The translations under genes and the position numbers were made by a program. DNA of 64,000 nt from Saprospiraceae bacterium (lineage in GTDB: Bacteria > Bacteroidota > Bacteroidia > Chitinophagales > Saprospiraceae), in the NCBI GenBank assembly GCA_958295895.1, contig CATQHI010000009.1, positions 124,001-188,000 on the forward strand, written 5' to 3'. Shown in pieces: positions 1 to 64,000 of this stretch (the stretch's first letter is position 1; every line of letters begins with the position of its first letter). Below the pieces are notes generated by a model that searched no databases, was not told the DNA's origin, and saw only the letters and a list, made by a program, of their open reading frames with translations.

Positions 1-317
1 TGGTACTTATCCACAAATTCCTGGGCGGAGGAAAGGGCTACCTGATTGAGGTACTTCTTCACCTCTTCCTCGGTCATACCGATACCGCGGTCGCGGATGG
101 TGAGGGTGCCGGCCTCCTGATCGACCATAATGTCAATGGTCTTATCGCTGTAATCCCCCCTGGCCTCTCCCTTACGGGCTAGGGTAGCTAGTTTACTCGT
201 GGCGTCGGTGGCATTAGAGACTAATTCCCGTAGGAAGATTTCCTGATCGGAGTACAGGAATTTCTTGATGATGGGGAAGATGTTCTCCGTCTGTACGGAT
301 ATGTTTCCTTTCTGCAT
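1..317 (-). CDS. htpG: HtpG (Hsp90) chaperone, N-terminal fragment
   Basis: The reading frame opens at the ATG complementary to 315-317 and runs off the left edge of the window, giving about 105 residues. It starts MQKGNISVQTENIF and continues with SDQEIFLRELVSNATDA, which is the Hsp90 N-terminal ATP-binding segment with the ATP-contacting Asn (motif LVSNATDA), followed by a DRGIGMTEEE stretch containing the Gly of the second nucleotide motif. HtpG is a cytosolic ATP-dependent chaperone. Identity is clear from the sequence; the middle and C-terminal domains lie outside the window. The upstream 215 bases carry REP-like repeats rather than an obvious promoter. Confidence 0.95.
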   Translation of the reverse strand, partial: MQKGNISVQTENIFPIIKKFLYSDQEIFLRELVSNATDATSKLATLARKGEARGDYSDKTIDIMVDQEAGTLTIRDRGIGMTEEEVKKYLNQVALSSAQEFVDKY

Positions 318-383
318 GGTGGTTGATTTTGGTGGGAGAAGCACAAGATGTATTCCAGCCAGCTACCGCTGTCATTTTGTCGG

Positions 384-412
384 GTACAATGCTGCTTCCG
401 GCTGCGCTTAGA
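384..412 (+). repeat. REP-like element, degenerate copy
   Basis: The stretch beginning GTACAATGC and ending CTTCCGGCTGCGC resembles the longer copies at 481-534 (minus) and 35072-35130 (plus): the same GTACAATGC opening and the same CTCCGGCTGCG hairpin arm, with the middle shortened. It lies in the gene-free spacer 318-532 between htpG and nadD. Read as a degenerate member of an intergenic hairpin repeat family. Confidence 0.45.
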
Positions 413-480
413 TGTTTCGAGACATTCGCTATCTCAGATGAGGATGTCGCACCATTTTAACTCAGGTCGCCGCCAGGGCG

Positions 481-534
481 GCTCTCGCAGCCGGAGGCTG
501 CTACGTCTACCGCTGCCGGAGGCCGCATTGTACT
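481..534 (-). repeat. REP-like element with two hairpins
   Basis: Read on the minus strand it begins GTACAATGCGG and contains two short stem-loops with a TCC loop, the second being GCAGCC-TCC-GGCTGC. It matches the copy at 35072-35130 over about 50 bases by eye. It ends inside the stop region of nadD. Such paired hairpins are typical of REP/BIME elements moved by TnpA-REP (RAYT) enzymes; no such enzyme is in this window. Confidence 0.6.
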
Positions 535-1114
535 ACCGGTACAGCCCCGATTTTTCCAGCTCCTCCGCCACCGCATCGGGCACCAGGTACCGAATGCTAT
601 GCCCCTCCTTAATACACGCCCGCACGTAGGTGGCCGATAGGTGCATCAGCGGCGCGTCGTACACCGTCACGCTGGGGTGAGTAGCCAGGTCGCCGCCCTC
701 CTGCCCGGGCCGGCGGTAGACCTGGATCCGGTAGTCCCGTAGGATAATGTTCGCGTTCTTCCACCTGGGCAGGGAGGCCAGGTTATCGCTACCCATGAGG
801 AGGGTGAAGTCGTAGTCGCGGTACTTGTCGCGCAGCACGGCCAGGGTGTCGATGGTGTAGGAGGGCTTGGGGAGGTCGAACTCCACGCGGCTGGCCCGCA
901 GGCGAGGGGTGTCACCGATGGCTAGTTCTACCAGGTGGAGGCGGTCGTGATCGCGGGCCAGACTGCCGCTACTTTTGAAGGGATTCTGGGGACTCACCAC
1001 TAGCCATACCTCATCGAGGGCGGTCTGGGTAGCCATGAAGTTGGCCAGGATCATGTGCCCGGTGTGTACCGGATTGAAGGAACCGAAGAAGAGACCGATG
1101 TGCCGCCGGGCCAT
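533..1114 (-). CDS. nadD: Nicotinate-nucleotide adenylyltransferase
   Basis: This 193-residue protein transfers AMP from ATP to nicotinate mononucleotide in NAD synthesis. The nucleotidyltransferase motif GSFNPVHTGH is at residues 11-20 and the second signature LSATYVR is near residue 165; length is normal for NadD. I chose the ATG at 1114 (MARRHIGLFFGSF) because the longer frame to 1177 would overlap the gene ending at 1125 and adds residues unlike the family. The gap to the upstream gene is 10 bases, so it is probably the last gene of a minus-strand operon with the two genes to its right. Confidence 0.93.
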   Translation of the reverse strand: MARRHIGLFFGSFNPVHTGHMILANFMATQTALDEVWLVVSPQNPFKSSGSLARDHDRLHLVELAIGDTPRLRASRVEFDLPKPSYTIDTLAVLRDKYRDYDFTLLMGSDNLASLPRWKNANIILRDYRIQVYRRPGQEGGDLATHPSVTVYDAPLMHLSATYVRACIKEGHSIRYLVPDAVAEELEKSGLYR

Positions 1115-1124
1115 GCAGGGGTAC

Positions 1125-2105
1125 TTAGTAACAGGAAGTGGAAGGATAGGGGACCACGATAAAAAAACCTTCCTCACCCTGTTCCTGGTACAGCGGCATC
1201 AGTAGGTAGCCGGAGCAGGGCGCGGCGATGGGTCCGCTGGCATCATCGGCCAGTACCGTCCCCTCCGCTACCGGCTGAAAGTTCGCGTAGCCCGGCCGCA
1301 TGGCGAAACCCTTCCCGTCAGAGCGGTCGATGCGATGGACGTAGGCCAGTTCTAACAAAGGGGGGGCACCCGCGGCGGCCCGGCGCAGGGTCTCCTCGTG
1401 GTGGGTACTGACGTCTTCGGTACGCACGCAGCCTACGGAGCGCAGCAGGTTGACGGTAGCGGCCAGGGCCCGCTCCACGGAGGTCGGATCGGTATGCGCG
1501 CCGGCCTCGAAGGTGATGGCCCGGCTCGGTCGCTCGAAGTCGAACTCCCCGCCCCGGAAGTAGCTGAGCGTGGTTCCCTGGAGGTTGCTAAGCATACCCT
1601 TGATGACCGGCACGCCGAGCTCAGTGGCTAGCAGTAAGCTTGGACGGTCATCGCCGGTGACGGCGAATACTCCCCCCGCGGCCGTGGTGGTATGCAGATC
1701 GAGCAGGATGAGCTCGCTGGCCGGGGTCTCGTCGAGAGCGTGGGCGATGGCGGCCAGCAGTCCGTCGAGCTCCCGGTCTTCGGAGGTGGCCTGCTCGCGC
1801 CGAATACCGGGGTTCCAGATACGGTTCAGGTCGGTGTCGATATAGCGGTGACCGCTGCGCAGAGCGGCCAGGTTACCCCGCAGGGCGAGTAGTTCCCCCC
1901 GAAAGCTGAAGCCCGGATTGACGAGGGGCTCCTCCCGCAGGAGGTCGAAGAGCTGCTCGAGGGCCATTACGCCGGCCGGCTCGTTGCCGTGAATACCGCC
2001 GATGGCCACGACGAGCGGCCCCCGCTCCTCACCGATATAGTGACCGATCACCCGTGGAGATTCTCCCAGCCCCCGGCTACTCTGGCGCTCGCTCTTTCGC
2101 TGCAT
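1125..2105 (-). CDS. Succinylglutamate desuccinylase/aspartoacylase family hydrolase
   Basis: A 326-residue zinc hydrolase of the AspA/AstE branch of the M14-like fold. The zinc site is visible as HGNE in GGIHGNEPAG near residue 40 and as the DLHTTT histidine near residue 140; DTDLNR supplies the Asn-Arg pair of the family. Family members cleave N-acyl amino acids or other amide or ester substrates, and the sequence does not tell which. Its ATG overlaps the stop of the upstream membrane-protein gene (TGATG), which points to translational coupling. Confidence 0.85.
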   Translation of the reverse strand: MQRKSERQSSRGLGESPRVIGHYIGEERGPLVVAIGGIHGNEPAGVMALEQLFDLLREEPLVNPGFSFRGELLALRGNLAALRSGHRYIDTDLNRIWNPGIRREQATSEDRELDGLLAAIAHALDETPASELILLDLHTTTAAGGVFAVTGDDRPSLLLATELGVPVIKGMLSNLQGTTLSYFRGGEFDFERPSRAITFEAGAHTDPTSVERALAATVNLLRSVGCVRTEDVSTHHEETLRRAAAGAPPLLELAYVHRIDRSDGKGFAMRPGYANFQPVAEGTVLADDASGPIAAPCSGYLLMPLYQEQGEEGFFIVVPYPSTSCY

Positions 2106-2785
2106 CAGTAATAAAATTTAAGGGCGACAAACTGTGCCACGAAACCCAGCGAATAGCCTACGTAAAGCTGTAGCCGATCGTGAGCACCGAGCGCCAGTCG
2201 TGCCGTACCCACCAGCCCCGCCAGTAGTACGGTAAGTACCACGACCAGGCGGGGCCCCACCAGCCAGTCGCCCAGCGAAATACTGTTCGCTCCGAAGGCA
2301 CCGAGCAGGATGATGCTTACCGCTACCAGCCCCCCCATACCCGTGGCGTGCAGACTGATCTTGTCGAGTAGGTTGATGACAAAGGCCACTACCAGGGCGA
2401 TCACCACCCCCAGCATGAAGGAATTAAAGAGGGTCGGCATCTCGTTGCCCTTGTTGAAGTTCCAGTAGATCCAGAAGTAGAGCACCATGACGAGCAGCAG
2501 CGGCCCGATACGTTCGGACTTTTCCTCCATCATCATGCTGTTGATCATGTTGAGGCGCGCCATGATGAATACGGCGATTACCGGGATCACGAAGGTGTCC
2601 AGAAAAATCAGGATCAAATTGCCCATGGCGCGTGAGTCCCCCAGCTCCGTAGTGCCGAAAAGGTAGGGGTTGATCCCCACCAGCAGGAGAAAAATGTAGG
2701 TCGGCAGTAGGAGTGGATGAAACAGCGCACTCACCACTAGGGCCGGCCAGGGGCGGGAAGGTGTGGCCAGGGCGTCATCAGGCAT
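2105..2785 (-). CDS. Conserved Bacteroidota membrane protein
   Basis: A 226-residue protein with about six hydrophobic segments, starting with the phrase FHPLLLPTYIFLL near residue 22, which I recognise as a recurrent opening of an uncharacterised Bacteroidota membrane family. A late KISLHATGMGG stretch resembles the histidine motif of PAP2 phosphatases, but the remaining PAP2 signature residues are not evident, so I do not assign phosphatase activity. It overlaps the downstream hydrolase by one base. Location is the inner membrane by inference. Confidence 0.75.
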   Translation of the reverse strand: MPDDALATPSRPWPALVVSALFHPLLLPTYIFLLLVGINPYLFGTTELGDSRAMGNLILIFLDTFVIPVIAVFIMARLNMINSMMMEEKSERIGPLLLVMVLYFWIYWNFNKGNEMPTLFNSFMLGVVIALVVAFVINLLDKISLHATGMGGLVAVSIILLGAFGANSISLGDWLVGPRLVVVLTVLLAGLVGTARLALGAHDRLQLYVGYSLGFVAQFVALKFYY

Positions 2786-2800
2786 ACCGCAAAAGTAGGA

Positions 2801-4735
2801 CTAAAAGATCAAGCGGAAGGTCGTACGGCGGTTGCCGGCCCGGCCCTCCTCGGTGGTATTGGGAGCTACGGGACGGGTTTCTCCGTAACCTACCGCCGTG
2901 ATGCGTTCGGCGGCAATGCCCTGGCTTTCCAGATAAGTCTTTACCCGACGGGCCCGCCGCTCGCTCAGGGCCTGGTTGGCCGTTTCGCTGCCTACGTCGT
3001 CGGTGTGGCCGGCGATTTCTACGGAGACGTCGGGCTGGTCGCGCAGCAGAGTGGCGAGCCGGTCCAGCTCCTCGGTGGACAGCCCGATCAATTCGTCGCT
3101 AGCCGTTGCAAAAAAGACGTTGCGTAGTACGATGGCCCCATCCGCCTCGGCTTCGGGAGCGGAGGCAAGTTCCTCCACGGGCTGGAGGCGTATCATCAAT
3201 TTGAAGGGTTCGGTGACTGAAAAGGTGTCGGTGAGAGAAAAATGATCGGAGTAGAATACGTAGCCCGATTTCTCGACCGTAAAGCCGTACTCTAGGCCAA
3301 TCGGTAAGACGGTGAGGTAGTGCCCGTCGCTATCCGTGGCACGCACGGTAACTCTGCTGCCCGGTGTTTGGGGCTGTAGTCGGACATCGGCTACGAGGGG
3401 CTGCTCCGTCCGGTCGTCGACGACCGTGACTTCTACGTAGGTGGCCGCCACCGGTCGCAGGGCCTCGGGCAGCTCAAAGGTATAGATGTCGATGTCGTCG
3501 GCTACGCCCTTGCTGAAGTAGGCCGCCTTGCCGTCGAGAGCGATGAACAGGTTGGTCTCCTCGCCGGGGGTATTGATGGGATAACCCAGGTTGACGGGCG
3601 GTTGCCACTGGTTAGACTCACTGAGGGTGGTTTTAAACAGGTCCGCCCCGCCCATGCCCGCCCGCCCGCTGGTGGTGAAGTAAAGCGTCTTGTTGTCCGC
3701 CGCCCAGAAGGGGTAGCGATCGTTGGCCGCAGTGTTGATGCCGGGGCCCAGGTTGACCGGTTTACCCCACCCCCCGCCGGGCTGCCGGCCCGCTACGTAC
3801 AGGTCGTCCTGTCCCAGTCCGCCCTCCCGGTTGCTGGCGAAAAACAGGAGGCTCCCGTCCTGGGAGAGACTAGGCTGGCTCTCGGAGTAGCGGGTGTTGA
3901 TCACGGGACCCAGGTTGACCGCCTCGGTCCAGCGCCCCCCTACCCGGGTACTCCCGTAGAGATCGCAGCCCCCCACCCCCTCCCGCCGCCCGCAGCCGGT
4001 AAAGACCAGGTAGTTACCGTCTGCCGTGATGCTCTGTGCCCCCTCGTTCAGACTAGTGTTTACGCCCGTAAGGGGGACGGCGGTAGACCACGTTCCATCC
4101 GGTTGCCTGGTACTCTCGTAAAAATCCTCCTGTCGGCGGTCCACGCGGCGGGTAAAGATCAGGCGCTGTCCGTCTACGCTGAGACTGGGAAAATATTCCA
4201 GACTAGTAGGGGTATTGACGCCGGGGCCGAGCGGTGTGGGAGCGAAGGGATAGGGATGAGCGGCCAGCTCGGCTACGGTACGTGCCTGCTTGACCAGCTT
4301 GCGGGCTGCGTCGATGGTCGAGGCACGCCCCCCGCTACGGGCCGCGGCGAGGTAGGCTTCGTACTCCCGGAGCGCGGCGGCGTACTCCCCCGCCTGGGTA
4401 TACACGTCACCCAGCATGCGGTAGGCCCGGTCCGTCTTACCCCCATCGAGGCCGATCCCCCGGGTGATGGCGGCAATGGCCTCCGGGTAGCGGTGCTGAT
4501 ACTGATCGATCTCCCCCTCGAGGAAGTAGAGCTCGGCTACCTTCGGATACTTCTTGATCAGTTTGGCGAGGCGTAGTGTAGCGTCGTCAAAGCGCTGGAG
4601 GGTCATCAGCGACTGCACGGCCGTCAGCTCCTCCAGGTCGCGACGCTTAAGCTCCTGACCTGCCTGAGCCGATAGCGGCACGGCGAGGTAACAGAGCAGC
4701 AGAACACCCAGGAGGCGTAGGCAGAAGCGAGGCAT
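2801..4735 (-). CDS. OmpA-family lipoprotein-like protein with TPR and PD40 repeats
   Basis: A 644-residue envelope protein. Layout: signal peptide MPRFCLRLLGVLLLCYLAVP, a TPR-like helical region to about residue 150, a six-bladed PD40/WD40-like region with repeated VNLG.(I/V)NT and LYF.S motifs (about 165-420), a carboxypeptidase-regulatory-like beta domain (about 430-520), and a C-terminal OmpA domain with the peptidoglycan-binding pattern GHTDDVGSE...LSERRA. This architecture is common in Bacteroidota, where OmpA domains anchor outer-membrane machinery to peptidoglycan. I used the ATG at 4735 because it begins a clean signal peptide; the longer frame would overlap the upstream TPR gene. 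Confidence 0.9.
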   Translation of the reverse strand: MPRFCLRLLGVLLLCYLAVPLSAQAGQELKRRDLEELTAVQSLMTLQRFDDATLRLAKLIKKYPKVAELYFLEGEIDQYQHRYPEAIAAITRGIGLDGGKTDRAYRMLGDVYTQAGEYAAALREYEAYLAAARSGGRASTIDAARKLVKQARTVAELAAHPYPFAPTPLGPGVNTPTSLEYFPSLSVDGQRLIFTRRVDRRQEDFYESTRQPDGTWSTAVPLTGVNTSLNEGAQSITADGNYLVFTGCGRREGVGGCDLYGSTRVGGRWTEAVNLGPVINTRYSESQPSLSQDGSLLFFASNREGGLGQDDLYVAGRQPGGGWGKPVNLGPGINTAANDRYPFWAADNKTLYFTTSGRAGMGGADLFKTTLSESNQWQPPVNLGYPINTPGEETNLFIALDGKAAYFSKGVADDIDIYTFELPEALRPVAATYVEVTVVDDRTEQPLVADVRLQPQTPGSRVTVRATDSDGHYLTVLPIGLEYGFTVEKSGYVFYSDHFSLTDTFSVTEPFKLMIRLQPVEELASAPEAEADGAIVLRNVFFATASDELIGLSTEELDRLATLLRDQPDVSVEIAGHTDDVGSETANQALSERRARRVKTYLESQGIAAERITAVGYGETRPVAPNTTEEGRAGNRRTTFRLIF

Positions 4736-4796
4736 GATGGACGGTAGACGCGTACGTAGATGCAACGAAGTCAGTGCCCGAATAGTACGCCGGAAG

Positions 4797-5729
4797 CTAG
4801 GCCGAGCGGGCCGTGTCGAGCAAGTTGCGAATCGTGGTTTCCTCCGGTGCCTTGTGATCGGGGGGGGATGCCAAGGCACGCTCCAGGGCTACGATAGCGT
4901 CCGACTTGCGTCCGGCCCGTAGGTAGAGTTCTCCGAGCTGGAAGGCCACCCGGCGGTCGTAGCGGTCCAGGCTAGCGATCCGCTGCTTGCGCTTCGTGAA
5001 CATGCCGTAGGCGCGCATGGCATCCGTGAGTTGGCCGAGTTGGAGGTAGGCATCGCCGAGGGCCACCTGAGCCATCCAGTAGATGGACTGGTGGGGGATA
5101 CTGTTTTTGGTCACGGCTTCGAAGTCGGCGGCCGCGGCGGGCACGTCGTTCAGGCGCAGGTTGACCAGTCCCCTACCGTAGTAGCTCTCGGGCATCAGGG
5201 GGTTGATGGAAATGCTCTTGGAATAGTCGTAGAGGGCATCCTTGTCGTTGCCGAGTCGGTAATTGATAAAGCCGCGCCGCTCGTAGGCCTGGGCGTGACG
5301 CTCGAAGCGACTGACGACCTTGGTCATCAGTTTCAGGGCCTCCTGCTCGTTGTCGCGCTGGTCGACCAGCTCACGACCGTGGTTGAAGAGTTGTACGGTG
5401 GTGCGGTCGCTCTTGGGCTCGAGCTGGTGGTGGTCGATCATGACCCCGGCATCGAGGCGCCAGAGGTTAAGGCTTCCGGCAATACTGAAGGTCACTACGC
5501 GCTCCAACAGATTGAGGGTGTTGAGCCAGAGGCGCTCGGTGCTAGGTAGTACGGTGCGGGGTACGTCCAGGGTGAGTTCTTCCTCCTTGAAGATCGTTTC
5601 GGGCTTCAGGAGGATGTCGTTCTTGTAATAATTTTCCATCCGGTGAGCGTACTGCTCCATAACCTGGCTAAATGCCCGGCGGGAGCCAAACTCCAACTGT
5701 CCCGCGATGATCACTTTGTACTCAGACAT
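4797..5729 (-). CDS. TPR-repeat protein
   Basis: A 310-residue protein with tetratricopeptide repeats from about residue 120 to the end (for example YERRGFINYRLGNDKDALYDY and YYGRGLVNLRLNDVPAAAADF type units). There is no signal peptide or membrane segment, so it is probably cytosolic. The first 110 residues match nothing I know. Sixty-one bases separate it from the PD40/OmpA gene downstream and the two may be cotranscribed. A box CACCTTTG (minus strand, near 5779-5786) lies about 50 bases upstream and resembles the Bacteroidota -7 element. Confidence 0.8.
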   Translation of the reverse strand: MSEYKVIIAGQLEFGSRRAFSQVMEQYAHRMENYYKNDILLKPETIFKEEELTLDVPRTVLPSTERLWLNTLNLLERVVTFSIAGSLNLWRLDAGVMIDHHQLEPKSDRTTVQLFNHGRELVDQRDNEQEALKLMTKVVSRFERHAQAYERRGFINYRLGNDKDALYDYSKSISINPLMPESYYGRGLVNLRLNDVPAAAADFEAVTKNSIPHQSIYWMAQVALGDAYLQLGQLTDAMRAYGMFTKRKQRIASLDRYDRRVAFQLGELYLRAGRKSDAIVALERALASPPDHKAPEETTIRNLLDTARSA

Positions 5730-5798
5730 TTCCCTACTGCTTCTTGTCCCCCCTTATTTTCAACTGAGGCCTAGGCGCAAAGGTGCGGATATTCTAAT

Positions 5799-5837
5799 GA
5801 AAAGAGGGTGCCTCCACACTGGAGACACCCTCTTTTC
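5799..5837 (-). terminator. Intrinsic terminator after the TSP3/OmpA gene
   Basis: A long near-perfect hairpin: the arm GAAAAGAGGGTG plus CTCC pairs with GGAG plus CACCCTCTTTTC around an ACACT loop, with one unpaired base on each side. It lies 25 bases beyond the stop of the porin gene at 5862. The A/T-rich arm ends give a U-tract on either strand, so it could also work toward the plus strand. Confidence 0.85.
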
Positions 5838-5861
5838 GCAAAATCGGTGGGTTGCTCGCGC

Positions 5862-7559
5862 TTAGTTGCGCAGATCGATCATCCGGGTGGGCTCGGTGGC
5901 TACCGGAATGACGACCCGGTTTTCCCGCAGCGTAGCACCTACGGGCTGCTTCTCACCGAAACCGATCATACTCAGGTTGGCCGGATCGGCACCCTGCTGC
6001 TCGGAGTAGTCGCTGGCGGAGCCGGCACGACGCTCGGAGAGGCCCTGGTTGTACTCATCCGAAGCGCGCCGGTCGGCGTGACCCTCGTAGCGAATCTCGA
6101 AGTCTTCGGCACCGGGCAGCGCCAGGAAGCGGTCGATCTCCTCGATGATTACCCGGTCGGGGCGGTTGAGGCTAGACACATCCGTGGGGAAGAAGATGCG
6201 GTCGATCATGATCGTACCGTTGATCGAGTCGACGCGGATGTGCTCGAAGTCCTGCCCCTCGAGGAGCTGACCGTAGCGGGTGATACGCTCCTGTAGGTTC
6301 TCAGGACGGTCATTAGGCAGCGGACAGCCGTTGCGCTCGGCAACACCGGCCTCATCGGGGCATTCGTCGTCCTTATCGGCGATGCCGTCACCGTCGCGGT
6401 CGGGGCAGCCGTTGGTGGCAGCGGGGCCGGCCTCGGCGGGGCATTCGTCATCCTTATCGGCAATGCCATCACCGTCGCCGTCGGGGCAGCCGTTCAGGCT
6501 AGCCAGGCCGGCCTCATCGGGGCATTCGTCATCCTTATCGGCTACGCCATCGCCGTCGCCGTCGGGGCAGCCGTTGGTGGCGGCGGTACCGGGCTCGGTG
6601 GGGCATTCGTCATCTTTGTCGGCTATACCGTCGCTATCACCGTCGGGGCAACCATTCAGGTTGGCTACGCCGGGCTCGTTGGGGCATTCATCGTCCTTGT
6701 CGGCTACACCGTCGCCGTCGGCGTCAGGACAGCCGTTGGTGTTCTCGGGGCCGGGCTGGGTGGGGCACTCGTCGCTCTCGTCGGGGATACCATCACGGTC
6801 AGCGTCGCGGGCGCCGAAGCCAGCCGCATAGGTCAGACCGATGAAATTGTACTTATCGCCCTCATTGGAATTACCGATGGCGCTGGAAACACCGTCAATG
6901 AGGTCAGAACCGGAAAACCGTACCCGGTATTCGATACCTAGGCTAGACTTGGGCGAGAGGTAGTAGCGTAGTCCGGCACCTACCGGAAATACAACACTAC
7001 CGGTCTCATTTTCGCGATCGGCGACGTCCCTAGCGACCAGCGCGGGATCGGCACTGGTACCGGCACCGTATTCTACCGGGCTGTCGCCCCAGATACCGTA
7101 GCCTATACCTACGCTGAGGTAGGGCGAGATACCCGGGCGGAAGGTGTAATCATCACTGAACCGGCTGCTGAAGAAAGGCTCGATATCGAGACTAAGGCTG
7201 GGCTCGAGTACGGACGACTCGATCTGGGCATCAAGCGCCTGAATCGCCTGGTCTTCGGCCTTATCCGAATTGTTCTGTAGGATGCCATACATCAGTTGCA
7301 GGCGTAGGGAGAAGACATTACCCAGGCGGCGGCGGAGAAAGACAGCCCCGGCGGGACTGATTTGATCGAAGGAAGGGAAGCTGTTATCGGTAAGGTCTCC
7401 GGCCAGTGCGCTTCCTCCCAACTTAAGGCCGAACTCCCAGGGGTAGGGGCTTTCGGGCGTCTCGGTGCTGAGGGGTAGACTGGTGGTGACTAGGCTATCC
7501 TGGCCGTACACGGTTATACTAGTGAGGACCGCGAAAACGAAAAGTAGTTGCTTAAGCAT
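5862..7559 (-). CDS. OmpA-family porin with thrombospondin type-3 repeats
   Basis: A 565-residue outer-membrane protein. Residues 1-19 form a signal peptide ending VYGQ, about 20-245 form an eight-strand-type barrel region, about 250-410 hold six calcium-binding thrombospondin type-3 repeats of the pattern DGDGIADKDDECP...NGCP, and the C-terminus is an OmpA peptidoglycan-binding domain with YEGHADRRASDEYN and LSERRA. Such proteins tether the outer membrane to the cell wall. It has its own terminator (5799-5837) and stands alone, with 187 bases of upstream spacer in which I see no convincing -7 box. Confidence 0.92.
   Translation of the reverse strand: MLKQLLFVFAVLTSITVYGQDSLVTTSLPLSTETPESPYPWEFGLKLGGSALAGDLTDNSFPSFDQISPAGAVFLRRRLGNVFSLRLQLMYGILQNNSDKAEDQAIQALDAQIESSVLEPSLSLDIEPFFSSRFSDDYTFRPGISPYLSVGIGYGIWGDSPVEYGAGTSADPALVARDVADRENETGSVVFPVGAGLRYYLSPKSSLGIEYRVRFSGSDLIDGVSSAIGNSNEGDKYNFIGLTYAAGFGARDADRDGIPDESDECPTQPGPENTNGCPDADGDGVADKDDECPNEPGVANLNGCPDGDSDGIADKDDECPTEPGTAATNGCPDGDGDGVADKDDECPDEAGLASLNGCPDGDGDGIADKDDECPAEAGPAATNGCPDRDGDGIADKDDECPDEAGVAERNGCPLPNDRPENLQERITRYGQLLEGQDFEHIRVDSINGTIMIDRIFFPTDVSSLNRPDRVIIEEIDRFLALPGAEDFEIRYEGHADRRASDEYNQGLSERRAGSASDYSEQQGADPANLSMIGFGEKQPVGATLRENRVVIPVATEPTRMIDLRN
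6290..6790 (-). repeat. Six in-gene thrombospondin type-3 coding repeats
   Basis: About 25-residue units, each coding D-D-D-G-I/V-A-D-K-D-D-E-C-P and ending NGCP, repeat six times inside the porin gene. The DNA is also visibly repetitive (recurrent GGGCATTCGTC and GGGCAGCCGTT phrases on the plus strand), so slippage or recombination could change copy number. Confidence 0.85.
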
Positions 7560-7746
7560 ATGGTGCGGGTTTGACGTTTGGTTGTGTGCTAGGTAATGGG
7601 ACCCCCGGACTTGGTTTGGGCCATTTAACGGTTTATCGCTTACGTCCCCTTTTTGTTCGGGTTCGTAAGTTTAAGGGTGCAATTTTAGGGCTTAAACCTA
7701 TTACGGAGTTAGTAATTGTGTGAATTGCCCACTTTCACCCTCCGGC

Positions 7747-8238
7747 TCAGTAACTTCTTTGGTGAAACCGCAGTAGGTGGTTCGGAGCTCGCTCGTGGTA
7801 AAGTTCGAGCAGAAGACTTCCACGTTTGCCGCCTTTAGGGGGGAAAATGATCTTTAGGGGGTTGTGCACGTAACCATCCTCCCCAAAGAGAGAAAGTTGG
7901 TGGCGCAACTTGGGAGGAAGGCGAAAGGCCCGCAGCTCCGCCACGTCAGCCGGCAGGGGAAGCTCACCGTAGCCGTGCTCGGTCAGAAAGCCCCGGACCA
8001 TGGCGTAGGAACGCTCCAACGTACCCCCGGCAAAGGTGATGCGAAAACAGTAGCCATCGCAGCGCCCACCGTGCAGCTCGGTACCGGCTGCTGGAAATGC
8101 GTGCCGTAGCGGTTTGACCGGCTCCTCTTCTGCCTCCACTCTGGGTTCCACCCTGGGTTCCACCGCCCGCGGGCTACCTTCGTAGGAGGCAATGAATACC
8201 GGTCGGCGTGCCGGCCGCAAACTAGTGCGCGGGGCCAT
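7747..8238 (-). CDS. Hypothetical protein
   Basis: A protein of about 163 residues that I do not recognise. It has an Arg/Ala/Pro/Glu-rich first 50 residues, a middle CDGYCFRITFAGG segment, and a basic C-terminus ending FHQRSY. There is no signal peptide or membrane segment. I chose the ATG at 8238 over the TTG at 8271 because a TAGTTTTG box (minus strand, 8259-8266) fits the Bacteroidota -7 consensus and leaves about 20 bases to 8238. It is divergent from the thioesterase gene. Confidence 0.6.
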   Translation of the reverse strand: MAPRTSLRPARRPVFIASYEGSPRAVEPRVEPRVEAEEEPVKPLRHAFPAAGTELHGGRCDGYCFRITFAGGTLERSYAMVRGFLTEHGYGELPLPADVAELRAFRLPPKLRHQLSLFGEDGYVHNPLKIIFPPKGGKRGSLLLELYHERAPNHLLRFHQRSY

Positions 8239-8258
8239 ACAAGCTGTTTTGAGTGACC

Positions 8259-8285
8259 CAAAACTAAACAAATAGTTTTACTTTG
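8259..8285. promoter_or_regulatory. Divergent pair of Bacteroidota -7 boxes
   Basis: On the minus strand TAGTTTTG (8259-8266) matches TAnnTTTG and serves the hypothetical gene to the left. On the plus strand TTACTTTG (8278-8285) is one base off the consensus and faces the thioesterase gene. Both are inferred from the known consensus only. Confidence 0.5.
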
Positions 8286-9068
8286 GCCCCTACGCCCCGT
8301 ACCCCACTTCCCGAATCGTCCCTGGTAGAACGGGTAGCCTCCCGCGTCCTGGCCTCGGCCGTAGGCCCCCACCAGTACCTCACCCTTCCGCACCTGGTCC
8401 GGCTATTCCAGGAGGCGGCCATGCGCAATACCGACCGGCTGGGCATCTCCACCCCCGAATTGATGCGCCGCTTCGGCCTAACCTGGGTGCTGCACCGCCA
8501 GCTGATCGTCGCCCAGCGGTGGCCCAGCCTGGGGGAGGAGGTCAGCGTACTTACCGTACCGACGCGGGTGGAGCGCGGCCTGGTGACCATCCGCGACTTC
8601 TACCTACTCGACGCTAGGGGCCGGCCGATGATCACCTCCACCACGGCCTGGTCGGTGATGAACACCGCCAGCCGCCGCATCAAGCCACTGCCTACGGCCA
8701 TCAACGACCTCCTGAAGGATTTACCGCCACCGGAGCGACACCTACCCTGGCCACCGCACAAGGTGGTCGCGGCGGAAGCGGTGGACCGTGAACGCAGCTT
8801 CCGGGTGGCCTTTGCCCACCTGGACTTCAACAACCACCTCACCAACCCCGCCTTCGCCGAGCTGATGGTGGAACCCCTCGGGGCCGACTTCCTCACCCAC
8901 CACCTGCCCCGCCGGGCCGAGCTGGCCTACCACCGCGAGGCCCGCTACGGCGATCGCCTCACCGCCGGTAGCCTCCCGGAGCCGGGTGCCGCCCTGGCGT
9001 TCCGGCATCGACTCCGGCGGGGGGACGAGCTACTGGCCGCCATGGAGACCGAGTGGATGCCGCGGTAG
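8283..9068 (+). CDS. Acyl-ACP thioesterase family protein
   Basis: Up to 261 residues with two hotdog domains: the first around HLVRLFQEAAMRNTDRLGI (about residues 35-130), the second around VAFAHLDFNNHLTNPAF (about 175-260), where HLDFNNHLTN carries the Asn/His of the fat-type thioesterase active site. The predicted role is hydrolysis of acyl-ACP or acyl-CoA. The start is uncertain: the TTG at 8283 sits inside a -7 box, the next in-frame ATG (8421) would cut the first hotdog helix, and no ATG or GTG lies between. Either a rare start is used or a base is wrong near the start. Confidence 0.8.
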   Translation: MAPTPRTPLPESSLVERVASRVLASAVGPHQYLTLPHLVRLFQEAAMRNTDRLGISTPELMRRFGLTWVLHRQLIVAQRWPSLGEEVSVLTVPTRVERGLVTIRDFYLLDARGRPMITSTTAWSVMNTASRRIKPLPTAINDLLKDLPPPERHLPWPPHKVVAAEAVDRERSFRVAFAHLDFNNHLTNPAFAELMVEPLGADFLTHHLPRRAELAYHREARYGDRLTAGSLPEPGAALAFRHRLRRGDELLAAMETEWMPR

Positions 9069-9081
9069 TATCTTCGATCAT

Positions 9082-9104
9082 CCTTGCACCCGCGACCCCG
9101 CCCC
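9082..9104 (+). repeat. Dispersed C-rich repeat, copy A
   Basis: The phrase CTTGCACCCGCGACCCCGCC with flanking C residues (23 bases) recurs exactly at 59496-59518. It sits one base before the start codon of the serine hydrolase, reading in the same direction as the gene. Its TCCTTGCA start resembles a -7 box. Confidence 0.7.
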
Positions 9105-9105
9105 T

Positions 9106-10428
9106 ATGCGTGTACTGTTGTTGTTTTTACTGTGGAATGTAAGCCTGCACGCTCAGGATACGCTGGCCCTGGTCGACTCGATCCGCGCCGTGCTCCAAGA
9201 AGGTATTGCCGGTGGAGCCTTCCCCGGCGCCCAGGTGCTGGTGTGGCATAAGGGGGAGCCGCTGGTGCACGTCACGGCCGGCTACCATACCTACGAAAAC
9301 CTGCGCCCTACCCGCCCGGACGATGTCTACGACCTGGCCTCGGTAACCAAGACCAGCTCCGCCCTGCTGGTACTCATGCAGCAGTACGGGGAGCACCGGC
9401 TGAACCTCGATGCGCCGCTGGGTATCCTCTTTGAGGAGCTCAAGCAGACCGATAAGCAGCAGATTCCGCTGCGCTCCGTGCTGGCCCACCGCGCCGGCCT
9501 GCTGCCCTGGGTGCCCTACTGGCAGACGACCCTGCGCGGGGAGGCCCGCTACCCCTGGCGGAAAGACTGGGACGCCACGCGTACCAACGACCGGCGCTTC
9601 CGCTGGGCCACCATCCGGGCCGATAGCTCGGCCCGCTTCCCGATCCGGCTGACGGACGATATGTGGCTGCACCGCAAATACCGCCAGCGGCACATCTACC
9701 GGGCCATCCGTAAATCGCCGCTCAAGCCGCCCGGGGAGTACGCCTACTCCGGACTGCTCTTTTACCTGCTACCGGCTTACGTGGAACGCACCACGGGTAC
9801 GGACTACCGGCAGTACCTACGCGACAACTTTTACGATCCGCTGGGAGCCACTACGCTGGGCTACCGGCCGCTGGACCGGGGCATCCCCCTCGACCGCATC
9901 GTACCCACCGAGGTGGACACCTTCTTTCGCATGGATACCCTGCACGGGGTGGTGCACGACGAGGGGGCGGCCATGATGGACGGCGTGAGTGCCAATGCGG
10001 GGCTGTTCTCCTCGGCCGAGGACCTGGCCAAACTGTACCAGATGCTGCTCAACGGCGGTACCTACGAGGGCCGGCGCTACCTGACCGAAGAGGCCATCCG
10101 GGAGTTTACCCGCTACCAGTACCCGGAGGAGGGCAACCGGCGCGGGCTGGGCTTCGATAAGCCGCTGCTGGAGTACGATGCGGCCACCAGCTCGGTGGCC
10201 GAGGCGGCCTCGCCGGCTAGTTTCGGGCACAGCGGCTACACGGGCACCTTCGTGTGGGTCGATCCGGAGTACGACCTATTATATGTATTCCTGAGTAACC
10301 GCGTACACCCGAGCCGGGAGCGGGGGGCAATCTACTCCCTCAGTATCCGGCCGCGGATTCACACCCTGCTCTACTCCTTTATAAACCGGAGCGAGGAGAC
10401 GCCCGAACCGCGCCGTAGCCGCAGGTAA
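9106..10428 (+). CDS. Serine hydrolase, class C beta-lactamase fold
   Basis: A 440-residue exported enzyme: signal peptide MRVLLLFLLWNVSLHAQ, then the SxxK motif as SVTK in DLASVTKTSSALL (near residue 85), the YSG motif in GEYAYSGLLFYLLP in place of YxN, and HSG in SFGHSGYTGTFVW in place of KTG. These are the three active-site elements of esterase or peptidase-like members of the family; resistance activity is not implied. The ATG at 9106 follows the C-rich repeat directly. Its last 58 bases overlap the convergent T9SS gene. Confidence 0.9.
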   Translation: MRVLLLFLLWNVSLHAQDTLALVDSIRAVLQEGIAGGAFPGAQVLVWHKGEPLVHVTAGYHTYENLRPTRPDDVYDLASVTKTSSALLVLMQQYGEHRLNLDAPLGILFEELKQTDKQQIPLRSVLAHRAGLLPWVPYWQTTLRGEARYPWRKDWDATRTNDRRFRWATIRADSSARFPIRLTDDMWLHRKYRQRHIYRAIRKSPLKPPGEYAYSGLLFYLLPAYVERTTGTDYRQYLRDNFYDPLGATTLGYRPLDRGIPLDRIVPTEVDTFFRMDTLHGVVHDEGAAMMDGVSANAGLFSSAEDLAKLYQMLLNGGTYEGRRYLTEEAIREFTRYQYPEEGNRRGLGFDKPLLEYDAATSSVAEAASPASFGHSGYTGTFVWVDPEYDLLYVFLSNRVHPSRERGAIYSLSIRPRIHTLLYSFINRSEETPEPRRSRR

Positions 10429-12231
10429 TAGCTACCGGCCGGCAACCTGGAGACATCGATCGTAGCTCCCCGGGCTCTCAGGGCGACCTGCCCGTCGCTG
10501 CGGTATACCACTACGGACTGCTCGGGGTCGATCTCGCCGCTCAGGAAGACTTTGCTGACCGCCGGATTGGGGTACAGCGCAATCGTACCACTGTCGAGGC
10601 GTACGCTGATGGGGCCGTACACGGTCTCCGTGCCATCAAAATCGCGCTGCCGCAGCCGGTACAGGTTCTGGCCCGGAAAGGGCTGGTGGTCGACGTAGAC
10701 GTAGGTGCCATCGCCGGCAGGCACCTGTCCGATCTCGGTAAACACCCGGCCGGCCTTGCTGCGCTCCAGTACGAAGCGTCGTTGTCCTGCTCGCTGGCCG
10801 TGGCCCAGTCCAAGCGTACCGCTCGCTGCATCGGCGTGGCCGTGAAGTAGAGTAATTCTACCGGCGTGGCTACTACACTGGCGCAGGGGGGAAGCCTTTT
10901 TAGTGGGGTCGATGGAGGTGTAGGGCCGGTAGCCGCCGGCGGTGTTGCCGTCCGGATGCAGGGTGAGCGACTCGCCGTCGGGGGCATCGTCGAAGGCCGC
11001 CCGGGCCACGACCCGCCCCGCCGGATTGCGCAACGTGACGGTCTCGGGGGGAGTCGTTGTTTAGCCCCAGGAAACCACTGGCTACCCCGAATTCACAGGG
11101 TAGGCTGAGCGATTCGCTCTCCCCGGCAAACACCACGAAGCTCTCCTGCGGTCCCAGCACGGCCCCCTCCGAAAGGTGAAGCGGGGGCCGGAATTGGAGC
11201 CGTCGTGCAGGGGTGAAGCCACCCACTTCCACCTGCCGGTCGCCTACGTTATAGATCTCGACGAACTCGTCGCCGGCATTCACCTTGCCGTCCTGATTCA
11301 CATCCTCACCTGGGTCGGCCAGTACCTCGTTGATGACCAGGTCACTGGGGGCACACTGATCGGCGGGTACTTCGATGGGCAATTCGAGGTCGCAGTCGCC
11401 GCCGGAAACCCGCACTACATAGGACTGCCCCTCTAGTAAGTCTTCCACTACGATCTTGCCGTCCTGCACCCTAGCCGGATCGTCACCGGTGACTGCCCCC
11501 GCCCCCGCCCACGGTGACCGTCACACCCGCCTCGGCACCCCGGTAGGGCAGGCTCAGGCGCACGCCGTCGGCCACGGCGGTGGAAGGCGCTACAGTCGAG
11601 CCGGGGCTTTCTCAGCTTTACGCCACACACGGCATTGCAGCTACCGTCCGTGCCACTGGCCAGGAGTTGGAGGTTATCGAGGCCAGCTACATCGTCGCCA
11701 TTCTGGTCGAAGTACACCTCCAGGCGGGCGGTCTGGGCGGTACCGGGTATGCGTACCGTATCGGTGACCCAGCCGTCAGTAGAAACACCGCCGCCGTTGC
11801 GCCCGTCGATGAGCACCACCCGCTCGTGCAGGAAGCCGTCCAGGTAGAGCTCGTAACCAAAGTCATCGCCGCCGTCGTAGCCCACCACATTGTAGGCGAA
11901 CACGAAGCGGGGCACTGGTGAGATTACAGATCTCGCCGGCATCGAAGACAAGGCGGCCTACGGGGTCGCTGGCCAGGGCGTTATCTACATCCCGGGCCGC
12001 CCAGAAGTGCTCGCCGGCGTAGGCCGTGTCAATACCCTTAATCCGGGGTACCACGTTCCAGGTGGGCAGGCCGCCGCTGCCGTAGGGCGGCACGTTGGTG
12101 GTGTACGGGAGTTGTCCTTCCCGTTCTCCTTCAAACCCTGTATATATAAGGTATCCTGGGCGCGGCCGCAGGTGCTAAGGACGTAGAGAAGTAGAAGAGT
12201 CAGCAGGTGGCGGGTAGAAAAATACGTTCAT
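10371..12231 (-). CDS. Secreted lamin-tail/T9SS sorting-domain protein, frame-broken
   Basis: One gene spread over all three minus frames. Reading from 12231, MNVFFYP shifts into a signal peptide [14 protein letters not shown] ending RAQ. Then come a CBM-like beta region (11450-11950), a lamin-tail domain with [18 protein letters not shown] and DEFVEIYN (about 11240-11345), a [10 protein letters not shown]...[12 protein letters not shown] linker typical of T9SS proteins, and a C-terminal sorting domain ([13 protein letters not shown]...SYYLRLRRG). At least five indels are needed, near 12216, 12145, 11925, 11450-11600 and 10790-10900. Codons stay sensible between breaks, so sequence error is likelier than decay. 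It is exported through the type IX system by inference. Confidence 0.75.
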
Positions 12232-12292
12232 ACGGTTTTTACCGCAATGGTCGGCCGCCCCACTCTACTATTCGTGGAGTGGTGTTAAGTTT

Positions 12293-12300
12293 TATCTTTG
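12293..12300 (+). promoter_or_regulatory. -7 box of cca
   Basis: TATCTTTG is an exact match to the Bacteroidota TAnnTTTG element. Only 8 bases separate it from the ATG at 12309, so the transcript would have almost no leader. Confidence 0.6.
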
Positions 12301-12308
12301 CGGCCGGT

Positions 12309-13726
12309 ATGGTATTTCAAATTCGGGACGACGAACGCAGGATTTTCGAGGTTATCGGCCGGGCCGCCGGGCAGCTCGGTTTTCCGACCTACGTGGTGGG
12401 GGGCTACGTGCGCGACCGCCTGCTGGCCCGCCGAGTAAGGACCTGGACATCGTCTGCGTAGGCAGCGGCATCGAACTGGCGCAGTGCGTGGGCGATAGTC
12501 TGCAGCCCCGTAGCCGGGTGACCGTCTATAAGCGCTTCGGCACTGCCGCCCTGCGTCACCACGACCTCGAGATCGAATTCGTAGGGGCCCGCAAGGAAAG
12601 CTACCGCTCGGATAGCCGCAAGCCCACCGTGGAGTCGGGGAGCCTGGCCGACGATCAGCTACGGCGCGACTTCACGATCAACGCCCTGGCCATCAGCCTC
12701 AACGAACGGGACTACGGCACCATCATCGACCCCTTCAACGGACTGGAGGACCTGGAGGCTAAGCGTATCGTTACCCCCCTGGAGCCGGGCAAGACCTTCA
12801 GTGACGACCCCCTGCGGATGCTACGGGCCATCCGCTTCGCTACCCAACTGGGATTTTCCATTGATCCGGTGACCTTCCGGGCCATCCAGGAGTACGCCGA
12901 CCGGATGCGCATCATCAGTTGGGAGCGCATTGCCACCGAGCTCAATAAGATCATGCTGGCCCCGAAGCCGAGCGTAGGCTTACTGCTACTCGACCGGGCC
13001 GGACTGTTGGAGTACATCCTGCCCGAGCTAGCCGCTCTCAGGGGCGTCGAGAGCCGTAACGGCCGCAAGCACAAGGACAATTTTATCCACACCACCAAGG
13101 TGGTCGATAAACTGGCCCGCAAGAGCCCCGACCTCTGGCTGCGGTGGGCGGCCCTGCTGCACGACATCGGCAAGGCCCGCACCAAGCGTTGGGAACCGGA
13201 GGCGGGCTGGACCTTCCACGCCCACGATGCGGTGGGAGAGCGGATGGTGCCTAAGGTATTCCGCCGCCTGCGGCTGCCCAACGATAGGCTGAAGTACGTA
13301 CAGAAGCTCGTGGCCCTGCACCAGCGGCCTATTTCCCTGACCCAGGAGGAGATCAGCGACTCGGCCGTGCGCCGCATCCTATTCGATGCCGGCGAGGACA
13401 TCGATGACCTGATGACACTCTGCGAGAGCGACATCACCAGCAAGAATCCGCGCAAGGTGAGGCGCTACCTCGAAAACTACGAGCGGCTCCGCGAGCGGAT
13501 GCGTGAGATCGAGGGAAAGGACCACCTGCGCAACTGGCAGCCCCCCATTAGCGGGGAGCTCATCATGGAGACTTTTGGCATCCCCCCGAGCCGGGAGGTG
13601 GGCCAAATCAAGGATGGGGTACGGGAGGCCATCCTCGACGGCGACATCGCCAATGAGTACGGGCCAGCCTACGCCAAGATGCTAGAGGTGGCGGCGCAAC
13701 TCTCGATCACGCCAGTGGGGGCATGA
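12309..13726 (+). CDS. cca: CCA tRNA nucleotidyltransferase/poly(A) polymerase family with HD domain, one frameshift
   Basis: The N-terminal nucleotidyltransferase signature GGYVRD is at residues 33-38 and is followed, after a frame break near 12433, by KDLDIVCVG carrying the catalytic Asp pair. The remaining 12436-13726 is open: RRDFTINAL and DPFNGLEDL, the tRNA head region ([17 protein letters not shown]), and an HD phosphohydrolase motif LLHDIGK at about 13,160. The enzyme adds or repairs the tRNA 3' CCA end. Restoring one base in the CGCCGAGTAAGG stretch joins the two parts perfectly, which points to a single missing base. It begins just after its -7 box and ends before an intrinsic terminator. 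Confidence 0.88.
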
Positions 13727-13731
13727 CGGGC

Positions 13732-13762
13732 AAAAAATAGGGGATTATTCCCTGTTTTTTTA
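13732..13762 (+). terminator. Intrinsic terminator of cca
   Basis: The stretch is AAAAAATAGGGG, a short ATTA loop region, then TTCCCTG and a run of T residues. The stem lies a few bases after the cca stop. Confidence 0.75.
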
Positions 13763-13763
13763 C

Positions 13764-13790
13764 CACACCCCACGGTTGTGGGGTGGTACC
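13764..13790. repeat. G/C hairpin between cca terminator and RNA candidate
   Basis: TACCA plus CCCCAC pairs with GTGGGG plus TGGTA around a GGTT loop, with a two-base bulge. It is a strong hairpin without a clear T tract; its role is unknown. Confidence 0.55.
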
Positions 13791-13807
13791 CCCCCTACCC
13801 CCACCCC

Positions 13808-13815
13808 TATCTTTG
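13808..13815 (+). promoter_or_regulatory. -7 box before the candidate RNA
   Basis: An exact TATCTTTG box stands in a region with no open reading frame, followed about 6 bases later by a series of hairpins. Confidence 0.55.
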
Positions 13816-13820
13816 AGGTA

Positions 13821-14028
13821 TCGAAAGGGAAGGTGCAACTTCTCTTTCGTGGTTTTCCAAAAAGCGTGTTCATTTGATTTGGTGGAGGGATTGTTGGTTT
13901 TTCCCCACCGGTTTTTGAAGGTTTGTATTGTAATCCCTGGCGCCAAGGCGCTCTAAATTCCAGTTATTTCGGTAGTTAGAAAACTACGACCAAAGGTCCG
14001 CACCACGTGCGGGCCTTTCTTTGTTTTA
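13821..14028 (+). ncRNA. Candidate structured small RNA
   Basis: About 208 bases lie between a -7 box and a terminator with no credible coding frame. In order: hairpin 13822-13849 (CGAAAGGGAAG pairing with CTTCTCTTTCG, one G-T pair), a GGTGG...CCACC hairpin (about 13880-13909), a compact GCGCC-AA-GGCGC hairpin (13940-13951), a GTAGTT-AGAA-AACTAC hairpin (13972-13987), and the terminator at 13992-14018. I looked for 6S, tmRNA, SRP RNA and RNase P signatures and saw none. The evidence is structural only. Confidence 0.5.
13992..14028 (+). terminator. Intrinsic terminator of the RNA candidate
   Basis: AAAGGTCCGCAC pairs with GTGCGGGCCTTT around a CAC loop (12 pairs, one T-G), then CTTTGTTTTAG. 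The reverse complement also ends in CTTTGG, so it may also serve the minus-strand glycosyltransferase that stops at 14026. Confidence 0.8.
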
Positions 14029-15336
14029 GGCCGGTACGCTGCGCCTGCCACGTTCCCAAAGATAGTACCCAGCCACCAAAGTATACTCCACCCCCACCAG
14101 CACGAGGTTTTCTTGGTAGGGCTCGGTGACGTAGCTGGTGTAGGTAAGCATGATCAAAAAGGACCAGAGGAGGGGGAAGTGCCAGGAGGTGAATATGCAC
14201 AGTACGATCGGCACGGCCAGGTACCAGGGGTGGACCGTCGTGGCGCAGAGTAGGTAGATGACAAAGGCGGCCAGCCACAGCCCCGGTAGACTACGCCAGT
14301 CGGTGCGGTTATCGGATAGTGCTACGATGAGAATGATTCCGGCAGCCACCTGCGCCAGCACCGGACCAAAACGGGCGATTTGATTCCAGCCCAGCTCGTA
14401 GTAGCCGTAGGCCCGTAGCAGATAGTACACGCTCGCGTTGAACTCAAACTTGCGGAAGTAGAGCTCCAGGCTCCCCCCGAACCCCTCCACGAAGCCACTG
14501 CCCACGAGCAGGGGCAGAAAGAGTAGCCCCGTTACCGCAGCAACTCCCCCGAAGAAGGTCCAGAACGGCCGCCCCCACAGGCGCTTGAGCAGAAAGGGGA
14601 GTAACATCAACGGCAGGAGCTTACTGGCTACGGACAGTGCCATTGCACCCGCGGCCCCGGCGTAGTTGCTTGTAGTGAGTAGGTGAAGGGACCAGAGCAG
14701 AAAGCAGACCATGGCTCCCTCGAAGTGGAGGTTGCCGACGATCTCCACGATGATGAGCGGGTTGAGCCAGTAGTAAAGTAGGCGCTCGGGCGGCAGGTGA
14801 AAGGTGAGAAGCAGCCGGTACAGTAGCAGTAAGCTACCCAGTTCGGCCAGGAAGAGCACCGACTTCATCACCACCGCCGCCCCGTACCAACTCGTAGGAC
14901 TGATCCAGGCCGCTAAGGTAAATACCCCCTGGGCAATAGGGGGATAAATGGTGTAATAGTCCGGGGAGTTGAGGCGATTAAACAGCGCCTGACCGAGCCC
15001 CTCCACGCCCTGACCTGGCTCCAGATAATAGGCTGGCAGGTGGGCGAAGGGATTGTGACCACTGACAACTAACCGACCGTCCCAGATGAAGCGGTATACA
15101 TCGTCGCTGAGCAGGGGAAAGGCAAACACCAGCAGGAGGCGCAGCGCAATGCCCAGTCCGATCCAGTACCGTAGTGGCGTGCCGAGGGGTCGCCAGATCA
15201 CCAGCAAGTAGCCCAGAAACGCCAGGGTGCAGGCACCGAAGAGGGAATGAAAATCCGTACGGTCTACCCCGTAGCCCAGGTACAGTACGCCCGCCGCCAG
15301 CAGGAAGGCTCCGGCGATGCGGGCGGCAAGCCTCAT
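14026..15336 (-). CDS. GT-C fold (GT87/DUF2029-like) membrane glycosyltransferase
   Basis: A 436-residue protein with about ten or more membrane segments. The first loop carries LLSDDVYRFIWDGR near residue 75, the acidic DD motif of polyprenyl-phosphate-sugar-dependent mannosyl or arabinosyl transferases, followed by a GHNPFAHLP stretch. The predicted role is transfer of a sugar from a lipid carrier on the outer face of the inner membrane; donor and acceptor are unknown. The start overlaps the stop of the flavoprotein gene (ATGA), so the two are translationally coupled. It ends at a shared terminator. Confidence 0.8.
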   Translation of the reverse strand: MRLAARIAGAFLLAAGVLYLGYGVDRTDFHSLFGACTLAFLGYLLVIWRPLGTPLRYWIGLGIALRLLLVFAFPLLSDDVYRFIWDGRLVVSGHNPFAHLPAYYLEPGQGVEGLGQALFNRLNSPDYYTIYPPIAQGVFTLAAWISPTSWYGAAVVMKSVLFLAELGSLLLLYRLLLTFHLPPERLLYYWLNPLIIVEIVGNLHFEGAMVCFLLWSLHLLTTSNYAGAAGAMALSVASKLLPLMLLPFLLKRLWGRPFWTFFGGVAAVTGLLFLPLLVGSGFVEGFGGSLELYFRKFEFNASVYYLLRAYGYYELGWNQIARFGPVLAQVAAGIILIVALSDNRTDWRSLPGLWLAAFVIYLLCATTVHPWYLAVPIVLCIFTSWHFPLLWSFLIMLTYTSYVTEPYQENLVLVGVEYTLVAGYYLWERGRRSVPA

Positions 15337-16901
15337 CCGCTCACCTTTGCGGCGACGGCGCGGGCCACGTTCTGCCCGTCCATGGCTGCACTCAGGATAC
15401 CACCGGCGAAGCCCGCCCCCTCCCCGCAGGGAAAAAGACTGGCTACCTCCGGGTGCTGGTAGGTCTTGCGGTCGCGGGGGATACGAACCGGAGAGGAGGT
15501 ACGGCTCTCGGTACCGATCACGTTGGCCTCGTCCGTGTAGTAGCCCCGCATCTTGCGGCCGAAGTCCCTGACGCCCTGGCGAAGCTTGGTGTAGATACTC
15601 GCCGGAAGTAACTCGTGCAGAGCCGCCGCGTGGAGGCCCGGGATGTAGCTTGTATCCGGTAGACCCTTAGATACCTTACCCTGTACGAAGTCGGTGAGCC
15701 GCTGGGCGGGGGCGCGCTGGCTACCGTCGCCGGACTGAAACATGGCCCGCTCGACGGATTGCTGAAGAGCCAGGCCGGCAAAGACACCATGATCCGCATA
15801 GGGAGTGAGGTCCTCAACTTCTACGGCAACTACAGTACCGGAATTAGCGTAAGGACTATCGCGCCGGCTCAGGCTCATCCCGTTGACGACCAGTTCGCCG
15901 GGGGCGGTGGCGGCCGGCACGACCAGTCCGCCCGGGCACATACAGAAGCTGAATACCCCGCGGTCACCGACCTGAGTAACGAGCTTGTAGCTACTGGCCG
16001 GTAGGTTCTCCTCCCGCTGCTCCTGTCCGTACTGGATCCTGTCGATCAGCGGCTGGGGGTGCTCGATGCGTACGCCGAGGGCGAAGGGTTTGGCCTCCAG
16101 TCGGATGCCGCGGGCGTGGAGGAGGTGGTACACGTCGCGGGCGGAGTGGCCGGTAGCCAGGATGTAGGCCTCGGCGGCGAGGCGGTAGGTTTGTCCTTCG
16201 GGATCGGTGATGAGTAGGGCGGTGAGATCTGCGGCGTACTCCAGGTCGGTGAGGCGGTGACCGAAGCGGATGTCGCCGCCGCAGCTTAGGATCGTCTCCC
16301 GCATATTGCTCACCACCCCGGGCAGCTTATTGGAGCCGATGTGGGGGTGGGCGTCGATGAGGATGTCTGACTGAGCACCGTGCTCGACCAGGGTACGCAG
16401 GGCCTTGAGGTAATTGCCGCGCTTGAGGCTACGGGTGTAGAGCTTGCCGTCGCTGTAGGTGCCGGCCCCGCCCTCGCCGAAGCAATAGTTGGAATCGGGG
16501 TCGACCACCCCCTCCTGCTGGATCGCCCGGAGGCTGCGGCGGCGGGCACGCACGTCCCGTCCGCGTTCGATGATGATGGGCCTGAGGCCGAGCTCGATCA
16601 GCTCCAGGGCGGCGAACATGCCGGCCGGGCCGCAGCCTACGATGGCCACGATGGGTGCCGCGGAAACGTCCTGTAGGTGGAACCCGGGGGGTGCCTCCGC
16701 CACCGGCTCGTCGGGTCGGTGCACGGCTACGCGCAGGCGGAAAACCGGGTCACTGCCGCGGGCATCAATACTACGGCGGTCGACGGTGAGCTCGCCCAGC
16801 TTAGCCTCGGGTAGCTTCGCCTGTTTACTGACGGCACGCCGCAGCGCGGCCGCATCGTGCAGGGCGGCGGGGGGAAGCTTGATCTCAACGGTGGTCGGCA
16901 T
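15333..16901 (-). CDS. COG2509-type FAD-dependent oxidoreductase
   Basis: A 522-residue flavoprotein. After an N-terminal region of about 90 residues comes an FAD-binding GxGxxG as VGCGPAGMFAALEL, then an IIIERG acid strand and a FGEGGAGTYSDGKL motif characteristic of the COG2509 family of uncharacterised dehydrogenases. The substrate is unknown. I chose the ATG at 16901 (MPTTVEIKLPP) because a TACCTTTG box lies at 16908-16915 directly upstream; starting at 16928 would put the promoter inside the gene. It overlaps the glycosyltransferase by four bases. Confidence 0.85.
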   Translation of the reverse strand: MPTTVEIKLPPAALHDAAALRRAVSKQAKLPEAKLGELTVDRRSIDARGSDPVFRLRVAVHRPDEPVAEAPPGFHLQDVSAAPIVAIVGCGPAGMFAALELIELGLRPIIIERGRDVRARRRSLRAIQQEGVVDPDSNYCFGEGGAGTYSDGKLYTRSLKRGNYLKALRTLVEHGAQSDILIDAHPHIGSNKLPGVVSNMRETILSCGGDIRFGHRLTDLEYAADLTALLITDPEGQTYRLAAEAYILATGHSARDVYHLLHARGIRLEAKPFALGVRIEHPQPLIDRIQYGQEQREENLPASSYKLVTQVGDRGVFSFCMCPGGLVVPAATAPGELVVNGMSLSRRDSPYANSGTVVAVEVEDLTPYADHGVFAGLALQQSVERAMFQSGDGSQRAPAQRLTDFVQGKVSKGLPDTSYIPGLHAAALHELLPASIYTKLRQGVRDFGRKMRGYYTDEANVIGTESRTSSPVRIPRDRKTYQHPEVASLFPCGEGAGFAGGILSAAMDGQNVARAVAAKVSG

Positions 16902-16907
16902 CGCACG

Positions 16908-16915
16908 CAAAGGTA
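16908..16915 (-). promoter_or_regulatory. -7 box of the COG2509 gene
   Basis: TACCTTTG on the minus strand matches TAnnTTTG exactly and ends 6 bases before the ATG, which suggests a leaderless or nearly leaderless message. Confidence 0.55.
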
Positions 16916-16937
16916 CGCACTGCCGCAAGTGGGCGGG

Positions 16938-17357
16938 CTACTGGCCCTGGCGGGTGTATAGTCCGTCGGCGGACGGAGAGAAGTCTTCGGGGAGGTATAC
17001 CACGATATTTACGGACTCGTAGGCGGCCCCCTCGGTGCCCTTTACGGTGCGGCGCGTTTTGTCGAAGCTGACGAGTGACATGGCATCGCCGGTCACTTCC
17101 GGCTTGAGTACGTAGCGGTTTTGGCGCATATAAAAGTCGAGAATATCCTGCTTAGCGTTTTCGATTTTGACGGTGGTCTCGATGAGAATATCATCGCCCG
17201 GCCAGCTGCGGTACTCGACGTGATCGTTGGGGTAGACGTCGAAGGAGATCCGATTGACCTTGTCGATGTCTACGGTCTTGTGAAAGATGTCGGCGGGGTC
17301 CTGTGCAAAGACGCCGGCGGCCCAGGCCAGGAGGCCGAGGGTGATAAAGTAACGCAT
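16938..17357 (-). CDS. Small secreted protein, putative GIN/DUF4097-like
   Basis: A 139-residue protein with a clear signal peptide (MRYFITLGLLAWAAGVFAQ) and a beta-rich body (NRISFDVYPNDHVEYRSWPGDD, IVVYLPED). The pattern of short strands resembles the adhesin-head GIN or DUF4097 families common in Bacteroidota, but only weakly. It is probably periplasmic or surface exposed. No operon partner is evident; it ends 23 bases before the -7 box of the flavoprotein gene. Confidence 0.65.
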   Translation of the reverse strand: MRYFITLGLLAWAAGVFAQDPADIFHKTVDIDKVNRISFDVYPNDHVEYRSWPGDDILIETTVKIENAKQDILDFYMRQNRYVLKPEVTGDAMSLVSFDKTRRTVKGTEGAAYESVNIVVYLPEDFSPSADGLYTRQGQ

Positions 17358-17457
17358 GTTGAGTATCGGTTCCAGTTATTCCAAAAACGGCCGGGCGCGT
17401 TGGTTTCTTGCCCAAACTGGCCGCGTATAGATGCAATCCATCCCAAAGATAGCCCCT

Positions 17458-19350
17458 TTATAGCTCCCCCCGGTCCTGGGTTACCTCCCGCGGCTGCTTC
17501 ACCTTGGGCAGTTTCACCCCCAGGTACACCAGGTGGTACCCCCCGCCGTCGACATCGATGGACTCTGGATCGTGGGGCAGAATCTGTAGCGAGCCGTCCG
17601 GTGCCTTAAGGAACAGCGGTACGGAGTAGTTTTCCTCCCGCGCCACGATGAGCAGATCGAGCAACTCCCGCTGACTGTACAGCGGTCGCTCGTGCACGAC
17701 GGCCGCCTCGCGCTGTGCCTCGCTGAAGTTGATGAAGTCGTCCGTATGACTGAAAAGGTGCTCCGCATCCTCGGGCATCCCCCCCGCCTTCATTTCCTCG
17801 GTCGTGATGAGGCGGTAGGCGCCGCGCTCCCCGAAGAGCTCTTCGTAGCGGCTGATGGCGTACTGGTTCACGTCGTTGCTACCGGTCAGGGCTAGCAGGT
17901 AGCCCACGTCGAGTAGGTCGTACTCGTCGCTGAGGTCGGAATTGTAGATATTGGCGACGATGCCGCGTAGTCCCTTCTCACGCGCCCGCTTGACGTTGCC
18001 GGCGTTGCTATCCACTAAGAAGACCTCCCGGCCCTGCTCGTCGAGGTACTCGGCGATGGTGAGCGCAAAGTCGGTCGCCCCCAGAATAAGCACCCCGTTG
18101 GAGGAATCCTGGATCACGCCCAGTAACCGCGCCACCAGCCGCGCGGTCGTGGCATTGATGAGCACCGTACCCAGCACGATCATGAACACCAGCGGCGTGA
18201 TGTATTCCGCCCCCGGCACCCCGTCGGCCGCTAGCTTGAGCCCGAAGAGGGAGGCGATGCCCGCCGCCACGATCCCCCGCGGCCCCACCCAACTGATGAA
18301 TAGTTTTTCGTTGAAGTCCAGGTTTCCCCGCGCCGTACTGGCGAACACGCTCAGTGGCCGTAGCACCAGGATGACGAAGCCGAACAGGGCCAGCGGCCGC
18401 CAGTCCTCCGTCAGCAGCCGCAGCTCCGCCATATTCATATTGGCGGCCAGCAGGATGAAGAGGATACTGATGAGCAGTACGCTCAGCGACTCCTTGAACG
18501 ACAGGATTTCTTTGATCCGCGGCACGTCCTTATTCGCCAGCACCAGCCCCATCACCACTACGGCTAGTAGCCCCGATTCGTGTGCCAACTGGTCGCTGAG
18601 TACGAAAACCAGTAGCACGTAGGCCAGGATGAACACATTGAGCAGGTAGTGCGGCACCAGCTCCCGCCTTGATGATCTGAAACAGCCCGTAGCCGCCAGA
18701 AAGCCCAGCGTACCCCCGTAAATGATGATCTGCACGAAGGTGCGCACCGCCTCCCCCGTAAAGCCCAGCCCGTGGTCGGTGGAACTGATGAACTCGAAAA
18801 CCAGCACGGCTACCAACGCCCCCAGGGGATCGATCAGGATACCCTCCCACTTCAGCACCGTGCTCACGTTGCGGTTCAGGGGAATGTTCTGCAGAATCGG
18901 GGCGATGACCGTAGGCCCCGTCACGATGATCAGCGCCGCGAACAGAAAGCTGATGCTCCACCCCAGCCCCATGATAAAGTGAGCCGCCAGCCCCGCACCC
19001 AGAAAGGTGATGAGGCTACCGATGGAGATCAGCCGCAGGATCGACCGCTGCGTCTCCCGCACCTCCCGGAACTGTAGCGTCAACCCCCCCTCGAACAGGA
19101 TGATGCCGATGGCCAGACTCACGAAGTAGAACAACGATTCCCCCGGAAATAGGCCGCGCCCCTCCCCGTCCTCCCCGATCACCTCGAAGATGGGGCTGAT
19201 CAGCTTGCTCCCGTCGGCAGTAAAGAGGGTAGATAGCGGGCCTACGACCAGCCCGATCACGATCAGCGGCAGGATCGCCGGCACCTTCACCCGCCAGGCG
19301 AACCACTGGGCGAAGATGCCCAGAATGATGATGCCGGCGAGCTCCTCCAT
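17458..19350 (-). CDS. CPA-family cation/proton antiporter with TrkA-N domain
   Basis: A 630-residue protein. Residues 1-400 form a Na+/H+ exchanger domain with about 12 membrane segments (LFEGGLTL, FISWVGPRGIVAAGIASL); residues about 410-530 form a TrkA nucleotide-binding domain (VLILGATDFALTIAEYL, FLVDSN), and the rest is a TrkA-C-like tail. It probably exchanges Na+ or K+ for H+ at the inner membrane, useful beside a Na+-pumping NQR. Residues around 220-230 (GCFRSSRRE, bases 18665-18695) look shifted by one base between two compensating indels; the neighbouring frame reads LFQIIK there. The start overlaps the ybaB stop (TAATG). Confidence 0.9.
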   Translation of the reverse strand: MEELAGIIILGIFAQWFAWRVKVPAILPLIVIGLVVGPLSTLFTADGSKLISPIFEVIGEDGEGRGLFPGESLFYFVSLAIGIILFEGGLTLQFREVRETQRSILRLISIGSLITFLGAGLAAHFIMGLGWSISFLFAALIIVTGPTVIAPILQNIPLNRNVSTVLKWEGILIDPLGALVAVLVFEFISSTDHGLGFTGEAVRTFVQIIIYGGTLGFLAATGCFRSSRRELVPHYLLNVFILAYVLLVFVLSDQLAHESGLLAVVVMGLVLANKDVPRIKEILSFKESLSVLLISILFILLAANMNMAELRLLTEDWRPLALFGFVILVLRPLSVFASTARGNLDFNEKLFISWVGPRGIVAAGIASLFGLKLAADGVPGAEYITPLVFMIVLGTVLINATTARLVARLLGVIQDSSNGVLILGATDFALTIAEYLDEQGREVFLVDSNAGNVKRAREKGLRGIVANIYNSDLSDEYDLLDVGYLLALTGSNDVNQYAISRYEELFGERGAYRLITTEEMKAGGMPEDAEHLFSHTDDFINFSEAQREAAVVHERPLYSQRELLDLLIVAREENYSVPLFLKAPDGSLQILPHDPESIDVDGGGYHLVYLGVKLPKVKQPREVTQDRGEL

Positions 19351-19661
19351 TATCCCCCAAGCAGGCTGCCCAGTCCGCCGGGTAGCATATTATCCATCAT
19401 CCCACCGGCCTGCTGCGCCTCGTAGGCGGCCGCCTTTTCTAGGGCGCGGTTGGTCGCTACGACGAGCAAATCTTCCAGAGCCTCCAGGTCGCTGGGGTCT
19501 ACCTGCTCGGGGTCGATGCTCACGTTCTGGATCGTACGGGTACCGTCACAGCTCACCTTGACGGCGCCCCCGCCGGCCTCGGCCTCGAAGGACTGCTGGG
19601 CCAGTTGCTCCTGCATTTTGGCCTGCATTTCCTCCATTTGCTTCATCATATCTCCAAACAT
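19350..19661 (-). CDS. YbaB/EbfC-family nucleoid-associated protein
   Basis: A 103-residue protein with the family layout: a Met/Gln-rich N-terminal helix (MFGDMMKQMEEMQAKMQEQL), the central SCDGTRTIQNVSIDPEQ strand region and a C-terminal helix with ATNRALEKA, then a Gly/Met-rich tail. Members are small dimeric DNA-binding proteins usually next to recR/dnaX; here the partner is an antiporter gene with which it shares a TAATG overlap. Confidence 0.9.
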   Translation of the reverse strand: MFGDMMKQMEEMQAKMQEQLAQQSFEAEAGGGAVKVSCDGTRTIQNVSIDPEQVDPSDLEALEDLLVVATNRALEKAAAYEAQQAGGMMDNMLPGGLGSLLGG

Positions 19662-19716
19662 AGCGCGGGTGTTTCGTGAGTTCTGTAAAGGCCGGGGCGG
19701 GCTTTTTAGTTTATCC

Positions 19717-19724
19717 TACCTTTG
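19717..19724 (+). promoter_or_regulatory. -7 box of fabG
   Basis: TACCTTTG is an exact Bacteroidota -7 element, 26 bases before the fabG ATG. Confidence 0.65.
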
Positions 19725-19750
19725 CCGGTTCAGGATAAATATACACGCAC

Positions 19751-20482
19751 ATGGGATTACTAGACGGCAAAGTCGCCCTCATCACCGGCGGCTCCCGCGG
19801 CATCGGGGCCGCCCTGGTCCGTAGCCTGGCCGCAGCCGGCGCCCGCATCGCCTTCACCTACCGCAGCTCGGCCGGCCCGGCCGAGGCACTGGTCGAGGAG
19901 CTCGGCGAAGGCGTCCGAGCCTACCAGAGTGACGCAGCCGATTTCGCCGCCGCCGAGCAACTCATTAAGGGCGTCGTTGCCGACTTTGGGGGCCTCCACA
20001 TTCTGGTCAATAACGCCGGCGTGACCCGCGACAACCTGCTGCTGCGTATGAACGAGGAGCAGTGGGATACCGTCATGGACAACAACCTCAAGTCTGTCTT
20101 CAACCTTACCAAGCACGCTCTACGCCCCATGCTACGCGGCGGCGGTAGCATCATCAACATTTCCAGCATCGTCGGTCTTCAGGGCAATGCCGGCCAGGCC
20201 AACTACGCGGCCAGCAAGGCGGGCATCATCGGCTTCAGCAAGTCGGTCGCCAAGGAGATGGGGAGCCGCAATATCCGTTGCAACGTCATCGCCCCCGGCT
20301 TCATCGAAACGGACATGACCGACGAGCTCTCCGAAAAGGTCCGGCAGGACTACCTCGCCGGTATCCCCCTCAAACGTTTCGGCACGGCCGAGGAGGTGGC
20401 CGGCGCCTGTATCTTCCTCGGTTCCGACCTTAGCAGCTACGTCAACGGACAGGTCATAAGCGTCGACGGCGGCCTGTCTTAG
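19751..20482 (+). CDS. fabG: 3-oxoacyl-ACP reductase
   Basis: A 243-residue short-chain dehydrogenase that reduces 3-oxoacyl-ACP with NADPH in fatty acid synthesis. Visible signatures: TGGSRGIG cofactor loop (residues 12-19), NNAG near 88, catalytic Ser in NISSIVG, and YAASK with the Tyr/Lys pair. The C-terminal FETDM-type segment appears as GFIETDM. It has its own -7 box and is followed, with a one-base overlap, by a GT2 gene, so the three genes to 22694 are probably one operon for lipid-linked glycan work. Confidence 0.92.
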   Translation: MGLLDGKVALITGGSRGIGAALVRSLAAAGARIAFTYRSSAGPAEALVEELGEGVRAYQSDAADFAAAEQLIKGVVADFGGLHILVNNAGVTRDNLLLRMNEEQWDTVMDNNLKSVFNLTKHALRPMLRGGGSIINISSIVGLQGNAGQANYAASKAGIIGFSKSVAKEMGSRNIRCNVIAPGFIETDMTDELSEKVRQDYLAGIPLKRFGTAEEVAGACIFLGSDLSSYVNGQVISVDGGLS

Positions 20483-21171
20483 TGGTCATCGACGTCATCA
20501 TACCCGCCTACAACGAGGAAGCCAGCATCGGCCTAGTGATCGCCGAACTACCCCGGCAACTGGTGCGGGAAGTGATCGTCTGTGACAACAACAGCCGGGA
20601 CCGTACGGCACAGGTGGGCGAGGCCGCAGGTGCAACGGTGGTGCGGGAGCTCCGGCCGGGCTACGGGTCCGCCTGCCTGCGCGGAATGCAGCACATCGCC
20701 CACCGCCCGGTGGCGGAGCAACCCGATATCGTTGTGTTCGTCGACGGGGACCACAGCGATTATCCCGAGCAGCTCCCCGAGCTCGTGGCCCCCATCACGG
20801 AGGGAGGATATGACCTGGTGATTGGGTCACGGGCCCTAGGCCAGACCGAAGCCGGTAGCATGACGCTGCCCCAGGTATTCGGTAATTGGTTGGCCACTAA
20901 CTTGATTCGGTTGTTCTACGGTTACGAGTTTACGGACCTGGGGCCGTTTCGGGCCATCCGGTATCCGGCGCTGGTAGAGCTGGGCATGCGGGACCCGGAT
21001 TTTGGCTGGACGGTGGAGATGCAGGTGCGCGCCGCCAAGGCCGGCCTGCGGTGTACGGAGGTGCCCGTGCGCTACCGGCAGCGGATCGGCGTATCGAAGA
21101 TATCGGGTACCGTGCGTGGTACGTTACTGGCGGGGCATAAGATCCTGTGGACGATCTTCAAACTGATCTGA
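20482..21171 (+). CDS. GT2 glycosyltransferase (dolichyl-phosphate mannose/glucose synthase-like)
   Basis: A 229-residue single-domain GT-A enzyme: DVIIPAYNEE at the N-terminus, VCDNNSRDRT, a DGDHSDYPE metal-binding motif (DxD type, near residue 92), a GSRALG loop and QRIGVSKISGT near the end. These match DPM-type transferases that load a sugar onto a polyprenyl phosphate. The start is the GTG that overlaps the fabG stop by one base, which implies coupling. No membrane segments are evident, so it acts at the inner face of the membrane. Confidence 0.85.
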   Translation: MVIDVIIPAYNEEASIGLVIAELPRQLVREVIVCDNNSRDRTAQVGEAAGATVVRELRPGYGSACLRGMQHIAHRPVAEQPDIVVFVDGDHSDYPEQLPELVAPITEGGYDLVIGSRALGQTEAGSMTLPQVFGNWLATNLIRLFYGYEFTDLGPFRAIRYPALVELGMRDPDFGWTVEMQVRAAKAGLRCTEVPVRYRQRIGVSKISGTVRGTLLAGHKILWTIFKLI

Positions 21172-21173
21172 GC

Positions 21174-22694
21174 ATGACGGCACTGGCGTTTGTGGTACTG
21201 GCCGTCTATACGCTGAGCCTGCTGTACATCACGGTGTACTGTCTGCTGCAGTTCAATTTGTTGTACCACTATAAGTTGAGTCCGAACCCTACCGACCACC
21301 CGGTGTCGCTCGAACCGCTTGCACCTGCGGCCCCGCCCGAGACGACTCCCCTGCTTCCCTTCGTGACGGTGCAACTGCCGATTTACAATGAATACTACGT
21401 GATCGAGCGGCTGATCGATGCGGTGGCGGCTTTTGATTACCCGCGGGAGCGCTACGAAATTCACGTGCTGGACGACAGTACGGACGAGACCGTCGAGCTG
21501 GTGGCACATAAGGTGAAGGAATACCGGGCGCAGGGCTACCAGATCCGGCAGATCATCCGTCCTACCCGGCAGGGTTTCAAGGCCGGGGCACTGCGCGATG
21601 GGATGGCCGAGGCGCGGGGGGAGTTCATCGCTATCTTCGATGCGGACTTTGTGCCCGAGCCGAGCTTTTTGCGGCGTACGATCCCCTACTTTGCCGACCC
21701 CGGAGTGGGCGTAGTACAGACGCGCTGGGAGCACCTGAACCAGGACTATAGCATCATCACCCGCCTACAGGCGCTGCAGCTCAACGTACACTTTACCGTA
21801 GAGCAGGTGGGGCGGATGAACGGGGGCCACCTGCTACAGTTCAATGGCACGGCGGGCGTGTGGCGGCGGGCGGCCATCGAGGCGGGTGGGGGCTGGCAAC
21901 CGGATACCCTGACCGAGGACCTGGACCTGAGCATCCGCAGTCAGCTGGCGGGATACCGTATTTACTTTCTGGAGCGGGTGGGCAGTCCGGCCGAGCTACC
22001 GGTGGAGATGAACGGCTTCAAGAGCCAGCAGCACCGCTGGATGAAGGGGGGTGCGGAGACGGCCCGCAAGATGCTGCCTGACGTGTGGCGCAGTGCCCTA
22101 CCCTGGAACCATAAGGTGCACGCTACGGCCCACCTGCTGGCCTCGTCGATCTTTTTGTTTGTGTTCCTGTGCGCAGTGTTTAGTGTGCCGCTGCTCTTTT
22201 TGTTTGGGGAGCTAGTGCAGTATGGGTTCAGCAAGAACTTCTTTGCGATCTTTCTGACGGGTTTACTCTCCGTGATCGGTATTTACTACGTAGCCAACGT
22301 GCAGAGCGTGGCGAATAAGGAGCGGAGTTTCGGAAAGTCGGTGTTTAAGTTCTTTTTCCTTTTCCCGCTATTTCTGGCGCTGAGTATGGGGCTCTCGCTG
22401 CACAACTCGGTGGCGGTGCTACAGGGCTACCGGGGTAAGAAGAGTGCCTTCGTGCGCACGCCGAAGTTCAACATCAGCTCCGTGCGGGATAAGCTCTCTG
22501 CCAAGCGCTACCTCTCCGGCAAGCTCAACCTGATTACAATTGGGGAGGGGTTACTGTGTGTGTATTTTCTTTTTGCGGTGTGGGGGGGCTTTTACCTACA
22601 GAATACCATCTTTGTGTTCTTTCACGGGCTGCTAGCGCTGGGCTTCGGGGCGATCTTCTTTTTTAGTGTGAAGCATCTGGGGCTGGTAAAGTAG
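21174..22694 (+). CDS. Membrane GT2 glycosyltransferase, CesA/CslA-like
   Basis: A 506-residue processive-type transferase: one N-terminal membrane helix, then the GT-A domain with VLDDSTDET, IFDADFVPE, TLTEDLDLS and QQHRW (the D, DxD, ED and QxxRW set), and four or more membrane helices after residue 330. Such enzymes make beta-linked polymers or add sugars at the membrane. The start at 21174 follows the previous stop by two bases. The linker after the first helix (about residues 49-56, LAPAAPPE) is encoded by a copy of the dispersed C-rich repeat. Confidence 0.88.
   Translation: MTALAFVVLAVYTLSLLYITVYCLLQFNLLYHYKLSPNPTDHPVSLEPLAPAAPPETTPLLPFVTVQLPIYNEYYVIERLIDAVAAFDYPRERYEIHVLDDSTDETVELVAHKVKEYRAQGYQIRQIIRPTRQGFKAGALRDGMAEARGEFIAIFDADFVPEPSFLRRTIPYFADPGVGVVQTRWEHLNQDYSIITRLQALQLNVHFTVEQVGRMNGGHLLQFNGTAGVWRRAAIEAGGGWQPDTLTEDLDLSIRSQLAGYRIYFLERVGSPAELPVEMNGFKSQQHRWMKGGAETARKMLPDVWRSALPWNHKVHATAHLLASSIFLFVFLCAVFSVPLLFLFGELVQYGFSKNFFAIFLTGLLSVIGIYYVANVQSVANKERSFGKSVFKFFFLFPLFLALSMGLSLHNSVAVLQGYRGKKSAFVRTPKFNISSVRDKLSAKRYLSGKLNLITIGEGLLCVYFLFAVWGGFYLQNTIFVFFHGLLALGFGAIFFFSVKHLGLVK
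21318..21338 (+). repeat. Dispersed C-rich repeat, coding copy
   Basis: CTTGCACCTGCGGCCCCGCC plus one C is identical over 21 bases to the intergenic copy at 54971-54992 (minus). It codes a Pro/Ala-rich linker in the GT2 gene, a position that tolerates insertion. Confidence 0.6.
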
Positions 22695-22701
22695 CGTAGT
22701 C

Positions 22702-23187
22702 TTATGGCAGAATAGCTGAAGAGGTTAATTTGACTCGATTGTCAACTACCCACCCGTGCCACTCTTTGCCGTAGCTCATGCCAAGGTAATTGGCAGTCAG
22801 TCGGAAAGCAGCGTAGAATGAATCGTTGATCTGACGGTCATTGCTGCAGGAGAGCACGCTGAGTTGCTTCCCACGTAGCTGCCGGCCGAAGGATTTGTGC
22901 GTAGTAAGCAAATCGGATAAACGGTCGACAAACACCTTGAGCTGAGCACTCATGGTGTACCAGTAGACCGGACTGGCTAAAACGATGTGATCGTGAGGAA
23001 GTAGGTAGTTCTCGATGAGGTAGACAAATTGATCCCCGGTGGGGTAGTCGGCGGTGTAGCGGTAGGGGGAGAGCTGGTGGTCTAGGAGGTCGACTATGGA
23101 AGCTTCTAACAGCTCAGCCAAGGTGGCAGCGACTTTGGCGGTATTACCATCGCTGCGCGCGCTACCTAAAATAATGATGGTGGACAT
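22702..23187 (-). CDS. NADPH-dependent FMN reductase/flavodoxin-like protein
   Basis: A 161-residue flavodoxin-fold protein. The FMN phosphate loop is GSARSDGNT (residues 8-16) and the second FMN loop is SPVYWYTMSAQLKVFVDR (about 77-94), both standard for the NADPH-dependent FMN reductase/WrbA group. It probably reduces FMN, quinones or similar acceptors in the cytosol. It stands between a converging glycosyltransferase gene and the nqr operon, separated from the latter by a palindrome and the nqr terminator, so it has its own transcription. Confidence 0.85.
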   Translation of the reverse strand: MSTIIILGSARSDGNTAKVAATLAELLEASIVDLLDHQLSPYRYTADYPTGDQFVYLIENYLLPHDHIVLASPVYWYTMSAQLKVFVDRLSDLLTTHKSFGRQLRGKQLSVLSCSNDRQINDSFYAAFRLTANYLGMSYGKEWHGWVVDNRVKLTSSAILP

Positions 23188-23196
23188 AGCGTACGT

Positions 23197-23222
23197 GTAG
23201 CGACGGCTAAAGCCGTCGCTAC
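23197..23222. repeat. Perfect 12-base-arm palindrome
   Basis: GTAGCGACGGCT, an AA centre, then AGCCGTCGCTAC. It lies just upstream of the FMN reductase ATG (23187) and next to the nqr terminator. The form is that of a REP-type hairpin; an operator for the reductase gene is the alternative. Confidence 0.7.
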
Positions 23223-23225
23223 AGA

Positions 23226-23258
23226 AAAGCCCCGATCCACGTGGTGGATCGGGGCTTT
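23226..23258 (-). terminator. Intrinsic terminator of the nqr operon
   Basis: Perfect 15-base arms, AAAGCCCCGATCCAC and GTGGATCGGGGCTTT, around a GTG loop. It begins 7 bases after the nqrF stop; the minus strand continues with TTTTCTG. Confidence 0.9.
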
Positions 23259-23264
23259 GTAATT

Positions 23265-24539
23265 CTAGCTACCGAAGTCGTCAAAGGCGATATTCTCTTC
23301 GGGTACGCCGAGCTCGTCGAGCATGTTCTGGACGGCCTGGAGCATAAGGGGCGGGCCGCAGAGGTAGTACTCGATCTCCTCGGGTTCGGGATGGTCCTTG
23401 AGGTAGTTATCGAGGACGGCTTGGTGAATGAAGCCGGTCATACCATCCCAGTTGTCTTCGGGCAGGGCATCGCTGAGGGCAATGTGGTAGCTGAAATTGG
23501 GAAAGTCCTTTTCGATGTCGTTAAATTCCTCCGTGTAGAAAAGCTCGGCCTTGGAGCGGCCGCCGTACCAGTAGCTGACTTTGCGGTCGGTCTTGAGGGT
23601 ATGGAAGAGGTGGAAGATGTGACTACGCAGGGGGGCCATGCCGGCACCACCGCCGATGTAGACCATCTCCTTATCAGTGGGCTTGATGAAGAACTCACCG
23701 TAGGGGCCGGAGATCGTCACCTTGTCGCCGGGCTTTTGATTGAAAACGTAGCTAGAGCAGACGCCGGGGTTCACATCCAGGTAGGCACCTTTCTGCCGGT
23801 CGAAGGGCGGGGGTGCGATACGGATGTTGAGCATGATGATGTCGCCTTCCCCGGGGTGGTTAGCCATGGAGTAGGCGCGGAACTGCTCTTCGTCGTTCTT
23901 CATGGTGAAGTCCCACATACCGAACTTGTCCCAATCGGCTTTGAATTTATCCTGCGGTGCTCCTTTGTGGAAGACGGGGTGGGGCGTGATGTCGAAGTTC
24001 TTAAAGTCGACGGTGATTTTAGGTACGTCGATCTGGATGTAGCCGCCGGACTCGAAGTCCATCTTCTCCCCCTCAGGTAGGCGTACAACGAATTCCTTGA
24101 TGAAGGTAGCTACGTTATAATTCCGGTCGACGGTGCATTCCCACTTTTTGATACCGAAGATTTCCTCGGGGATGTGGATCTCCATGTCCTCACGCACCTT
24201 TACCTGACAGGCCAACCGTTTGTGCTCGGCAACTTCGCGACGGGTAAGGTGGTTGAGCTCCGTAGGCAGCACGTCACCGCCCCCCTTGGTAATCTCGCAC
24301 TCACACATGGCGCAGGTACCACCGCCGCCACAAGCAGAGGGAAGAAAAACACTCTTATCGGACAGGGCCGAGAGCAACGAGTTGCCGGGTTGCACCATCA
24401 GGGGGTTCTCGGTATCTCCGTTGACAACGATCTTGACCTCGCCCTGGGGTACGAGTCTGCGGCGTGCGACGAGCAGCATCGTAATGAGTGCGAGCACGAT
24501 GAGCGTAAAGACGACAACGGCTGCTCCAATGGTGATCAT
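23265..24539 (-). CDS. nqrF: Na+-translocating NADH:quinone reductase subunit F
   Basis: A 424-residue NADH-oxidising subunit: one N-terminal membrane helix, a 2Fe-2S ferredoxin domain with [16 protein letters not shown] and a later Cys in RLACQV, an FAD domain with RAYSMAN, and an NAD domain with [12 protein letters not shown] and the C-terminal YLCGPPLM. Electrons enter the complex here. It is the last gene of nqrABCDEF and is followed directly by the operon terminator. The C-terminus AFDDFG is typical. Confidence 0.97.
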
Positions 24540-24602
24540 GGTGGGATACTTTTATAGGTAAGCCGGAAGGGGAGCCGGCGGTTTATCTACTGGGGGTAAA
24601 AC

Positions 24603-25217
24603 TTACTCGGCAGGCGTCGGATGCCAGCCGGCAAAAACAGCCGGGTCAATACCGGTGAGGCTCAAAAAAGCGATACCCATCAGCCCCGTGATCAGGAACG
24701 CCATACCCAGACCGCGCAGTGCAGGTGGTACGTTACTGTAACGAATACGCTCCCGAATAGCGGCCAGTGCGATGATCGCCAGAAACCAGCCGAAGCCACC
24801 ACCCAGTCCGAAGGCCACCGACTCGCTTAGGTTGTACTCCCGGCTCACCATGAAGAGGCTACCTCCAAGGATCGCGCAATTCACCGTGATGAGCGGAAGG
24901 AAGATGCCCAGCGCGGCGTAGAGGCCGGGGGAGAACTTCTCCAGCACCATCTCCACCAGCTGTACGGTAGAGGCAATAACGGCGATGAAGAGGATAAAGC
25001 GTAGGAACTCGAGGTCCGCCGGAATCAGTACGTACTCGTTGATGATCCAGTTGATGGGCATCGTCACGCCAAGCACGAAGATGACCGCCAGACCAAGACC
25101 GCTCGCCGTACTTAGCGTTTTCGATACGGCCAGAAAGGAGCACATACCGAGGAAGTAGGCCAGCACCATGTTCTCGATGAAGGCCGACTTGATGAAGATG
25201 TTGAGGAAATCACCCAT
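24603..25217 (-). CDS. nqrE: Na+-translocating NADH:quinone reductase subunit E
   Basis: A 204-residue integral membrane subunit with six helices. The start MGDFLNIFIKSAFIENMVLAYFLGMCSFLAVS and the internal AILGGSLF and GFGWFLAI segments are family hallmarks. The conserved Cys in the first half-channel (GMCSFL) and a second Cys (NCAILGG) hold the intramembrane Fe centre shared with NqrD. It pairs with NqrD as inverted-topology partners. Confidence 0.96.
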   Translation of the reverse strand: MGDFLNIFIKSAFIENMVLAYFLGMCSFLAVSKTLSTASGLGLAVIFVLGVTMPINWIINEYVLIPADLEFLRFILFIAVIASTVQLVEMVLEKFSPGLYAALGIFLPLITVNCAILGGSLFMVSREYNLSESVAFGLGGGFGWFLAIIALAAIRERIRYSNVPPALRGLGMAFLITGLMGIAFLSLTGIDPAVFAGWHPTPAE

Positions 25218-25270
25218 GGCAGTGTAGGATTAGGGGATTGAGGGACGGGGGACGCAGGATAGGAAGTGGA

Positions 25271-26035
25271 CTACGAGATGTCGACCAGCTTGGTGTTGTA
25301 GCTGCGCTGTAGCCAGATGAACACCGCGATTACGAACATCGCCGCGGCCGGTAGTACCATCAGGTTGTTGTTGGCGTACCAGCCGAAGAAGCTGCCAATA
25401 CCGCTTTCGGCGGTGGTATTGATCAAATACTTAGTCGAGTCACTGCTGGGACCGATGATGTTCAACGCGATCCCGGAGCCGGCAAAGAGGCTTCCCTTGC
25501 CGAAAAGCTCCCGTACGACACCTACGGCAACCAGGATAAGGCCGTAACCCAGTCCATTGCCGATGCCGTCCAGGAAAGACCGCCAGGGCTTATTAGCCAT
25601 GGCGAAGGCCTCCAGACGACCCATCACGATGCAGTTGGTGATGATGAGTCCGATGTAGACCGACAATTGTTTGTATACCGGGAAGGCCAGCACCTTCAGC
25701 GCTTCGTTAACCAGGGTAACCAGCGTGGCAATGATGACCAACTGTACGATCAGGCGGACGGCCTTCGGGATGATGTTGCGCATCAGCGAGGTCGCCAGAC
25801 TGGAGAAGGCCGTCACAAAGGTCACGGCCACGGCCATGACCAGGGAGGGATACACCAGGGAGGTAACCGCCAGGGCAGAGCAGACGCCGAGCACCTGGAT
25901 GGTGATGGGGTTATTGTCCAGTAGCGGATCGGTAATTAAGATCTTCTCCTTCTTACCAAATTCAAAGGTGGCCTCTTTTTCGGCCGCCGTATCCTCGGTG
26001 AGAACACCGGTTTTTACTTCAGTTGATTCTGCCAT
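25271..26035 (-). CDS. nqrD: Na+-translocating NADH:quinone reductase subunit D
   Basis: A 254-residue integral membrane subunit. The core begins at DPLLDNNPITIQVLGVCSALAVT and carries the conserved Cys residues in GVCSALA and TNCIVMGR that bind the Fe centre with NqrE. I use the ATG at 26035 (MAESTEVK); the open frame extends to 26068 with additional Met codons. The first 35 residues before the core are acidic and longer than in the typical roughly 210-residue NqrD. Confidence 0.94.
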   Translation of the reverse strand: MAESTEVKTGVLTEDTAAEKEATFEFGKKEKILITDPLLDNNPITIQVLGVCSALAVTSLVYPSLVMAVAVTFVTAFSSLATSLMRNIIPKAVRLIVQLVIIATLVTLVNEALKVLAFPVYKQLSVYIGLIITNCIVMGRLEAFAMANKPWRSFLDGIGNGLGYGLILVAVGVVRELFGKGSLFAGSGIALNIIGPSSDSTKYLINTTAESGIGSFFGWYANNNLMVLPAAAMFVIAVFIWLQRSYNTKLVDIS

Positions 26036-26100
26036 GGCTGTGGTAGCTATAGGAACCATGCACCCCACCCAAATGTAGAGTGAGATACACAGTGGGATAA

Positions 26101-26850
26101 TTACTTAAGATTCATACTGGTAGCCTCGCCCGACTCGGCGCGCTGCTCATCAATAAATGACTCGTAAGCCTTCAGACCATTGTAGAGCATCTTGGTCACA
26201 CCGTCACTGGTGATGGTGGCGCCGCTCAGTCCGTCGACCTCGTGCTCCTGATCCACGGCACCACCCTTACGGACGAGGATGCTGACGAATTTGTCGCCGT
26301 CGTAAATTTTCTTGCCCTTGAACTGGTTCTTCCAGCCGGCATTGTCCTTGATCTCGGCACCTAACCCGGGGGTCTCACCCGCGTGATCGAAGCTGGCACC
26401 GGTCACCGTGTTGAGGTCACTAGCTAGGGCGATGTTGCCCCAGATAGCGTCCCAAAGTCCGTTGCCCCGCACACTAAAGACGTAGTAGCGATCGCCGTCG
26501 ATGTTGAAGATATTGACGGGATACTGCCGCTGATCCTCCGGCTTCTTATACTCGGTGGCCAGGTCGATGCTAGCAAAGTCGGCATCGGGAAGTACCTCAC
26601 CCGAGGTATTAACTACCACCTGCTGTACCTGATCGTTAAAGATCTGGAGTACTTCCTGGTCGGTCAACGCACTGATTGGTTTACCGGCCTTTTCTAGGGG
26701 CTCGGCTACCGTAGCCAGAATCTCGCGCTTGTTAAACACGTCCTCATTACGCGCCGCCGCACCCGCCGTAGCGGTCCGGAAGCCGGCCAGCAGGAGGGCT
26801 ACGAGGACCGTCATGATGGTACCGAAGGTGTAAATATATTTAGTGCTCAT
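26101..26850 (-). CDS. nqrC: Na+-translocating NADH:quinone reductase subunit C
   Basis: A 249-residue subunit with one N-terminal membrane helix and a periplasmic FMN domain. The flavinylation motif DGLSGATIT near residue 215 provides the Thr that covalently carries FMN. The flavin transferase ApbE needed for this is not in the window. Spacing of 15 bases to nqrB fits one operon. Confidence 0.96.
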   Translation of the reverse strand: MSTKYIYTFGTIMTVLVALLLAGFRTATAGAAARNEDVFNKREILATVAEPLEKAGKPISALTDQEVLQIFNDQVQQVVVNTSGEVLPDADFASIDLATEYKKPEDQRQYPVNIFNIDGDRYYVFSVRGNGLWDAIWGNIALASDLNTVTGASFDHAGETPGLGAEIKDNAGWKNQFKGKKIYDGDKFVSILVRKGGAVDQEHEVDGLSGATITSDGVTKMLYNGLKAYESFIDEQRAESGEATSMNLK

Positions 26851-26865
26851 GGCAGGGTGGGGGGT

Positions 26866-28266
26866 TTAGTAGATGCCGAGGTTACCGACCGGGCGGTAGC
26901 CTTCGGCGTTCTCGGGGGTGAAGACCTCGACGTCGCCACGCTTGGTGATGAGCTCGTCGCGGGTCTTAGCCATACTGGCAGTCCGCTTGGCACGGCGCTT
27001 GATGTTGGCCTGGTAAACGTAGTGGTCGATGAGGGGAGCAAAGGTATTCAGCAACAGGATAGATAACATCCAGCCCTCGGGGTAGGCGGGGTTCAGGACC
27101 CGGATGATGAGGCCGATGAAGGCCACCAGAAAGCCGTAGATCCACTTACCGGTGGGTGTATCGGCACTACTTACAGGGTCGGTGGCCATAAAGGTGATCG
27201 CGAAGAGGAAACTGCCCATGATCATCTGCCGCAGCGGGTGGATGGCCATGAACTTGAAAATACCGGGGGTGTCGGCCGTAAGCTCGGAGGGAGCGATGGC
27301 ATTGAGCATGAAGCCACCCACCATGAACCCGATCAGGCCACCGACAATGATGCGGTAGTCGGCAATGCGGGTGAACATAATGAAGGCCATACCGAACAGG
27401 ATCAGTGGTACGCTCGACTCCCCGATCGATCCGGGAATGTTACCCCAGAAGATCGCACTCTGGTCGTAGACGGCCGAAACGCCCTCCCAGCCTTCCTTAG
27501 CCGCAATACCAAGCGGGGTAGCCCCCGTGTAGCCATCGGCGACTAGCTGTCCGCCCTGACCGAAGGTGTTCCAACCCAGACCGGCAAATACCCAGTCGAA
27601 GGCGTGGTGAACTATGCTGTATGCCTCGCTGGCATAAACGCCCACGTCTACCTTCTCAATACCACTCACCCAGACCTCGTCACCCGAGATCGTAGTAGGA
27701 TAGGCGAAGAAGATAAACACCCGCGAAAGCAGCGCAATGTTCCAAATATTCATCCCCGTACCACCGAAGGCCTCCTTACCCAGCACGACGGCAAAGGCAA
27801 CGGCGATACCCAGGATCCACAGCGGGATATCGGGCGGCATGATGAGGGGGATAAGCGCACCGGATACCAGGAAGCCCTCCTCCACGGAGTGACCCTTTTT
27901 GGCGGCGTAGATGAACTCAATACCCAGGCCGACTACGTGGGTCACGACGAAGATCGGGATGACCTGGATCAGACCGTAAACGATCTTAAGGTGGAAGCCC
28001 TCCAGCAGACCGGTATACATACCCAGCGCGTGGAAGTGCTGGTTGCCGATGTTCCAGGTGCCGAAGATGTAGAGCACCTGCAGGGCGAGCACTACCCAGA
28101 CCATCTGCCGCTTCAGGTCCATGCCATCACGCACGTGCACCCCTCCCTTGGTGGTCGAACCGGGTTGGAACAGGAAGGTATAAAAGGCGTCGTACGTCGT
28201 AGACAGGAGCGGCTGCGTAGCGTGGTCCGGCTCGAACTTCTTGACGAAATCATTCAATGCTTTCAT
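26866..28266 (-). CDS. nqrB: Na+-translocating NADH:quinone reductase subunit B
   Basis: A 466-residue membrane subunit with about ten helices that forms the Na+ channel and carries riboflavin and covalent FMN. The FMN attachment motif is DGYTGATPLG (near residue 245). At 466 residues it is somewhat longer than the roughly 410 of Vibrio, mainly in the loops around residues 200-265. It is the second gene of the operon. Confidence 0.96.
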   Translation of the reverse strand: MKALNDFVKKFEPDHATQPLLSTTYDAFYTFLFQPGSTTKGGVHVRDGMDLKRQMVWVVLALQVLYIFGTWNIGNQHFHALGMYTGLLEGFHLKIVYGLIQVIPIFVVTHVVGLGIEFIYAAKKGHSVEEGFLVSGALIPLIMPPDIPLWILGIAVAFAVVLGKEAFGGTGMNIWNIALLSRVFIFFAYPTTISGDEVWVSGIEKVDVGVYASEAYSIVHHAFDWVFAGLGWNTFGQGGQLVADGYTGATPLGIAAKEGWEGVSAVYDQSAIFWGNIPGSIGESSVPLILFGMAFIMFTRIADYRIIVGGLIGFMVGGFMLNAIAPSELTADTPGIFKFMAIHPLRQMIMGSFLFAITFMATDPVSSADTPTGKWIYGFLVAFIGLIIRVLNPAYPEGWMLSILLLNTFAPLIDHYVYQANIKRRAKRTASMAKTRDELITKRGDVEVFTPENAEGYRPVGNLGIY

Positions 28267-28317
28267 AGCTATTGGGTAGAGGCTGTACGATAAAACAGCC
28301 CGACAATTCTATAGTTG

Positions 28318-29931
28318 TTAACCTTGCGCAATCATGGTGTCGTGTCCCTGACGCAATATTTGCTGTAGTGGCTGCTTGCTCACGCAGGCAAATTCCGCCA
28401 GGGCGACGTCCTCCGGCACCAGTTCGTAAATGCCCAGCCCCTCCATATTTTCCAGGTCGTTGACTAGAATCGATTTCATGAGCTGCGTAAGGTAGATGTC
28501 CATCGGCATCACCTGTTCATAATCGTTGTTGACCACAAAGGCCCGCTTCTCGCCGTGGCTGTTGGTGGTGATGTCGAGGTGGTTGCTCAGCACCGGGATG
28601 GTAGGTGACACCGAGGCCCGTTCCTTGATGGGCAGTAGCCAGCCGAAGAGCTCCGGTTCGTCGCCCTCCAGGATGGCCGTCACCTGGTTGTCGAAGAAGT
28701 TGAGGAAGCCGTCCTTGGTCGTCTGGGTGCCCGAGAGCACGTCCCCACTGATGATGCGCGAGTGCTCCCGTAGGTCGTGGCCGGCAATGAGCTCACCGAT
28801 GTTAGCCCCAATCCTGGTGCGCGCGTAGCAGGGGTCGGAAAAGCTAGGACCCGAGATGGCCACCAGGCGGGTGGTGTCCAGCCGTCCATTCTGAAACAGC
28901 TCACCGATCATGAGCACGTCCTGCACGTCCAGCGTCCAGACGGTATTGTCTCCCGTACCCACGGGGTGGATGTGGTGGATCTGCACGCCCACGTTACCGG
29001 CCGGGTGCGCACCGCGGAAGTAGCGCTTCTCCACGCCCCGCGTCATGGCGAAGGGGGGCTCCTTCTTGCCGCGGCCATCGAGGCCCAGGTAGACGAGCCC
29101 CTCGGTCAGGCGGCGCACGACGTTGATGCCGGTCTGCCAGACGTCCATACGACCACGTACGGCAAGGTTAAGGTCGGGGCCTACGGGCGAGGTATCGAAG
29201 GTAGAGATGAAGATATCGCGGGGCACGATATCGGGGTTGGCCACGATGTTGTAGGGCCGCTGGCGGATGGCCGGCCACACGCCGCTTTCGAGCAGGAACT
29301 CCACGAGTTCTTCGCGCGAGGCGTTGCCCTTGGGTAGGTCGTACTCCCGGTACTGCTGCTCCCTATCGGCCAGGATCACGATGTTGGCGATGGAGCGCTT
29401 CAGGCCCCGGTTCACGCCAATCACCTCCCCGCTCACGGGGGCGCAGAACTTGATGCGACTGAGCTGCTTATCGTAAAAAATGGGGTCGCCGGCCTTGACC
29501 GTATCGCCCTCTTCAACGAGCACCTTGGGAATGGGCCGTAGCCCGAAAAAGTCGGGCGGACTCAGCGCAAAGCGGGTGACGTTCGGCTCGCGAATCTCAT
29601 CACTAGGTTCGCCCCCCATGGGGATGTCGTAGCCAGCCCGCAGACTGTACACGTGGCTCTTCTTCAGGTAGTCCGGCAGCTTGCCGCGAAACAGCTGATT
29701 GAAGTGGGGGAACAGCCCCGCCTCTTTCTCCGCGTTGAGCCCCATTTGCTTGGACTCGATGACCATGAAGTTATCCGATACACTGATCACGATGTAGAAA
29801 AAGATGATCAGCGCCAGAGCTGCGATACCGTAAAACACTAGGTTGCCACCCGACAGGGGATCAGCCTGCGACTGTAGGGCAAATGCGGCAACAAGCAGCA
29901 GAAAAAGGCCAGCCGGTTTCGTGAATTTCAT
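28318..29931 (-). CDS. nqrA: Na+-translocating NADH:quinone reductase subunit A with N-terminal membrane extension
   Basis: A 537-residue protein. The NqrA core starts near residue 93 (VYSLRAGYDIPMGGEP, matching the usual GLDLPIAG opening), with FFGLRPIPKVLVEEGDTV and APVSGEV following. Before it lies an extension absent from the classical 446-residue soluble NqrA: a hydrophobic signal-like segment (residues 8-24) and a strong membrane helix (about 30-52), then a charged linker. NqrA is normally a peripheral cytoplasmic subunit, so here it appears membrane-anchored. The ATG at 29931 starts this segment; a -7 box lies 66 bases upstream. Confidence 0.94.
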   Translation of the reverse strand: MKFTKPAGLFLLLVAAFALQSQADPLSGGNLVFYGIAALALIIFFYIVISVSDNFMVIESKQMGLNAEKEAGLFPHFNQLFRGKLPDYLKKSHVYSLRAGYDIPMGGEPSDEIREPNVTRFALSPPDFFGLRPIPKVLVEEGDTVKAGDPIFYDKQLSRIKFCAPVSGEVIGVNRGLKRSIANIVILADREQQYREYDLPKGNASREELVEFLLESGVWPAIRQRPYNIVANPDIVPRDIFISTFDTSPVGPDLNLAVRGRMDVWQTGINVVRRLTEGLVYLGLDGRGKKEPPFAMTRGVEKRYFRGAHPAGNVGVQIHHIHPVGTGDNTVWTLDVQDVLMIGELFQNGRLDTTRLVAISGPSFSDPCYARTRIGANIGELIAGHDLREHSRIISGDVLSGTQTTKDGFLNFFDNQVTAILEGDEPELFGWLLPIKERASVSPTIPVLSNHLDITTNSHGEKRAFVVNNDYEQVMPMDIYLTQLMKSILVNDLENMEGLGIYELVPEDVALAEFACVSKQPLQQILRQGHDTMIAQG

Positions 29932-29997
29932 ACGCGTGGGGCTGCGTTTGGAGGGTAAATCGGACTGCAAGCAGCCGACAAAGGGGGGAAATTGCGG

Positions 29998-30005
29998 CAA
30001 AGTTA
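29998..30005 (-). promoter_or_regulatory. -7 box of the nqr operon
   Basis: TAACTTTG on the minus strand fits TAnnTTTG exactly and is the only such box before nqrA. Confidence 0.55.
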
Positions 30006-30077
30006 CGACTTAACGATGGTCCGGCCCCGTCAGGCCAGGCCATGTTAAGATTGTCGCCTTATTTAGATTTTATCTAG

Positions 30078-31553
30078 TTAGTCGGCCGGTTTGGCACCTT
30101 CCATCCGATACAGCCGACAGGCCCCCGCCTGGGCCAGTTCCTTGAGCAAATAGCGGGCGGCAAGGTAGTCGTAGTCCCGTGTGGTGCATACGGCTACTCG
30201 CTCGCCGACCGCCAAATCGGGGCCCTGGAGTGTTTGATTCACCGTAATGTACGGAGGGAATTTACTGTACACCGGTCGAATCGACCTGCCCCGCACCTGC
30301 GACCGCGCCAGATGGAAGCGCGCATTGGGCTGGTAGTGATGTAGAAGTAACGTAAAGGGAGCCGTAAAATCCGGAGCGTCGATCGCCGCCACGTACGGTG
30401 CCGGAGCCGGGACGTAGTTGATCACCGCCCGCCGCCCGTTGAGTTGCTGCCAACTACCGTATAACGTGAAGAGCGTCAGACCGATAACAGCAAGCAGACC
30501 CAGCCGGCCCGACCAATTGCGGGGACCCAGCCAGTGCTGTAGGCCCGCCCCGTAGAGCAATCCGATCAGGGGGAGCAGCGGACTTTTGTACCAGAAGATC
30601 TTGGTCGCCGCTACGGAAATTACGCCCAGGTAGGTGACGGCCACCACGGCGACCAGCGTGAGCGCCCCGTTGCGACTATTGCGGATGGAAAGCAGCGCCG
30701 GTAGGAGTAGCAGATTGAGCCACTTCGTCCCCCCGTCGAAGGCCAGAAACTCCAGGTAAGCGTACCAGGGCCCGTCGTGCCCCTCCAGGGCCAGGGTGAA
30801 GCGTCGCCCGAGTTCGTTGTGCCGCACCGCCGCGATGTAGCCCGGGTCGACCGCCTCGCGCAGTGGGTAGTAGGCTGCGATCAGGGCCAGGGCGGCCAGT
30901 CCTACGAGGTACAGCCGGGGTTGGGTCAGCAGCTCACGCCCCCGTCGGTCCAGTAGCAACCACAGCCCGATACCCGGCAGGAAAAAGCAGCCCGCGATCC
31001 CCTTTGTATACCCCGCCAGCACCACACATAGGCCAAACAAAAAAAGTTGGGCGGGTGCGCCGGTGCAACGAAACCGGTGGATAAACCCCAGCTGCGCCAC
31101 GAGAAAGAAGATCAGCAGGGCGTCGAAGTCCCCGGAACGGGCGCCGTGGTTACCCAGGTAGTCAGCACTACTCAGCAGATACAGGGCGGCTACGGCGGCG
31201 GGGAGGTAACCGCCCCAGTCGCGCCGGCACCACCGCAGTAGCAGCGCGATCAGGCCGAGGGTGGCCAGGGCCGAGGGAAGCCGCACGGCAAAGGCCGTCA
31301 TGCCAAACAATCGCACGGAAGTAGCCTGTAGCCAGATCAGTAGCGGCGGCTTGGTGCCCCAGTGGTCGGGCGCGCCGGCGTAGGTGGGCACCAGAAAGTG
31401 ATCGGCCGTGCCGTAGGCCATCTCGATGGCGCTCGTGCCCCGGCGTGCCTCGTCGAAGGGTTGTAGTTCGCTGACTCCCAACCGGTAAAATACCAGGGTA
31501 CCGGCCAGCAGCAGCACGGCCAGGGGAATCAGGATAGAGGTAGCGCGCGGCAT
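30078..31553 (-). CDS. GT39/ArnT-like membrane glycosyltransferase
   Basis: A 491-residue protein with 10-12 hydrophobic helices. The first periplasmic loop has the sequence LQPFDEARRGTSAIEMAYG, carrying the acidic DE pair of the PMT/ArnT superfamily, followed by HWGTKPPLLIWLQA, another hallmark. It probably transfers a sugar from a polyprenyl-phosphate donor to a lipid or protein at the outer face of the inner membrane. It lies 17 bases from the next gene upstream, suggesting cotranscription. Confidence 0.85.
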   Translation of the reverse strand: MPRATSILIPLAVLLLAGTLVFYRLGVSELQPFDEARRGTSAIEMAYGTADHFLVPTYAGAPDHWGTKPPLLIWLQATSVRLFGMTAFAVRLPSALATLGLIALLLRWCRRDWGGYLPAAVAALYLLSSADYLGNHGARSGDFDALLIFFLVAQLGFIHRFRCTGAPAQLFLFGLCVVLAGYTKGIAGCFFLPGIGLWLLLDRRGRELLTQPRLYLVGLAALALIAAYYPLREAVDPGYIAAVRHNELGRRFTLALEGHDGPWYAYLEFLAFDGGTKWLNLLLLPALLSIRNSRNGALTLVAVVAVTYLGVISVAATKIFWYKSPLLPLIGLLYGAGLQHWLGPRNWSGRLGLLAVIGLTLFTLYGSWQQLNGRRAVINYVPAPAPYVAAIDAPDFTAPFTLLLHHYQPNARFHLARSQVRGRSIRPVYSKFPPYITVNQTLQGPDLAVGERVAVCTTRDYDYLAARYLLKELAQAGACRLYRMEGAKPAD

Positions 31554-31570
31554 CGGGGCCGAAGGTAGGG

Positions 31571-33115
31571 TCAGGACAGGGGATACGTATTCCGCTGCGG
31601 CTGCACCCGACGGTACACCCGTACGTAGCCCAGAAAGGTCTCGTAGTAGCCGAATAGTGCAGCGTAGAGTAGCCGCTCGGGGAAGACATCGAGGGGCGCA
31701 AACTCACGCGCCAGCTCGAAGCTAGCATGCTTATCTAGCAAGATATCCTGCACATACCGGCAGCGGGCCTCGGGGCCACAGTGGTAGACCTCCGCGCAGC
31801 AGTCCGGTACCCCGAAGGGAGTGGTGGCCGACCGCGTGTACCGCCCCGCGATACTTTCGTGTACCGCGAAGTAGTCCAGCGGAGCACCCTCGTAGTAGCG
31901 GGTGTTGGACAGTCCGCCTACGGCAATGCCGGCCGTACCGATGCGTACCGGCGGGGGCAGGACTTCCTTAGCCCAGTCGCGAAAGGCGTAGCGGGTATCG
32001 TACCAGTGGTTGTACTGTCCGGTTAGCGCCAGGCCCAGTGACCAGGCGACCACCCCCGCCGTCCAGATCGGGCGAGGACGAAGCCGGGCCAGCGCCGCCG
32101 CTGCCAGTAACGCGACTGCCGGCATGAACACGGCCGCCCGGCGTACGAAGGTGGTGTCCAGCACCCAGAGCAACACGAACTCGGTGAGTAACAGTCCGCC
32201 GATGTACAACACACCGGGTCTGGGGCGGGTACGTAAGATGCCGTAACTAGCCAGTGCACAGGCCGGCAGTCCGATCCCGGCCAGCACCATAAGGGGGTAA
32301 ACAGCAAGGTTATCGCGCAGGTGATCGTCGCGTTCGACCACATCGGCATTCTCGCGGCGCAGCTCCTCGAAGGAAAAGTGGATCTCCTCCCAGCTCCAGC
32401 CGTAGGTGAGTAGCCAGAGGAAGAGTAGGCCTAGTCCGAGGGCCAGCGGGAGATAGTATAGTGGCAGCCGGTAGGCTCGCTTATGTCGGATAGTCGTAGT
32501 GTAGAGCAGCAGTAAGCCCCCCCACGCCGCCACGAAGCCATCGAACTTGAAGGCCAGCGCCCCGGCCGCCCCCAGCGCGAGCAGTACCATACCAACCGGA
32601 TCGGCCCCGCGCAGCAACCGACAGCCCCCTAGCAGCGACAGGTAAACGAAAAGCACGTAGCCCGAAAGCGGTAGCCCGTAGTGGCCGTAGCTGATGAGCA
32701 GATCACAACTGGCTACGAGTAGGGCCGCGACTCCGGCGTAGGTCGCGCTCAGTCTCAGGGTCCGCCCCAGGAAATACACTACTATGATGAGCAGCAGGGA
32801 AAAGGTAATTGCCAAACCGCGGTTGGTATAAATGATGGTGGCAAAGTCCGGCAGCCGGCCCGTAACCAGATGCCACCCGTACAGCACGTAGGCACTCACC
32901 CGCCCGTACCCTTGCACGTTGAAGTTACCAAACTCGAAGGGGTCGGGAATGGCTCCGTCCGGCCCCGCCAGCTCATTGTAGCGGTCTACGGCGATGGCCA
33001 TGTGCTGCTCCTCGTCGGCCTCGAAGAGCCCCCAGCGCTGAAGTTGCTCCTGGGTGAAGCAACCGGGGATGCGGAGGAGGGCACCGATGGCTAAGGCTAG
33101 GAGGAGGTACTTCAC
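31571..33115 (-). CDS. GT39-like membrane glycosyltransferase
   Basis: A protein of about 514 residues with many membrane helices. The N-terminal loop FEADEEQHMAIAVDRYNEL carries an acidic motif similar to the DE pair of GT39 enzymes, and VQGYGRVSAYVLYGWHLVTG resembles the following loop. I placed the start at the GTG 33113-33115 (reads VKYLLLALAIGALLRI), since a longer frame would run through the mnmG promoter and start. It is divergent from mnmG and the first of two consecutive GT39-type genes. Confidence 0.75.
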   Translation of the reverse strand: MKYLLLALAIGALLRIPGCFTQEQLQRWGLFEADEEQHMAIAVDRYNELAGPDGAIPDPFEFGNFNVQGYGRVSAYVLYGWHLVTGRLPDFATIIYTNRGLAITFSLLLIIVVYFLGRTLRLSATYAGVAALLVASCDLLISYGHYGLPLSGYVLFVYLSLLGGCRLLRGADPVGMVLLALGAAGALAFKFDGFVAAWGGLLLLYTTTIRHKRAYRLPLYYLPLALGLGLLFLWLLTYGWSWEEIHFSFEELRRENADVVERDDHLRDNLAVYPLMVLAGIGLPACALASYGILRTRPRPGVLYIGGLLLTEFVLLWVLDTTFVRRAAVFMPAVALLAAAALARLRPRPIWTAGVVAWSLGLALTGQYNHWYDTRYAFRDWAKEVLPPPVRIGTAGIAVGGLSNTRYYEGAPLDYFAVHESIAGRYTRSATTPFGVPDCCAEVYHCGPEARCRYVQDILLDKHASFELAREFAPLDVFPERLLYAALFGYYETFLGYVRVYRRVQPQRNTYPLS

Positions 33116-33134
33116 GCTGTAATATCCGACTCCG

Positions 33135-33142
33135 TAACTTTG
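33135..33142 (+). promoter_or_regulatory. -7 box of mnmG
   Basis: TAACTTTG, 58 bases before the mnmG ATG. The leader that follows is almost purely C and T with no Shine-Dalgarno sequence. Confidence 0.6.
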
Positions 33143-33200
33143 CCGCCCCCCCAGACGTTCCCCCAGTCCCCCATCCCTTAATCCCCCTACCCCCCCCACC

Positions 33201-35066
33201 ATGTTCCCCACATACGACGTCATCGTAGTCGGAGCCGGACACGCCGGTTGCGAAGCCGCCGTAGCCGCCGCCAACCTCGGGGCCAAAGTCCTGCTGGCCA
33301 CCATGAATATGCAGACCATCGCCCAGATGAGCTGCAACCCGGCCATGGGTGGTGTGGGTAAGGGACAGATCGTACGCGAGATCGACGCCTTAGGCGGCTA
33401 CTCCGGCATCGTCACCGACGAGACCATGGTACAGTTCCGCCTGCTCAACCTGAGCAAGGGCCCCGCCATGTGGAGTCCCCGCGCCCAGAGCGACCGCATG
33501 GCCTTCGCCCTCAACTGGCGTGAAAAACTGGAGGCTCATCCCAACATCGACTTCTGGCAGGAGATGGTCACCGGCGTGGTGGTCAAGGATGGCCGTGTGC
33601 AGGGCGTCCACACCGGACTGGGCATAGAGATTCCCGCCCGCTCTGTCGTACTCACCAACGGCACCTTTCTCAACGGCACCATCCACATCGGCGAAAAGCA
33701 ATTCGGTGGGGGCCGGGCCGGCGAGCGCTCCGCCACAGGCCTGACTGAGCAGCTACGCGACCTTGGCTTCGAGTCCGGCCGCATGAAGACCGGTACCCCC
33801 GCCCGCCTCGACGGCCGTACGCTCGACTACAGCGCGATGACCGAGCAGCCCGGCGACGAACACCCCGGCCGCTTCAGCTACACCGATACCCCGCCGCTGG
33901 TCGATCAGCTGCCCTGCCACGTGACCTACACCTCGCCGGAGGTGCACGAGACGCTACGCGAAGGTTTCGACCGTAGCCCCATGTTTAACGGCCGCATTCA
34001 GGGATTGGGCCCGCGCTACTGCCCCAGCATTGAGGACAAGATCGACCGCTTCGCCGGCCGCGACCAGCACCAGCTCTTCGTGGAGCCGGAGGGCCGCAAT
34101 ACCTGCGAGATTTACGTGAATGGGTTTAGCTCCAGCCTGCCCGAGGACATACAGTACAAGGCGCTGCGCAAGGTCCGCGGCTTCGAGAACATGAAGATGT
34201 TCCGCCCCGGCTACGCCATCGAGTACGACTTCTTCCCCCCCACCCAGCTCGGCCCCACCCTGGAGACGCGCCTAGTAGACAACCTCTACTTCGCCGGACA
34301 GATCAACGGCACCACCGGCTACGAGGAGGCTGGCTGTCAGGGTCTTATCGCCGGTATGAACGCCGCCCTCAAGGTACAGGAGCGCGATCCCTTCATCCTG
34401 CTGCGCAGCGACGCCTACATCGGCGTGCTCATCGACGACCTCATCAACAAGGGCACCGAGGAGCCCTACCGCATATTCACCAGCCGGGCCGAGTACCGCA
34501 TCCTGCTCCGCCAGGACGATGCCGATCTGCGCCTCACTCCCATGGCCCAGGCCCTCGGCGTACGCAACATGGACGGGCGGGGCGCGCGGGTGCAAACCAA
34601 ACGCGAGGGCGTTGCCGCGATCGCCGCCGAGCTCCGCGCCCACAGCGTGTCCCCCGACCAGCTCGATGGCTACCTTGAAAGTGTCGGCACGGCTACCCTC
34701 CGCCAGGGCGTCAAGCTCGACACGGTCCTGGCCCGCCCCGGTGTGAGCCTGAAGGGCCTTGCCACTGCCCTACCCGCCCTACGCGACTTCCTCTCTCCCT
34801 ACGACGCCGAGACCGTCAACCTCGCCGAGGTTACCCTCAAGTACGAGGGCTACATCGAGCGGGAGCGGCAGGCGGTGGAGAAGGCCAGTCGACTGGAGGG
34901 CATCAAGCTGGGTCGGTCGTTTGACTATGAGCAGCTTACCGCCCTGAGCAAGGAAGCCCGCCAGAAACTGAATAAGTTGAAGCCGGTGACGATCGGGCAG
35001 GCGAGTCGGATTAGTGGGGTGAGCCCGGCGGATGTGAGTGTGCTGCTGGTGCACTTGGGGCGGTAA
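33201..35066 (+). CDS. mnmG: tRNA uridine-5-carboxymethylaminomethyl modification enzyme MnmG
   Basis: A 621-residue FAD enzyme that with MnmE modifies the wobble uridine of several tRNAs. Motifs: the FAD loop VVGAGHAGCEAA (residues 8-19), SCNPAMGGVGKG, GTFLNG, and the GIDA signatures GLGPRYCPSIEDK and GQINGTTGYEEA. The C-terminal helical domain ends with ASRISGVSPADVSVLLVHL. Length and motifs are normal. It is transcribed alone from its own box. Confidence 0.97.
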   Translation: MFPTYDVIVVGAGHAGCEAAVAAANLGAKVLLATMNMQTIAQMSCNPAMGGVGKGQIVREIDALGGYSGIVTDETMVQFRLLNLSKGPAMWSPRAQSDRMAFALNWREKLEAHPNIDFWQEMVTGVVVKDGRVQGVHTGLGIEIPARSVVLTNGTFLNGTIHIGEKQFGGGRAGERSATGLTEQLRDLGFESGRMKTGTPARLDGRTLDYSAMTEQPGDEHPGRFSYTDTPPLVDQLPCHVTYTSPEVHETLREGFDRSPMFNGRIQGLGPRYCPSIEDKIDRFAGRDQHQLFVEPEGRNTCEIYVNGFSSSLPEDIQYKALRKVRGFENMKMFRPGYAIEYDFFPPTQLGPTLETRLVDNLYFAGQINGTTGYEEAGCQGLIAGMNAALKVQERDPFILLRSDAYIGVLIDDLINKGTEEPYRIFTSRAEYRILLRQDDADLRLTPMAQALGVRNMDGRGARVQTKREGVAAIAAELRAHSVSPDQLDGYLESVGTATLRQGVKLDTVLARPGVSLKGLATALPALRDFLSPYDAETVNLAEVTLKYEGYIERERQAVEKASRLEGIKLGRSFDYEQLTALSKEARQKLNKLKPVTIGQASRISGVSPADVSVLLVHLGR

Positions 35067-35071
35067 CCTGT

Positions 35072-35130
35072 TAGTACAATGCGGTCTCCGACCGCGGCAG
35101 TACGAAGCTGCCTCCGGCTGCGCTGGGACA
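35072..35130 (+). repeat. REP-like element with two hairpins
   Basis: Begins TAGTACAATGCGG and contains GCGGTC-TCC-GACCGC and a second, slightly mismatched GCTGCC-TCC-GGCTGC hairpin. It matches the minus-strand copy at 481-534. A further GGCGC-TAC-GCGCC hairpin follows near 35172. The whole 185-base spacer after mnmG seems to be repeat and hairpin material. Confidence 0.65.
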
Positions 35131-35251
35131 AACGGCGCACAGCGACACGTTGGACGTTCAAAGATCCGAGGGCGCTACGCGCCGACGAACGCTTCGAGGT
35201 CCTCACTGCGCTGTTTCACTACCTTACTGGCCGCCTTAAACCGTACCGATT

Positions 35252-36976
35252 GTGCTATGCCCCCTCCTAACCTACCTTCTCCTACTCACCCTGACCCACA
35301 CCCAGGCCCAAGGCTACCTCCAAGCCAAAGGCACCCAGATAGTCGACGAGACCGGCACCCCCTACCTCCTGAAGAGCATCGGATTAGGCGGCTGGATGGT
35401 CCAGGAAGGCTACATGATGAAGACCTCCGGTTTCGCCGGGGCTCAGCACCAGCTACGGGAGCGGATTACGGAGCTGATCGGCGAGGAGGGTACCCAAGAA
35501 TTCTACGACGCCTGGCTGGCTAATCACGTCACGGAAGCAGACATCGAGAAGATGCACCAGGTGGGCTTCAACTCCGTACGGCTACCGATGCACTATAACC
35601 TCTACACCCTGCCCGTGGAAGACGAACCGGTAGCTGGGGAACACACGTGGCTGCAGAAAGGGCTCACGCTCACCGATAGCCTCATCAGCTGGTGCAAAGC
35701 CCGCGATATGTACGTGGTGCTGGACCTACACGCCGCCCCCGGTGGACAGGGCAACGACCAGCCCATCAGCGACCGCGACGAGGATAAGCCCAACCTCTGG
35801 GAGAGTGCCGCCAACCGCGACAAAACTGTAGCGCTGTGGAAGCACCTGGCGGAGTACTACGCCGACGAGCCGACGGTAGGTGCCTACGACCTGATCAACG
35901 AGACGAACTACGAACTGGGGGAGGACAATGCGCCGCTGTGGGAGCTCTTTGCGGAAATCATCGATAGCATCCGCACGGTGGATGACCGCCACCTTATCAT
36001 CCTGGAGGGCAACGGCTTTGCCAATGACTACCGGGGGCTACCGGCATATGAAGACGAGAACCTGGCCTACGGTCCCCATAAGTACTGGAACTACAACGAC
36101 TCCACCTCCATCGCCTACGCCCTCGACCTGCGGGAACGCACGGGGGCACCGATCTACTTCGGCGAAACGGGGGAGAACTCCAACGTTTGGTTCCGCAACG
36201 CAGCTATCCTCTTTGCCGAGCATGACCTGGGCTGGGCCTGGTGGCCGTGGAAGAAGATCGCCTCCGTGACCGGTCCGGTATCCGTAGAGCTGACCCCCGG
36301 CTACCAACGCCTGCTGGACTACTGGCGTGGCGAGGGCCCGGAGCCCACCGCCGAGGAAGCCAAAGCTGCCCTGCTCGCCCAGGTCGAAGCCCTGAAGCTC
36401 GAAAACGCCCGCTTTCAGCCCGATGTGACGGATGCCTTGTTCCGGCAGACCACGACGACCAAGACCGTACCCTTCATGGAGCACCGCCTACCGGGCACGA
36501 TCTATGCGGTGGATTATGACCTGGGCCCGCTGGACTACGCCTACGCCGATTCGGTCTACGCCACCTACCACGTTGCCACCGGCACCCGCACCGCCTGGAA
36601 CAACGGTAGTGCCTATCGTAACGATGGAGTAGATATCGAGGCGTCTCAGGATACCGTACTCAGTAACGGCTACAACGTAGGCTGGACCAGTGCCGGTGAG
36701 TTCCTACAGTACACTGTGACGGTGGACGAGCCGGGTACCTACACCGCCGAGGTTCGCGTGGCGGCCGATAGTACCGGGGGGCGCTTTCACTTTGAGCTGG
36801 ATGGGGAGATGCTGGGGGAGCCGGTGGCGGTGCCTGCTACGGGGGGCTATCAGATCTGGCAAACCGTGACCTTACCGAGGCTAAATTTTCCTGCCGGGGA
36901 GCGGAAGCTGCGGCTGGTGATCGACAAAGGCGGGTTTAATATGGGAGGAATGGCGTTTAAGTGGAGTAAGAAATAG
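35252..36976 (+). CDS. Secreted GH5 glycosidase with C-terminal CBM6/35-like domain
   Basis: A 574-residue exported enzyme. Signal peptide residues 1-20 end QAQ; the GH5 barrel spans about 25-350 with RLPMHYN, DLHAAPGGQGND, the acid/base Glu in YDLINETNY and the nucleophile Glu in YFGETGENSN. About residues 420-574 form a beta-sandwich carbohydrate-binding module of the CBM6/35 type (WTSAGEFLQYTVTV, GGFNMGGMAF). It probably cleaves beta-1,4 or beta-1,3 glucans. The start is the GTG at 35252; an ATG at 35257 is in the wrong frame. Confidence 0.88.
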   Translation: MLCPLLTYLLLLTLTHTQAQGYLQAKGTQIVDETGTPYLLKSIGLGGWMVQEGYMMKTSGFAGAQHQLRERITELIGEEGTQEFYDAWLANHVTEADIEKMHQVGFNSVRLPMHYNLYTLPVEDEPVAGEHTWLQKGLTLTDSLISWCKARDMYVVLDLHAAPGGQGNDQPISDRDEDKPNLWESAANRDKTVALWKHLAEYYADEPTVGAYDLINETNYELGEDNAPLWELFAEIIDSIRTVDDRHLIILEGNGFANDYRGLPAYEDENLAYGPHKYWNYNDSTSIAYALDLRERTGAPIYFGETGENSNVWFRNAAILFAEHDLGWAWWPWKKIASVTGPVSVELTPGYQRLLDYWRGEGPEPTAEEAKAALLAQVEALKLENARFQPDVTDALFRQTTTTKTVPFMEHRLPGTIYAVDYDLGPLDYAYADSVYATYHVATGTRTAWNNGSAYRNDGVDIEASQDTVLSNGYNVGWTSAGEFLQYTVTVDEPGTYTAEVRVAADSTGGRFHFELDGEMLGEPVAVPATGGYQIWQTVTLPRLNFPAGERKLRLVIDKGGFNMGGMAFKWSKK

Positions 36977-36986
36977 CGACCTCCCC

Positions 36987-37397
36987 TTAGAGGCGCTTGA
37001 CTCCTCGAGACAGTGTCACTTGATACTCAAAAGGTCTGCGTTCTTCGTGGGCAAGACGGCTGATTTTTGACCAGTTCTTAGCCAGTGCCTGCACCATCTC
37101 CTAGACAGAAAGCCCCTGCTTTCTCGAAGATCCACGCAGATAGAACATACCGATGCCGTGCTTCCGGTAGAGTTCTTGCTCATGCTTGCGCCGACCTATA
37201 CTTACATCCTGAGTAATGACGCAGGCCTCCTTTCCGAGCGTAGGAATCCATTCCACGTCCTTCGCGCCCCGACCGAATACGGTGGGGATACATTTCACTA
37301 CTATGGGGTAACCGCTTTTTAAGCCCTCCGGAATCTGTAGAATATTGAAGCCCTCTGCGACGTGCTCGGGTATGTTCTCGTCTACAAAAACTGTCAT
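36987..37397 (-). pseudogene. DUF5615 PIN-like toxin with an in-frame amber stop
   Basis: The frame opens MTVFVDENIPEHV, the acidic start of DUF5615 PIN-like nuclease toxins, and continues with CVITQDVSIGRRKHEQEL carrying further acidic residues. A TAG at 37101-37103 stops it after 98 residues. Past the stop the same frame remains open for another 37 residues (EMVQALAKNW...) to a TAA at 36987-36989, and the site reads V-stop-E where a Trp codon would fit. It overlaps the antitoxin by four bases. Either a genuine nonsense mutation or one wrong base. Confidence 0.75.
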
Positions 37398-38068
37398 GCA
37401 GCCCGGCAGAATTCAAGGGCGTCTTCCACTTCCCGTGCTTCAATTTTATAGACGTAAGCTATGTACGGTATTGGATCTCCAGCTTGAAAGTGACCGTAAA
37501 GTGTTTCCGGGTAGATATTCCGGTCTCCAATAAGTGGATGACCAAATTTACGCTTGGGGTCGACGATAATCGCTTTATCCTTACCCATCGGCCAGAACTT
37601 ATTTGCCAAGTCGTTCGCGTCGAAGTCAAGTCGTTGAAAAAATAAACGAATGAATTCTAAATTCAACTGATCCGATCCGTCAAGACTTATTATTTCTCCC
37701 TCAGGTAACTGGAAGTAAATGTGCTTTTTATCCGTTCGAATATTCTCTAGAATCTCTCCCTTCGCGAAAGGAAAAGGAGTACCGTACAACTCACCAAGCC
37801 GTAGGTGGGCTTTCATCACTTTTCTTGGGGATACTCCGGCCTCCCCCAACAACATCATGAGGTAGAACTCAACCAGCGTATGAAAGCTCACCGCCTGTGA
37901 CCCATCGATGCGCCAAGAGTAGGTGCGCTTATATTCTTCTCCCAGCTTTCCATCCCAGTATACGTTGATCCAACGGTGTACCCGCTCATAGGGTAACCGC
38001 AAAATGTCCGCGATGTCGCATGGGGTGTAAATCCCCTGACCGATAGTTGGTTCGTTCTCGAAGTTCAT
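37394..38068 (-). CDS. DUF433-domain antitoxin
   Basis: A 224-residue protein. The N-terminus is a MerR-like DNA-binding segment (YTPCDIADILRLPYERVHRWI) and the C-terminal 60 residues are the DUF433 domain (VDPKRKFGHPLIGDRNIYPETLY...AREVEDALEFC). DUF433 proteins are partners of DUF5615 toxins; here the four-base overlap with the toxin confirms the pair. It probably neutralises the toxin and represses the operon. Base composition is visibly more AT-rich than the flanking genes, a sign of acquisition. Confidence 0.85.
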   Translation of the reverse strand: MNFENEPTIGQGIYTPCDIADILRLPYERVHRWINVYWDGKLGEEYKRTYSWRIDGSQAVSFHTLVEFYLMMLLGEAGVSPRKVMKAHLRLGELYGTPFPFAKGEILENIRTDKKHIYFQLPEGEIISLDGSDQLNLEFIRLFFQRLDFDANDLANKFWPMGKDKAIIVDPKRKFGHPLIGDRNIYPETLYGHFQAGDPIPYIAYVYKIEAREVEDALEFCRAA

Positions 38069-38140
38069 TTCGTGTTGTGCATCACAAAGTAAACGTTTTT
38101 CGGACCGAGTGGGTACGTCTTGCTTGCTTCAATCCCCGCC

Positions 38141-38158
38141 GCACCCGCGACCCCGCCC
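38141..38158 (+). repeat. Dispersed C-rich repeat, shorter copy
   Basis: GCACCCGCGACCCCGCCC is identical over 18 bases to the core at 9087-9104 and 59500-59517. It precedes hisH by 35 bases and is oriented with the gene. Confidence 0.65.
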
Positions 38159-38193
38159 AACTCCACCGCCCAGCCCGCCCTACCTTCACGCCC

Positions 38194-38784
38194 ATGGTAG
38201 CCATCATCAACTACAACGCCGGCAACATCCGCTCCGTCCTCTACGCCCTGGAACGGATCGGCGTGGCGCACGAGCTCACGGCCGACCACGACAGGATCCG
38301 TGCCGCCGATAAGGTCATCTTCCCTGGCGTTGGAGCCGCGGCCTCCACCATGGCCCACCTGAACGCGACCGGACTGGCCGATGTGATCCGCTCCCTCACC
38401 CAACCCGTCTTCGGCGTATGCGTAGGCATGCAACTACTCTGTAGCCACTCCGAGGAGGGTGACGTGCCCTGCCTGGGAGTATTTCCCGAGCGCGTCAAGC
38501 AATTCCGGCCGGTGAGCGGGGAGAAGGTGCCGCACATGGGCTGGAATGACGTGCGCTTACGGAGCGGCAACGATTGGGTCAGCGATGAGGTCGACGGCGG
38601 TTACTGCTACTACGTGCACAGCTACTACGTGGAGGCGGGGCCGGATACCGTGGCGACCACTACCTACTGCGGGACGGACTTTGCCGCCATGATGCACCGC
38701 GACAACTTCTACGCCGCCCAGTTTCACCCCGAGAAGTCGGCGCTGGTGGGGGAGCGGATCATTCGGGATTTTTTGGCGGTCTAG
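38194..38784 (+). CDS. hisH: Imidazole glycerol phosphate synthase glutaminase subunit
   Basis: A 196-residue class-I glutamine amidotransferase that supplies ammonia to HisF. Motifs: IINYNAGNIRSV at the N-terminus, PGVGAAASTM oxyanion region, nucleophile Cys in GVCVGMQLL, and the His/Glu pair in AQFHPEKSA. The ATG at 38194 follows TACCTTCA by five bases. No hisF or other his gene is adjacent, which is unusual. It lies between two toxin-antitoxin modules and converges with a broken parE gene whose stop shares CTAG with its own. Confidence 0.93.
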   Translation: MVAIINYNAGNIRSVLYALERIGVAHELTADHDRIRAADKVIFPGVGAAASTMAHLNATGLADVIRSLTQPVFGVCVGMQLLCSHSEEGDVPCLGVFPERVKQFRPVSGEKVPHMGWNDVRLRSGNDWVSDEVDGGYCYYVHSYYVEAGPDTVATTTYCGTDFAAMMHRDNFYAAQFHPEKSALVGERIIRDFLAV

Positions 38785-39108
38785 ATGTCGTCTATGACTG
38801 ATGCAGGAGCCTGAGCGTCATGACTGATGGTCAAAATTCTGACCGTATCTGTGTCCAGCTCAATCCGATATACAACTTTGAACTCTTTATATTTCGCATA
38901 ACGAACCTGAAAGGGCATGTGCTCCGTATCGGGTAAAACTGGCTTGGATGCGGGGTAGATTAGCTAGCGTATCGGCAGCACGGATGATACCCGTCTTTAC
39001 ACGCTTGGCGGACTTTTCTGAGACCTCGCGCCGATAGAAATCAGCAATCTCTTTCAACCGGTTTCTTGCCCGCCTAGAGAATATGATCGTGAACTTCTTC
39101 CCTACCAC
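38781..39108 (-). pseudogene. parE: ParE/RelE-type toxin, frameshifted
   Basis: Residues 1-54 are in one frame (FTIIFSRRARNRLKEIADFYRR...ADTLANLPRI), typical of ParE. Near 38940-38950 the frame shifts by one; the next frame continues KPVLPDTEHMPFQVRYAKYKEF, then KVVYRIELDTDTVRILTISH and ends at a TAG overlapping the hisH stop. Joined, it is a normal-sized toxin of about 108 residues. It overlaps the antitoxin gene by seven bases. The break is either a real inactivation or a base-call error. Confidence 0.75.
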
Positions 39109-39347
39109 TCCTCCGCCTCTCTCTTCAACTGCTCTAAAGTCACAAATTCGCCCCGCTCAATTTCTCGGTCCGCGTCGAGTAGTGTCTGGTTGCGTTCCGC
39201 GACGGTTTGTTGCTTCGCCCAAGGCGGTGGTGGCAGCGTCCGTTCTCGCACGTAGGCGCCTAGCATGGCATGGACTACCCGCAGAAACGGTTCGTCTACC
39301 TGATCTAAATATTGATCTACTTCGGACCGGATTTTCACAGCACCCAT
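39102..39347 (-). CDS. Antitoxin partner of the ParE-type toxin
   Basis: An 81-residue, charged, helical protein (KIRSEVDQYLDQVDEPFLRVVHAML...REIERGEFVTLEQLKREAEEW). Size, composition and the seven-base overlap with the toxin gene identify it as the antitoxin of a type II module; the N-terminal pattern VDQYLDQVDEPFL is a common opening of such proteins in Bacteroidota. The region is AT-richer than its surroundings. Confidence 0.75.
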   Translation of the reverse strand: MGAVKIRSEVDQYLDQVDEPFLRVVHAMLGAYVRERTLPPPPWAKQQTVAERNQTLLDADREIERGEFVTLEQLKREAEEW

Positions 39348-39422
39348 TAGTCAATTTTTTCAGAGCTTAAGTTACTCCAGAACGAGTAAATACTTGCCGG
39401 AGTTGCTGGTAAATTATACAGC

Positions 39423-42065
39423 CTAAAACTCCGTAAGCTCAGTCTCCCCACTATTATTGCCCCCACCAAAGTTAGTCGTAAAACTCAGCCGCACCCCGAA
39501 ATCCTCGTACCCCCCATCCCGGAAGCTGGTCACGAACTCCAGGCGTAGCACCCGCAGGATATTGTCCAGGGAGTAGCCCAGCTCGGTGTAGTGATCGGAG
39601 GTGGGGGTGTAGAGGTAGTTGACGAACAGGTCCTCCTTGAGGCCAATGAGGTGGAGCTTACGGATGTTGGTGAGCAGTAGCTTGCGGAACTGGTAGTGCA
39701 CGTAGGCCTCGACGTACTCCTCCCCGCTGCTGTTGCGGTAGTAGGGCAACAGGCGGTAGCTGCCAATGGGGTCGAGCCGGGTCAGCAGAATCTCGGAGGT
39801 GGCGAAGTGCTGAAAGTCGGGGAAGTCGACGTAGGTGTTGTTGAGGAAGGCCCCGGCCCGCAGCAGCAGGTTGATGTCACCCTTGCGGCCAGCCTCGAAG
39901 CGGTGGCGGTAACTACCCTCGACCAGCGTAAAGTCGGAGGTACTATTACCGATGGACGGTAGGCCGGTTTTCACCCGCAACCCCAGCACGGGCGCCGAAT
40001 TGTCGATCACCTGCTTATTACCGTTGCGGATGTAGTACTTGAGCCCGGGGCGGTAGGCGGCTAGGATTTCCACCAACGCGGCATTTTGCACCCGGTCCAC
40101 CACCCCACGCTCCGCATTAACCGGCGCATTGGGGGCGTAGGCGAACTCGTCCGGACCACCCCAGCGGTGATCGGGTCTGGTTAGTGACGGCGCGGCGGTC
40201 CTCGTAGGTCACCGTGCCGCTAAGCTTGAAGGCGTCGCTGAAGCGCTTACGGTAGCCCAGGGTGGCGTAGGCCCGTTCGTAGAGGCGCACGTAGCTGTCG
40301 CCCCCAGATCAGGGCGGTGAAGCTGTTCAGGATGGGGTCGATGGCTGGGCTGTCGTCGAATTGCCGCAGGTAGCGCCCGCCGCGGAGGTAGTAGCGGCCC
40401 TTGGCCCGATCGTTGGTCCAGTTCGTGTAGCCCACCTCCCAGCTGGCGCGCTTCCAGGCAAAACCGTAGCGGCTACGCAGACTGAGCTCGCCGAATTTCT
40501 GCTGGTGGCTACTGGTATCCCCCTCTTCCTGCACCGTGAAGCGCAATGACTTCGTGAGCTGAGCCCCCACAGCGTAGCCCTCTACGGGGTTGAACTGTAG
40601 ATCGGGGTCCACGCCGAAGCGAAGGAAGGACGGTAGCGGCTTACGGTTCTTATTCTTTCCACTGCTGGGCTTTTCCCCCCGCGCCTCGGCGATGGAATCG
40701 ATGCGGTTGACGGTAGCGATGCTATCCTGGTACTTGTAGCCGCTGATCTCCTCGGCGGTCAGGGGGATGGGGCGGACGGCCTCCCAGGCGGCGGAGTCGC
40801 GGATGGTCTTCACGCTGTCGTCGATGAAGGTGTAGTCAGCAATCACTTCGGGCTCGTCCGACTTTTCCTGCTCTTCCTCCTCGTAGGACTGCATCAGCTT
40901 GCGCAGCTCCTTACGGGTAAGCTCGCCACCCTCCTGCAGCGTGTTCTCGTAGCCGGCCACCCGGTTTTCCTTGCGGGCCGCGGCGGCTACCTCGGGCTGA
41001 GTCTTCTCGTCGATCACCTCCACGTAGCCGCCGAGATCGGGGTTGAGGGCGATCTCATAGTTGCTAGTGGAGGCGATGTAGCTCGCGCTGATCTTTACGC
41101 CCACGATACCGCCGAAGCCCTCGATGATGGTCGTGGTCGGTAGCCAGATGTGCGGCTCCACCTCGTTGTAATTGATCTTCACGTCGATGGTGAAGCCTAG
41201 GCGGTAGGTGCGTAGGTCCAGGCTATGGAGCGACCAGTCGTCCTGCACAATGTATACGTAGCCCTCGAAAACATTCTCACCCGGGCTACGCGGGATGACC
41301 CGGATCTTATTGATCAGCTTCCCCTGATCCACGAATACGCCCTCGTGGGCAAATTTGTAGTACGCAAAGCTCTTCGGCGAGAGCGGACTCACCACCTCAG
41401 CCACCTCCGGCTGGTAGAAGCTAGAGAAGACGTAACCACTGACCGAGAAGTTCTCCTCCCCCACCACGTAGCGGCTCACGACCTCCTCCCGGAACGTATT
41501 CGGACGCGTGTAGGTGATCTTACTCGTGGTTTCGCTGGTGAAGCTCTTACCGATGATCTCGGTGACCTCCGCGCGGTCCTCCTTCGGTACGAGTTTCTGA
41601 AATAGCTTCGGGATCTTGTCCACCTTGCCCTTCCCCTTCAGGTACACGTCGGCCGAGTAGCTATCCAGCTGGTTGCGGTGGTAGTCGGCCTTGGCAATGG
41701 CACGGCGGATCACGCTGTAGCTCAGGTCCTCTCCGCCACTGAGCACCTCCACCTGCTCCAGATCAAGCGCCTCGGGACGTAGCTGCACGTCGAGCGAGCC
41801 CCGGCCGCTACTCACCTGCACCACCTGCGTCTGGTAGCCCAGGAACTGAAACACCAGGGTGTTATCCCCCGGCCGCAGCTTCAACTCGTAGCGCCCCTCG
41901 ACGTTGGTTGTGGCCCCCGGTACCGGTCTGCTGTACGTAAATCGAGGCGTAGGGGAGCACCTCACCGGTAGACTCGTCCGTCACCCGGCCACTCAGTACC
42001 TGCGCACCGCCGGCCGTGGACAAGAACAGCAAGGCAAAACAGAGTAGGCGGGCGGCAGTAGTCAT
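39423..42065 (-). CDS. DUF5686/CarboxypepD_reg outer-membrane protein, frame-broken
   Basis: One gene of about 880 residues in three pieces. It starts with a signal peptide (residues 1-21, ends GGAQ) and a carboxypeptidase-regulatory domain (VLSGRVTDESTGEVLPYASI). An extra G in a G run near 41920 shifts into the piece 40247-41965 (LDLEQVEVLSGGEDLSYSVIRRAI, then beta-rich DUF5686). Another extra G near 40305 and an extra C near 40180 lead to the final piece 39423-40103, which ends in barrel strands (VRLSFTTNFGG). It is predicted in the outer membrane. All three breaks are single-base changes in G/C runs. Confidence 0.82.
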
Positions 42066-42140
42066 GACTAGTAATTAGTGTCCCACGAAAGTAGGCGCTA
42101 CTGCTCACCCAGCACTCCGCTTTAACATCCCCAAAACAAG

Positions 42141-42176
42141 CATGGCCCGCGATCCCGTACGGGAAGGCGGACCATG
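42141..42176 (-). terminator. Terminator-like hairpin after the amidohydrolase genes
   Basis: CATGG and CCGC pair with GCGG and CCATG around an inner perfect palindrome TCCCGTACGGGA. The minus strand continues CTTGTTTTGG. It lies 31 bases past the amidohydrolase stop and before the DUF5686 start. Confidence 0.65.
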
Positions 42177-42207
42177 AAAACTAAAATTGCTGGGAAAAAG
42201 GTAGGTC

Positions 42208-43500
42208 TTAACGGCTCTGCCGGCTGTACTTCTCACCAAACTTGCGGTACAGCTCCGCCTGCTTGTTGTCTAAGTTGATATCGCGCCCGTCGATGTACGC
42301 TTTTTCCACATTCGAGTGGCGCATATCGAGTAGATCGCCATCAACAATCACAAAAGTAGCGGATTTTCCGCTAACAATGCTTCCGTAGTCTTCATCTATA
42401 CCCACTATTCTTGCTGCAGCTAGCGTTACGGCCTCCACCGCTTTCTCGTACGGTAGGCCGAAAGCCACCGCCTGACCGGCCACGAAGGGCAGGTTGCGCT
42501 GCTGCCAGTAACCCTCGTGGCTGATGGCGAAGTCCACTCCGGCCTCGGCCAGCAGGGCCGGATTGTGGTAAGGTTCATCGACGGGCGAGTCCTGGGCGGC
42601 CGGTAGGGCCTGAGTACTTCCCAAGATCACCGGCACGTCTTCTCGCTTCAGGAAGTCGGCCACCAGGTGGGCCTGATAGCCCCCCACTACGACCGGCCTG
42701 GCGCCCATCCGCTTCAGTAGTAGCACTCCGGCCTGAATGTTTCTGGCTTCGTCCGCGTGGAGGTAGGCCCTAGCCGTGCCGCTCACCGCGTCGCAGAAGC
42801 CCTCCAGTTTCAGCAGTCGGTTGCCCTCGCGTTTCTCGCGCCCGCAGTAGCCCACGGCCTGCTCCAGGAAGGCCTCCAACTCGCGCACCTGCTCGTCGTA
42901 GTTCTCGTTTGGCATCAGGTCGCCCGTCTGCCAGTTGTAGCTGTTGCGGTTGGGCCAGTTGATGTGCACGCCGTCGTCGGCCCGCACGGTAGCGTCCTCG
43001 AAGTTCCAGCCATCGAGCTGCATGATGGCGCTGCGGCCGCCCACCAGGGTACCTTCCGGTGTGGCCTGAGCCAGCAGCACCCCGCGGCAGCGTACGGTGG
43101 GGATCACCTGCGAGTCAGTATTGAAGGCCACCACCGCCCGCGCATTGGGGTTGAAGGTGCCCACCTCGCGCTGGTCGTTCGTGGCGCGTACCGCTCCGAT
43201 CTCGGTGAGGCCGAGCTGGCTGTTCAGGGCGATCATGCCGGGGTAGACGTCCCGGCCACTAGCGTCCACGGTTTCGTAGCCGGCCGGCACGCTCAGGTTC
43301 GGCCCCACGTTTTCGATGCGTCCGTCGCTGATCAGGAGCGTAGCACTTTCTAGCACCGTCCCGTCCCCCACGTGCACCCGGGCGTTCGTCACGGCAAAGG
43401 GGGTAGTCTGCGGCGGGGCAGGCGTGGGATTCTGGGCGCGTACGCAGGTGCAAAGCAGGAGGAAGAGCGCAGTCAGCACGCTCGGTATATGACGTTTCAT
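42208..43500 (-). CDS. Exported amidohydrolase-fold protein lacking the first metal motif
   Basis: A 430-residue exported protein (signal peptide ends VRAQ). It has the flanking beta domain (NARVHVGDGTVLESATLLISDGRI), the barrel, and C-terminal LAAARIVGIDEDYGSIVSGKSATFVIVDGD, all normal for the imidazolonepropionase/dihydroorotase-like superfamily. Where active members have GxIDxHxH, it reads YPGMIALNSQLGL, so the first two metal His are absent. It may be inactive or use another site. It follows the 992-residue relative by 12 bases and is presumably in one operon with it. Confidence 0.82.
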   Translation of the reverse strand: MKRHIPSVLTALFLLLCTCVRAQNPTPAPPQTTPFAVTNARVHVGDGTVLESATLLISDGRIENVGPNLSVPAGYETVDASGRDVYPGMIALNSQLGLTEIGAVRATNDQREVGTFNPNARAVVAFNTDSQVIPTVRCRGVLLAQATPEGTLVGGRSAIMQLDGWNFEDATVRADDGVHINWPNRNSYNWQTGDLMPNENYDEQVRELEAFLEQAVGYCGREKREGNRLLKLEGFCDAVSGTARAYLHADEARNIQAGVLLLKRMGARPVVVGGYQAHLVADFLKREDVPVILGSTQALPAAQDSPVDEPYHNPALLAEAGVDFAISHEGYWQQRNLPFVAGQAVAFGLPYEKAVEAVTLAAARIVGIDEDYGSIVSGKSATFVIVDGDLLDMRHSNVEKAYIDGRDINLDNKQAELYRKFGEKYSRQSR

Positions 43501-43512
43501 GGGGGTTAATTT

Positions 43513-46491
43513 CTAGTGGTTGACGGAATCACAGTGCAACAGGCGGCGGCTGTTGCCCCGGGGGCTCTGCGTCTTACCTCCCTGGTTTTTGTCGTCCAGA
43601 CTGGCCTGGATGAGGGCGTTGCGCTCGGTTTCGAGTTCGGTGCGGCGGGCCTCGTTGTCCTCGCGGTTGAAGTATTCCTTGCCGTCGACGTAGGTGCGCT
43701 CGGCGCGGGCGTAGATGCTCAGGGGGTTCTCGTTCCAGAGCACGAGGTCGGCGTCCTTACCGGCGCGGATGCTACCGACGCGGTCGTCAATGTGGAGCAT
43801 CTTGGCTGGATTGAGGGTGACGAACTTCCAGGCCTCCTCCTCGCTCACGCCGCCGAAGAGCACGGCCTTACCGGCCTCCTGATTGAGGCGGCGGGCCATC
43901 TCGGCATCGTCGGAGTTGAAGGCGGTCACCACGCCCTGCTCGTGCATCAGCGCCCCATTGTAGGGAATGGCCTCGTTGACTTCGAACTTGTAGGCCCACC
44001 AGTCGGAGAAGGTCGAGCCCGCCGCCCCATGCTCGGCCATCTTATCGGCCACCTTGTAGCCCTCCAGAATGTGGGTGAAGGTGTTGACGCGGAAGTCGTG
44101 CCGCTCGGCCAGCTCCATGAGCATATTGATCTCGCCCTGCTGGTAGCTGTGGCAGGTGATGAAGCGCTCGCCGTTAAGGATCTCGAGTAGGGTTTCCAGC
44201 TCTAGGTCGCGGCGGATGTCGTCGCCGGCCTTCATGGCCCGCCCGTACTCCTCGGCGCGGCTGAAGTAGTTCTCAAAGATCTGCTCCACGCCCATGCGGG
44301 TCTGAGGGTAGCGTACGCGGTTGGCATCGCCCCAGTTGGCCTGCTTGACGTTTTCGCCGAGGGCAAACTTGATGAAGGGGTCGGCATCCTCAAATAGCAT
44401 CTCCTCCGGCGTAGCGCCCCAGCGGAACTTGACCAGGGCGGACTGTCCGCCGATGGGGTTAGCGGAGCCGTGTAGCAGCTGACTCGTGGTGACGCCCCCG
44501 GCCAGTTGGCGGTAAATATTCTCGTCTACGGCATCGACCACGTCGCGCATCCGCACCTCGGCGGTGCTTGACTCGCTGCTCTCGTTGACGTCCAGCAGGG
44601 CGATGTGGCTGTGCTCGTCGATGATACCGGCGGTGAGGTGCAGGCCCGTGGCGTCGATCACGGTGGCCCCACGGTCGGAAAGGCCCTGACCGACCTCGCT
44701 GATCTTACCGCCGTCGATGAGGACGTCGGTTTCCTGGAGAATACCGTCGTCCTCACCGGTCCACACGGTAGCATTGCGGAATAGCACCCGCTCGGCCTGC
44801 GGCAACTCGGTGAGTCCGTAGGCGATGTTGGGGTAGGTGAGGCGGCCCTTATATTCGGTGGGTTTGTCCTCATCTTCTTTCTTAGCATCGTCCTCGTCAT
44901 CGGGGGCGGTGGTCGCACGGGGCGTGGCGGTAAAGGTGACCGGGTTGCCCTGGGGGTCGCGACCGGTACCAGCGTAGCCCTCGCCGTCGGGGGTAGCATT
45001 AACGCGGTAGTAGCCGCCCTCCTCCCCGGGGCGGAACTGGAAGGAGACCACCCCGCCGCTCTCGCTAAAGGTGACGTCGCGGGCAGTGGTATCGCCGGCG
45101 GTGGTGACTTTCATCTTTTGGCTGCCCGGATCGCCAGTTACCTCGGCGGTGAAGGTTTCTCCTCCCACGGTGATATCGTAGCCGCTGGCCAGGTCCACAT
45201 TCTGGATGGGTTTGAGCTCGAAGGGGTGGCCCTGCACCCAGTTTTGGTATACGGTGGCTTTTTCGGTGAATGGGTCCTTGTCGGTGATGATGAAGTTGGC
45301 CAGCATGCCCTCCTCCAGGGTGCCCACCCGGTCGGCGATGCCGAGCAGTTCGGCCGGGCCGGTGGTGAGGGCGGCGAGAACTACCTTAGGGTCCGCTCCG
45401 GCCTTGACGGCTTTGCGCATCGCTTCGTGCAGGTCGGTGGGCTTTTCCAGTCCATCGGCGGTGAGGACGAAGGGGATACCGGCTGCAGCTACGGCGGCTA
45501 CGTTGCCCGGGGCCCGCTCCCAGTGGCGGAGCTGGGCGATGGAGACGAGATCGGCGGCAAAGGGGTCGCTGACGTCGTAGGTTTTCGGGAAGGTGAGGGG
45601 GAGGATAAAGGTAGCCCCGGTTTCCTTGAGGGCGTCGAGGCGCTGGTACTCATCCCCGCTTCCCTTAATGATGTACTGCTTGTCGAACTCGTCGCCCACC
45701 CGATCGGCCCGCAGCGCATCCTGCCAGCTCTCGACGGCGAAGATCTGCGGCAGCTCCTGCAGTTCGGCCCATGCGTCGAGGCTCAGGTTCGCCTCCTCGC
45801 GGCGCTCGCGGCCGTACCACTCGGCGTCGAGGTAGGTCTGGCGCAGCAGGGCGATGGCCCCCATGCGCGAGTTCGGGTAGTTCTGCTGGGAGGAGCCCTT
45901 GTCGAAGGAGAGGTGGTGAGCCACGTTGCGCGCCAGCAGTACCTCGTTCTCCCGTTCCTCGGCCAGGGTGACCACGGCGGCCGTGCCGCGGCTGATGCCG
46001 TCGGGGTGGTGGGTGGACACGGTGCCGAATCCGGCCTCCCGTAGGGCCTTGGCGGCCTTGGCATCAATCGTGAACAGGGCGGAGGCGTCCGTCTCCGGCC
46101 GCAGGGCCTGGTTCCAGGCGTAGGCACCCTCGGTTTCCGATTCCAACTGTGGAGGCGAATTCCAACTACCCCGACTTTCCTTGACCTCGGGCATTCCGTA
46201 GCTGCCGTACACCTCGATGAAGCTGGGGTAGATGTGCTTGCCGTTCAGTTCCACGGGCACCGCACCCTGCGGCCCCGCCCCGCCTGCGCTTACGCTTTCC
46301 ACCTTACCGTTGCGGATGACGAGGGTAGCATTCTCCAGGGTTTGCTCCGGACTGACGTGCACGGTGGCGCCGGTGAAGGCGTAGTAGCCCTCGCGCTGGT
46401 CGTAGACGCCGTTGTAGGGAAAAGTGGTCTGGGCGGCCAGGGTGCTCAGGCAGCTAGCCAGGAAAAGAAACAGGCGAAAGCGTAGGGTCAT
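43513..46491 (-). CDS. Exported tandem amidohydrolase, 992 residues
   Basis: Signal peptide (ends LAAQ) followed by two amidohydrolase units. The first (about residues 30-440) has the composite domain NATLVIRNGKVESV and LLGIADRVGTLEEGMLANFII, but its metal motif is replaced by YPSFIEVYGSYGM. A linker rich in D and E (about 545-560) follows. The second unit (about 585-960) keeps AGIIDEHSHIAL with the HxH pair, FITCHSYQ, FTHILEG and a SDDAEMARR Asp. So one competent and one degenerate site sit in the same chain. Exported dipeptide or cyclic amide hydrolysis is the likely role. Confidence 0.85.
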   Translation of the reverse strand: MTLRFRLFLFLASCLSTLAAQTTFPYNGVYDQREGYYAFTGATVHVSPEQTLENATLVIRNGKVESVSAGGAGPQGAVPVELNGKHIYPSFIEVYGSYGMPEVKESRGSWNSPPQLESETEGAYAWNQALRPETDASALFTIDAKAAKALREAGFGTVSTHHPDGISRGTAAVVTLAEERENEVLLARNVAHHLSFDKGSSQQNYPNSRMGAIALLRQTYLDAEWYGRERREEANLSLDAWAELQELPQIFAVESWQDALRADRVGDEFDKQYIIKGSGDEYQRLDALKETGATFILPLTFPKTYDVSDPFAADLVSIAQLRHWERAPGNVAAVAAAGIPFVLTADGLEKPTDLHEAMRKAVKAGADPKVVLAALTTGPAELLGIADRVGTLEEGMLANFIITDKDPFTEKATVYQNWVQGHPFELKPIQNVDLASGYDITVGGETFTAEVTGDPGSQKMKVTTAGDTTARDVTFSESGGVVSFQFRPGEEGGYYRVNATPDGEGYAGTGRDPQGNPVTFTATPRATTAPDDEDDAKKEDEDKPTEYKGRLTYPNIAYGLTELPQAERVLFRNATVWTGEDDGILQETDVLIDGGKISEVGQGLSDRGATVIDATGLHLTAGIIDEHSHIALLDVNESSESSTAEVRMRDVVDAVDENIYRQLAGGVTTSQLLHGSANPIGGQSALVKFRWGATPEEMLFEDADPFIKFALGENVKQANWGDANRVRYPQTRMGVEQIFENYFSRAEEYGRAMKAGDDIRRDLELETLLEILNGERFITCHSYQQGEINMLMELAERHDFRVNTFTHILEGYKVADKMAEHGAAGSTFSDWWAYKFEVNEAIPYNGALMHEQGVVTAFNSDDAEMARRLNQEAGKAVLFGGVSEEEAWKFVTLNPAKMLHIDDRVGSIRAGKDADLVLWNENPLSIYARAERTYVDGKEYFNREDNEARRTELETERNALIQASLDDKNQGGKTQSPRGNSRRLLHCDSVNH

Positions 46492-46541
46492 CGCGGGTAG
46501 TCAGTTAGGTTTGGGGAGCCGGGTACGGTAGGGCGGGAAAT

Positions 46542-46601
46542 TACGATAAATCGTAGAGTCTACACGTCGGAATCACGCGAATTACCCATCAGCTTAGCTG
46601 A
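46542..46601. promoter_or_regulatory. Two small perfect palindromes in a divergent promoter region
   Basis: TACGAT-AA-ATCGTA (46542-46555) and TCAGCT-T-AGCTGA (46589-46601) lie in the 254-base spacer between the tandem amidohydrolase (minus) and the ELWxxDGT gene (plus). They may be operators; no exact -7 box is present, only TACTTTCG at 46737-46744. Confidence 0.3.
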
Positions 46602-46745
46602 GTGGACATACAGATCCCGGGGCAATTAAGGTACCCCCCCTGGGGCAATGAGTCTCCATTACCAGCTGTTTGATGTAGACGAAAGCTACCGGTTTGGCCA
46701 GGTAGCGGGCGCCTTTACCCATTCACTCACCCCCCTTACTTTCGG

Positions 46746-49700
46746 ATGAAACAAGTTCTTTACCTCACTTTTTTGCTGTCTTTACTTTGTGCTTCGGCGC
46801 GGACGCAGGTGCTAGTCGCTAATCTCAATCAGAGCAATGCAGGTAGCCGTCCGGAGGCCCTCCAGTCCGATGGCCAGTCCGTAATCTTCACGGCGCTGGG
46901 CGACGGGGGCGAGCGGCGTCTATACGTGGTGACAGGAGCCGACGGCCGGGCAGAACTGCTCGTGGATGCCGTCAGCCAGGAGGCCATTCTCCACCCCTTC
47001 TCTACGACACTGATCGACGGGGTCGTCTACTACTACCAACACGGGGAGGGCACGACGACGTACTACCGGGTGAACCTGGGGGACCGGGTGGTGACTACCC
47101 TGACCACCCTGCCTTCTCCCGGTGCGAACGCAGGCGAGAGTTACTTTACGGCGGTGGGCGACCGCGTCATTTTCGTACACCTTACCGACGACTACATTCG
47201 TGAGCTATACGCAACGGACGGCACGGCGGAGGGCACGACCTACCTTGGCGATTTACCGCAGGACCAGTACATCAGCGAATTGAATACGTTCGGTGACCGA
47301 CTCTTCGTGACCTACGACTACGGCTTCGGCGAAGCAGCACCCTTCACGGTGACCGACGGTACCGCCGGGGGCACGTTTACCCGCTTCCCGCCGCCAGAGT
47401 TCGAGGGATTGTACGGACCGGTGGCCGTGGGCGACTCTGTAATTGTTTCGGCTTACGGCCGGGACAGTTCGGGGGCTTTCCTCACCGATGCGCAATTCAG
47501 CGAGCTACGTGCACTGCGGGAGTGGGCACCTGGTCTACCTACGGGCCTGCTGGGTAGATTCCGTGAACGGCAGGGAAAATTGGTTTTTACCCGGTTAGAG
47601 GGTCCAACTGGTATCAAGCTATGGCAGGTTGACCCCAGTGATCGATCGGTGGAGCTACTGGCCGATCTCAATCCCGAACGTGACTCCAGCGGTTTACAGG
47701 CGATCCAGGTGATGGGTGACCTTATTTTCTACCGGCTCTACGACCGTACTACGAAAACCGTAACCCTAAGACGAACGGATGGCACCCAGGCTGGTACCTT
47801 CCCTCTCCTTGACGATATACAGCCGGGTAGGGTGAACGGCTTCAGACCGGGGACGATAGTCGCTACGGAGGCGGCCTATTTCTTTCTAGCCAACCGCCCC
47901 GAGACTGGGGTGGAACTATGGCGCACGGATGGAACTGCCCGGGGTACTGCATTGGTCAAAGATTTTTATCCCGGTCCGGATGGTCCCGATATCCACCACC
48001 TGGCCGGTCTCGGCGCGCAATTATTTTTTGCCGCGGAGAGTCCTGAATTTGGGCGTGAAGTGTTCCGTAGCGATGGTACGGCGGGGGGCACGCAGTTGGT
48101 GCGGGATGTGCGGACGGAGGAGAGCGGCTCCTACCCCAACCGATTTTTTACCTTCCGCGATACCCTGTTCTTTACGGCCAACACGGGCTGTACGGGCTTC
48201 GAGACTTTCAAGACCGGAGGGAGTGCCGCCACTACGGAGTTACTGGGGGACCTTTCCACGGGTAAGACCTCTTCGTTTCCCTATACGTATACACCAATCG
48301 GCGATGAGTTTTTCTTCGTTATTTACGGAGAAGGCTTTGGATCCGACCGGATCTTTCGGACGGATGGCACGGTCAGGGGTACGGGCCTGCTCGACCCGGC
48401 CGATGAGACGCTAAACAGTGGACCCAGCCTATCGGATATCGGTGCCATCCGTAATCGCCTGCTAATACGTGGTTATTTCCCGGGGGTGGGTCAGGCACTG
48501 TATACCCAAGAGGTATCTACCGATCAGCTGCAGTTGCTCAAGGTATTTAGTCAGGGCGGCCTGAATGGTTCCGGGTTCGGCTTTACGGCCCTGAACGATA
48601 GTGTCTCCCTCTTTGTGGAGAGCACCGACAAATTTGGCCCCGAGCTCTGGCGCACGAACGGCACGGCGGCGGGAACCTACCTGGTGAAGGATATCCGACA
48701 GGTAGAGGAGATTTCCCGGCCCTATCACATTGGCTACCTGACCGTTATCGACGGCATCGCCTACTTTTCGGCGGACGATGGCTTCGGCCAGGCCCTCTGG
48801 CGGTCGGACGGCACGGAGGAGGGTACTTATCAGCTAGCGAATGCCCAGGCGGTTTACGGGCCCCGTGGATTTTTTAAGCACAAGGACCGCATCTATTTCG
48901 TGGCCCGTCAGGGCATGTTCGGGAACGATCGGATTTTCTCTACGCAGGGTCAACGCTTTGACGTCGAGGCATCTCCCGTGACGGATGGTTTTCAGCGCTT
49001 CCGGTACATCCAGGATGTTGTCTTGCTCGGGAATAAGTTCATTTTCTCCGCCAGCACCGATGCGACGGGCTTTGAGCTCTGGACCGCCACGGATGCCAAT
49101 ACCGCCGCCGTCTCCCTGGGTGATCTGAATGCCGGTCCGGCAGATTCCTATCCCCGCAGCCTCACAGTCTTCGATAGTCTGGTGTACTTCAGCACGGAGC
49201 TACCGGAACTGGGCCGTGAGCTCTGGTCTACCGACGGCACTCCGGAAGGCACGGTGCTGGTCGCCGATATTAATTCCGGAACTGCCTCCGGTGATCCAGA
49301 CAATCTTTATGTCTACCGCGACTTCCTCTACTTCGCAGCCGATGATGGCCGCGTGGGTTCCGAGCTCTGGAAATACTCCCCCGCCGATCTAGACAACGAC
49401 GGCTACACCGGTGCTGACGATGCGGATGAGACCGACCCCCTGGTTAATGCCGGTAACAACGGCGACCCTAGTTCCGCAGGCGTGGCCTGCCCGGCCGCCA
49501 CGGATACCAGCAGTACGGCGGTACACGAGCTCGGCCTGGCGCGGGTACGTACGTTTCCGAATCCGACGAGCGACTGGCTGACCGTAACTACTACCGGAAA
49601 GACCAACCCGCTATCTCTCGTATTGCTGACCAGCGAGGGCCGGCCGGTGTACGCCCACCGGGGCAACCTCTCCAGCCACACCGTGCCGGTAGCTCATCTT

Positions 49701-49781
49701 CCCGCAGGGAATTACGCGCTACGGGTGACTGATTCCACCACTGGGGCTAGCCTTACGCAGTGGGTGACGGTACTGTATTGA
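46746..49781 (+). CDS. ELWxxDGT-repeat protein with T9SS sorting domain
   Basis: A 1011-residue exported protein. A signal peptide (residues 1-20, ends ARTQ) is followed by about 15 units of the ELWxxDGT repeat (for example ELWRTDGTARGT, EVFRSDGTAGGT, ELWSTDGTPEGT), a propeller-like surface module of Bacteroidota. Near residue 880 a calcium-binding DLDNDGYTGADDADE segment appears, and the last 80 residues are a type IX sorting domain (RTFPNPTSDWLTV, HLPAGNYALRV). It is likely exported to the cell surface or medium. Role unknown. Confidence 0.9.
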   Translation: MKQVLYLTFLLSLLCASARTQVLVANLNQSNAGSRPEALQSDGQSVIFTALGDGGERRLYVVTGADGRAELLVDAVSQEAILHPFSTTLIDGVVYYYQHGEGTTTYYRVNLGDRVVTTLTTLPSPGANAGESYFTAVGDRVIFVHLTDDYIRELYATDGTAEGTTYLGDLPQDQYISELNTFGDRLFVTYDYGFGEAAPFTVTDGTAGGTFTRFPPPEFEGLYGPVAVGDSVIVSAYGRDSSGAFLTDAQFSELRALREWAPGLPTGLLGRFRERQGKLVFTRLEGPTGIKLWQVDPSDRSVELLADLNPERDSSGLQAIQVMGDLIFYRLYDRTTKTVTLRRTDGTQAGTFPLLDDIQPGRVNGFRPGTIVATEAAYFFLANRPETGVELWRTDGTARGTALVKDFYPGPDGPDIHHLAGLGAQLFFAAESPEFGREVFRSDGTAGGTQLVRDVRTEESGSYPNRFFTFRDTLFFTANTGCTGFETFKTGGSAATTELLGDLSTGKTSSFPYTYTPIGDEFFFVIYGEGFGSDRIFRTDGTVRGTGLLDPADETLNSGPSLSDIGAIRNRLLIRGYFPGVGQALYTQEVSTDQLQLLKVFSQGGLNGSGFGFTALNDSVSLFVESTDKFGPELWRTNGTAAGTYLVKDIRQVEEISRPYHIGYLTVIDGIAYFSADDGFGQALWRSDGTEEGTYQLANAQAVYGPRGFFKHKDRIYFVARQGMFGNDRIFSTQGQRFDVEASPVTDGFQRFRYIQDVVLLGNKFIFSASTDATGFELWTATDANTAAVSLGDLNAGPADSYPRSLTVFDSLVYFSTELPELGRELWSTDGTPEGTVLVADINSGTASGDPDNLYVYRDFLYFAADDGRVGSELWKYSPADLDNDGYTGADDADETDPLVNAGNNGDPSSAGVACPAATDTSSTAVHELGLARVRTFPNPTSDWLTVTTTGKTNPLSLVLLTSEGRPVYAHRGNLSSHTVPVAHLPAGNYALRVTDSTTGASLTQWVTVLY

Positions 49782-49901
49782 CGGGGCACGAACCGTAAAA
49801 CGATCCCTGCGCATTGGGGTTAAACCTAAACTCTCACGGCGGCGTTTACCCAGACACGGGACAAAGCCGGTGAGCCTGCCGGCCTGTCCCTCGAAATAGC
49901 T

Positions 49902-49909
49902 TATCTTTG
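49902..49909 (+). promoter_or_regulatory. -7 box of infB
   Basis: TATCTTTG is an exact match. It leaves a leader of about 140 bases before infB, containing a CCGCGG-cagcacc-CCGCGG hairpin at 50005-50023. Confidence 0.55.
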
Positions 49910-50049
49910 CGTCGCATTCGGATAGCGTTCCGGAAGTGGTCCTCCAGCGCGGCGTCAAGGCAGATGGGGGGAAATCGGTCCTTTAGGGTAGTTCTAAATG
50001 GCCCCGCGGCAGCACCCCGCGGTCAACGAATGCGTGCTTAAGAGATCGA

Positions 50050-52901
50050 ATGAGTAAACGACTAATTAAAGTAGCGAAGGAACTGAACGTGGCCACCTCG
50101 ACCCTGGTCGAGTACCTAAGCGGACACGGCTTCACTATCGACAATAAGCCCACGGCGCCGGTTAGCGGCGAGATGGAATCGGCCCTCCGCCAGGAGTTCG
50201 CTAAAGCCATTTCCGATAAGCAGAAGGCCGCCAAGATGGAGTTCGGTACCCGCCCCACCACGCCCGCCCCTCCGCCGCCACCGCCCGTCGTCCGTAGCAC
50301 CACCCCGGCCCCACCACCGCCGCCACGCCCCACCGGTGTGCCGGCCCCGCCGCCCGTGCAGCGACCCGCTCAGCCTGCCGCCAAGGTCACTCCGCCGCCC
50401 TCACCGCCCGCATCAGCACCCACCGCGGGTACTACCACCCCCCGCCACCCCCCACCCCGGCCGCTCCTAAGGAAGCAGCCCCCACCGGCAAGCGCGAGGT
50501 GCCCGGCCTGAAGGTGATGGGCAAGATTGACCTGGACGCCAACAGGCGCCGGCCCGCAAAATCCGCTCCCAAGAAAGGACAACCCGCCCCACAGCCTACC
50601 GCCAAGCGCGCACCGGCCGAGCCCACCCGGGCGCCCAAGGCACCTACCCCCCCACCCGCCGCTAAACCCACTCCGGCTACCGCTAAGGCCGAGCCCACCA
50701 CGCCGGTCACTGAAGTAAAGGCCACCGATAAGCCCGATGTGCACGTCACGGCCGAGCCCAAACTGCGCGGGTCTCAAGGTGCTGGGTAAGATCGAAATTA
50801 AAAAACCCGAAAAGCGGGGCAGCTCGTCTACCTCCGACGATGGGCGTAAGAAGCGCAAGCGCAAGAAAATCACCACCGGACCCCCCCAAACCGGAGGCGG
50901 CCGCAGTGGCGGCGGGCGCAACGACCGCGGCCGTACCGGTGGACGCAACGACGAGCCCAAGGAGGTATCCGCCAAGGACATCGAGGACAAGATCAAGGCC
51001 ACCATGGCCCGCCTACAGGGCGGCGGCGGCAAGAAAAAGCGCCAACGGCAGCGCCGCGACAACCGCGACCCGCATGCCGCGAAAAGCAGGAGGCCCTGCG
51101 CGACGAGCAGACCACCGACAAAACTGCAGCTGACCGAGTTTGTCACGGCCCAGGAACTGGCCAACATGATGGACGTCGTATCGGCGAAGTTATCACTGCC
51201 TGTATGAACGCCGGTGTGATCGTTTCGATCAACCAGCGCCTGGACGCCGAGATCATTCGAGCTCGTCGCCGAGGAATTCGACCACGAGGTGGAATTCATC
51301 AGCGTGGACGAGGACGGAGGAGGACGAAGAAGAGTACGTCGACGATCCCGAAGACCTGGAGCCCCGCCCGCCAATCGTGACCGTCATGGGCCACGTCGAC
51401 CACGGTAAAACCTCGCTGCTCGACCGCATCCGCGACTCTAACGTCATCGCCGGGGAAGCCGGTGGGATCACCCAGCACATCGGTGCCTACGAGGTCAAAC
51501 TCGACAACGGTAAGGAAATCACCTTCCTGGATACACCGGGCCACGAGGCCTTTACAGCCATGCGGGCACGGGGTGCCAAGGTGACCGACATCGCCGTCAT
51601 CATCATCGCCGCCGACGACAACGTGATGCCCCAGACCAAGGAGGCCATCTCGCACGCCGAGGCCGCCGGGGTGCCGATGGTGTTTGCCATCAACTAAGAT
51701 CGACCGCCCGGGCGCCAACCCCGACCGCATCAAGACCGAGCTGGCCGGCATGGGCTACCAGGTCGAGGAATGGGGGGGGTAAATACCAAAAGGTCAGGAT
51801 ATCAGCGCCATGACCGGCGTCGGTATCGAAGATTTGCTGGAGAAAGTTCTACTGGAAGCCGAGATGCTCGAGCTCCAGGCCAACCCCGACCGCCCCGCCG
51901 TAGCGACCGTACTGGAAGCCTCGCTGGAGAAGGGCCGCGGTTACGTGACCAAGATTCTGGTCCAGCACGGTACCCTGCGTGTACAGGACATCCTGGTAGC
52001 GGGAGAGGCCAGCGGCCGCGTCCGCGCCATGTTCAACGAGCGCAACAAGCGCGTCAAGGAAGTAGGCCCCGGCTCACCGGTGCTGCTACTCGGACTCGAC
52101 GGTGCGCCCCAGGCCGGTGAAATCCTCAAGGTGATGCCCAGCGAGCAGGAAGCCCGTCAGCTGGCCAGCCGCCGCGCCCAGATCAGCCGCGAGCAGGCCA
52201 ACCGCGCCGCTAAGCGGGTCTCGCTTGACGAGATCGGTCGCCGTCTTGCCCTGGGTACCTTCAAGGAGCTCAACCTCATCGTGAAGGGTGACGTAGACGG
52301 TTCGGTAGAAGCCCTTTCGGACTCCCTCATCAAGCTATCCCAGGAGACCGTACAGGTCAACGTGATCCACAAGGCCGTCGGCCAGATTATCGACTCCGAC
52401 ATTCTACTGGCTACCGCCTCGGATGCCATCATCGTCGGTTTCCAGGTGCGTCCTAGCTCCTCGGCCCGTAAACTCGCCGAGCGCGAGGGGGTAGAGATCA
52501 AGACCTACTCGATCATCTACGAGGCCATCGACGAGATCAGCAGCGCCATCGAGGGTATGCTCGAACCGACCAAGGAGGAGAAGACGACCTGTCAGGTCTC
52601 CGTCCGCGAGGTGTTCAAGATATCCAAGGTGGGTACCATCGCCGGCTGCTACGTCGACGAGGGCAAGATCAGCCGCAACACCCTGATCCGCGTGATCCGC
52701 GACGGCATCGTCACCTTCCCCCTCAAGGAGGGTCAGGTCGGCGAGCTAGCCAGCCTCAAGCGCTTCAAGGACGACGTCAAGGAAGTCCGCAGCGGCATGG
52801 AATGTGGTCTCAACATCAAGAACTTCAACGACATCAAAGAAGGTGACGTAATCGAGGGCTACGAGATCATTGAGATCAAGCAGAAGATGCAGACGAGTTA
52901 A
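50050..52901 (+). CDS. infB: Translation initiation factor IF-2, broken by about eight indels
   Basis: The whole IF-2 is present but spread over three frames. Pieces: IF-2 N-terminal helix domain and Pro/Ala-rich linker (50050-50460), linker with GLKVMGKID (50499-50765), basic linker (50770-51070), [14 protein letters not shown] (51120-51180), [14 protein letters not shown] (51190-51255), G domain with [16 protein letters not shown] and an NKID motif split by an extra T at about 51695 (51320-51697), and the C-terminal domains (51780-52901). IF-2 brings initiator tRNA to the ribosome and is essential. The codons between breaks are perfectly conserved, so the indels are probably sequence errors. 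No rimP or nusA is upstream. Confidence 0.88.
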
Positions 52902-52909
52902 GAAGGGGT

Positions 52910-53581
52910 ATGTGTGGACGTTATAGCGTAGTCATCGACGCGGCTAAGTTACGTAAGCAGTTTACCAAAGAACTGACTACACCACCCGGTGGGCTACAGC
53001 CGAACTATAACATGGCGCCGACGCAGAACGGACTGGTCATCACCGATGCCCAGCCGGACCAGTTGTTGGAGTTTCGCTGGGGCCTGGTGCCCTTCTGGGC
53101 CAAGGACCTGGGTATCGGAGCGCGGATGATCAACGCCCGGCGGGAGGGCATCGAGGATAAGTCGAGCTTTCGTAAGCCGATCCGTGAACGGCGCTGTCTG
53201 GTAATCGGGGACAGCTTCTACGAGTGGCAGCGCAAAGATGGCGGCAAGCAACCCTTTCGGATTATGCCGAGCGACGAGCAGTTACTGGTCATGGCCGGCA
53301 TCTGGGAAAGCTGGACGCCTAAAGACGGAGGCGATACGGTGCATACCTACTCCGTCATTACCGGCGAGCCGAACGCAGAGATGGCCCCCATCCACAACCG
53401 GATGCCGATGCTGCTGCTGGATGAGGAGCGGCAGAGCCAGTGGCTGAATCCTCAGGCCAAGCTGCCGGAGATCCTCGCGCTGCTGGAAACGCCGCCGGAT
53501 GGGACGCTGAAGACCTACCCGATCTCGGCCAAGGTGGGTAATGTGCGCAATAACGGGCCGGAGTTGCATGCCGCGGTATAG
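52910..53581 (+). CDS. yedK: SRAP-domain protein (YedK/HMCES)
   Basis: A 223-residue protein that in the family crosslinks to abasic sites in single-stranded DNA. The catalytic Cys2 is in MCGRYS; the supporting Asn is in NYNMAPTQ, the Glu in DSFYEWQ, and the His in HNRMPMLL. The order and length are normal. The ATG is nine bases after the infB stop, so it may be cotranscribed with infB. The GNAT gene start overlaps its end. Confidence 0.92.
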   Translation: MCGRYSVVIDAAKLRKQFTKELTTPPGGLQPNYNMAPTQNGLVITDAQPDQLLEFRWGLVPFWAKDLGIGARMINARREGIEDKSSFRKPIRERRCLVIGDSFYEWQRKDGGKQPFRIMPSDEQLLVMAGIWESWTPKDGGDTVHTYSVITGEPNAEMAPIHNRMPMLLLDEERQSQWLNPQAKLPEILALLETPPDGTLKTYPISAKVGNVRNNGPELHAAV

Positions 53582-54123
53582 CTCCCCCCCCCCGCATTGT
53601 ACGCGCTACCTCCGCCGACCACCCCGCCATCGAGCGCATTGCCCGGCTGACCTGGCCGGATACGTTTTCCGGTATCTTATCTACTACCCAGATCGATTAC
53701 ATGCTGGGGCGGATGTACCGTCCGGCCGCACTGGCGGAGCAGGTTGAGCAGGGGCATGTATTTCATCTTTTGTTAGATGCCGACACTGCCACCAATGATG
53801 ACTACAGCGGCCAGTCGACTACCCGCTACCGCCCGGTAGGTTACGTAAGCCATGAGATTGACTACCTACCCGGTACCACCAAGATCCATAAACTCTATCT
53901 GCTACCCGGTACCCAGGGCCGGGGGTTCGGTCGGCTACTGGTCGAGCACGTCGAACGCACCGCCCGCCGGGCCGGCCAGCAGCGGCTTTGCCTCGACGTC
54001 AACTACCAAAATAAGGCCGTCGATTTTTACGCCCACCTCGGCTTCACCAAGCTCGAGCGTTTCGATACCGACATCGGCCACGGCTACCTCATGGAAGACT
54101 GGCGCATGGACAAGGTGCTTTAA
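53568..54123 (+). CDS. GNAT-family N-acetyltransferase, start disturbed by a poly-C run
   Basis: The acetyl-CoA loop is YLLPGTQGRGFGRLLVEHV and the C-terminal part reads VNYQNKAVDFYAHLGF, as in GNAT enzymes. The first in-frame ATG is 53701, but homologous-looking sequence (RATSADHPAIERIARLTWPDTF) begins near 53602 in the same frame with no start codon. An ATG at 53568 is in another frame and is joined to the right one if the C10 run at 53584-53593 were 9 or 12 long. This could be a homopolymer error or a slippage-prone start. It converges with DUF1206, sharing TTAA at the stops. Confidence 0.75.
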
Positions 54124-54914
54124 ACCCGCTCGTACCGCGCCCGCACGAACATAAACAAACCGTAGGCCAGTAGCCCCAGCCCTACGATGGAGAGCAGCGC
54201 CGCGCCGTATGACTGGTTCTCTATGTAGGACAGCGACTCCCCGATACCCCTGAATTTACTGGCATCATCCAGGGTAGCCGCCCGGAATAGGGAGTAGGCG
54301 ACGATACCGTAGACCACAAAACGCGCCGTCAGGCCCACCTCACCGGTCTTTTCGAAGGTTTCCCGCTGCTCGTGACTCAGTTGCTGCCCCTTGATACCCT
54401 CCATGTGCTTATCCTTCAGCGCCCGGTAGAGCTGGTAGATCGCCACCCCGGCCATGATGACGGCAATGGCACCGATCACGTAGGGCCCCCAACTGTTGCT
54501 GAGGATACGGGCGATGATGTCCTGCTTACTCTGTCCGCCACCCCCGCCGCCACCACTGACGGCCAGCTTAAAGGCGTGGGCGCTCAGTATACCGTAGGCT
54601 GTCCCGCTGACCGCATAGGCGATCCGCTTGATGATGCCTTCTTTGTCCTTGCCCTCGTTCTTTTTATCCTGTACCGCGGTGTACCAGCGCCAGCTGCAGT
54701 AGGCCAGCAAGCCCACGCCGATCAGGAACAGTAGCAGCTGTCCGAAGGGGTTAGTCCCGATCCAGGTGATGACCGCCTTAGGACCGCCGCCCGCCTGCCC
54801 GGCCCCACCGACCACCCCGGCAATGGCAAAGATGCCGATGAGGCTATAGACAATGCCCTTAGCGGTATAACCAGTGATAAAGAGTTTATTTTCGGTAGAA
54901 TTACTTAGCGCCAC
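54120..54914 (-). CDS. DUF1206 membrane protein
   Basis: A 264-residue protein with three copies of a two-helix DUF1206 unit: around residues 14-70 (GYTAKGIVYSLIGIFAI), 95-160 (RIAYAVSGTAYGILSA) and 195-260 (ARFVVYGIVAYSLFRA), separated by a Gly-rich loop. It is an inner-membrane protein of unknown function. Its upstream region holds a minus-oriented copy of the C-rich dispersed repeat, 57 bases before the ATG. Confidence 0.85.
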   Translation of the reverse strand: MALSNSTENKLFITGYTAKGIVYSLIGIFAIAGVVGGAGQAGGGPKAVITWIGTNPFGQLLLFLIGVGLLAYCSWRWYTAVQDKKNEGKDKEGIIKRIAYAVSGTAYGILSAHAFKLAVSGGGGGGGQSKQDIIARILSNSWGPYVIGAIAVIMAGVAIYQLYRALKDKHMEGIKGQQLSHEQRETFEKTGEVGLTARFVVYGIVAYSLFRAATLDDASKFRGIGESLSYIENQSYGAALLSIVGLGLLAYGLFMFVRARYERV

Positions 54915-54970
54915 GGGGGTAGTTTAGTTCTATATGGCCTTCCGCCAGCACATTGTTCGCAGTGAGGGGG

Positions 54971-54992
54971 GGGGCGGGGCCGCAGGTGCAAG
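54971..54992 (-). repeat. Dispersed C-rich repeat, minus copy
   Basis: Read on the minus strand: CTTGCACCTGCGGCCCCGCC plus two C. It differs at two positions from copy A and is identical over 21 bases to the coding copy at 21318. It points at the DUF1206 gene. Confidence 0.65.
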
Positions 54993-55032
54993 CCACGTAG
55001 AAGGGCACAGTAGGGACTCCGCTCAAACAGAG

Positions 55033-55040
55033 TACCTTCG
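55033..55040 (+). promoter_or_regulatory. -7 box of purA
   Basis: TACCTTCG is one base off TAnnTTTG and ends 19 bases before the purA ATG. Confidence 0.45.
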
Positions 55041-55059
55041 CCCGAAACCGGATGGACTT

Positions 55060-56328
55060 ATGGCCGTAGATGTACTTTTAGGACTCCAGTGGGGTGATGA
55101 AGGCAAGGGAAAAATTGTGGATGTACTCGCCCCCCAGTACGATATCATCGCCCGCTTCCAGGGCGGGCCTAACGCCGGTCATACGCTCATCTTCGACGGC
55201 AAGAAGTTTGTGCTTCACACTATCCCCTCCGGTATCTTCCGCCGCGAGCAGCTCAACCTGATCGGCAACGGCGTGGTCATCGACCCCATCATGCTGAGCA
55301 AAGAGCTCGACGCGCTCGACGCGGCCGGTATCGACTACCAAGACCGCCTTTTCGTAGCGCGCAAGGCGCACATGATCCTACCCACCCACCGCCTACTCGA
55401 CGCCGCGCGCGAGCACGCCAAGGGGGAGCGTAAGATCGGCTCTACCCTCAAGGGCATCGGCCCCACTTATATGGACAAGACCGGCCGTAACGGTATGCGC
55501 GTCGGTAATCTCACCGCTCCCGATTTTCAGGAGCGTTACGAGCGGCTCAAGGAAAAGCACCTGCAACTAGTGGGCCTATACCCATACATCGAGTTCGACC
55601 TGGCGGGCGAGGAACGCGCCTGGTTCGCGGCGGTAGATCGGCTCAAGGCTCTACCCTTCGTCAATGGCGAATATTACATCAACGATGCACTTAAGGAGGG
55701 TAAGAAAGTACTGGCGGAGGGGGCCCAGGGCAGCATGCTCGACATCGACTTCGGCACCTATCCCTACGTGACCTCTTCCAATACGATCACGGCGGGGGTA
55801 TGTACGGGCCTCGGCGTAGCGCCCCAGCAGATCGGTGAGGTCATCGGTATCACCAAGGCTTACTGCACCCGGGTGGGCGCTGGCCCCTTTCCGACGGAGC
55901 TGATGGACGAGACAGGCGAGTTTCTCCGCAAAGAAGGGGCTGAGTTCGGAGCTACTACGGGCCGGCCGCGCCGCTGCGGGTGGATCGATCTGGTGCAGCT
56001 ACGGTATACCATCATGCTCAGCGGCGTCACCCAGCTCGTGGTCACCAAGGTCGATGTACTTAATAAATTCGAGACCATCCAGGCGGCCGATGCTTACCGG
56101 GTGGAGGGAGAGGTGACGCACGAACTGCCCTTCGATCTGGTACACGAGAACTACGCGCCGGTGTATACGGAGGTAAAGGGGTGGCATAGTGACCTCTCGG
56201 GCGTGAAGATAGAGGAGGAACTACCGGCGGCCTGTATCGACTACGTGCGGTTTCTGGAGGAGCGATTAGGTGTGCCGGTGACGATGGTGAGCACCGGGGC
56301 GGATCGGGAGGAGCTGGTGGTGCGGTAG
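55060..56328 (+). CDS. purA: Adenylosuccinate synthetase
   Basis: A 422-residue GTP-dependent enzyme that joins IMP and aspartate in AMP synthesis. The N-terminal signature is GLQWGDEGKGK (residues 8-18), followed by GGPNAGHT, GIGPTYMDKTGRNGMRV, and GTYPYVTSSNT, all PurA hallmarks; GRPRRCGW follows near residue 305. The start at 55060 was chosen because the longer frame to 54934 runs through a repeat and a promoter box. Length is normal. Confidence 0.97.
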   Translation: MAVDVLLGLQWGDEGKGKIVDVLAPQYDIIARFQGGPNAGHTLIFDGKKFVLHTIPSGIFRREQLNLIGNGVVIDPIMLSKELDALDAAGIDYQDRLFVARKAHMILPTHRLLDAAREHAKGERKIGSTLKGIGPTYMDKTGRNGMRVGNLTAPDFQERYERLKEKHLQLVGLYPYIEFDLAGEERAWFAAVDRLKALPFVNGEYYINDALKEGKKVLAEGAQGSMLDIDFGTYPYVTSSNTITAGVCTGLGVAPQQIGEVIGITKAYCTRVGAGPFPTELMDETGEFLRKEGAEFGATTGRPRRCGWIDLVQLRYTIMLSGVTQLVVTKVDVLNKFETIQAADAYRVEGEVTHELPFDLVHENYAPVYTEVKGWHSDLSGVKIEEELPAACIDYVRFLEERLGVPVTMVSTGADREELVVR

Positions 56329-56339
56329 TTCTTGTTGCT

Positions 56340-56347
56340 TATCTTTA
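56340..56347 (+). promoter_or_regulatory. -7-like box before the Uma2 gene
   Basis: TATCTTTA is one base off the consensus and lies only four bases before the ATG at 56352, an example of the near-leaderless arrangement seen in this window. Confidence 0.4.
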
Positions 56348-56351
56348 CCTA

Positions 56352-56894
56352 ATGACCGTGTCCGTAGAGCCCGAACTATTGCTGCACCAAACCGACTGGA
56401 CACTGGAGCAGTACGAGCGAATCGTACATAAGTTGGCTATTGGTGATTTACACGCATTTTGCGTGCAGGAGTTAAACTATGCTATGCTAGCACGCTTCGG
56501 ACGCCGCTTTACCTGTCGCCAGGAACAGCCGATCTCCTTACCCGAACACAGTGCTCCGGAACCCAACTACGTGCTTGCCGCGCCGAGCAAGGATCGCTAC
56601 TTTAATCGGAAACCGCTACCTGCCGAGGTGCATCTTACCGTGGAAGTTTCCGATAGTACGCTTGCGCGCGATCAGGGAAGCAAAGCACGGCTTTACGGCC
56701 TGTTCGGCATTTCGGAGTACTGTATCGTCAACCTGGTCGACAAACGAGTAGAGGTACATACCTCCCCCCGGGGGCGTACCGACACGGGGGGGTACGAGTG
56801 GATCGAGTACTTCGGCGCACCCACTACGCTTCGTAGCGAAGTACTGGGGGAGATTACTATTACGGACTTCATTCCGGCCGTAGCGTGGCAGTGA
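56352..56894 (+). CDS. Uma2/DUF820-family nuclease-like protein
   Basis: A 180-residue PD-(D/E)xK fold protein. The family pattern appears as APEPNYVLA, then LTVEVSDSTLARDQGSKARLYG with the Glu and Lys, then GISEYCIVNLVDKRVEV. In most members the first motif reads EPD; here the Asp is Asn (AAC), so the metal site may be weakened. Uma2 genes are scattered widely in genomes with unclear roles. It stands alone between purA and a secreted protein gene. Confidence 0.85.
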   Translation: MTVSVEPELLLHQTDWTLEQYERIVHKLAIGDLHAFCVQELNYAMLARFGRRFTCRQEQPISLPEHSAPEPNYVLAAPSKDRYFNRKPLPAEVHLTVEVSDSTLARDQGSKARLYGLFGISEYCIVNLVDKRVEVHTSPRGRTDTGGYEWIEYFGAPTTLRSEVLGEITITDFIPAVAWQ

Positions 56895-56922
56895 TTAGGA
56901 TAGGTGTTTTATACTGTAAACT

Positions 56923-58257
56923 ATGTACTGGAAACAAATAGATTGCCGGGCACTGGGGTGTTCAACACTATTTACAGCGATTTGCTTGGCAATGACCCTG
57001 TGCTCTGCCACCGCCCTGATTGGCCAGCAGACCATCCTCATCACCCCCGACACCGCGCGGCAGCACTGGTTCGGCTACTACGACAAGGAGCAGATCGACC
57101 CCACGGGCCGCTACGCCCTGGGTATGGAGGTTGATCTGTTCCTGACCAGTCCGGCGGTAACCGACACGCTCGACATCATTTTGATCGACCTGGAGAACAA
57201 CTTCGAGAAGCGTTACATCGGCAAGAGCACCAGCTGGGGCTGGCAGCAGGGCTGTATGCTGCAGTGGATTCCGGGATCGGAAGAAGAGGTAATCTGGAAC
57301 GACCACGGGGGGGACGATTTTGTCAGCCGCGTCTACAACATCCGCACCGGGGAGACCCGCACCCTGCCCCGGCCGGTGTATACGCTGAGCCCCGACGGTA
57401 CCTACGCGCTGACGGTGGACTTTGGCCGGCTGCAGTACTTCCGCCCCGGCTACGGCTATCCCAGTAAGCGCCCCCTGAGTGTGGACGTGAAGGCCCCGGG
57501 GGATGACGGCATCTGGAAAATGGACCTGACCAATGGTGAGGACGAATTGCTCCTGAGCTACGCAGAAATCTCCGGTCTGGACGTGGCCGGGCCAAGGGTG
57601 GATACCAACTACCACTGGTTCAACCACCTACTCATCGACCCCACGGGGGAGCGCTTTATCTTCCTGAACCGTTCGCGTCCCGTGAAGGACGGGCGGGCCA
57701 TGGATGCCTACGCGCAGGTTAACCCCGACTGGCAGGGGGCCAGTACCGGGGCCGGTAGTCCGGTTTACCTGACACGAGCCTTCACCGCGAGCACCGATGG
57801 CAGCGAGGTGTACCCCCTCAACTACAGCGGTATGTTCAGCCACTTCATCTGGAAGGGGTCCGATACGCTGACCGCCTGGGCCATGGACAACGCCGGTACG
57901 CTAGCCGCTTTCTACGACTTCCCCGACCGCAGCGGCGAGGCCCTGCTGATCGACAGCACCCAGATGCCCGTGAACGGCCACAATACCTTCGTGCCCGGTA
58001 CTGATTACACCTGGATCCTTAACGATACCTACCCCCAGGGCGAAAAGCGGATGCAGCAGTTATATCTCTATCACCTGCCTACTGGGACACGCGTGGAACT
58101 GGGAGAATTTTACGAGCCACCCCTGTTCCGGGGGGAGTACCGCTGCGACCTACACCCCCGCAGTGACCAGCAGGGCCGGCGGGTGTTTTTTGATAGTACG
58201 CACGAGGGAGGCAAGCGGCAGATGTACATGGTAGATATCGCACGGGTGGTGCGGTAG
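56923..58257 (+). CDS. Secreted beta-propeller-like protein of unknown function
   Basis: A 444-residue protein. The first 40 residues contain a hydrophobic export segment (LFTAICLAMTLCSATALIG). The body has repeated strand-turn patterns such as PDGTYALTVDF and DPTGERFIFLNR, like TolB or oligogalacturonate-lyase-type propellers, and conserved-looking WFGYYDKEQIDPTGRY and YHWFNHLLIDPTGE segments. I cannot name a family or activity. It precedes the convergent thiL gene. Confidence 0.7.
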   Translation: MYWKQIDCRALGCSTLFTAICLAMTLCSATALIGQQTILITPDTARQHWFGYYDKEQIDPTGRYALGMEVDLFLTSPAVTDTLDIILIDLENNFEKRYIGKSTSWGWQQGCMLQWIPGSEEEVIWNDHGGDDFVSRVYNIRTGETRTLPRPVYTLSPDGTYALTVDFGRLQYFRPGYGYPSKRPLSVDVKAPGDDGIWKMDLTNGEDELLLSYAEISGLDVAGPRVDTNYHWFNHLLIDPTGERFIFLNRSRPVKDGRAMDAYAQVNPDWQGASTGAGSPVYLTRAFTASTDGSEVYPLNYSGMFSHFIWKGSDTLTAWAMDNAGTLAAFYDFPDRSGEALLIDSTQMPVNGHNTFVPGTDYTWILNDTYPQGEKRMQQLYLYHLPTGTRVELGEFYEPPLFRGEYRCDLHPRSDQQGRRVFFDSTHEGGKRQMYMVDIARVVR

Positions 58258-58286
58258 GATAGATGATGAAGCTACGCACGGGCCGG

Positions 58287-59312
58287 TCACTCATCAAAGT
58301 GATTCCACCCCTGTGCCTTTATATCGTGAATATTGCCGCCTTTGGTGTGCAGCTTCACCCCATCTTCTTTCGCGACGATCTCGCCGGCGATGTAGATATC
58401 CGGTAGGAAGCGGATCTTTTCCGTGTCCTTGGGGTCGATGGTGAAGAGTAACTCATAGTCCTCCCCGCCACTCAGCGCCGTAGTGATGGGATCGAGGTTG
58501 AACTCCAGCGCCTGGAGCTGGGCGTCGTTGTGGATGGGTACGCCGCTCTCCTCGATGACCGCCCCGACGCCGCTGGCCTTACAGATGTGGAAAATCTCGC
58601 TGGCGAGCCCGTCACTGATGTCGATCATGGCCGTAGGTACGATACCCTCCTTCGCGAACAGATCGACCATATCCGTGCGGGCCTCCGGCCGGAGCTGCCG
58701 CTGGAGGAGGTAGGGAGCATATTCGCCCATATCGGGCTGCATGTCGGGGTTATCCTTGAATACCTGCTTCTCCCGCTCCAGCAGCTGTAGCCCTAGGTAG
58801 GCCGCCCCCAGGTTGCCGGTGATGCAGATGAGATCCCCCACCTTCGCCCCACTTCGCCGCGTGATGCGCCCCGCCGGTGCCCGCCCGATAGCCGTGACGC
58901 TGATGATCAGTCCCCGCGTCGAACTCGTCGTATCGCCACCCACCAGGTCGACGCCATACTGCGTACAGGCCGCCCTGATTCCCGCATATAGCTCATCGAG
59001 CGCCTCCACCGAAAAGCGGTTACTCAGGGCGATGCTCACGGTGATCTGCTCCGGCCGCGCATTCATCGCCGCGATATCGGAGAGGTTAACGGTTACGGCT
59101 TTGTACCCCAGGTGCTTCAGTGGCGTATAGGTAAAATCGAAATGGATGCCCTCCACCAGCATATCGGTACTCACTACGAGCTGCTCGTCGCCCGCAGCAA
59201 TGATGGCCGCGTCGTCGCCTACCCCCAAAATCGTCGACTGCTGCTGCGTAGCGAAGCCCTCCGTGAGGTGGTCGATGAGTCCGAATTCGCCTAGGGTGTT
59301 TACGTCGGTCAT
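58287..59312 (-). CDS. thiL: Thiamine-monophosphate kinase
   Basis: A 341-residue ATP-dependent kinase that makes thiamine pyrophosphate. Visible: VGDDAAII (residues about 30-37), STDMLVEGIHFDF, VSDIAAMNA-type NLSDIAAMNA, GGDTTSST, and the C-terminal SGGEDYELLFT. I chose the ATG at 59312 (MTDVNTLGEFGLI); the longer frame to 59459 is low-complexity and includes a repeat. It is transcribed away from moxR. Confidence 0.94.
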   Translation of the reverse strand: MTDVNTLGEFGLIDHLTEGFATQQQSTILGVGDDAAIIAAGDEQLVVSTDMLVEGIHFDFTYTPLKHLGYKAVTVNLSDIAAMNARPEQITVSIALSNRFSVEALDELYAGIRAACTQYGVDLVGGDTTSSTRGLIISVTAIGRAPAGRITRRSGAKVGDLICITGNLGAAYLGLQLLEREKQVFKDNPDMQPDMGEYAPYLLQRQLRPEARTDMVDLFAKEGIVPTAMIDISDGLASEIFHICKASGVGAVIEESGVPIHNDAQLQALEFNLDPITTALSGGEDYELLFTIDPKDTEKIRFLPDIYIAGEIVAKEDGVKLHTKGGNIHDIKAQGWNHFDE

Positions 59313-59389
59313 GGGGGTTGCGTTGTCGAGTGGGTGAATTGTTGGGTTGTTGCGTGGCCGTCGTTGGAGGCGTCGGAGGGGCAACAGAT

Positions 59390-59406
59390 GGCGGGGCCGC
59401 AGGTGC
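59390..59406 (-). repeat. Dispersed C-rich repeat, short minus copy
   Basis: GCACCTGCGGCCCCGCC on the minus strand, pointing at thiL, 78 bases before its ATG. It shares the 59313-59533 spacer with a plus-oriented copy pointing at moxR. Confidence 0.6.
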
Positions 59407-59495
59407 GCAGAACCAATAAGACGAGCGAAGCGAGCATTCCCACAAACGCAACAACTCACAGACGCAAAAACGCAACAACCCCATACCCCGCCTTA

Positions 59496-59518
59496 CCTTG
59501 CACCCGCGACCCCGCCCC
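59496..59518 (+). repeat. Dispersed C-rich repeat, copy B
   Basis: A 23-base exact match to 9082-9104. Preceded by TTA so that TACCTTGCA resembles a -7 box, and oriented toward moxR 15 bases downstream. Confidence 0.7.
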
Positions 59519-59533
59519 AAAAGTACCACCCCC

Positions 59534-60526
59534 ATGCCCAGCGTAGACATCGAAGCCCTCAACCAGCAAATCCGCCAAGACAGTGAAGTCGTCGAGCGCA
59601 TCCGCCAGGAGACGGCTAAGGTGATCGTGGGGCAGGAAAATATGATCGACCGCCTGCTGCTGGGACTGCTAAGCCGGGGACATATCCTGCTGGAAGGCCT
59701 ACCCGGACTGGCCAAAACGCTCGCCATCAAGACATTGAGCCAGACGGTCAGCGCCGACTTCAGTCGCATCCAGTTCACGCCCGATCTACTGCCGGCCGAT
59801 ATCGTGGGTACGATGATCTACAACCCTACCCTGAATGATTTCAGCGTACGAAAGGGCCCGGTGTTTGCCAACTTCGTGCTGGCGGATGAGATCAACCGCG
59901 CCCCGGCCAAGGTGCAGTCGGCCCTACTGGAGGCTATGCAGGAACGGCAGGTGACCATCGGCACCGACACCTTCAAGCTCGAAGAGCCCTTCCTGGTGCT
60001 GGCCACCCAGAACCCCATCGACCAGGAGGGTACCTATACGCTGCCGGAGGCCCAGACCGACCGCTTCATGCTCAAGGTCAATATCGGCTACCCGACGCGG
60101 GAGGACGAGCGCGTGATCATCCAGCGCAACCTGGGCGCGGGCTTCGCTACCATCAATCCGGTGGCTACGCCGGAGGACATCCTGCGCGCCCGCGAGTCGG
60201 TCCGTAAGATCTACATGGACGATAAGATCGAGCGCTACATCATCGACATCGTCTTCGCTACCCGCGAGCCGGAAAGCTACCGCCTGGCTGACCTGAAGCC
60301 GCTCATCAACTACGGTGGCAGCCCCCGTGCCAGCATCAACCTGGCCCTGGCCGCCAAGGCACAGGCCTTCATCGAGCGGCGCGGCTACGTGACCCCGGAG
60401 GATGTGCGGTCGGTGTGTGAGGACGTACTGCGCCACCGCATCGGGCTGACCTACGAGGCCGAGGCGGAGAATATCAGGCAGGAGGATATTATCGGGCGGG
60501 TGTTGAATGTAGTCGAAGTACCATAA
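59534..60526 (+). CDS. MoxR-family AAA+ ATPase
   Basis: A 330-residue ATPase: Walker A as EGLPGLAKT (about residues 57-65), Walker B as VLADEINRAPAK, sensor 1 as ATQNPIDQEGTY, and the MoxR-typical PEAQTDRFML. MoxR proteins act as chaperones that mature metal- or von-Willebrand-domain partners, often encoded next door with DUF58 and vWA genes; here the next gene is a sulfatase, so the usual partners are missing. The ATG at 59534 follows the C-rich repeat. Confidence 0.92.
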   Translation: MPSVDIEALNQQIRQDSEVVERIRQETAKVIVGQENMIDRLLLGLLSRGHILLEGLPGLAKTLAIKTLSQTVSADFSRIQFTPDLLPADIVGTMIYNPTLNDFSVRKGPVFANFVLADEINRAPAKVQSALLEAMQERQVTIGTDTFKLEEPFLVLATQNPIDQEGTYTLPEAQTDRFMLKVNIGYPTREDERVIIQRNLGAGFATINPVATPEDILRARESVRKIYMDDKIERYIIDIVFATREPESYRLADLKPLINYGGSPRASINLALAAKAQAFIERRGYVTPEDVRSVCEDVLRHRIGLTYEAEAENIRQEDIIGRVLNVVEVP

Positions 60527-60560
60527 GGACCTTCGTCCGCCGAGACTAATCCGTTTGGCA

Positions 60561-60568
60561 TACCTTAG
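60561..60568 (+). promoter_or_regulatory. -7-like box of the sulfatase gene
   Basis: TACCTTAG, five bases before the ATG at 60574. Weak match to TAnnTTTG. Confidence 0.3.
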
Positions 60569-60573
60569 ACGCT

Positions 60574-62100
60574 ATGCCGTACACTCTCGCCTCTGTATTC
60601 AGCCTTCTGCTCCTTGCAATTTATGTGGGACCCCCGATGGCTGTCGGGGCCCCGCCCCCTGAGCGCCCCAATATCATTCTGTTCCTAGCCGACGACTGGT
60701 CCTACCCCCACGCCGGGGTGTACGGCGACCCGGTGGTGCAGACGCCGAACTTCGATCGCCTAGCCGCCGGCGGTATGCTATTTACGAACGCTTATACCGC
60801 CGCGCCGAGCTGTAGTCCCTCCCGGGCCAGCATTCTCACCGGCCGCTATCCCCACCAGAACGGCGTGGCCGGTAACCTGTGGTCGGAATTTCCGGCCGAG
60901 GCGGTCACCTATACGACGGTGTTGGAAGAGGCCGGTTACATCGTGGGGCACGACCAGAAGGGCTGGGCACCGGGGGACTGGCGCAGTACGGGTTGGGCGC
61001 ACAATCCGGCGGGCAAGGAGTACGATGACTTTACCGATATGCTGGCGGAGCGGGATGATGCTCAGCCCTTCTGCTACTGGTTCGGCAGTCAGGACCCGCA
61101 CCGGCAATACCTGACGAATCTGGGGGCCTGGTCTGGCATGGAGGCCGACTCCGTAGTGGTGCCGCCCTTCTTTCCCGATCTGCCCTGCGTGCGCAATGAC
61201 ATGCTCGACTACTACGCCGAGGTGGAGCGCTTCGACCGCCACGTGGGCGAGATCGTGGACCTGCTGGAGGCCCGCGGCGAGCTCGACAATACGCTCATCA
61301 TCGTGACCAGCGACAATGGAATGCCCTTCCCACGCGCCAAGGCCAACCTCTACGATGCCGGTACGCGCATGCCCTTCGTAGCCCACTGGCCGGCGCGGAT
61401 CCCGGCGGGGACGGTGCGGACCTCCTACGTCAACCTAGCCGCCCTAGCCCCGACTTTTGTAGAGGCGGCGGGTGTGCAGGTGCCGGGAGAAATCGAACTG
61501 CAGAGTCTGCTGGGTCAGCTTACGGATACCGATGCGTCGGGAGATACCGCCGTCTACCTCGAACGCGAGCGCCACGCCCAGGTCAGGGCCGACTCCGGTA
61601 GCTACGCCATGCGGGGGGTGCGTACCGACAGCTTTCTCTACATCCGCAACATCTTTCCGGAGCGGTGGCCGGCGGGTGATTCCCTGGCCGTGCGCAGCGT
61701 GGGGGCCTACGGCGACGTAGATAACTCCATCACGAAGATGCTCATTCTGGCGGGGGATCAACCGGCGGGGGATACGACCGACTATTACCGGCTGGTCTTC
61801 GGCAAGCGGCCCGGAGAGGAGCTGTACGACCTGCGCCGCGATCCTTACCAACTGACGAATGTAGCGGACCGGGCGGCCTACGCGGGTGATCTGGAGCGAC
61901 TAGCTAGCCAGGTGGACCGCTGGATGGTAGCGACCGACGACCCTCGGGCCACGGAGCCCCGCACGCTCTTCTGGGACCAGGCGCGCTATACACCGGATTA
62001 CGGCAAACGGGAGTTCGACGTGGAGGAATACATCGGCGAGTATGAATATGCGCGGAGCGTGCGGCATACGCAGTTTGAGTTGGTGGGATGTAGGGAGTAA
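60574..62100 (+). CDS. Secreted sulfatase
   Basis: A 508-residue enzyme with an N-terminal export segment and the sulfatase core: FLADDWSYP metal-binding Asp pair, the formylglycine motif CSPSRASILTGR (Cys near residue 78 matured to formylglycine), GHDQKGW, and the SDNGMPFPRAK metal-binding Asp-Asn. The substrate is unknown; algal sulfated polysaccharide is plausible for a marine relative. An anaerobic or FGE-type maturase is needed and is not in the window. Confidence 0.92.
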   Translation: MPYTLASVFSLLLLAIYVGPPMAVGAPPPERPNIILFLADDWSYPHAGVYGDPVVQTPNFDRLAAGGMLFTNAYTAAPSCSPSRASILTGRYPHQNGVAGNLWSEFPAEAVTYTTVLEEAGYIVGHDQKGWAPGDWRSTGWAHNPAGKEYDDFTDMLAERDDAQPFCYWFGSQDPHRQYLTNLGAWSGMEADSVVVPPFFPDLPCVRNDMLDYYAEVERFDRHVGEIVDLLEARGELDNTLIIVTSDNGMPFPRAKANLYDAGTRMPFVAHWPARIPAGTVRTSYVNLAALAPTFVEAAGVQVPGEIELQSLLGQLTDTDASGDTAVYLERERHAQVRADSGSYAMRGVRTDSFLYIRNIFPERWPAGDSLAVRSVGAYGDVDNSITKMLILAGDQPAGDTTDYYRLVFGKRPGEELYDLRRDPYQLTNVADRAAYAGDLERLASQVDRWMVATDDPRATEPRTLFWDQARYTPDYGKREFDVEEYIGEYEYARSVRHTQFELVGCRE

Positions 62101-62140
62101 GCCGCTTGGACCATCAACTAAACCCACCCCCCAAACCTTC

Positions 62141-62160
62141 ATATGAACAATCGTTCATAT
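62141..62160. promoter_or_regulatory. ArsR/SmtB-type operator palindrome
   Basis: ATATGAACAATCGTTCATAT: perfect 8-base arms around AATC, 27 bases before the start of the MBL/rhodanese gene. ATATGAAC...GTTCATAT is close to the inverted-repeat operators of ArsR/SmtB-family repressors. A start codon for a longer frame falls inside it and is rejected. Confidence 0.7.
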
Positions 62161-62187
62161 AACCCACGCATAACCCCCCCAAGCAGT

Positions 62188-63564
62188 ATGACCATCGAGC
62201 AGATCTACACCGGGTGCCTGGCTCAGGGCGCCTACTACATCGCGAGTAACGGCGAGGCGGCCGTGATCGACCCGCTGCGGAGTCCCGAGCCCTACCTGGA
62301 ACGGGCCCGGGCGGCCGGAGATACCATCAAGTACATCTTCGAAACCCACTTCCACGCCGACTTCGTGAGCGGTCACCTGGACCTGGCCCGGGAAAGCGGC
62401 GCACAAATCGTGTACGGCCCCGGGGCGAAGACGGACTATGAGAAATATGAAGCGAAGGATGGGGAGGACTTCAAGCTAGGCGAACTTACCATTCGCGTGC
62501 TACACACCCCAGGTCACACCCTGGAAAGCACCACCTACCTGCTGCTCGACGAGCAGGGCACTCCGCGGGCCATCTTTACGGGCGACACGCTTTTCATCGG
62601 TGATGTAGGCCGTCCCGATCTAGCCCAGAGAAAGGGGGCGCTCACAAAAGAAGACCTCGCCGGCCTACTCTACGACAGCCTGCGCCGGAAGATCATGCTG
62701 CTACCCGACGACCTTACCGTCTACCCCGCCCACGGGGCCGGCTCCGCCTGCGGCAAAAAGATGAGCCGCGAGACCACCGATACGCTGGGCAACCAGAAGG
62801 CTACGAACTACGCCCTGCGTAAGAACATGACCCGCGAGGAGTTCGTCCGCGAGGTCACCGAGGGACTACTACCACCGCCGGCCTACTTCAGTGAAAACGT
62901 GCGGATGAATAAGGCGGGCTACGAGTCCTTCGAAAAGGTAATGGACCGCGGGGCCGTAACCCTCAGCCCCGGCCAGTTTGAGGAGATCGCCAACCGGGAG
63001 ATGGCCCTGGTTCTGGACGTGCGCTCCAAGGAAGATTTCGTCAAGGGCTTCATCCCCAACAGCATCTTCATCGGGCTCGATGGCAGCTTCGCCCCCTGGG
63101 TGGGAGAGCTGGTGCCCGATCTGCAACAGCCCATCCTGCTGGTCACCGAGCCGGGACGGGAGGCCGAGACCGTCGAGCGCCTCAGCCGCGTGGGCTACGA
63201 CAGTGCCCTGGGCTACCTGGAAGGGGGCATCGAAGCCTGGCGCGCCTACGGTGGTGAGGTGGATACGATAGAAACTATCCGGGCCGATGCCTTTCATCCC
63301 GAGCGCACCGAATACATCATCGACGTGCGCAAGGAAAGCGAGTATGATGGCGGCCACCTGCGTCGCTCCCTCAATCTGCCGCTAGCCAGCTTCTCTGCGG
63401 CAATGAGTGAGCTCGACCCACACACGGAATACTACGTCCACTGCGGCAGCGGCTACCGTTCGACTATCGCGGCCAGTATCCTCAAGGCGCGCGGGTTCGA
63501 CCGTATTGTGAACGTACAGGATCAGGTAGCCGATATCCTGGCTACCGAGTCGGTCGACGCTTAG
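62188..63564 (+). CDS. MBL-fold persulfide dioxygenase with two rhodanese domains
   Basis: A 458-residue protein. The ETHE1/CstB-like metallo-beta-lactamase domain (about 1-230) has THFHADFVSGH, HTPGHT and the TGDTLFIGDVGR metal ligand. Two rhodanese domains follow: the first (about 270-350) has no active-site Cys (reads LLVTEPGRE at the loop), the second (about 365-455) has HCGSGYRS with the Cys. The predicted job is oxidation of persulfides from H2S to sulfite/thiosulfate. The ATG at 62188 (MTIEQIY) lies just after the operator. Confidence 0.92.
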   Translation: MTIEQIYTGCLAQGAYYIASNGEAAVIDPLRSPEPYLERARAAGDTIKYIFETHFHADFVSGHLDLARESGAQIVYGPGAKTDYEKYEAKDGEDFKLGELTIRVLHTPGHTLESTTYLLLDEQGTPRAIFTGDTLFIGDVGRPDLAQRKGALTKEDLAGLLYDSLRRKIMLLPDDLTVYPAHGAGSACGKKMSRETTDTLGNQKATNYALRKNMTREEFVREVTEGLLPPPAYFSENVRMNKAGYESFEKVMDRGAVTLSPGQFEEIANREMALVLDVRSKEDFVKGFIPNSIFIGLDGSFAPWVGELVPDLQQPILLVTEPGREAETVERLSRVGYDSALGYLEGGIEAWRAYGGEVDTIETIRADAFHPERTEYIIDVRKESEYDGGHLRRSLNLPLASFSAAMSELDPHTEYYVHCGSGYRSTIAASILKARGFDRIVNVQDQVADILATESVDA

Positions 63565-63572
63565 GTACAACC

Positions 63573-64000
63573 GTGCAATCCGCTCTTTCGTCCTGGTTTC
63601 CCCGACCTGCCGACTACCGCCTGCGGGGTGATGTCGTAGCGGGTCTTACCCTGGGGGTGATCCTTATCCCCCAGGCCATGGCCTACGGCATCCTGGCCGG
63701 GGTGGCTCCGGTGTACGGACTCTACGCCGCGCTCTTTCCGCTGCTAATTTATACGCTGCTAGCGAGTACCCCCCACGTCTCGGTCGGCCCCACCGCCCTG
63801 GCCAGTCTGCTCTGCCTCAACGGCCTCAGTCACCTCGCCGAGCCGGGCAGCGCGCAGTACCTTATCTATGCGGTGGTGCTGGCCGGGCTTACCGGGGTGA
63901 TCCAGTTACTTTTTGGGATGCTCCGCTTAGGGGGATTGGTAAGTCTGCTAAGCCGACCGGTGCTCTCCGGCTTCGTATCGGCGGCGGCGGTACTGATCGT
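63573..64000 (+). CDS. SulP-family anion transporter, N-terminal fragment
   Basis: Starts with a GTG at 63573, eight bases after the previous stop, and runs off the right edge (142 codons). The sequence GDVVAGLTLGVILIPQAMAYGILAGVAPVYGLYAAL is the SulP N-terminal signature; four membrane helices follow. SulP proteins carry sulfate, bicarbonate or other anions. Adjacency to the persulfide dioxygenase suggests export or uptake of a sulfur oxyanion, by inference. Confidence 0.9.
   Translation, partial: MQSALSSWFPRPADYRLRGDVVAGLTLGVILIPQAMAYGILAGVAPVYGLYAALFPLLIYTLLASTPHVSVGPTALASLLCLNGLSHLAEPGSAQYLIYAVVLAGLTGVIQLLFGMLRLGGLVSLLSRPVLSGFVSAAAVLI

Follow-up and report, generated by a model that had tools for sequence, protein, structure and literature searches.

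The stretch at 13808-14028 of the window, by which we mean the whole 64,000-nucleotide piece of contig that was analysed, is, judged from its sequence and that of its relatives, a gene for a non-coding RNA that is folded and conserved and stands behind an unusual promoter of its own that resembles a switch. This RNA belongs to a set of small RNAs that Neolewinella has in common with related bacteria, and the set is probably switched on by a sensor-kinase/response-regulator pair. That the plus strand carries a structured RNA with transcription of its own had already been proposed by the first-pass annotation; the proposal is supported by comparative evidence, with transcription itself being inferred.

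The elements of the gene are collected in Table 1. The exact TATCTTTG box was found where it had been described (13808-13815, plus strand), hairpin 1 and the later hairpins appeared at their described places in the minimum-energy fold, and the terminator stem (13992-14018) indeed has 12 pairs with a 3-base loop, followed by a T tract, CTTTGTTTTA, which is imperfect. A palindrome 5' of the box, ACCCCACGGTTGTGGGGT at 13767-13784, had been missed, as had the sister RNAs and the connection with a two-component system, and, since this conserved palindrome belongs to the promoter, the start of the feature was moved upstream to 13767. The absence of a credible coding frame was borne out, the longest frames in 20 homologues being 10-43 codons and sharing neither position nor sequence. 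The same holds for the remark that no known RNA family was recognised in it: the families of Rfam 15 gave no match at gathering threshold in the window or in 19 related loci. AbsR25, Thr_leader and Trp_leader came up as permissive matches only (best E 0.072) and were rejected as far under the thresholds; AbsR25, the best of the sub-threshold matches, reached 23.2 bits compared to the 47 needed. Neither tRNA nor tmRNA was found in the window.

Table 1 Features of the RNA gene and its promoter (positions in the window).
Feature	Position	Strand	Basis or remark
Palindrome ACCCCAC-GGTT-GTGGGGT (consensus ACCCCAYNNNNRTGGGGT), probable operator	13767..13784	.	before all 21 genus copies; centred ~45 bases before the inferred start
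C-rich 23-base spacer, no TTTG at the would-be -33 element	13785..13807	+	sequence
-7 box TATCTTTG, Bacteroidota housekeeping sigma type (TAnnTTTG)	13808..13815	+	sequence
Non-coding RNA	13820..14022	+	alignment of 20 homologues; both ends inferred from box and terminator
Hairpin 1, 11 pairs, loop region GGUGCAAC at 13832-13839	13822..13849	+	covariation
Conserved segment TTTCCAAAAAGCGTGTTC, outside the consensus helices	13854..13871	+	AAGCGTGTT part common to the RNA of other genera
Hairpin 2, near-invariant ATTGTTGGTTTT at the tip (13890-13901)	13880..13910	+	covariation
Hairpin 3 (GGCGCCAAGGCGCU)	13939..13952	+	fold and alignment; sequence variable among relatives
Conserved segment CTAAATTCCAGTTATT	13953..13968	+	CTAAACTCCAG also in the G011 copy and some RNAs of other genera
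Hairpin 4 (GUAG..CUAC), nearly invariant	13972..13987	+	fold and consensus
Intrinsic terminator, 12-pair stem and T-rich tail	13992..14028	+	sequence, alignment

The gene 5' of the RNA (12488-13726) encodes the Pfam domains PolyA_pol, RNA-binding and HD, that is, those of a tRNA nucleotidyltransferase (cca), and the gene 3' of it, on the other strand, gave a weak GT87 match under the Pfam cut-off. The cca reading seems frame-shifted at 12207-12490 and is continuous in relatives, for example at L005; intact copies exist, and the frame change may be an assembly fault. Exact TATCTTTG boxes occur five times in the window, 0.8 being expected. Just downstream of the RNA, an exact box on the minus strand (14057-14064) could start a transcript antisense to it; this box is absent from the aligned locus L002.

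The RNA was present in all 21 Neolewinella/Lewinella genomes searched (in the NCBI taxonomy, Neolewinella belongs to the Lewinellaceae, Saprospiria). With 13790-14035 as query, BLAST found one homologue each in 20 of these genomes and none in the remaining 39 of 60 relatives; in G011, the 21st, a more diverged copy (L043) stands behind the same promoter and carries CTAAACTCCAG exactly. A search of a contig collection for the pattern of this RNA, designated A-type, returned 18 contigs, 17 of which are titled Neolewinella or Lewinella and one is a MAG titled Bacteroidia bacterium. At 16 of the 20 loci found by BLAST, the RNA is immediately preceded on its own strand by a gene of the nucleotidyltransferase-like cluster.

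The minimum-energy fold of 13808-14040 was only moderately better than those of shuffled sequences (z -2.54; 4 of 200 shuffles were as good), and folding energy is by itself too weak an argument; the comparative evidence is stronger. Missing conservation of the hairpins in relatives had been named beforehand as a ground for refutation, and hairpins 1 and 2, both anchored on their loops for a gap-free alignment, show compensatory change. In hairpin 1, counted in 20 of the 21 homologues (L043, which has no such loop, was left out), 92.9% of the cells were paired and 30 cells had changed on both sides, compared to 10.4 in shuffles (sd 3.9; reached by 0 of 500). Its covariation was 0.641 as opposed to at most 0.302 when the alignment was slid, and one position has the pair types UA (9), CG (6) and AU (4). 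Hairpin 2, counted in 21 homologues of which 20 are distinct, has 34 double-change cells compared to 12.5 (sd 2.7; 0 of 500) and a covariation of 0.485 as opposed to at most 0.204. Weaker measures were less discriminating: the pair count was reached by 60 of 500 shuffles for hairpin 1 and by 252 for hairpin 2, the pair-type count by 376 and 26, respectively. Hairpin 4 hardly varies and is therefore uninformative either way. Invariant blocks in the alignment of 20 homologues are GGTGCAAC (absent from L043), TTTCCAA.AA.CGT.TT, AT.GTTGGTTTT and TCCAGTTATT. The loop sequence GGUGCAAC recurs as terminator loop in 11 of the 20 aligned copies, the window copy not being among them; the terminator loop table is limited to these 11 of the 21 homologues. 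A consensus pairing of the promoter box with a downstream segment, given by RNAalifold, was rejected because the box is the -7 element; the covariance model R1 was built with this dubious pair included. A UGCA loop-loop kissing interaction was also considered and the evidence found too weak.

The promoter has a stereotyped architecture of palindrome, about 23 bases and TAnnTTTG, the latter given as -7 consensus in the part of PMC7366714 that was available. The conserved upstream box reads ACCCCA-N6-TGGGGT, and its core CCCCA-N6-TGGGG precedes the -7 box in all 21 genus copies; the spacer measured 22-24 bases in 77 of 89 sites examined and is 24 here, counted from TGGGG. The pattern CCCCA-N6-TGGGG-N12..40-TAnnTTTG has 42 places in the 21 genus genomes, compared to two in the reversed control. 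Reading the downstream DNA by eye assigned 40 of them to non-coding RNA genes (21 A-type, 17 B- or C-type and 2 of a further type) and the remaining two, L042 and L059, to protein genes. The promoter signature finds small-RNA-like genes where the Rfam models found none.

In the genome under study, ACCCCAYNNNNRTGGGGT has exactly one other place, C3:129130, before a small-RNA-like gene. This second exact palindrome, together with a weak R1 match at C3 (E 9.5e-4), led to a tandem array (L031 8350-9150, minus strand) that comprises a B RNA, a C RNA behind its own palindrome, and a third palindrome with a possible D RNA, hence at least two further small-RNA-like genes and probably three. Paired promoter places were found in this genome (G000) and seven others (G017, G012, G016, G009, G001, G004 and G007), and G020 has a single B-type place. 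The nine aligned B RNAs have TCTCTCATT..AAACCT in common, and all nine loci have a terminator with the GGTGCAAC loop. The further RNA type, at L050 and L055 in two genus genomes, has AAAGCTTTCTGACATACCA before its terminator.

Outside the genus, R1 had no matches (it matched 5 of 248 genomes of the family, all within the genus, with about nine candidates per genome scored and the dubious pair in the model), and pattern searches were therefore used instead. The family of the genome set is taken by us to be Saprospiraceae as defined by GTDB. The promoter pattern was found in 47 of the 248 genomes: 38, namely 5 of the genus and 33 others, had the canonical spacing (match length 45-49), and nine had other lengths only. 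When 26 canonical non-genus sites were read by eye, 16 appeared non-coding and 10 lie before protein genes; three of the 16 (L087, L101 and L104) may be leader sequences of the gene that follows. Because of these ten sites and three possible leaders, the regulon is not restricted to RNAs. At L087, L101 and L104, the RNA-like stretch (GTTACGTAAGGGGGAATC ..) stands behind the same promoter and before an apparent FAD-dependent reductase gene, named by eye. A third RNA type (GGCTTTAACGTAACACACA ..) was seen just 3' of a response-regulator gene at L095 and L083, with two tandem copies in L095.

A common RNA outside the genus contains ATCCTTCCTATTCACCTATCAACAAGAAGCGTGTTTAC followed by a terminator-like hairpin, with CTAAACTCCAG farther downstream in some cases. 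Its motif AACAAGAAGCGTGTTT was found at 22 places, spread over 22 of the 248 genomes and 15 genera (control, 1), and at all 22 places the palindrome (up to 2 substitutions) and box are found 45-101 bases upstream. The window RNA has AAGCGTGTT and CTAAAYTCCAG in the same order and behind the same promoter as the RNA of the other genera, and on these sequence grounds we take the two to be orthologous; since R1 did not bridge the two forms, orthology rests on the promoter, short motifs and motif order. At order level, 31 of 396 genomes matched (reversed control, 4); 24 of them belong to the same family and 7 to others. Six of these seven other-family sites were examined: two have spacers of 22 and 23 bases and one of 24, at least two have a protein start within about 30 bases, and AAGCGTGTT was absent after the promoter at all six.

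A gene of one cluster of propeller kinases of ~1050 residues adjoins 13 of the 22 AACAAGAAGCGTGTTT loci, upstream and co-directional at 11 and convergent at 2; no propeller kinase was found within 1.5 kb at the other 9. A RecQ-type helicase lies 3' at 9 of the 22 loci (domains read in one). Three kinases examined by Pfam contained Reg_prop, Y_Y_Y, HisKA_3 and HATPase_c, and three regulators contained Response_reg and GerE (LuxR). L133, L136 and L139 have regulator, kinase, palindrome and RNA in this order on a single strand, and L134 and L135 have kinase, palindrome and RNA; at L138 regulator and kinase converge with the RNA and the palindrome has one mismatch, and at L118 and L119 the kinase converges with the RNA. 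By analogy with the hybrid sensors of Bacteroides, the propeller/Y_Y_Y sensor suggests an extracellular cue, perhaps glycans.

Judged from coordinates, at least 12 of the 33 canonical-promoter genomes outside the genus have a regulator match within 5 kb on the same contig. All 38 canonical-promoter genomes have a regulator match (E<=1e-40), compared to 105 of 248 overall; the hypergeometric probability is 6e-17 by genome and 3e-7 by genus (23/23 vs 64/112). These values overstate the association because the search at E<=1e-40 takes in paralogues and the genomes are not independent; the figures come without an unrelated-regulator control. Of nine genomes with other promoter lengths, three have a regulator match, and 67 of the 105 regulator-positive genomes lack the canonical promoter. 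The regulator is present in all 21 genus genomes. Its orthologue in the genome under study (G000:C14:18642-19280) is unlinked to the RNA, has a RecQ gene 6 kb away and no adjoining kinase, and no palindrome with box was found at 30 genus regulator-match loci (~1.5 kb on each side, some cut by contig ends). At L137 of G130, palindromes at 5185, 5886 and 6091 lie on both sides of a response-regulator gene, as for autoregulation.

The observed conservation, covariation, promoter architecture, sister genes, and linkage and co-occurrence with the regulator are best accommodated, in our judgement, by a promoter activated by a two-component system from which a regulatory RNA of ~200 bases that acts in trans is made, a circuit resembling GacA-RsmZ/CsrB but built from different components. 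The RNA would be the version in Neolewinella of one that part of the family has. We consider this reading fairly probable; transcription, binding by the regulator itself, its role as activator and not repressor, and the mode of action are inferred, there being no transcript, binding or target data. The position of the palindrome near -45, the uniform spacer length and the lack of a -33 element beside the box are what a dimeric activator would lead one to expect; it would be recruited by the palindrome and replace the missing -33 element. The likely activator would be the LuxR/NarL-type response regulator, with the propeller/Y_Y_Y/HisKA_3 kinase that is encoded beside it in relatives as presumed partner; firing of the sensor would then lead to joint production of this RNA and its sisters. 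Less certain is what the RNA does. We favour base pairing in trans with other transcripts via the invariant exposed segments, by analogy with FopS as far as it is described in the accessible part of PMC11697453, and the GGUGCAAC hairpins may be a docking site for a common partner.

It is possible, but we think unlikely, that the RNA is instead a protein sponge like CsrB/RsmZ, whose GGUGCAAC hairpins and CTAAAYYCCAG segments titrate an unknown RNA-binding protein. Of 20 aligned A-type RNAs, 11 have the hairpin two times, all nine aligned B-type RNAs have it in their terminator, the only 3 of 15 GGTGCAAC copies with stems of at least 4 pairs (window and eleven long loci) are all in A or B RNAs, and 22 RNAs of other genera have 13 CTAAACCCCAGTTA-like motifs (up to 3 substitutions) compared to 0.3 in mononucleotide shuffles. 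However, no RNA has more than two copies of the hexaloop, L043 lacks the loop, 11 of the 22 other-genera RNAs have no CTAAAC match (up to 3 substitutions), and in their length and invariance the conserved segments resemble seeds for base pairing more closely. A related and still bolder idea, that Saprospiria have their own master switch like Gac/Rsm, is a speculation to which we give only a slim chance: one kinase and LuxR-type regulator would switch on a whole group of unrelated small RNAs, partly arranged in tandem, and these RNAs would share the GGUGCAAC hairpin and jointly titrate or guide an unknown global RNA-binding protein that takes the place of CsrA, which is not known from Bacteroidota.

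The identity of the activator may also be questioned, since close linkage of the LuxR-type gene in at least 12 of 33 genomes and co-occurrence in 38 of 38 could reflect shared ancestry of neighbouring genes while another regulator binds the palindrome. The lack of promoter palindromes near the regulator gene in Neolewinella and the 67 regulator-positive genomes without canonical promoter would agree with this, but such close linkage and complete co-occurrence, and the palindromes that flank the regulator gene in G130, speak against it, and we regard it as rather improbable. A diverged 6S RNA that binds RNA polymerase would, like the A-type RNA, be a conserved single copy of about 200 bases per genus genome, and RF00013 and RF01685 were unmatched in this genome (RF01685 matched no control genome either, so its absence is not demonstrated). 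Yet neither the consensus nor 20 single folds have a conserved closing stem or a long rod with central bubble, 6S is not among the permissive Rfam matches, and sister RNAs stand behind the same promoter, which leaves this reading very little room. Even less can be said for the palindrome being the terminator of the upstream cca-like gene and the remainder its 3' tail without a separate gene. The gene does precede the RNA on the same strand at those 16 of 20 loci, but no T tract follows the palindrome, the same palindrome and spacing are found before small RNAs at other loci, and at L043 the gene homologue is on the other strand. Among these readings we keep the two-component-activated, trans-acting RNA. 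Such a circuit is compact, its candidate activator can be named, its operator is sharply delimited and more than one RNA is its output, which makes the use of small RNAs by these bacteria a directly testable question.

Knowledge of post-transcriptional control in Bacteroidota is patchy; an obvious homologue of Hfq or ProQ is missing from Bacteroides, according to the available excerpt of PMC7366714. Searches for reports on a Lewinella sRNA or Neolewinella transcriptome found none, and those on Saprospiraceae small RNAs, judged from titles, found nothing relevant; most subscription journals are outside the coverage, and earlier reports are therefore not ruled out. PMC13370916, a nitrite RNA paper available in part, was set aside as unrelated.

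Compared to known systems, 6S RNA (RF00013) and 6S-Flavo (RF01685) are likewise conserved intergenic RNAs, and the size is that of the RF00013 model; in contrast to them, the Saprospiria RNA has no family match and no rod-like fold, terminal stem or central bubble (20 folds and consensus). The paralogous sRNAs FopS and GibS of Bacteroides thetaiotaomicron, bound by RbpB, are also a multicopy sRNA family of Bacteroidota (PMC11697453). The promoters of FopS are canonical sigma-ABfr promoters, and its action is through base pairing close to start codons; the part of that paper at hand mentions no two-component palindrome and calls the regulator of FopS unknown. From GacS/GacA (BarA/UvrY) with RsmX/Y/Z and CsrB/C the circuit differs in its operator, ACCCCATNNNNATGGGGT near -45 and not TGTAAGN6CTTACA, in the invariant loop, which is GGUGCAAC and not AGGA/ARGGA (neither was found among the invariant columns of the A-type alignment A1), in the propeller/HisKA_3 type of kinase, and in an RNA that matches no Rfam family. 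What the systems share is a LuxR-type response regulator and a repeated hairpin-loop motif. The neighbourhood of an RNA behind a palindrome with a LuxR-type regulator and a histidine kinase occurs in other genera, the regulator in this genome being unlinked. In the GacA system, as far as PMC3171408 was accessible, the upstream box TGTAAGN6CTTACA is a palindrome and individual copies of it stand before more than one RNA, and a palindrome with several boxed RNAs is also seen in the Saprospiria circuit.
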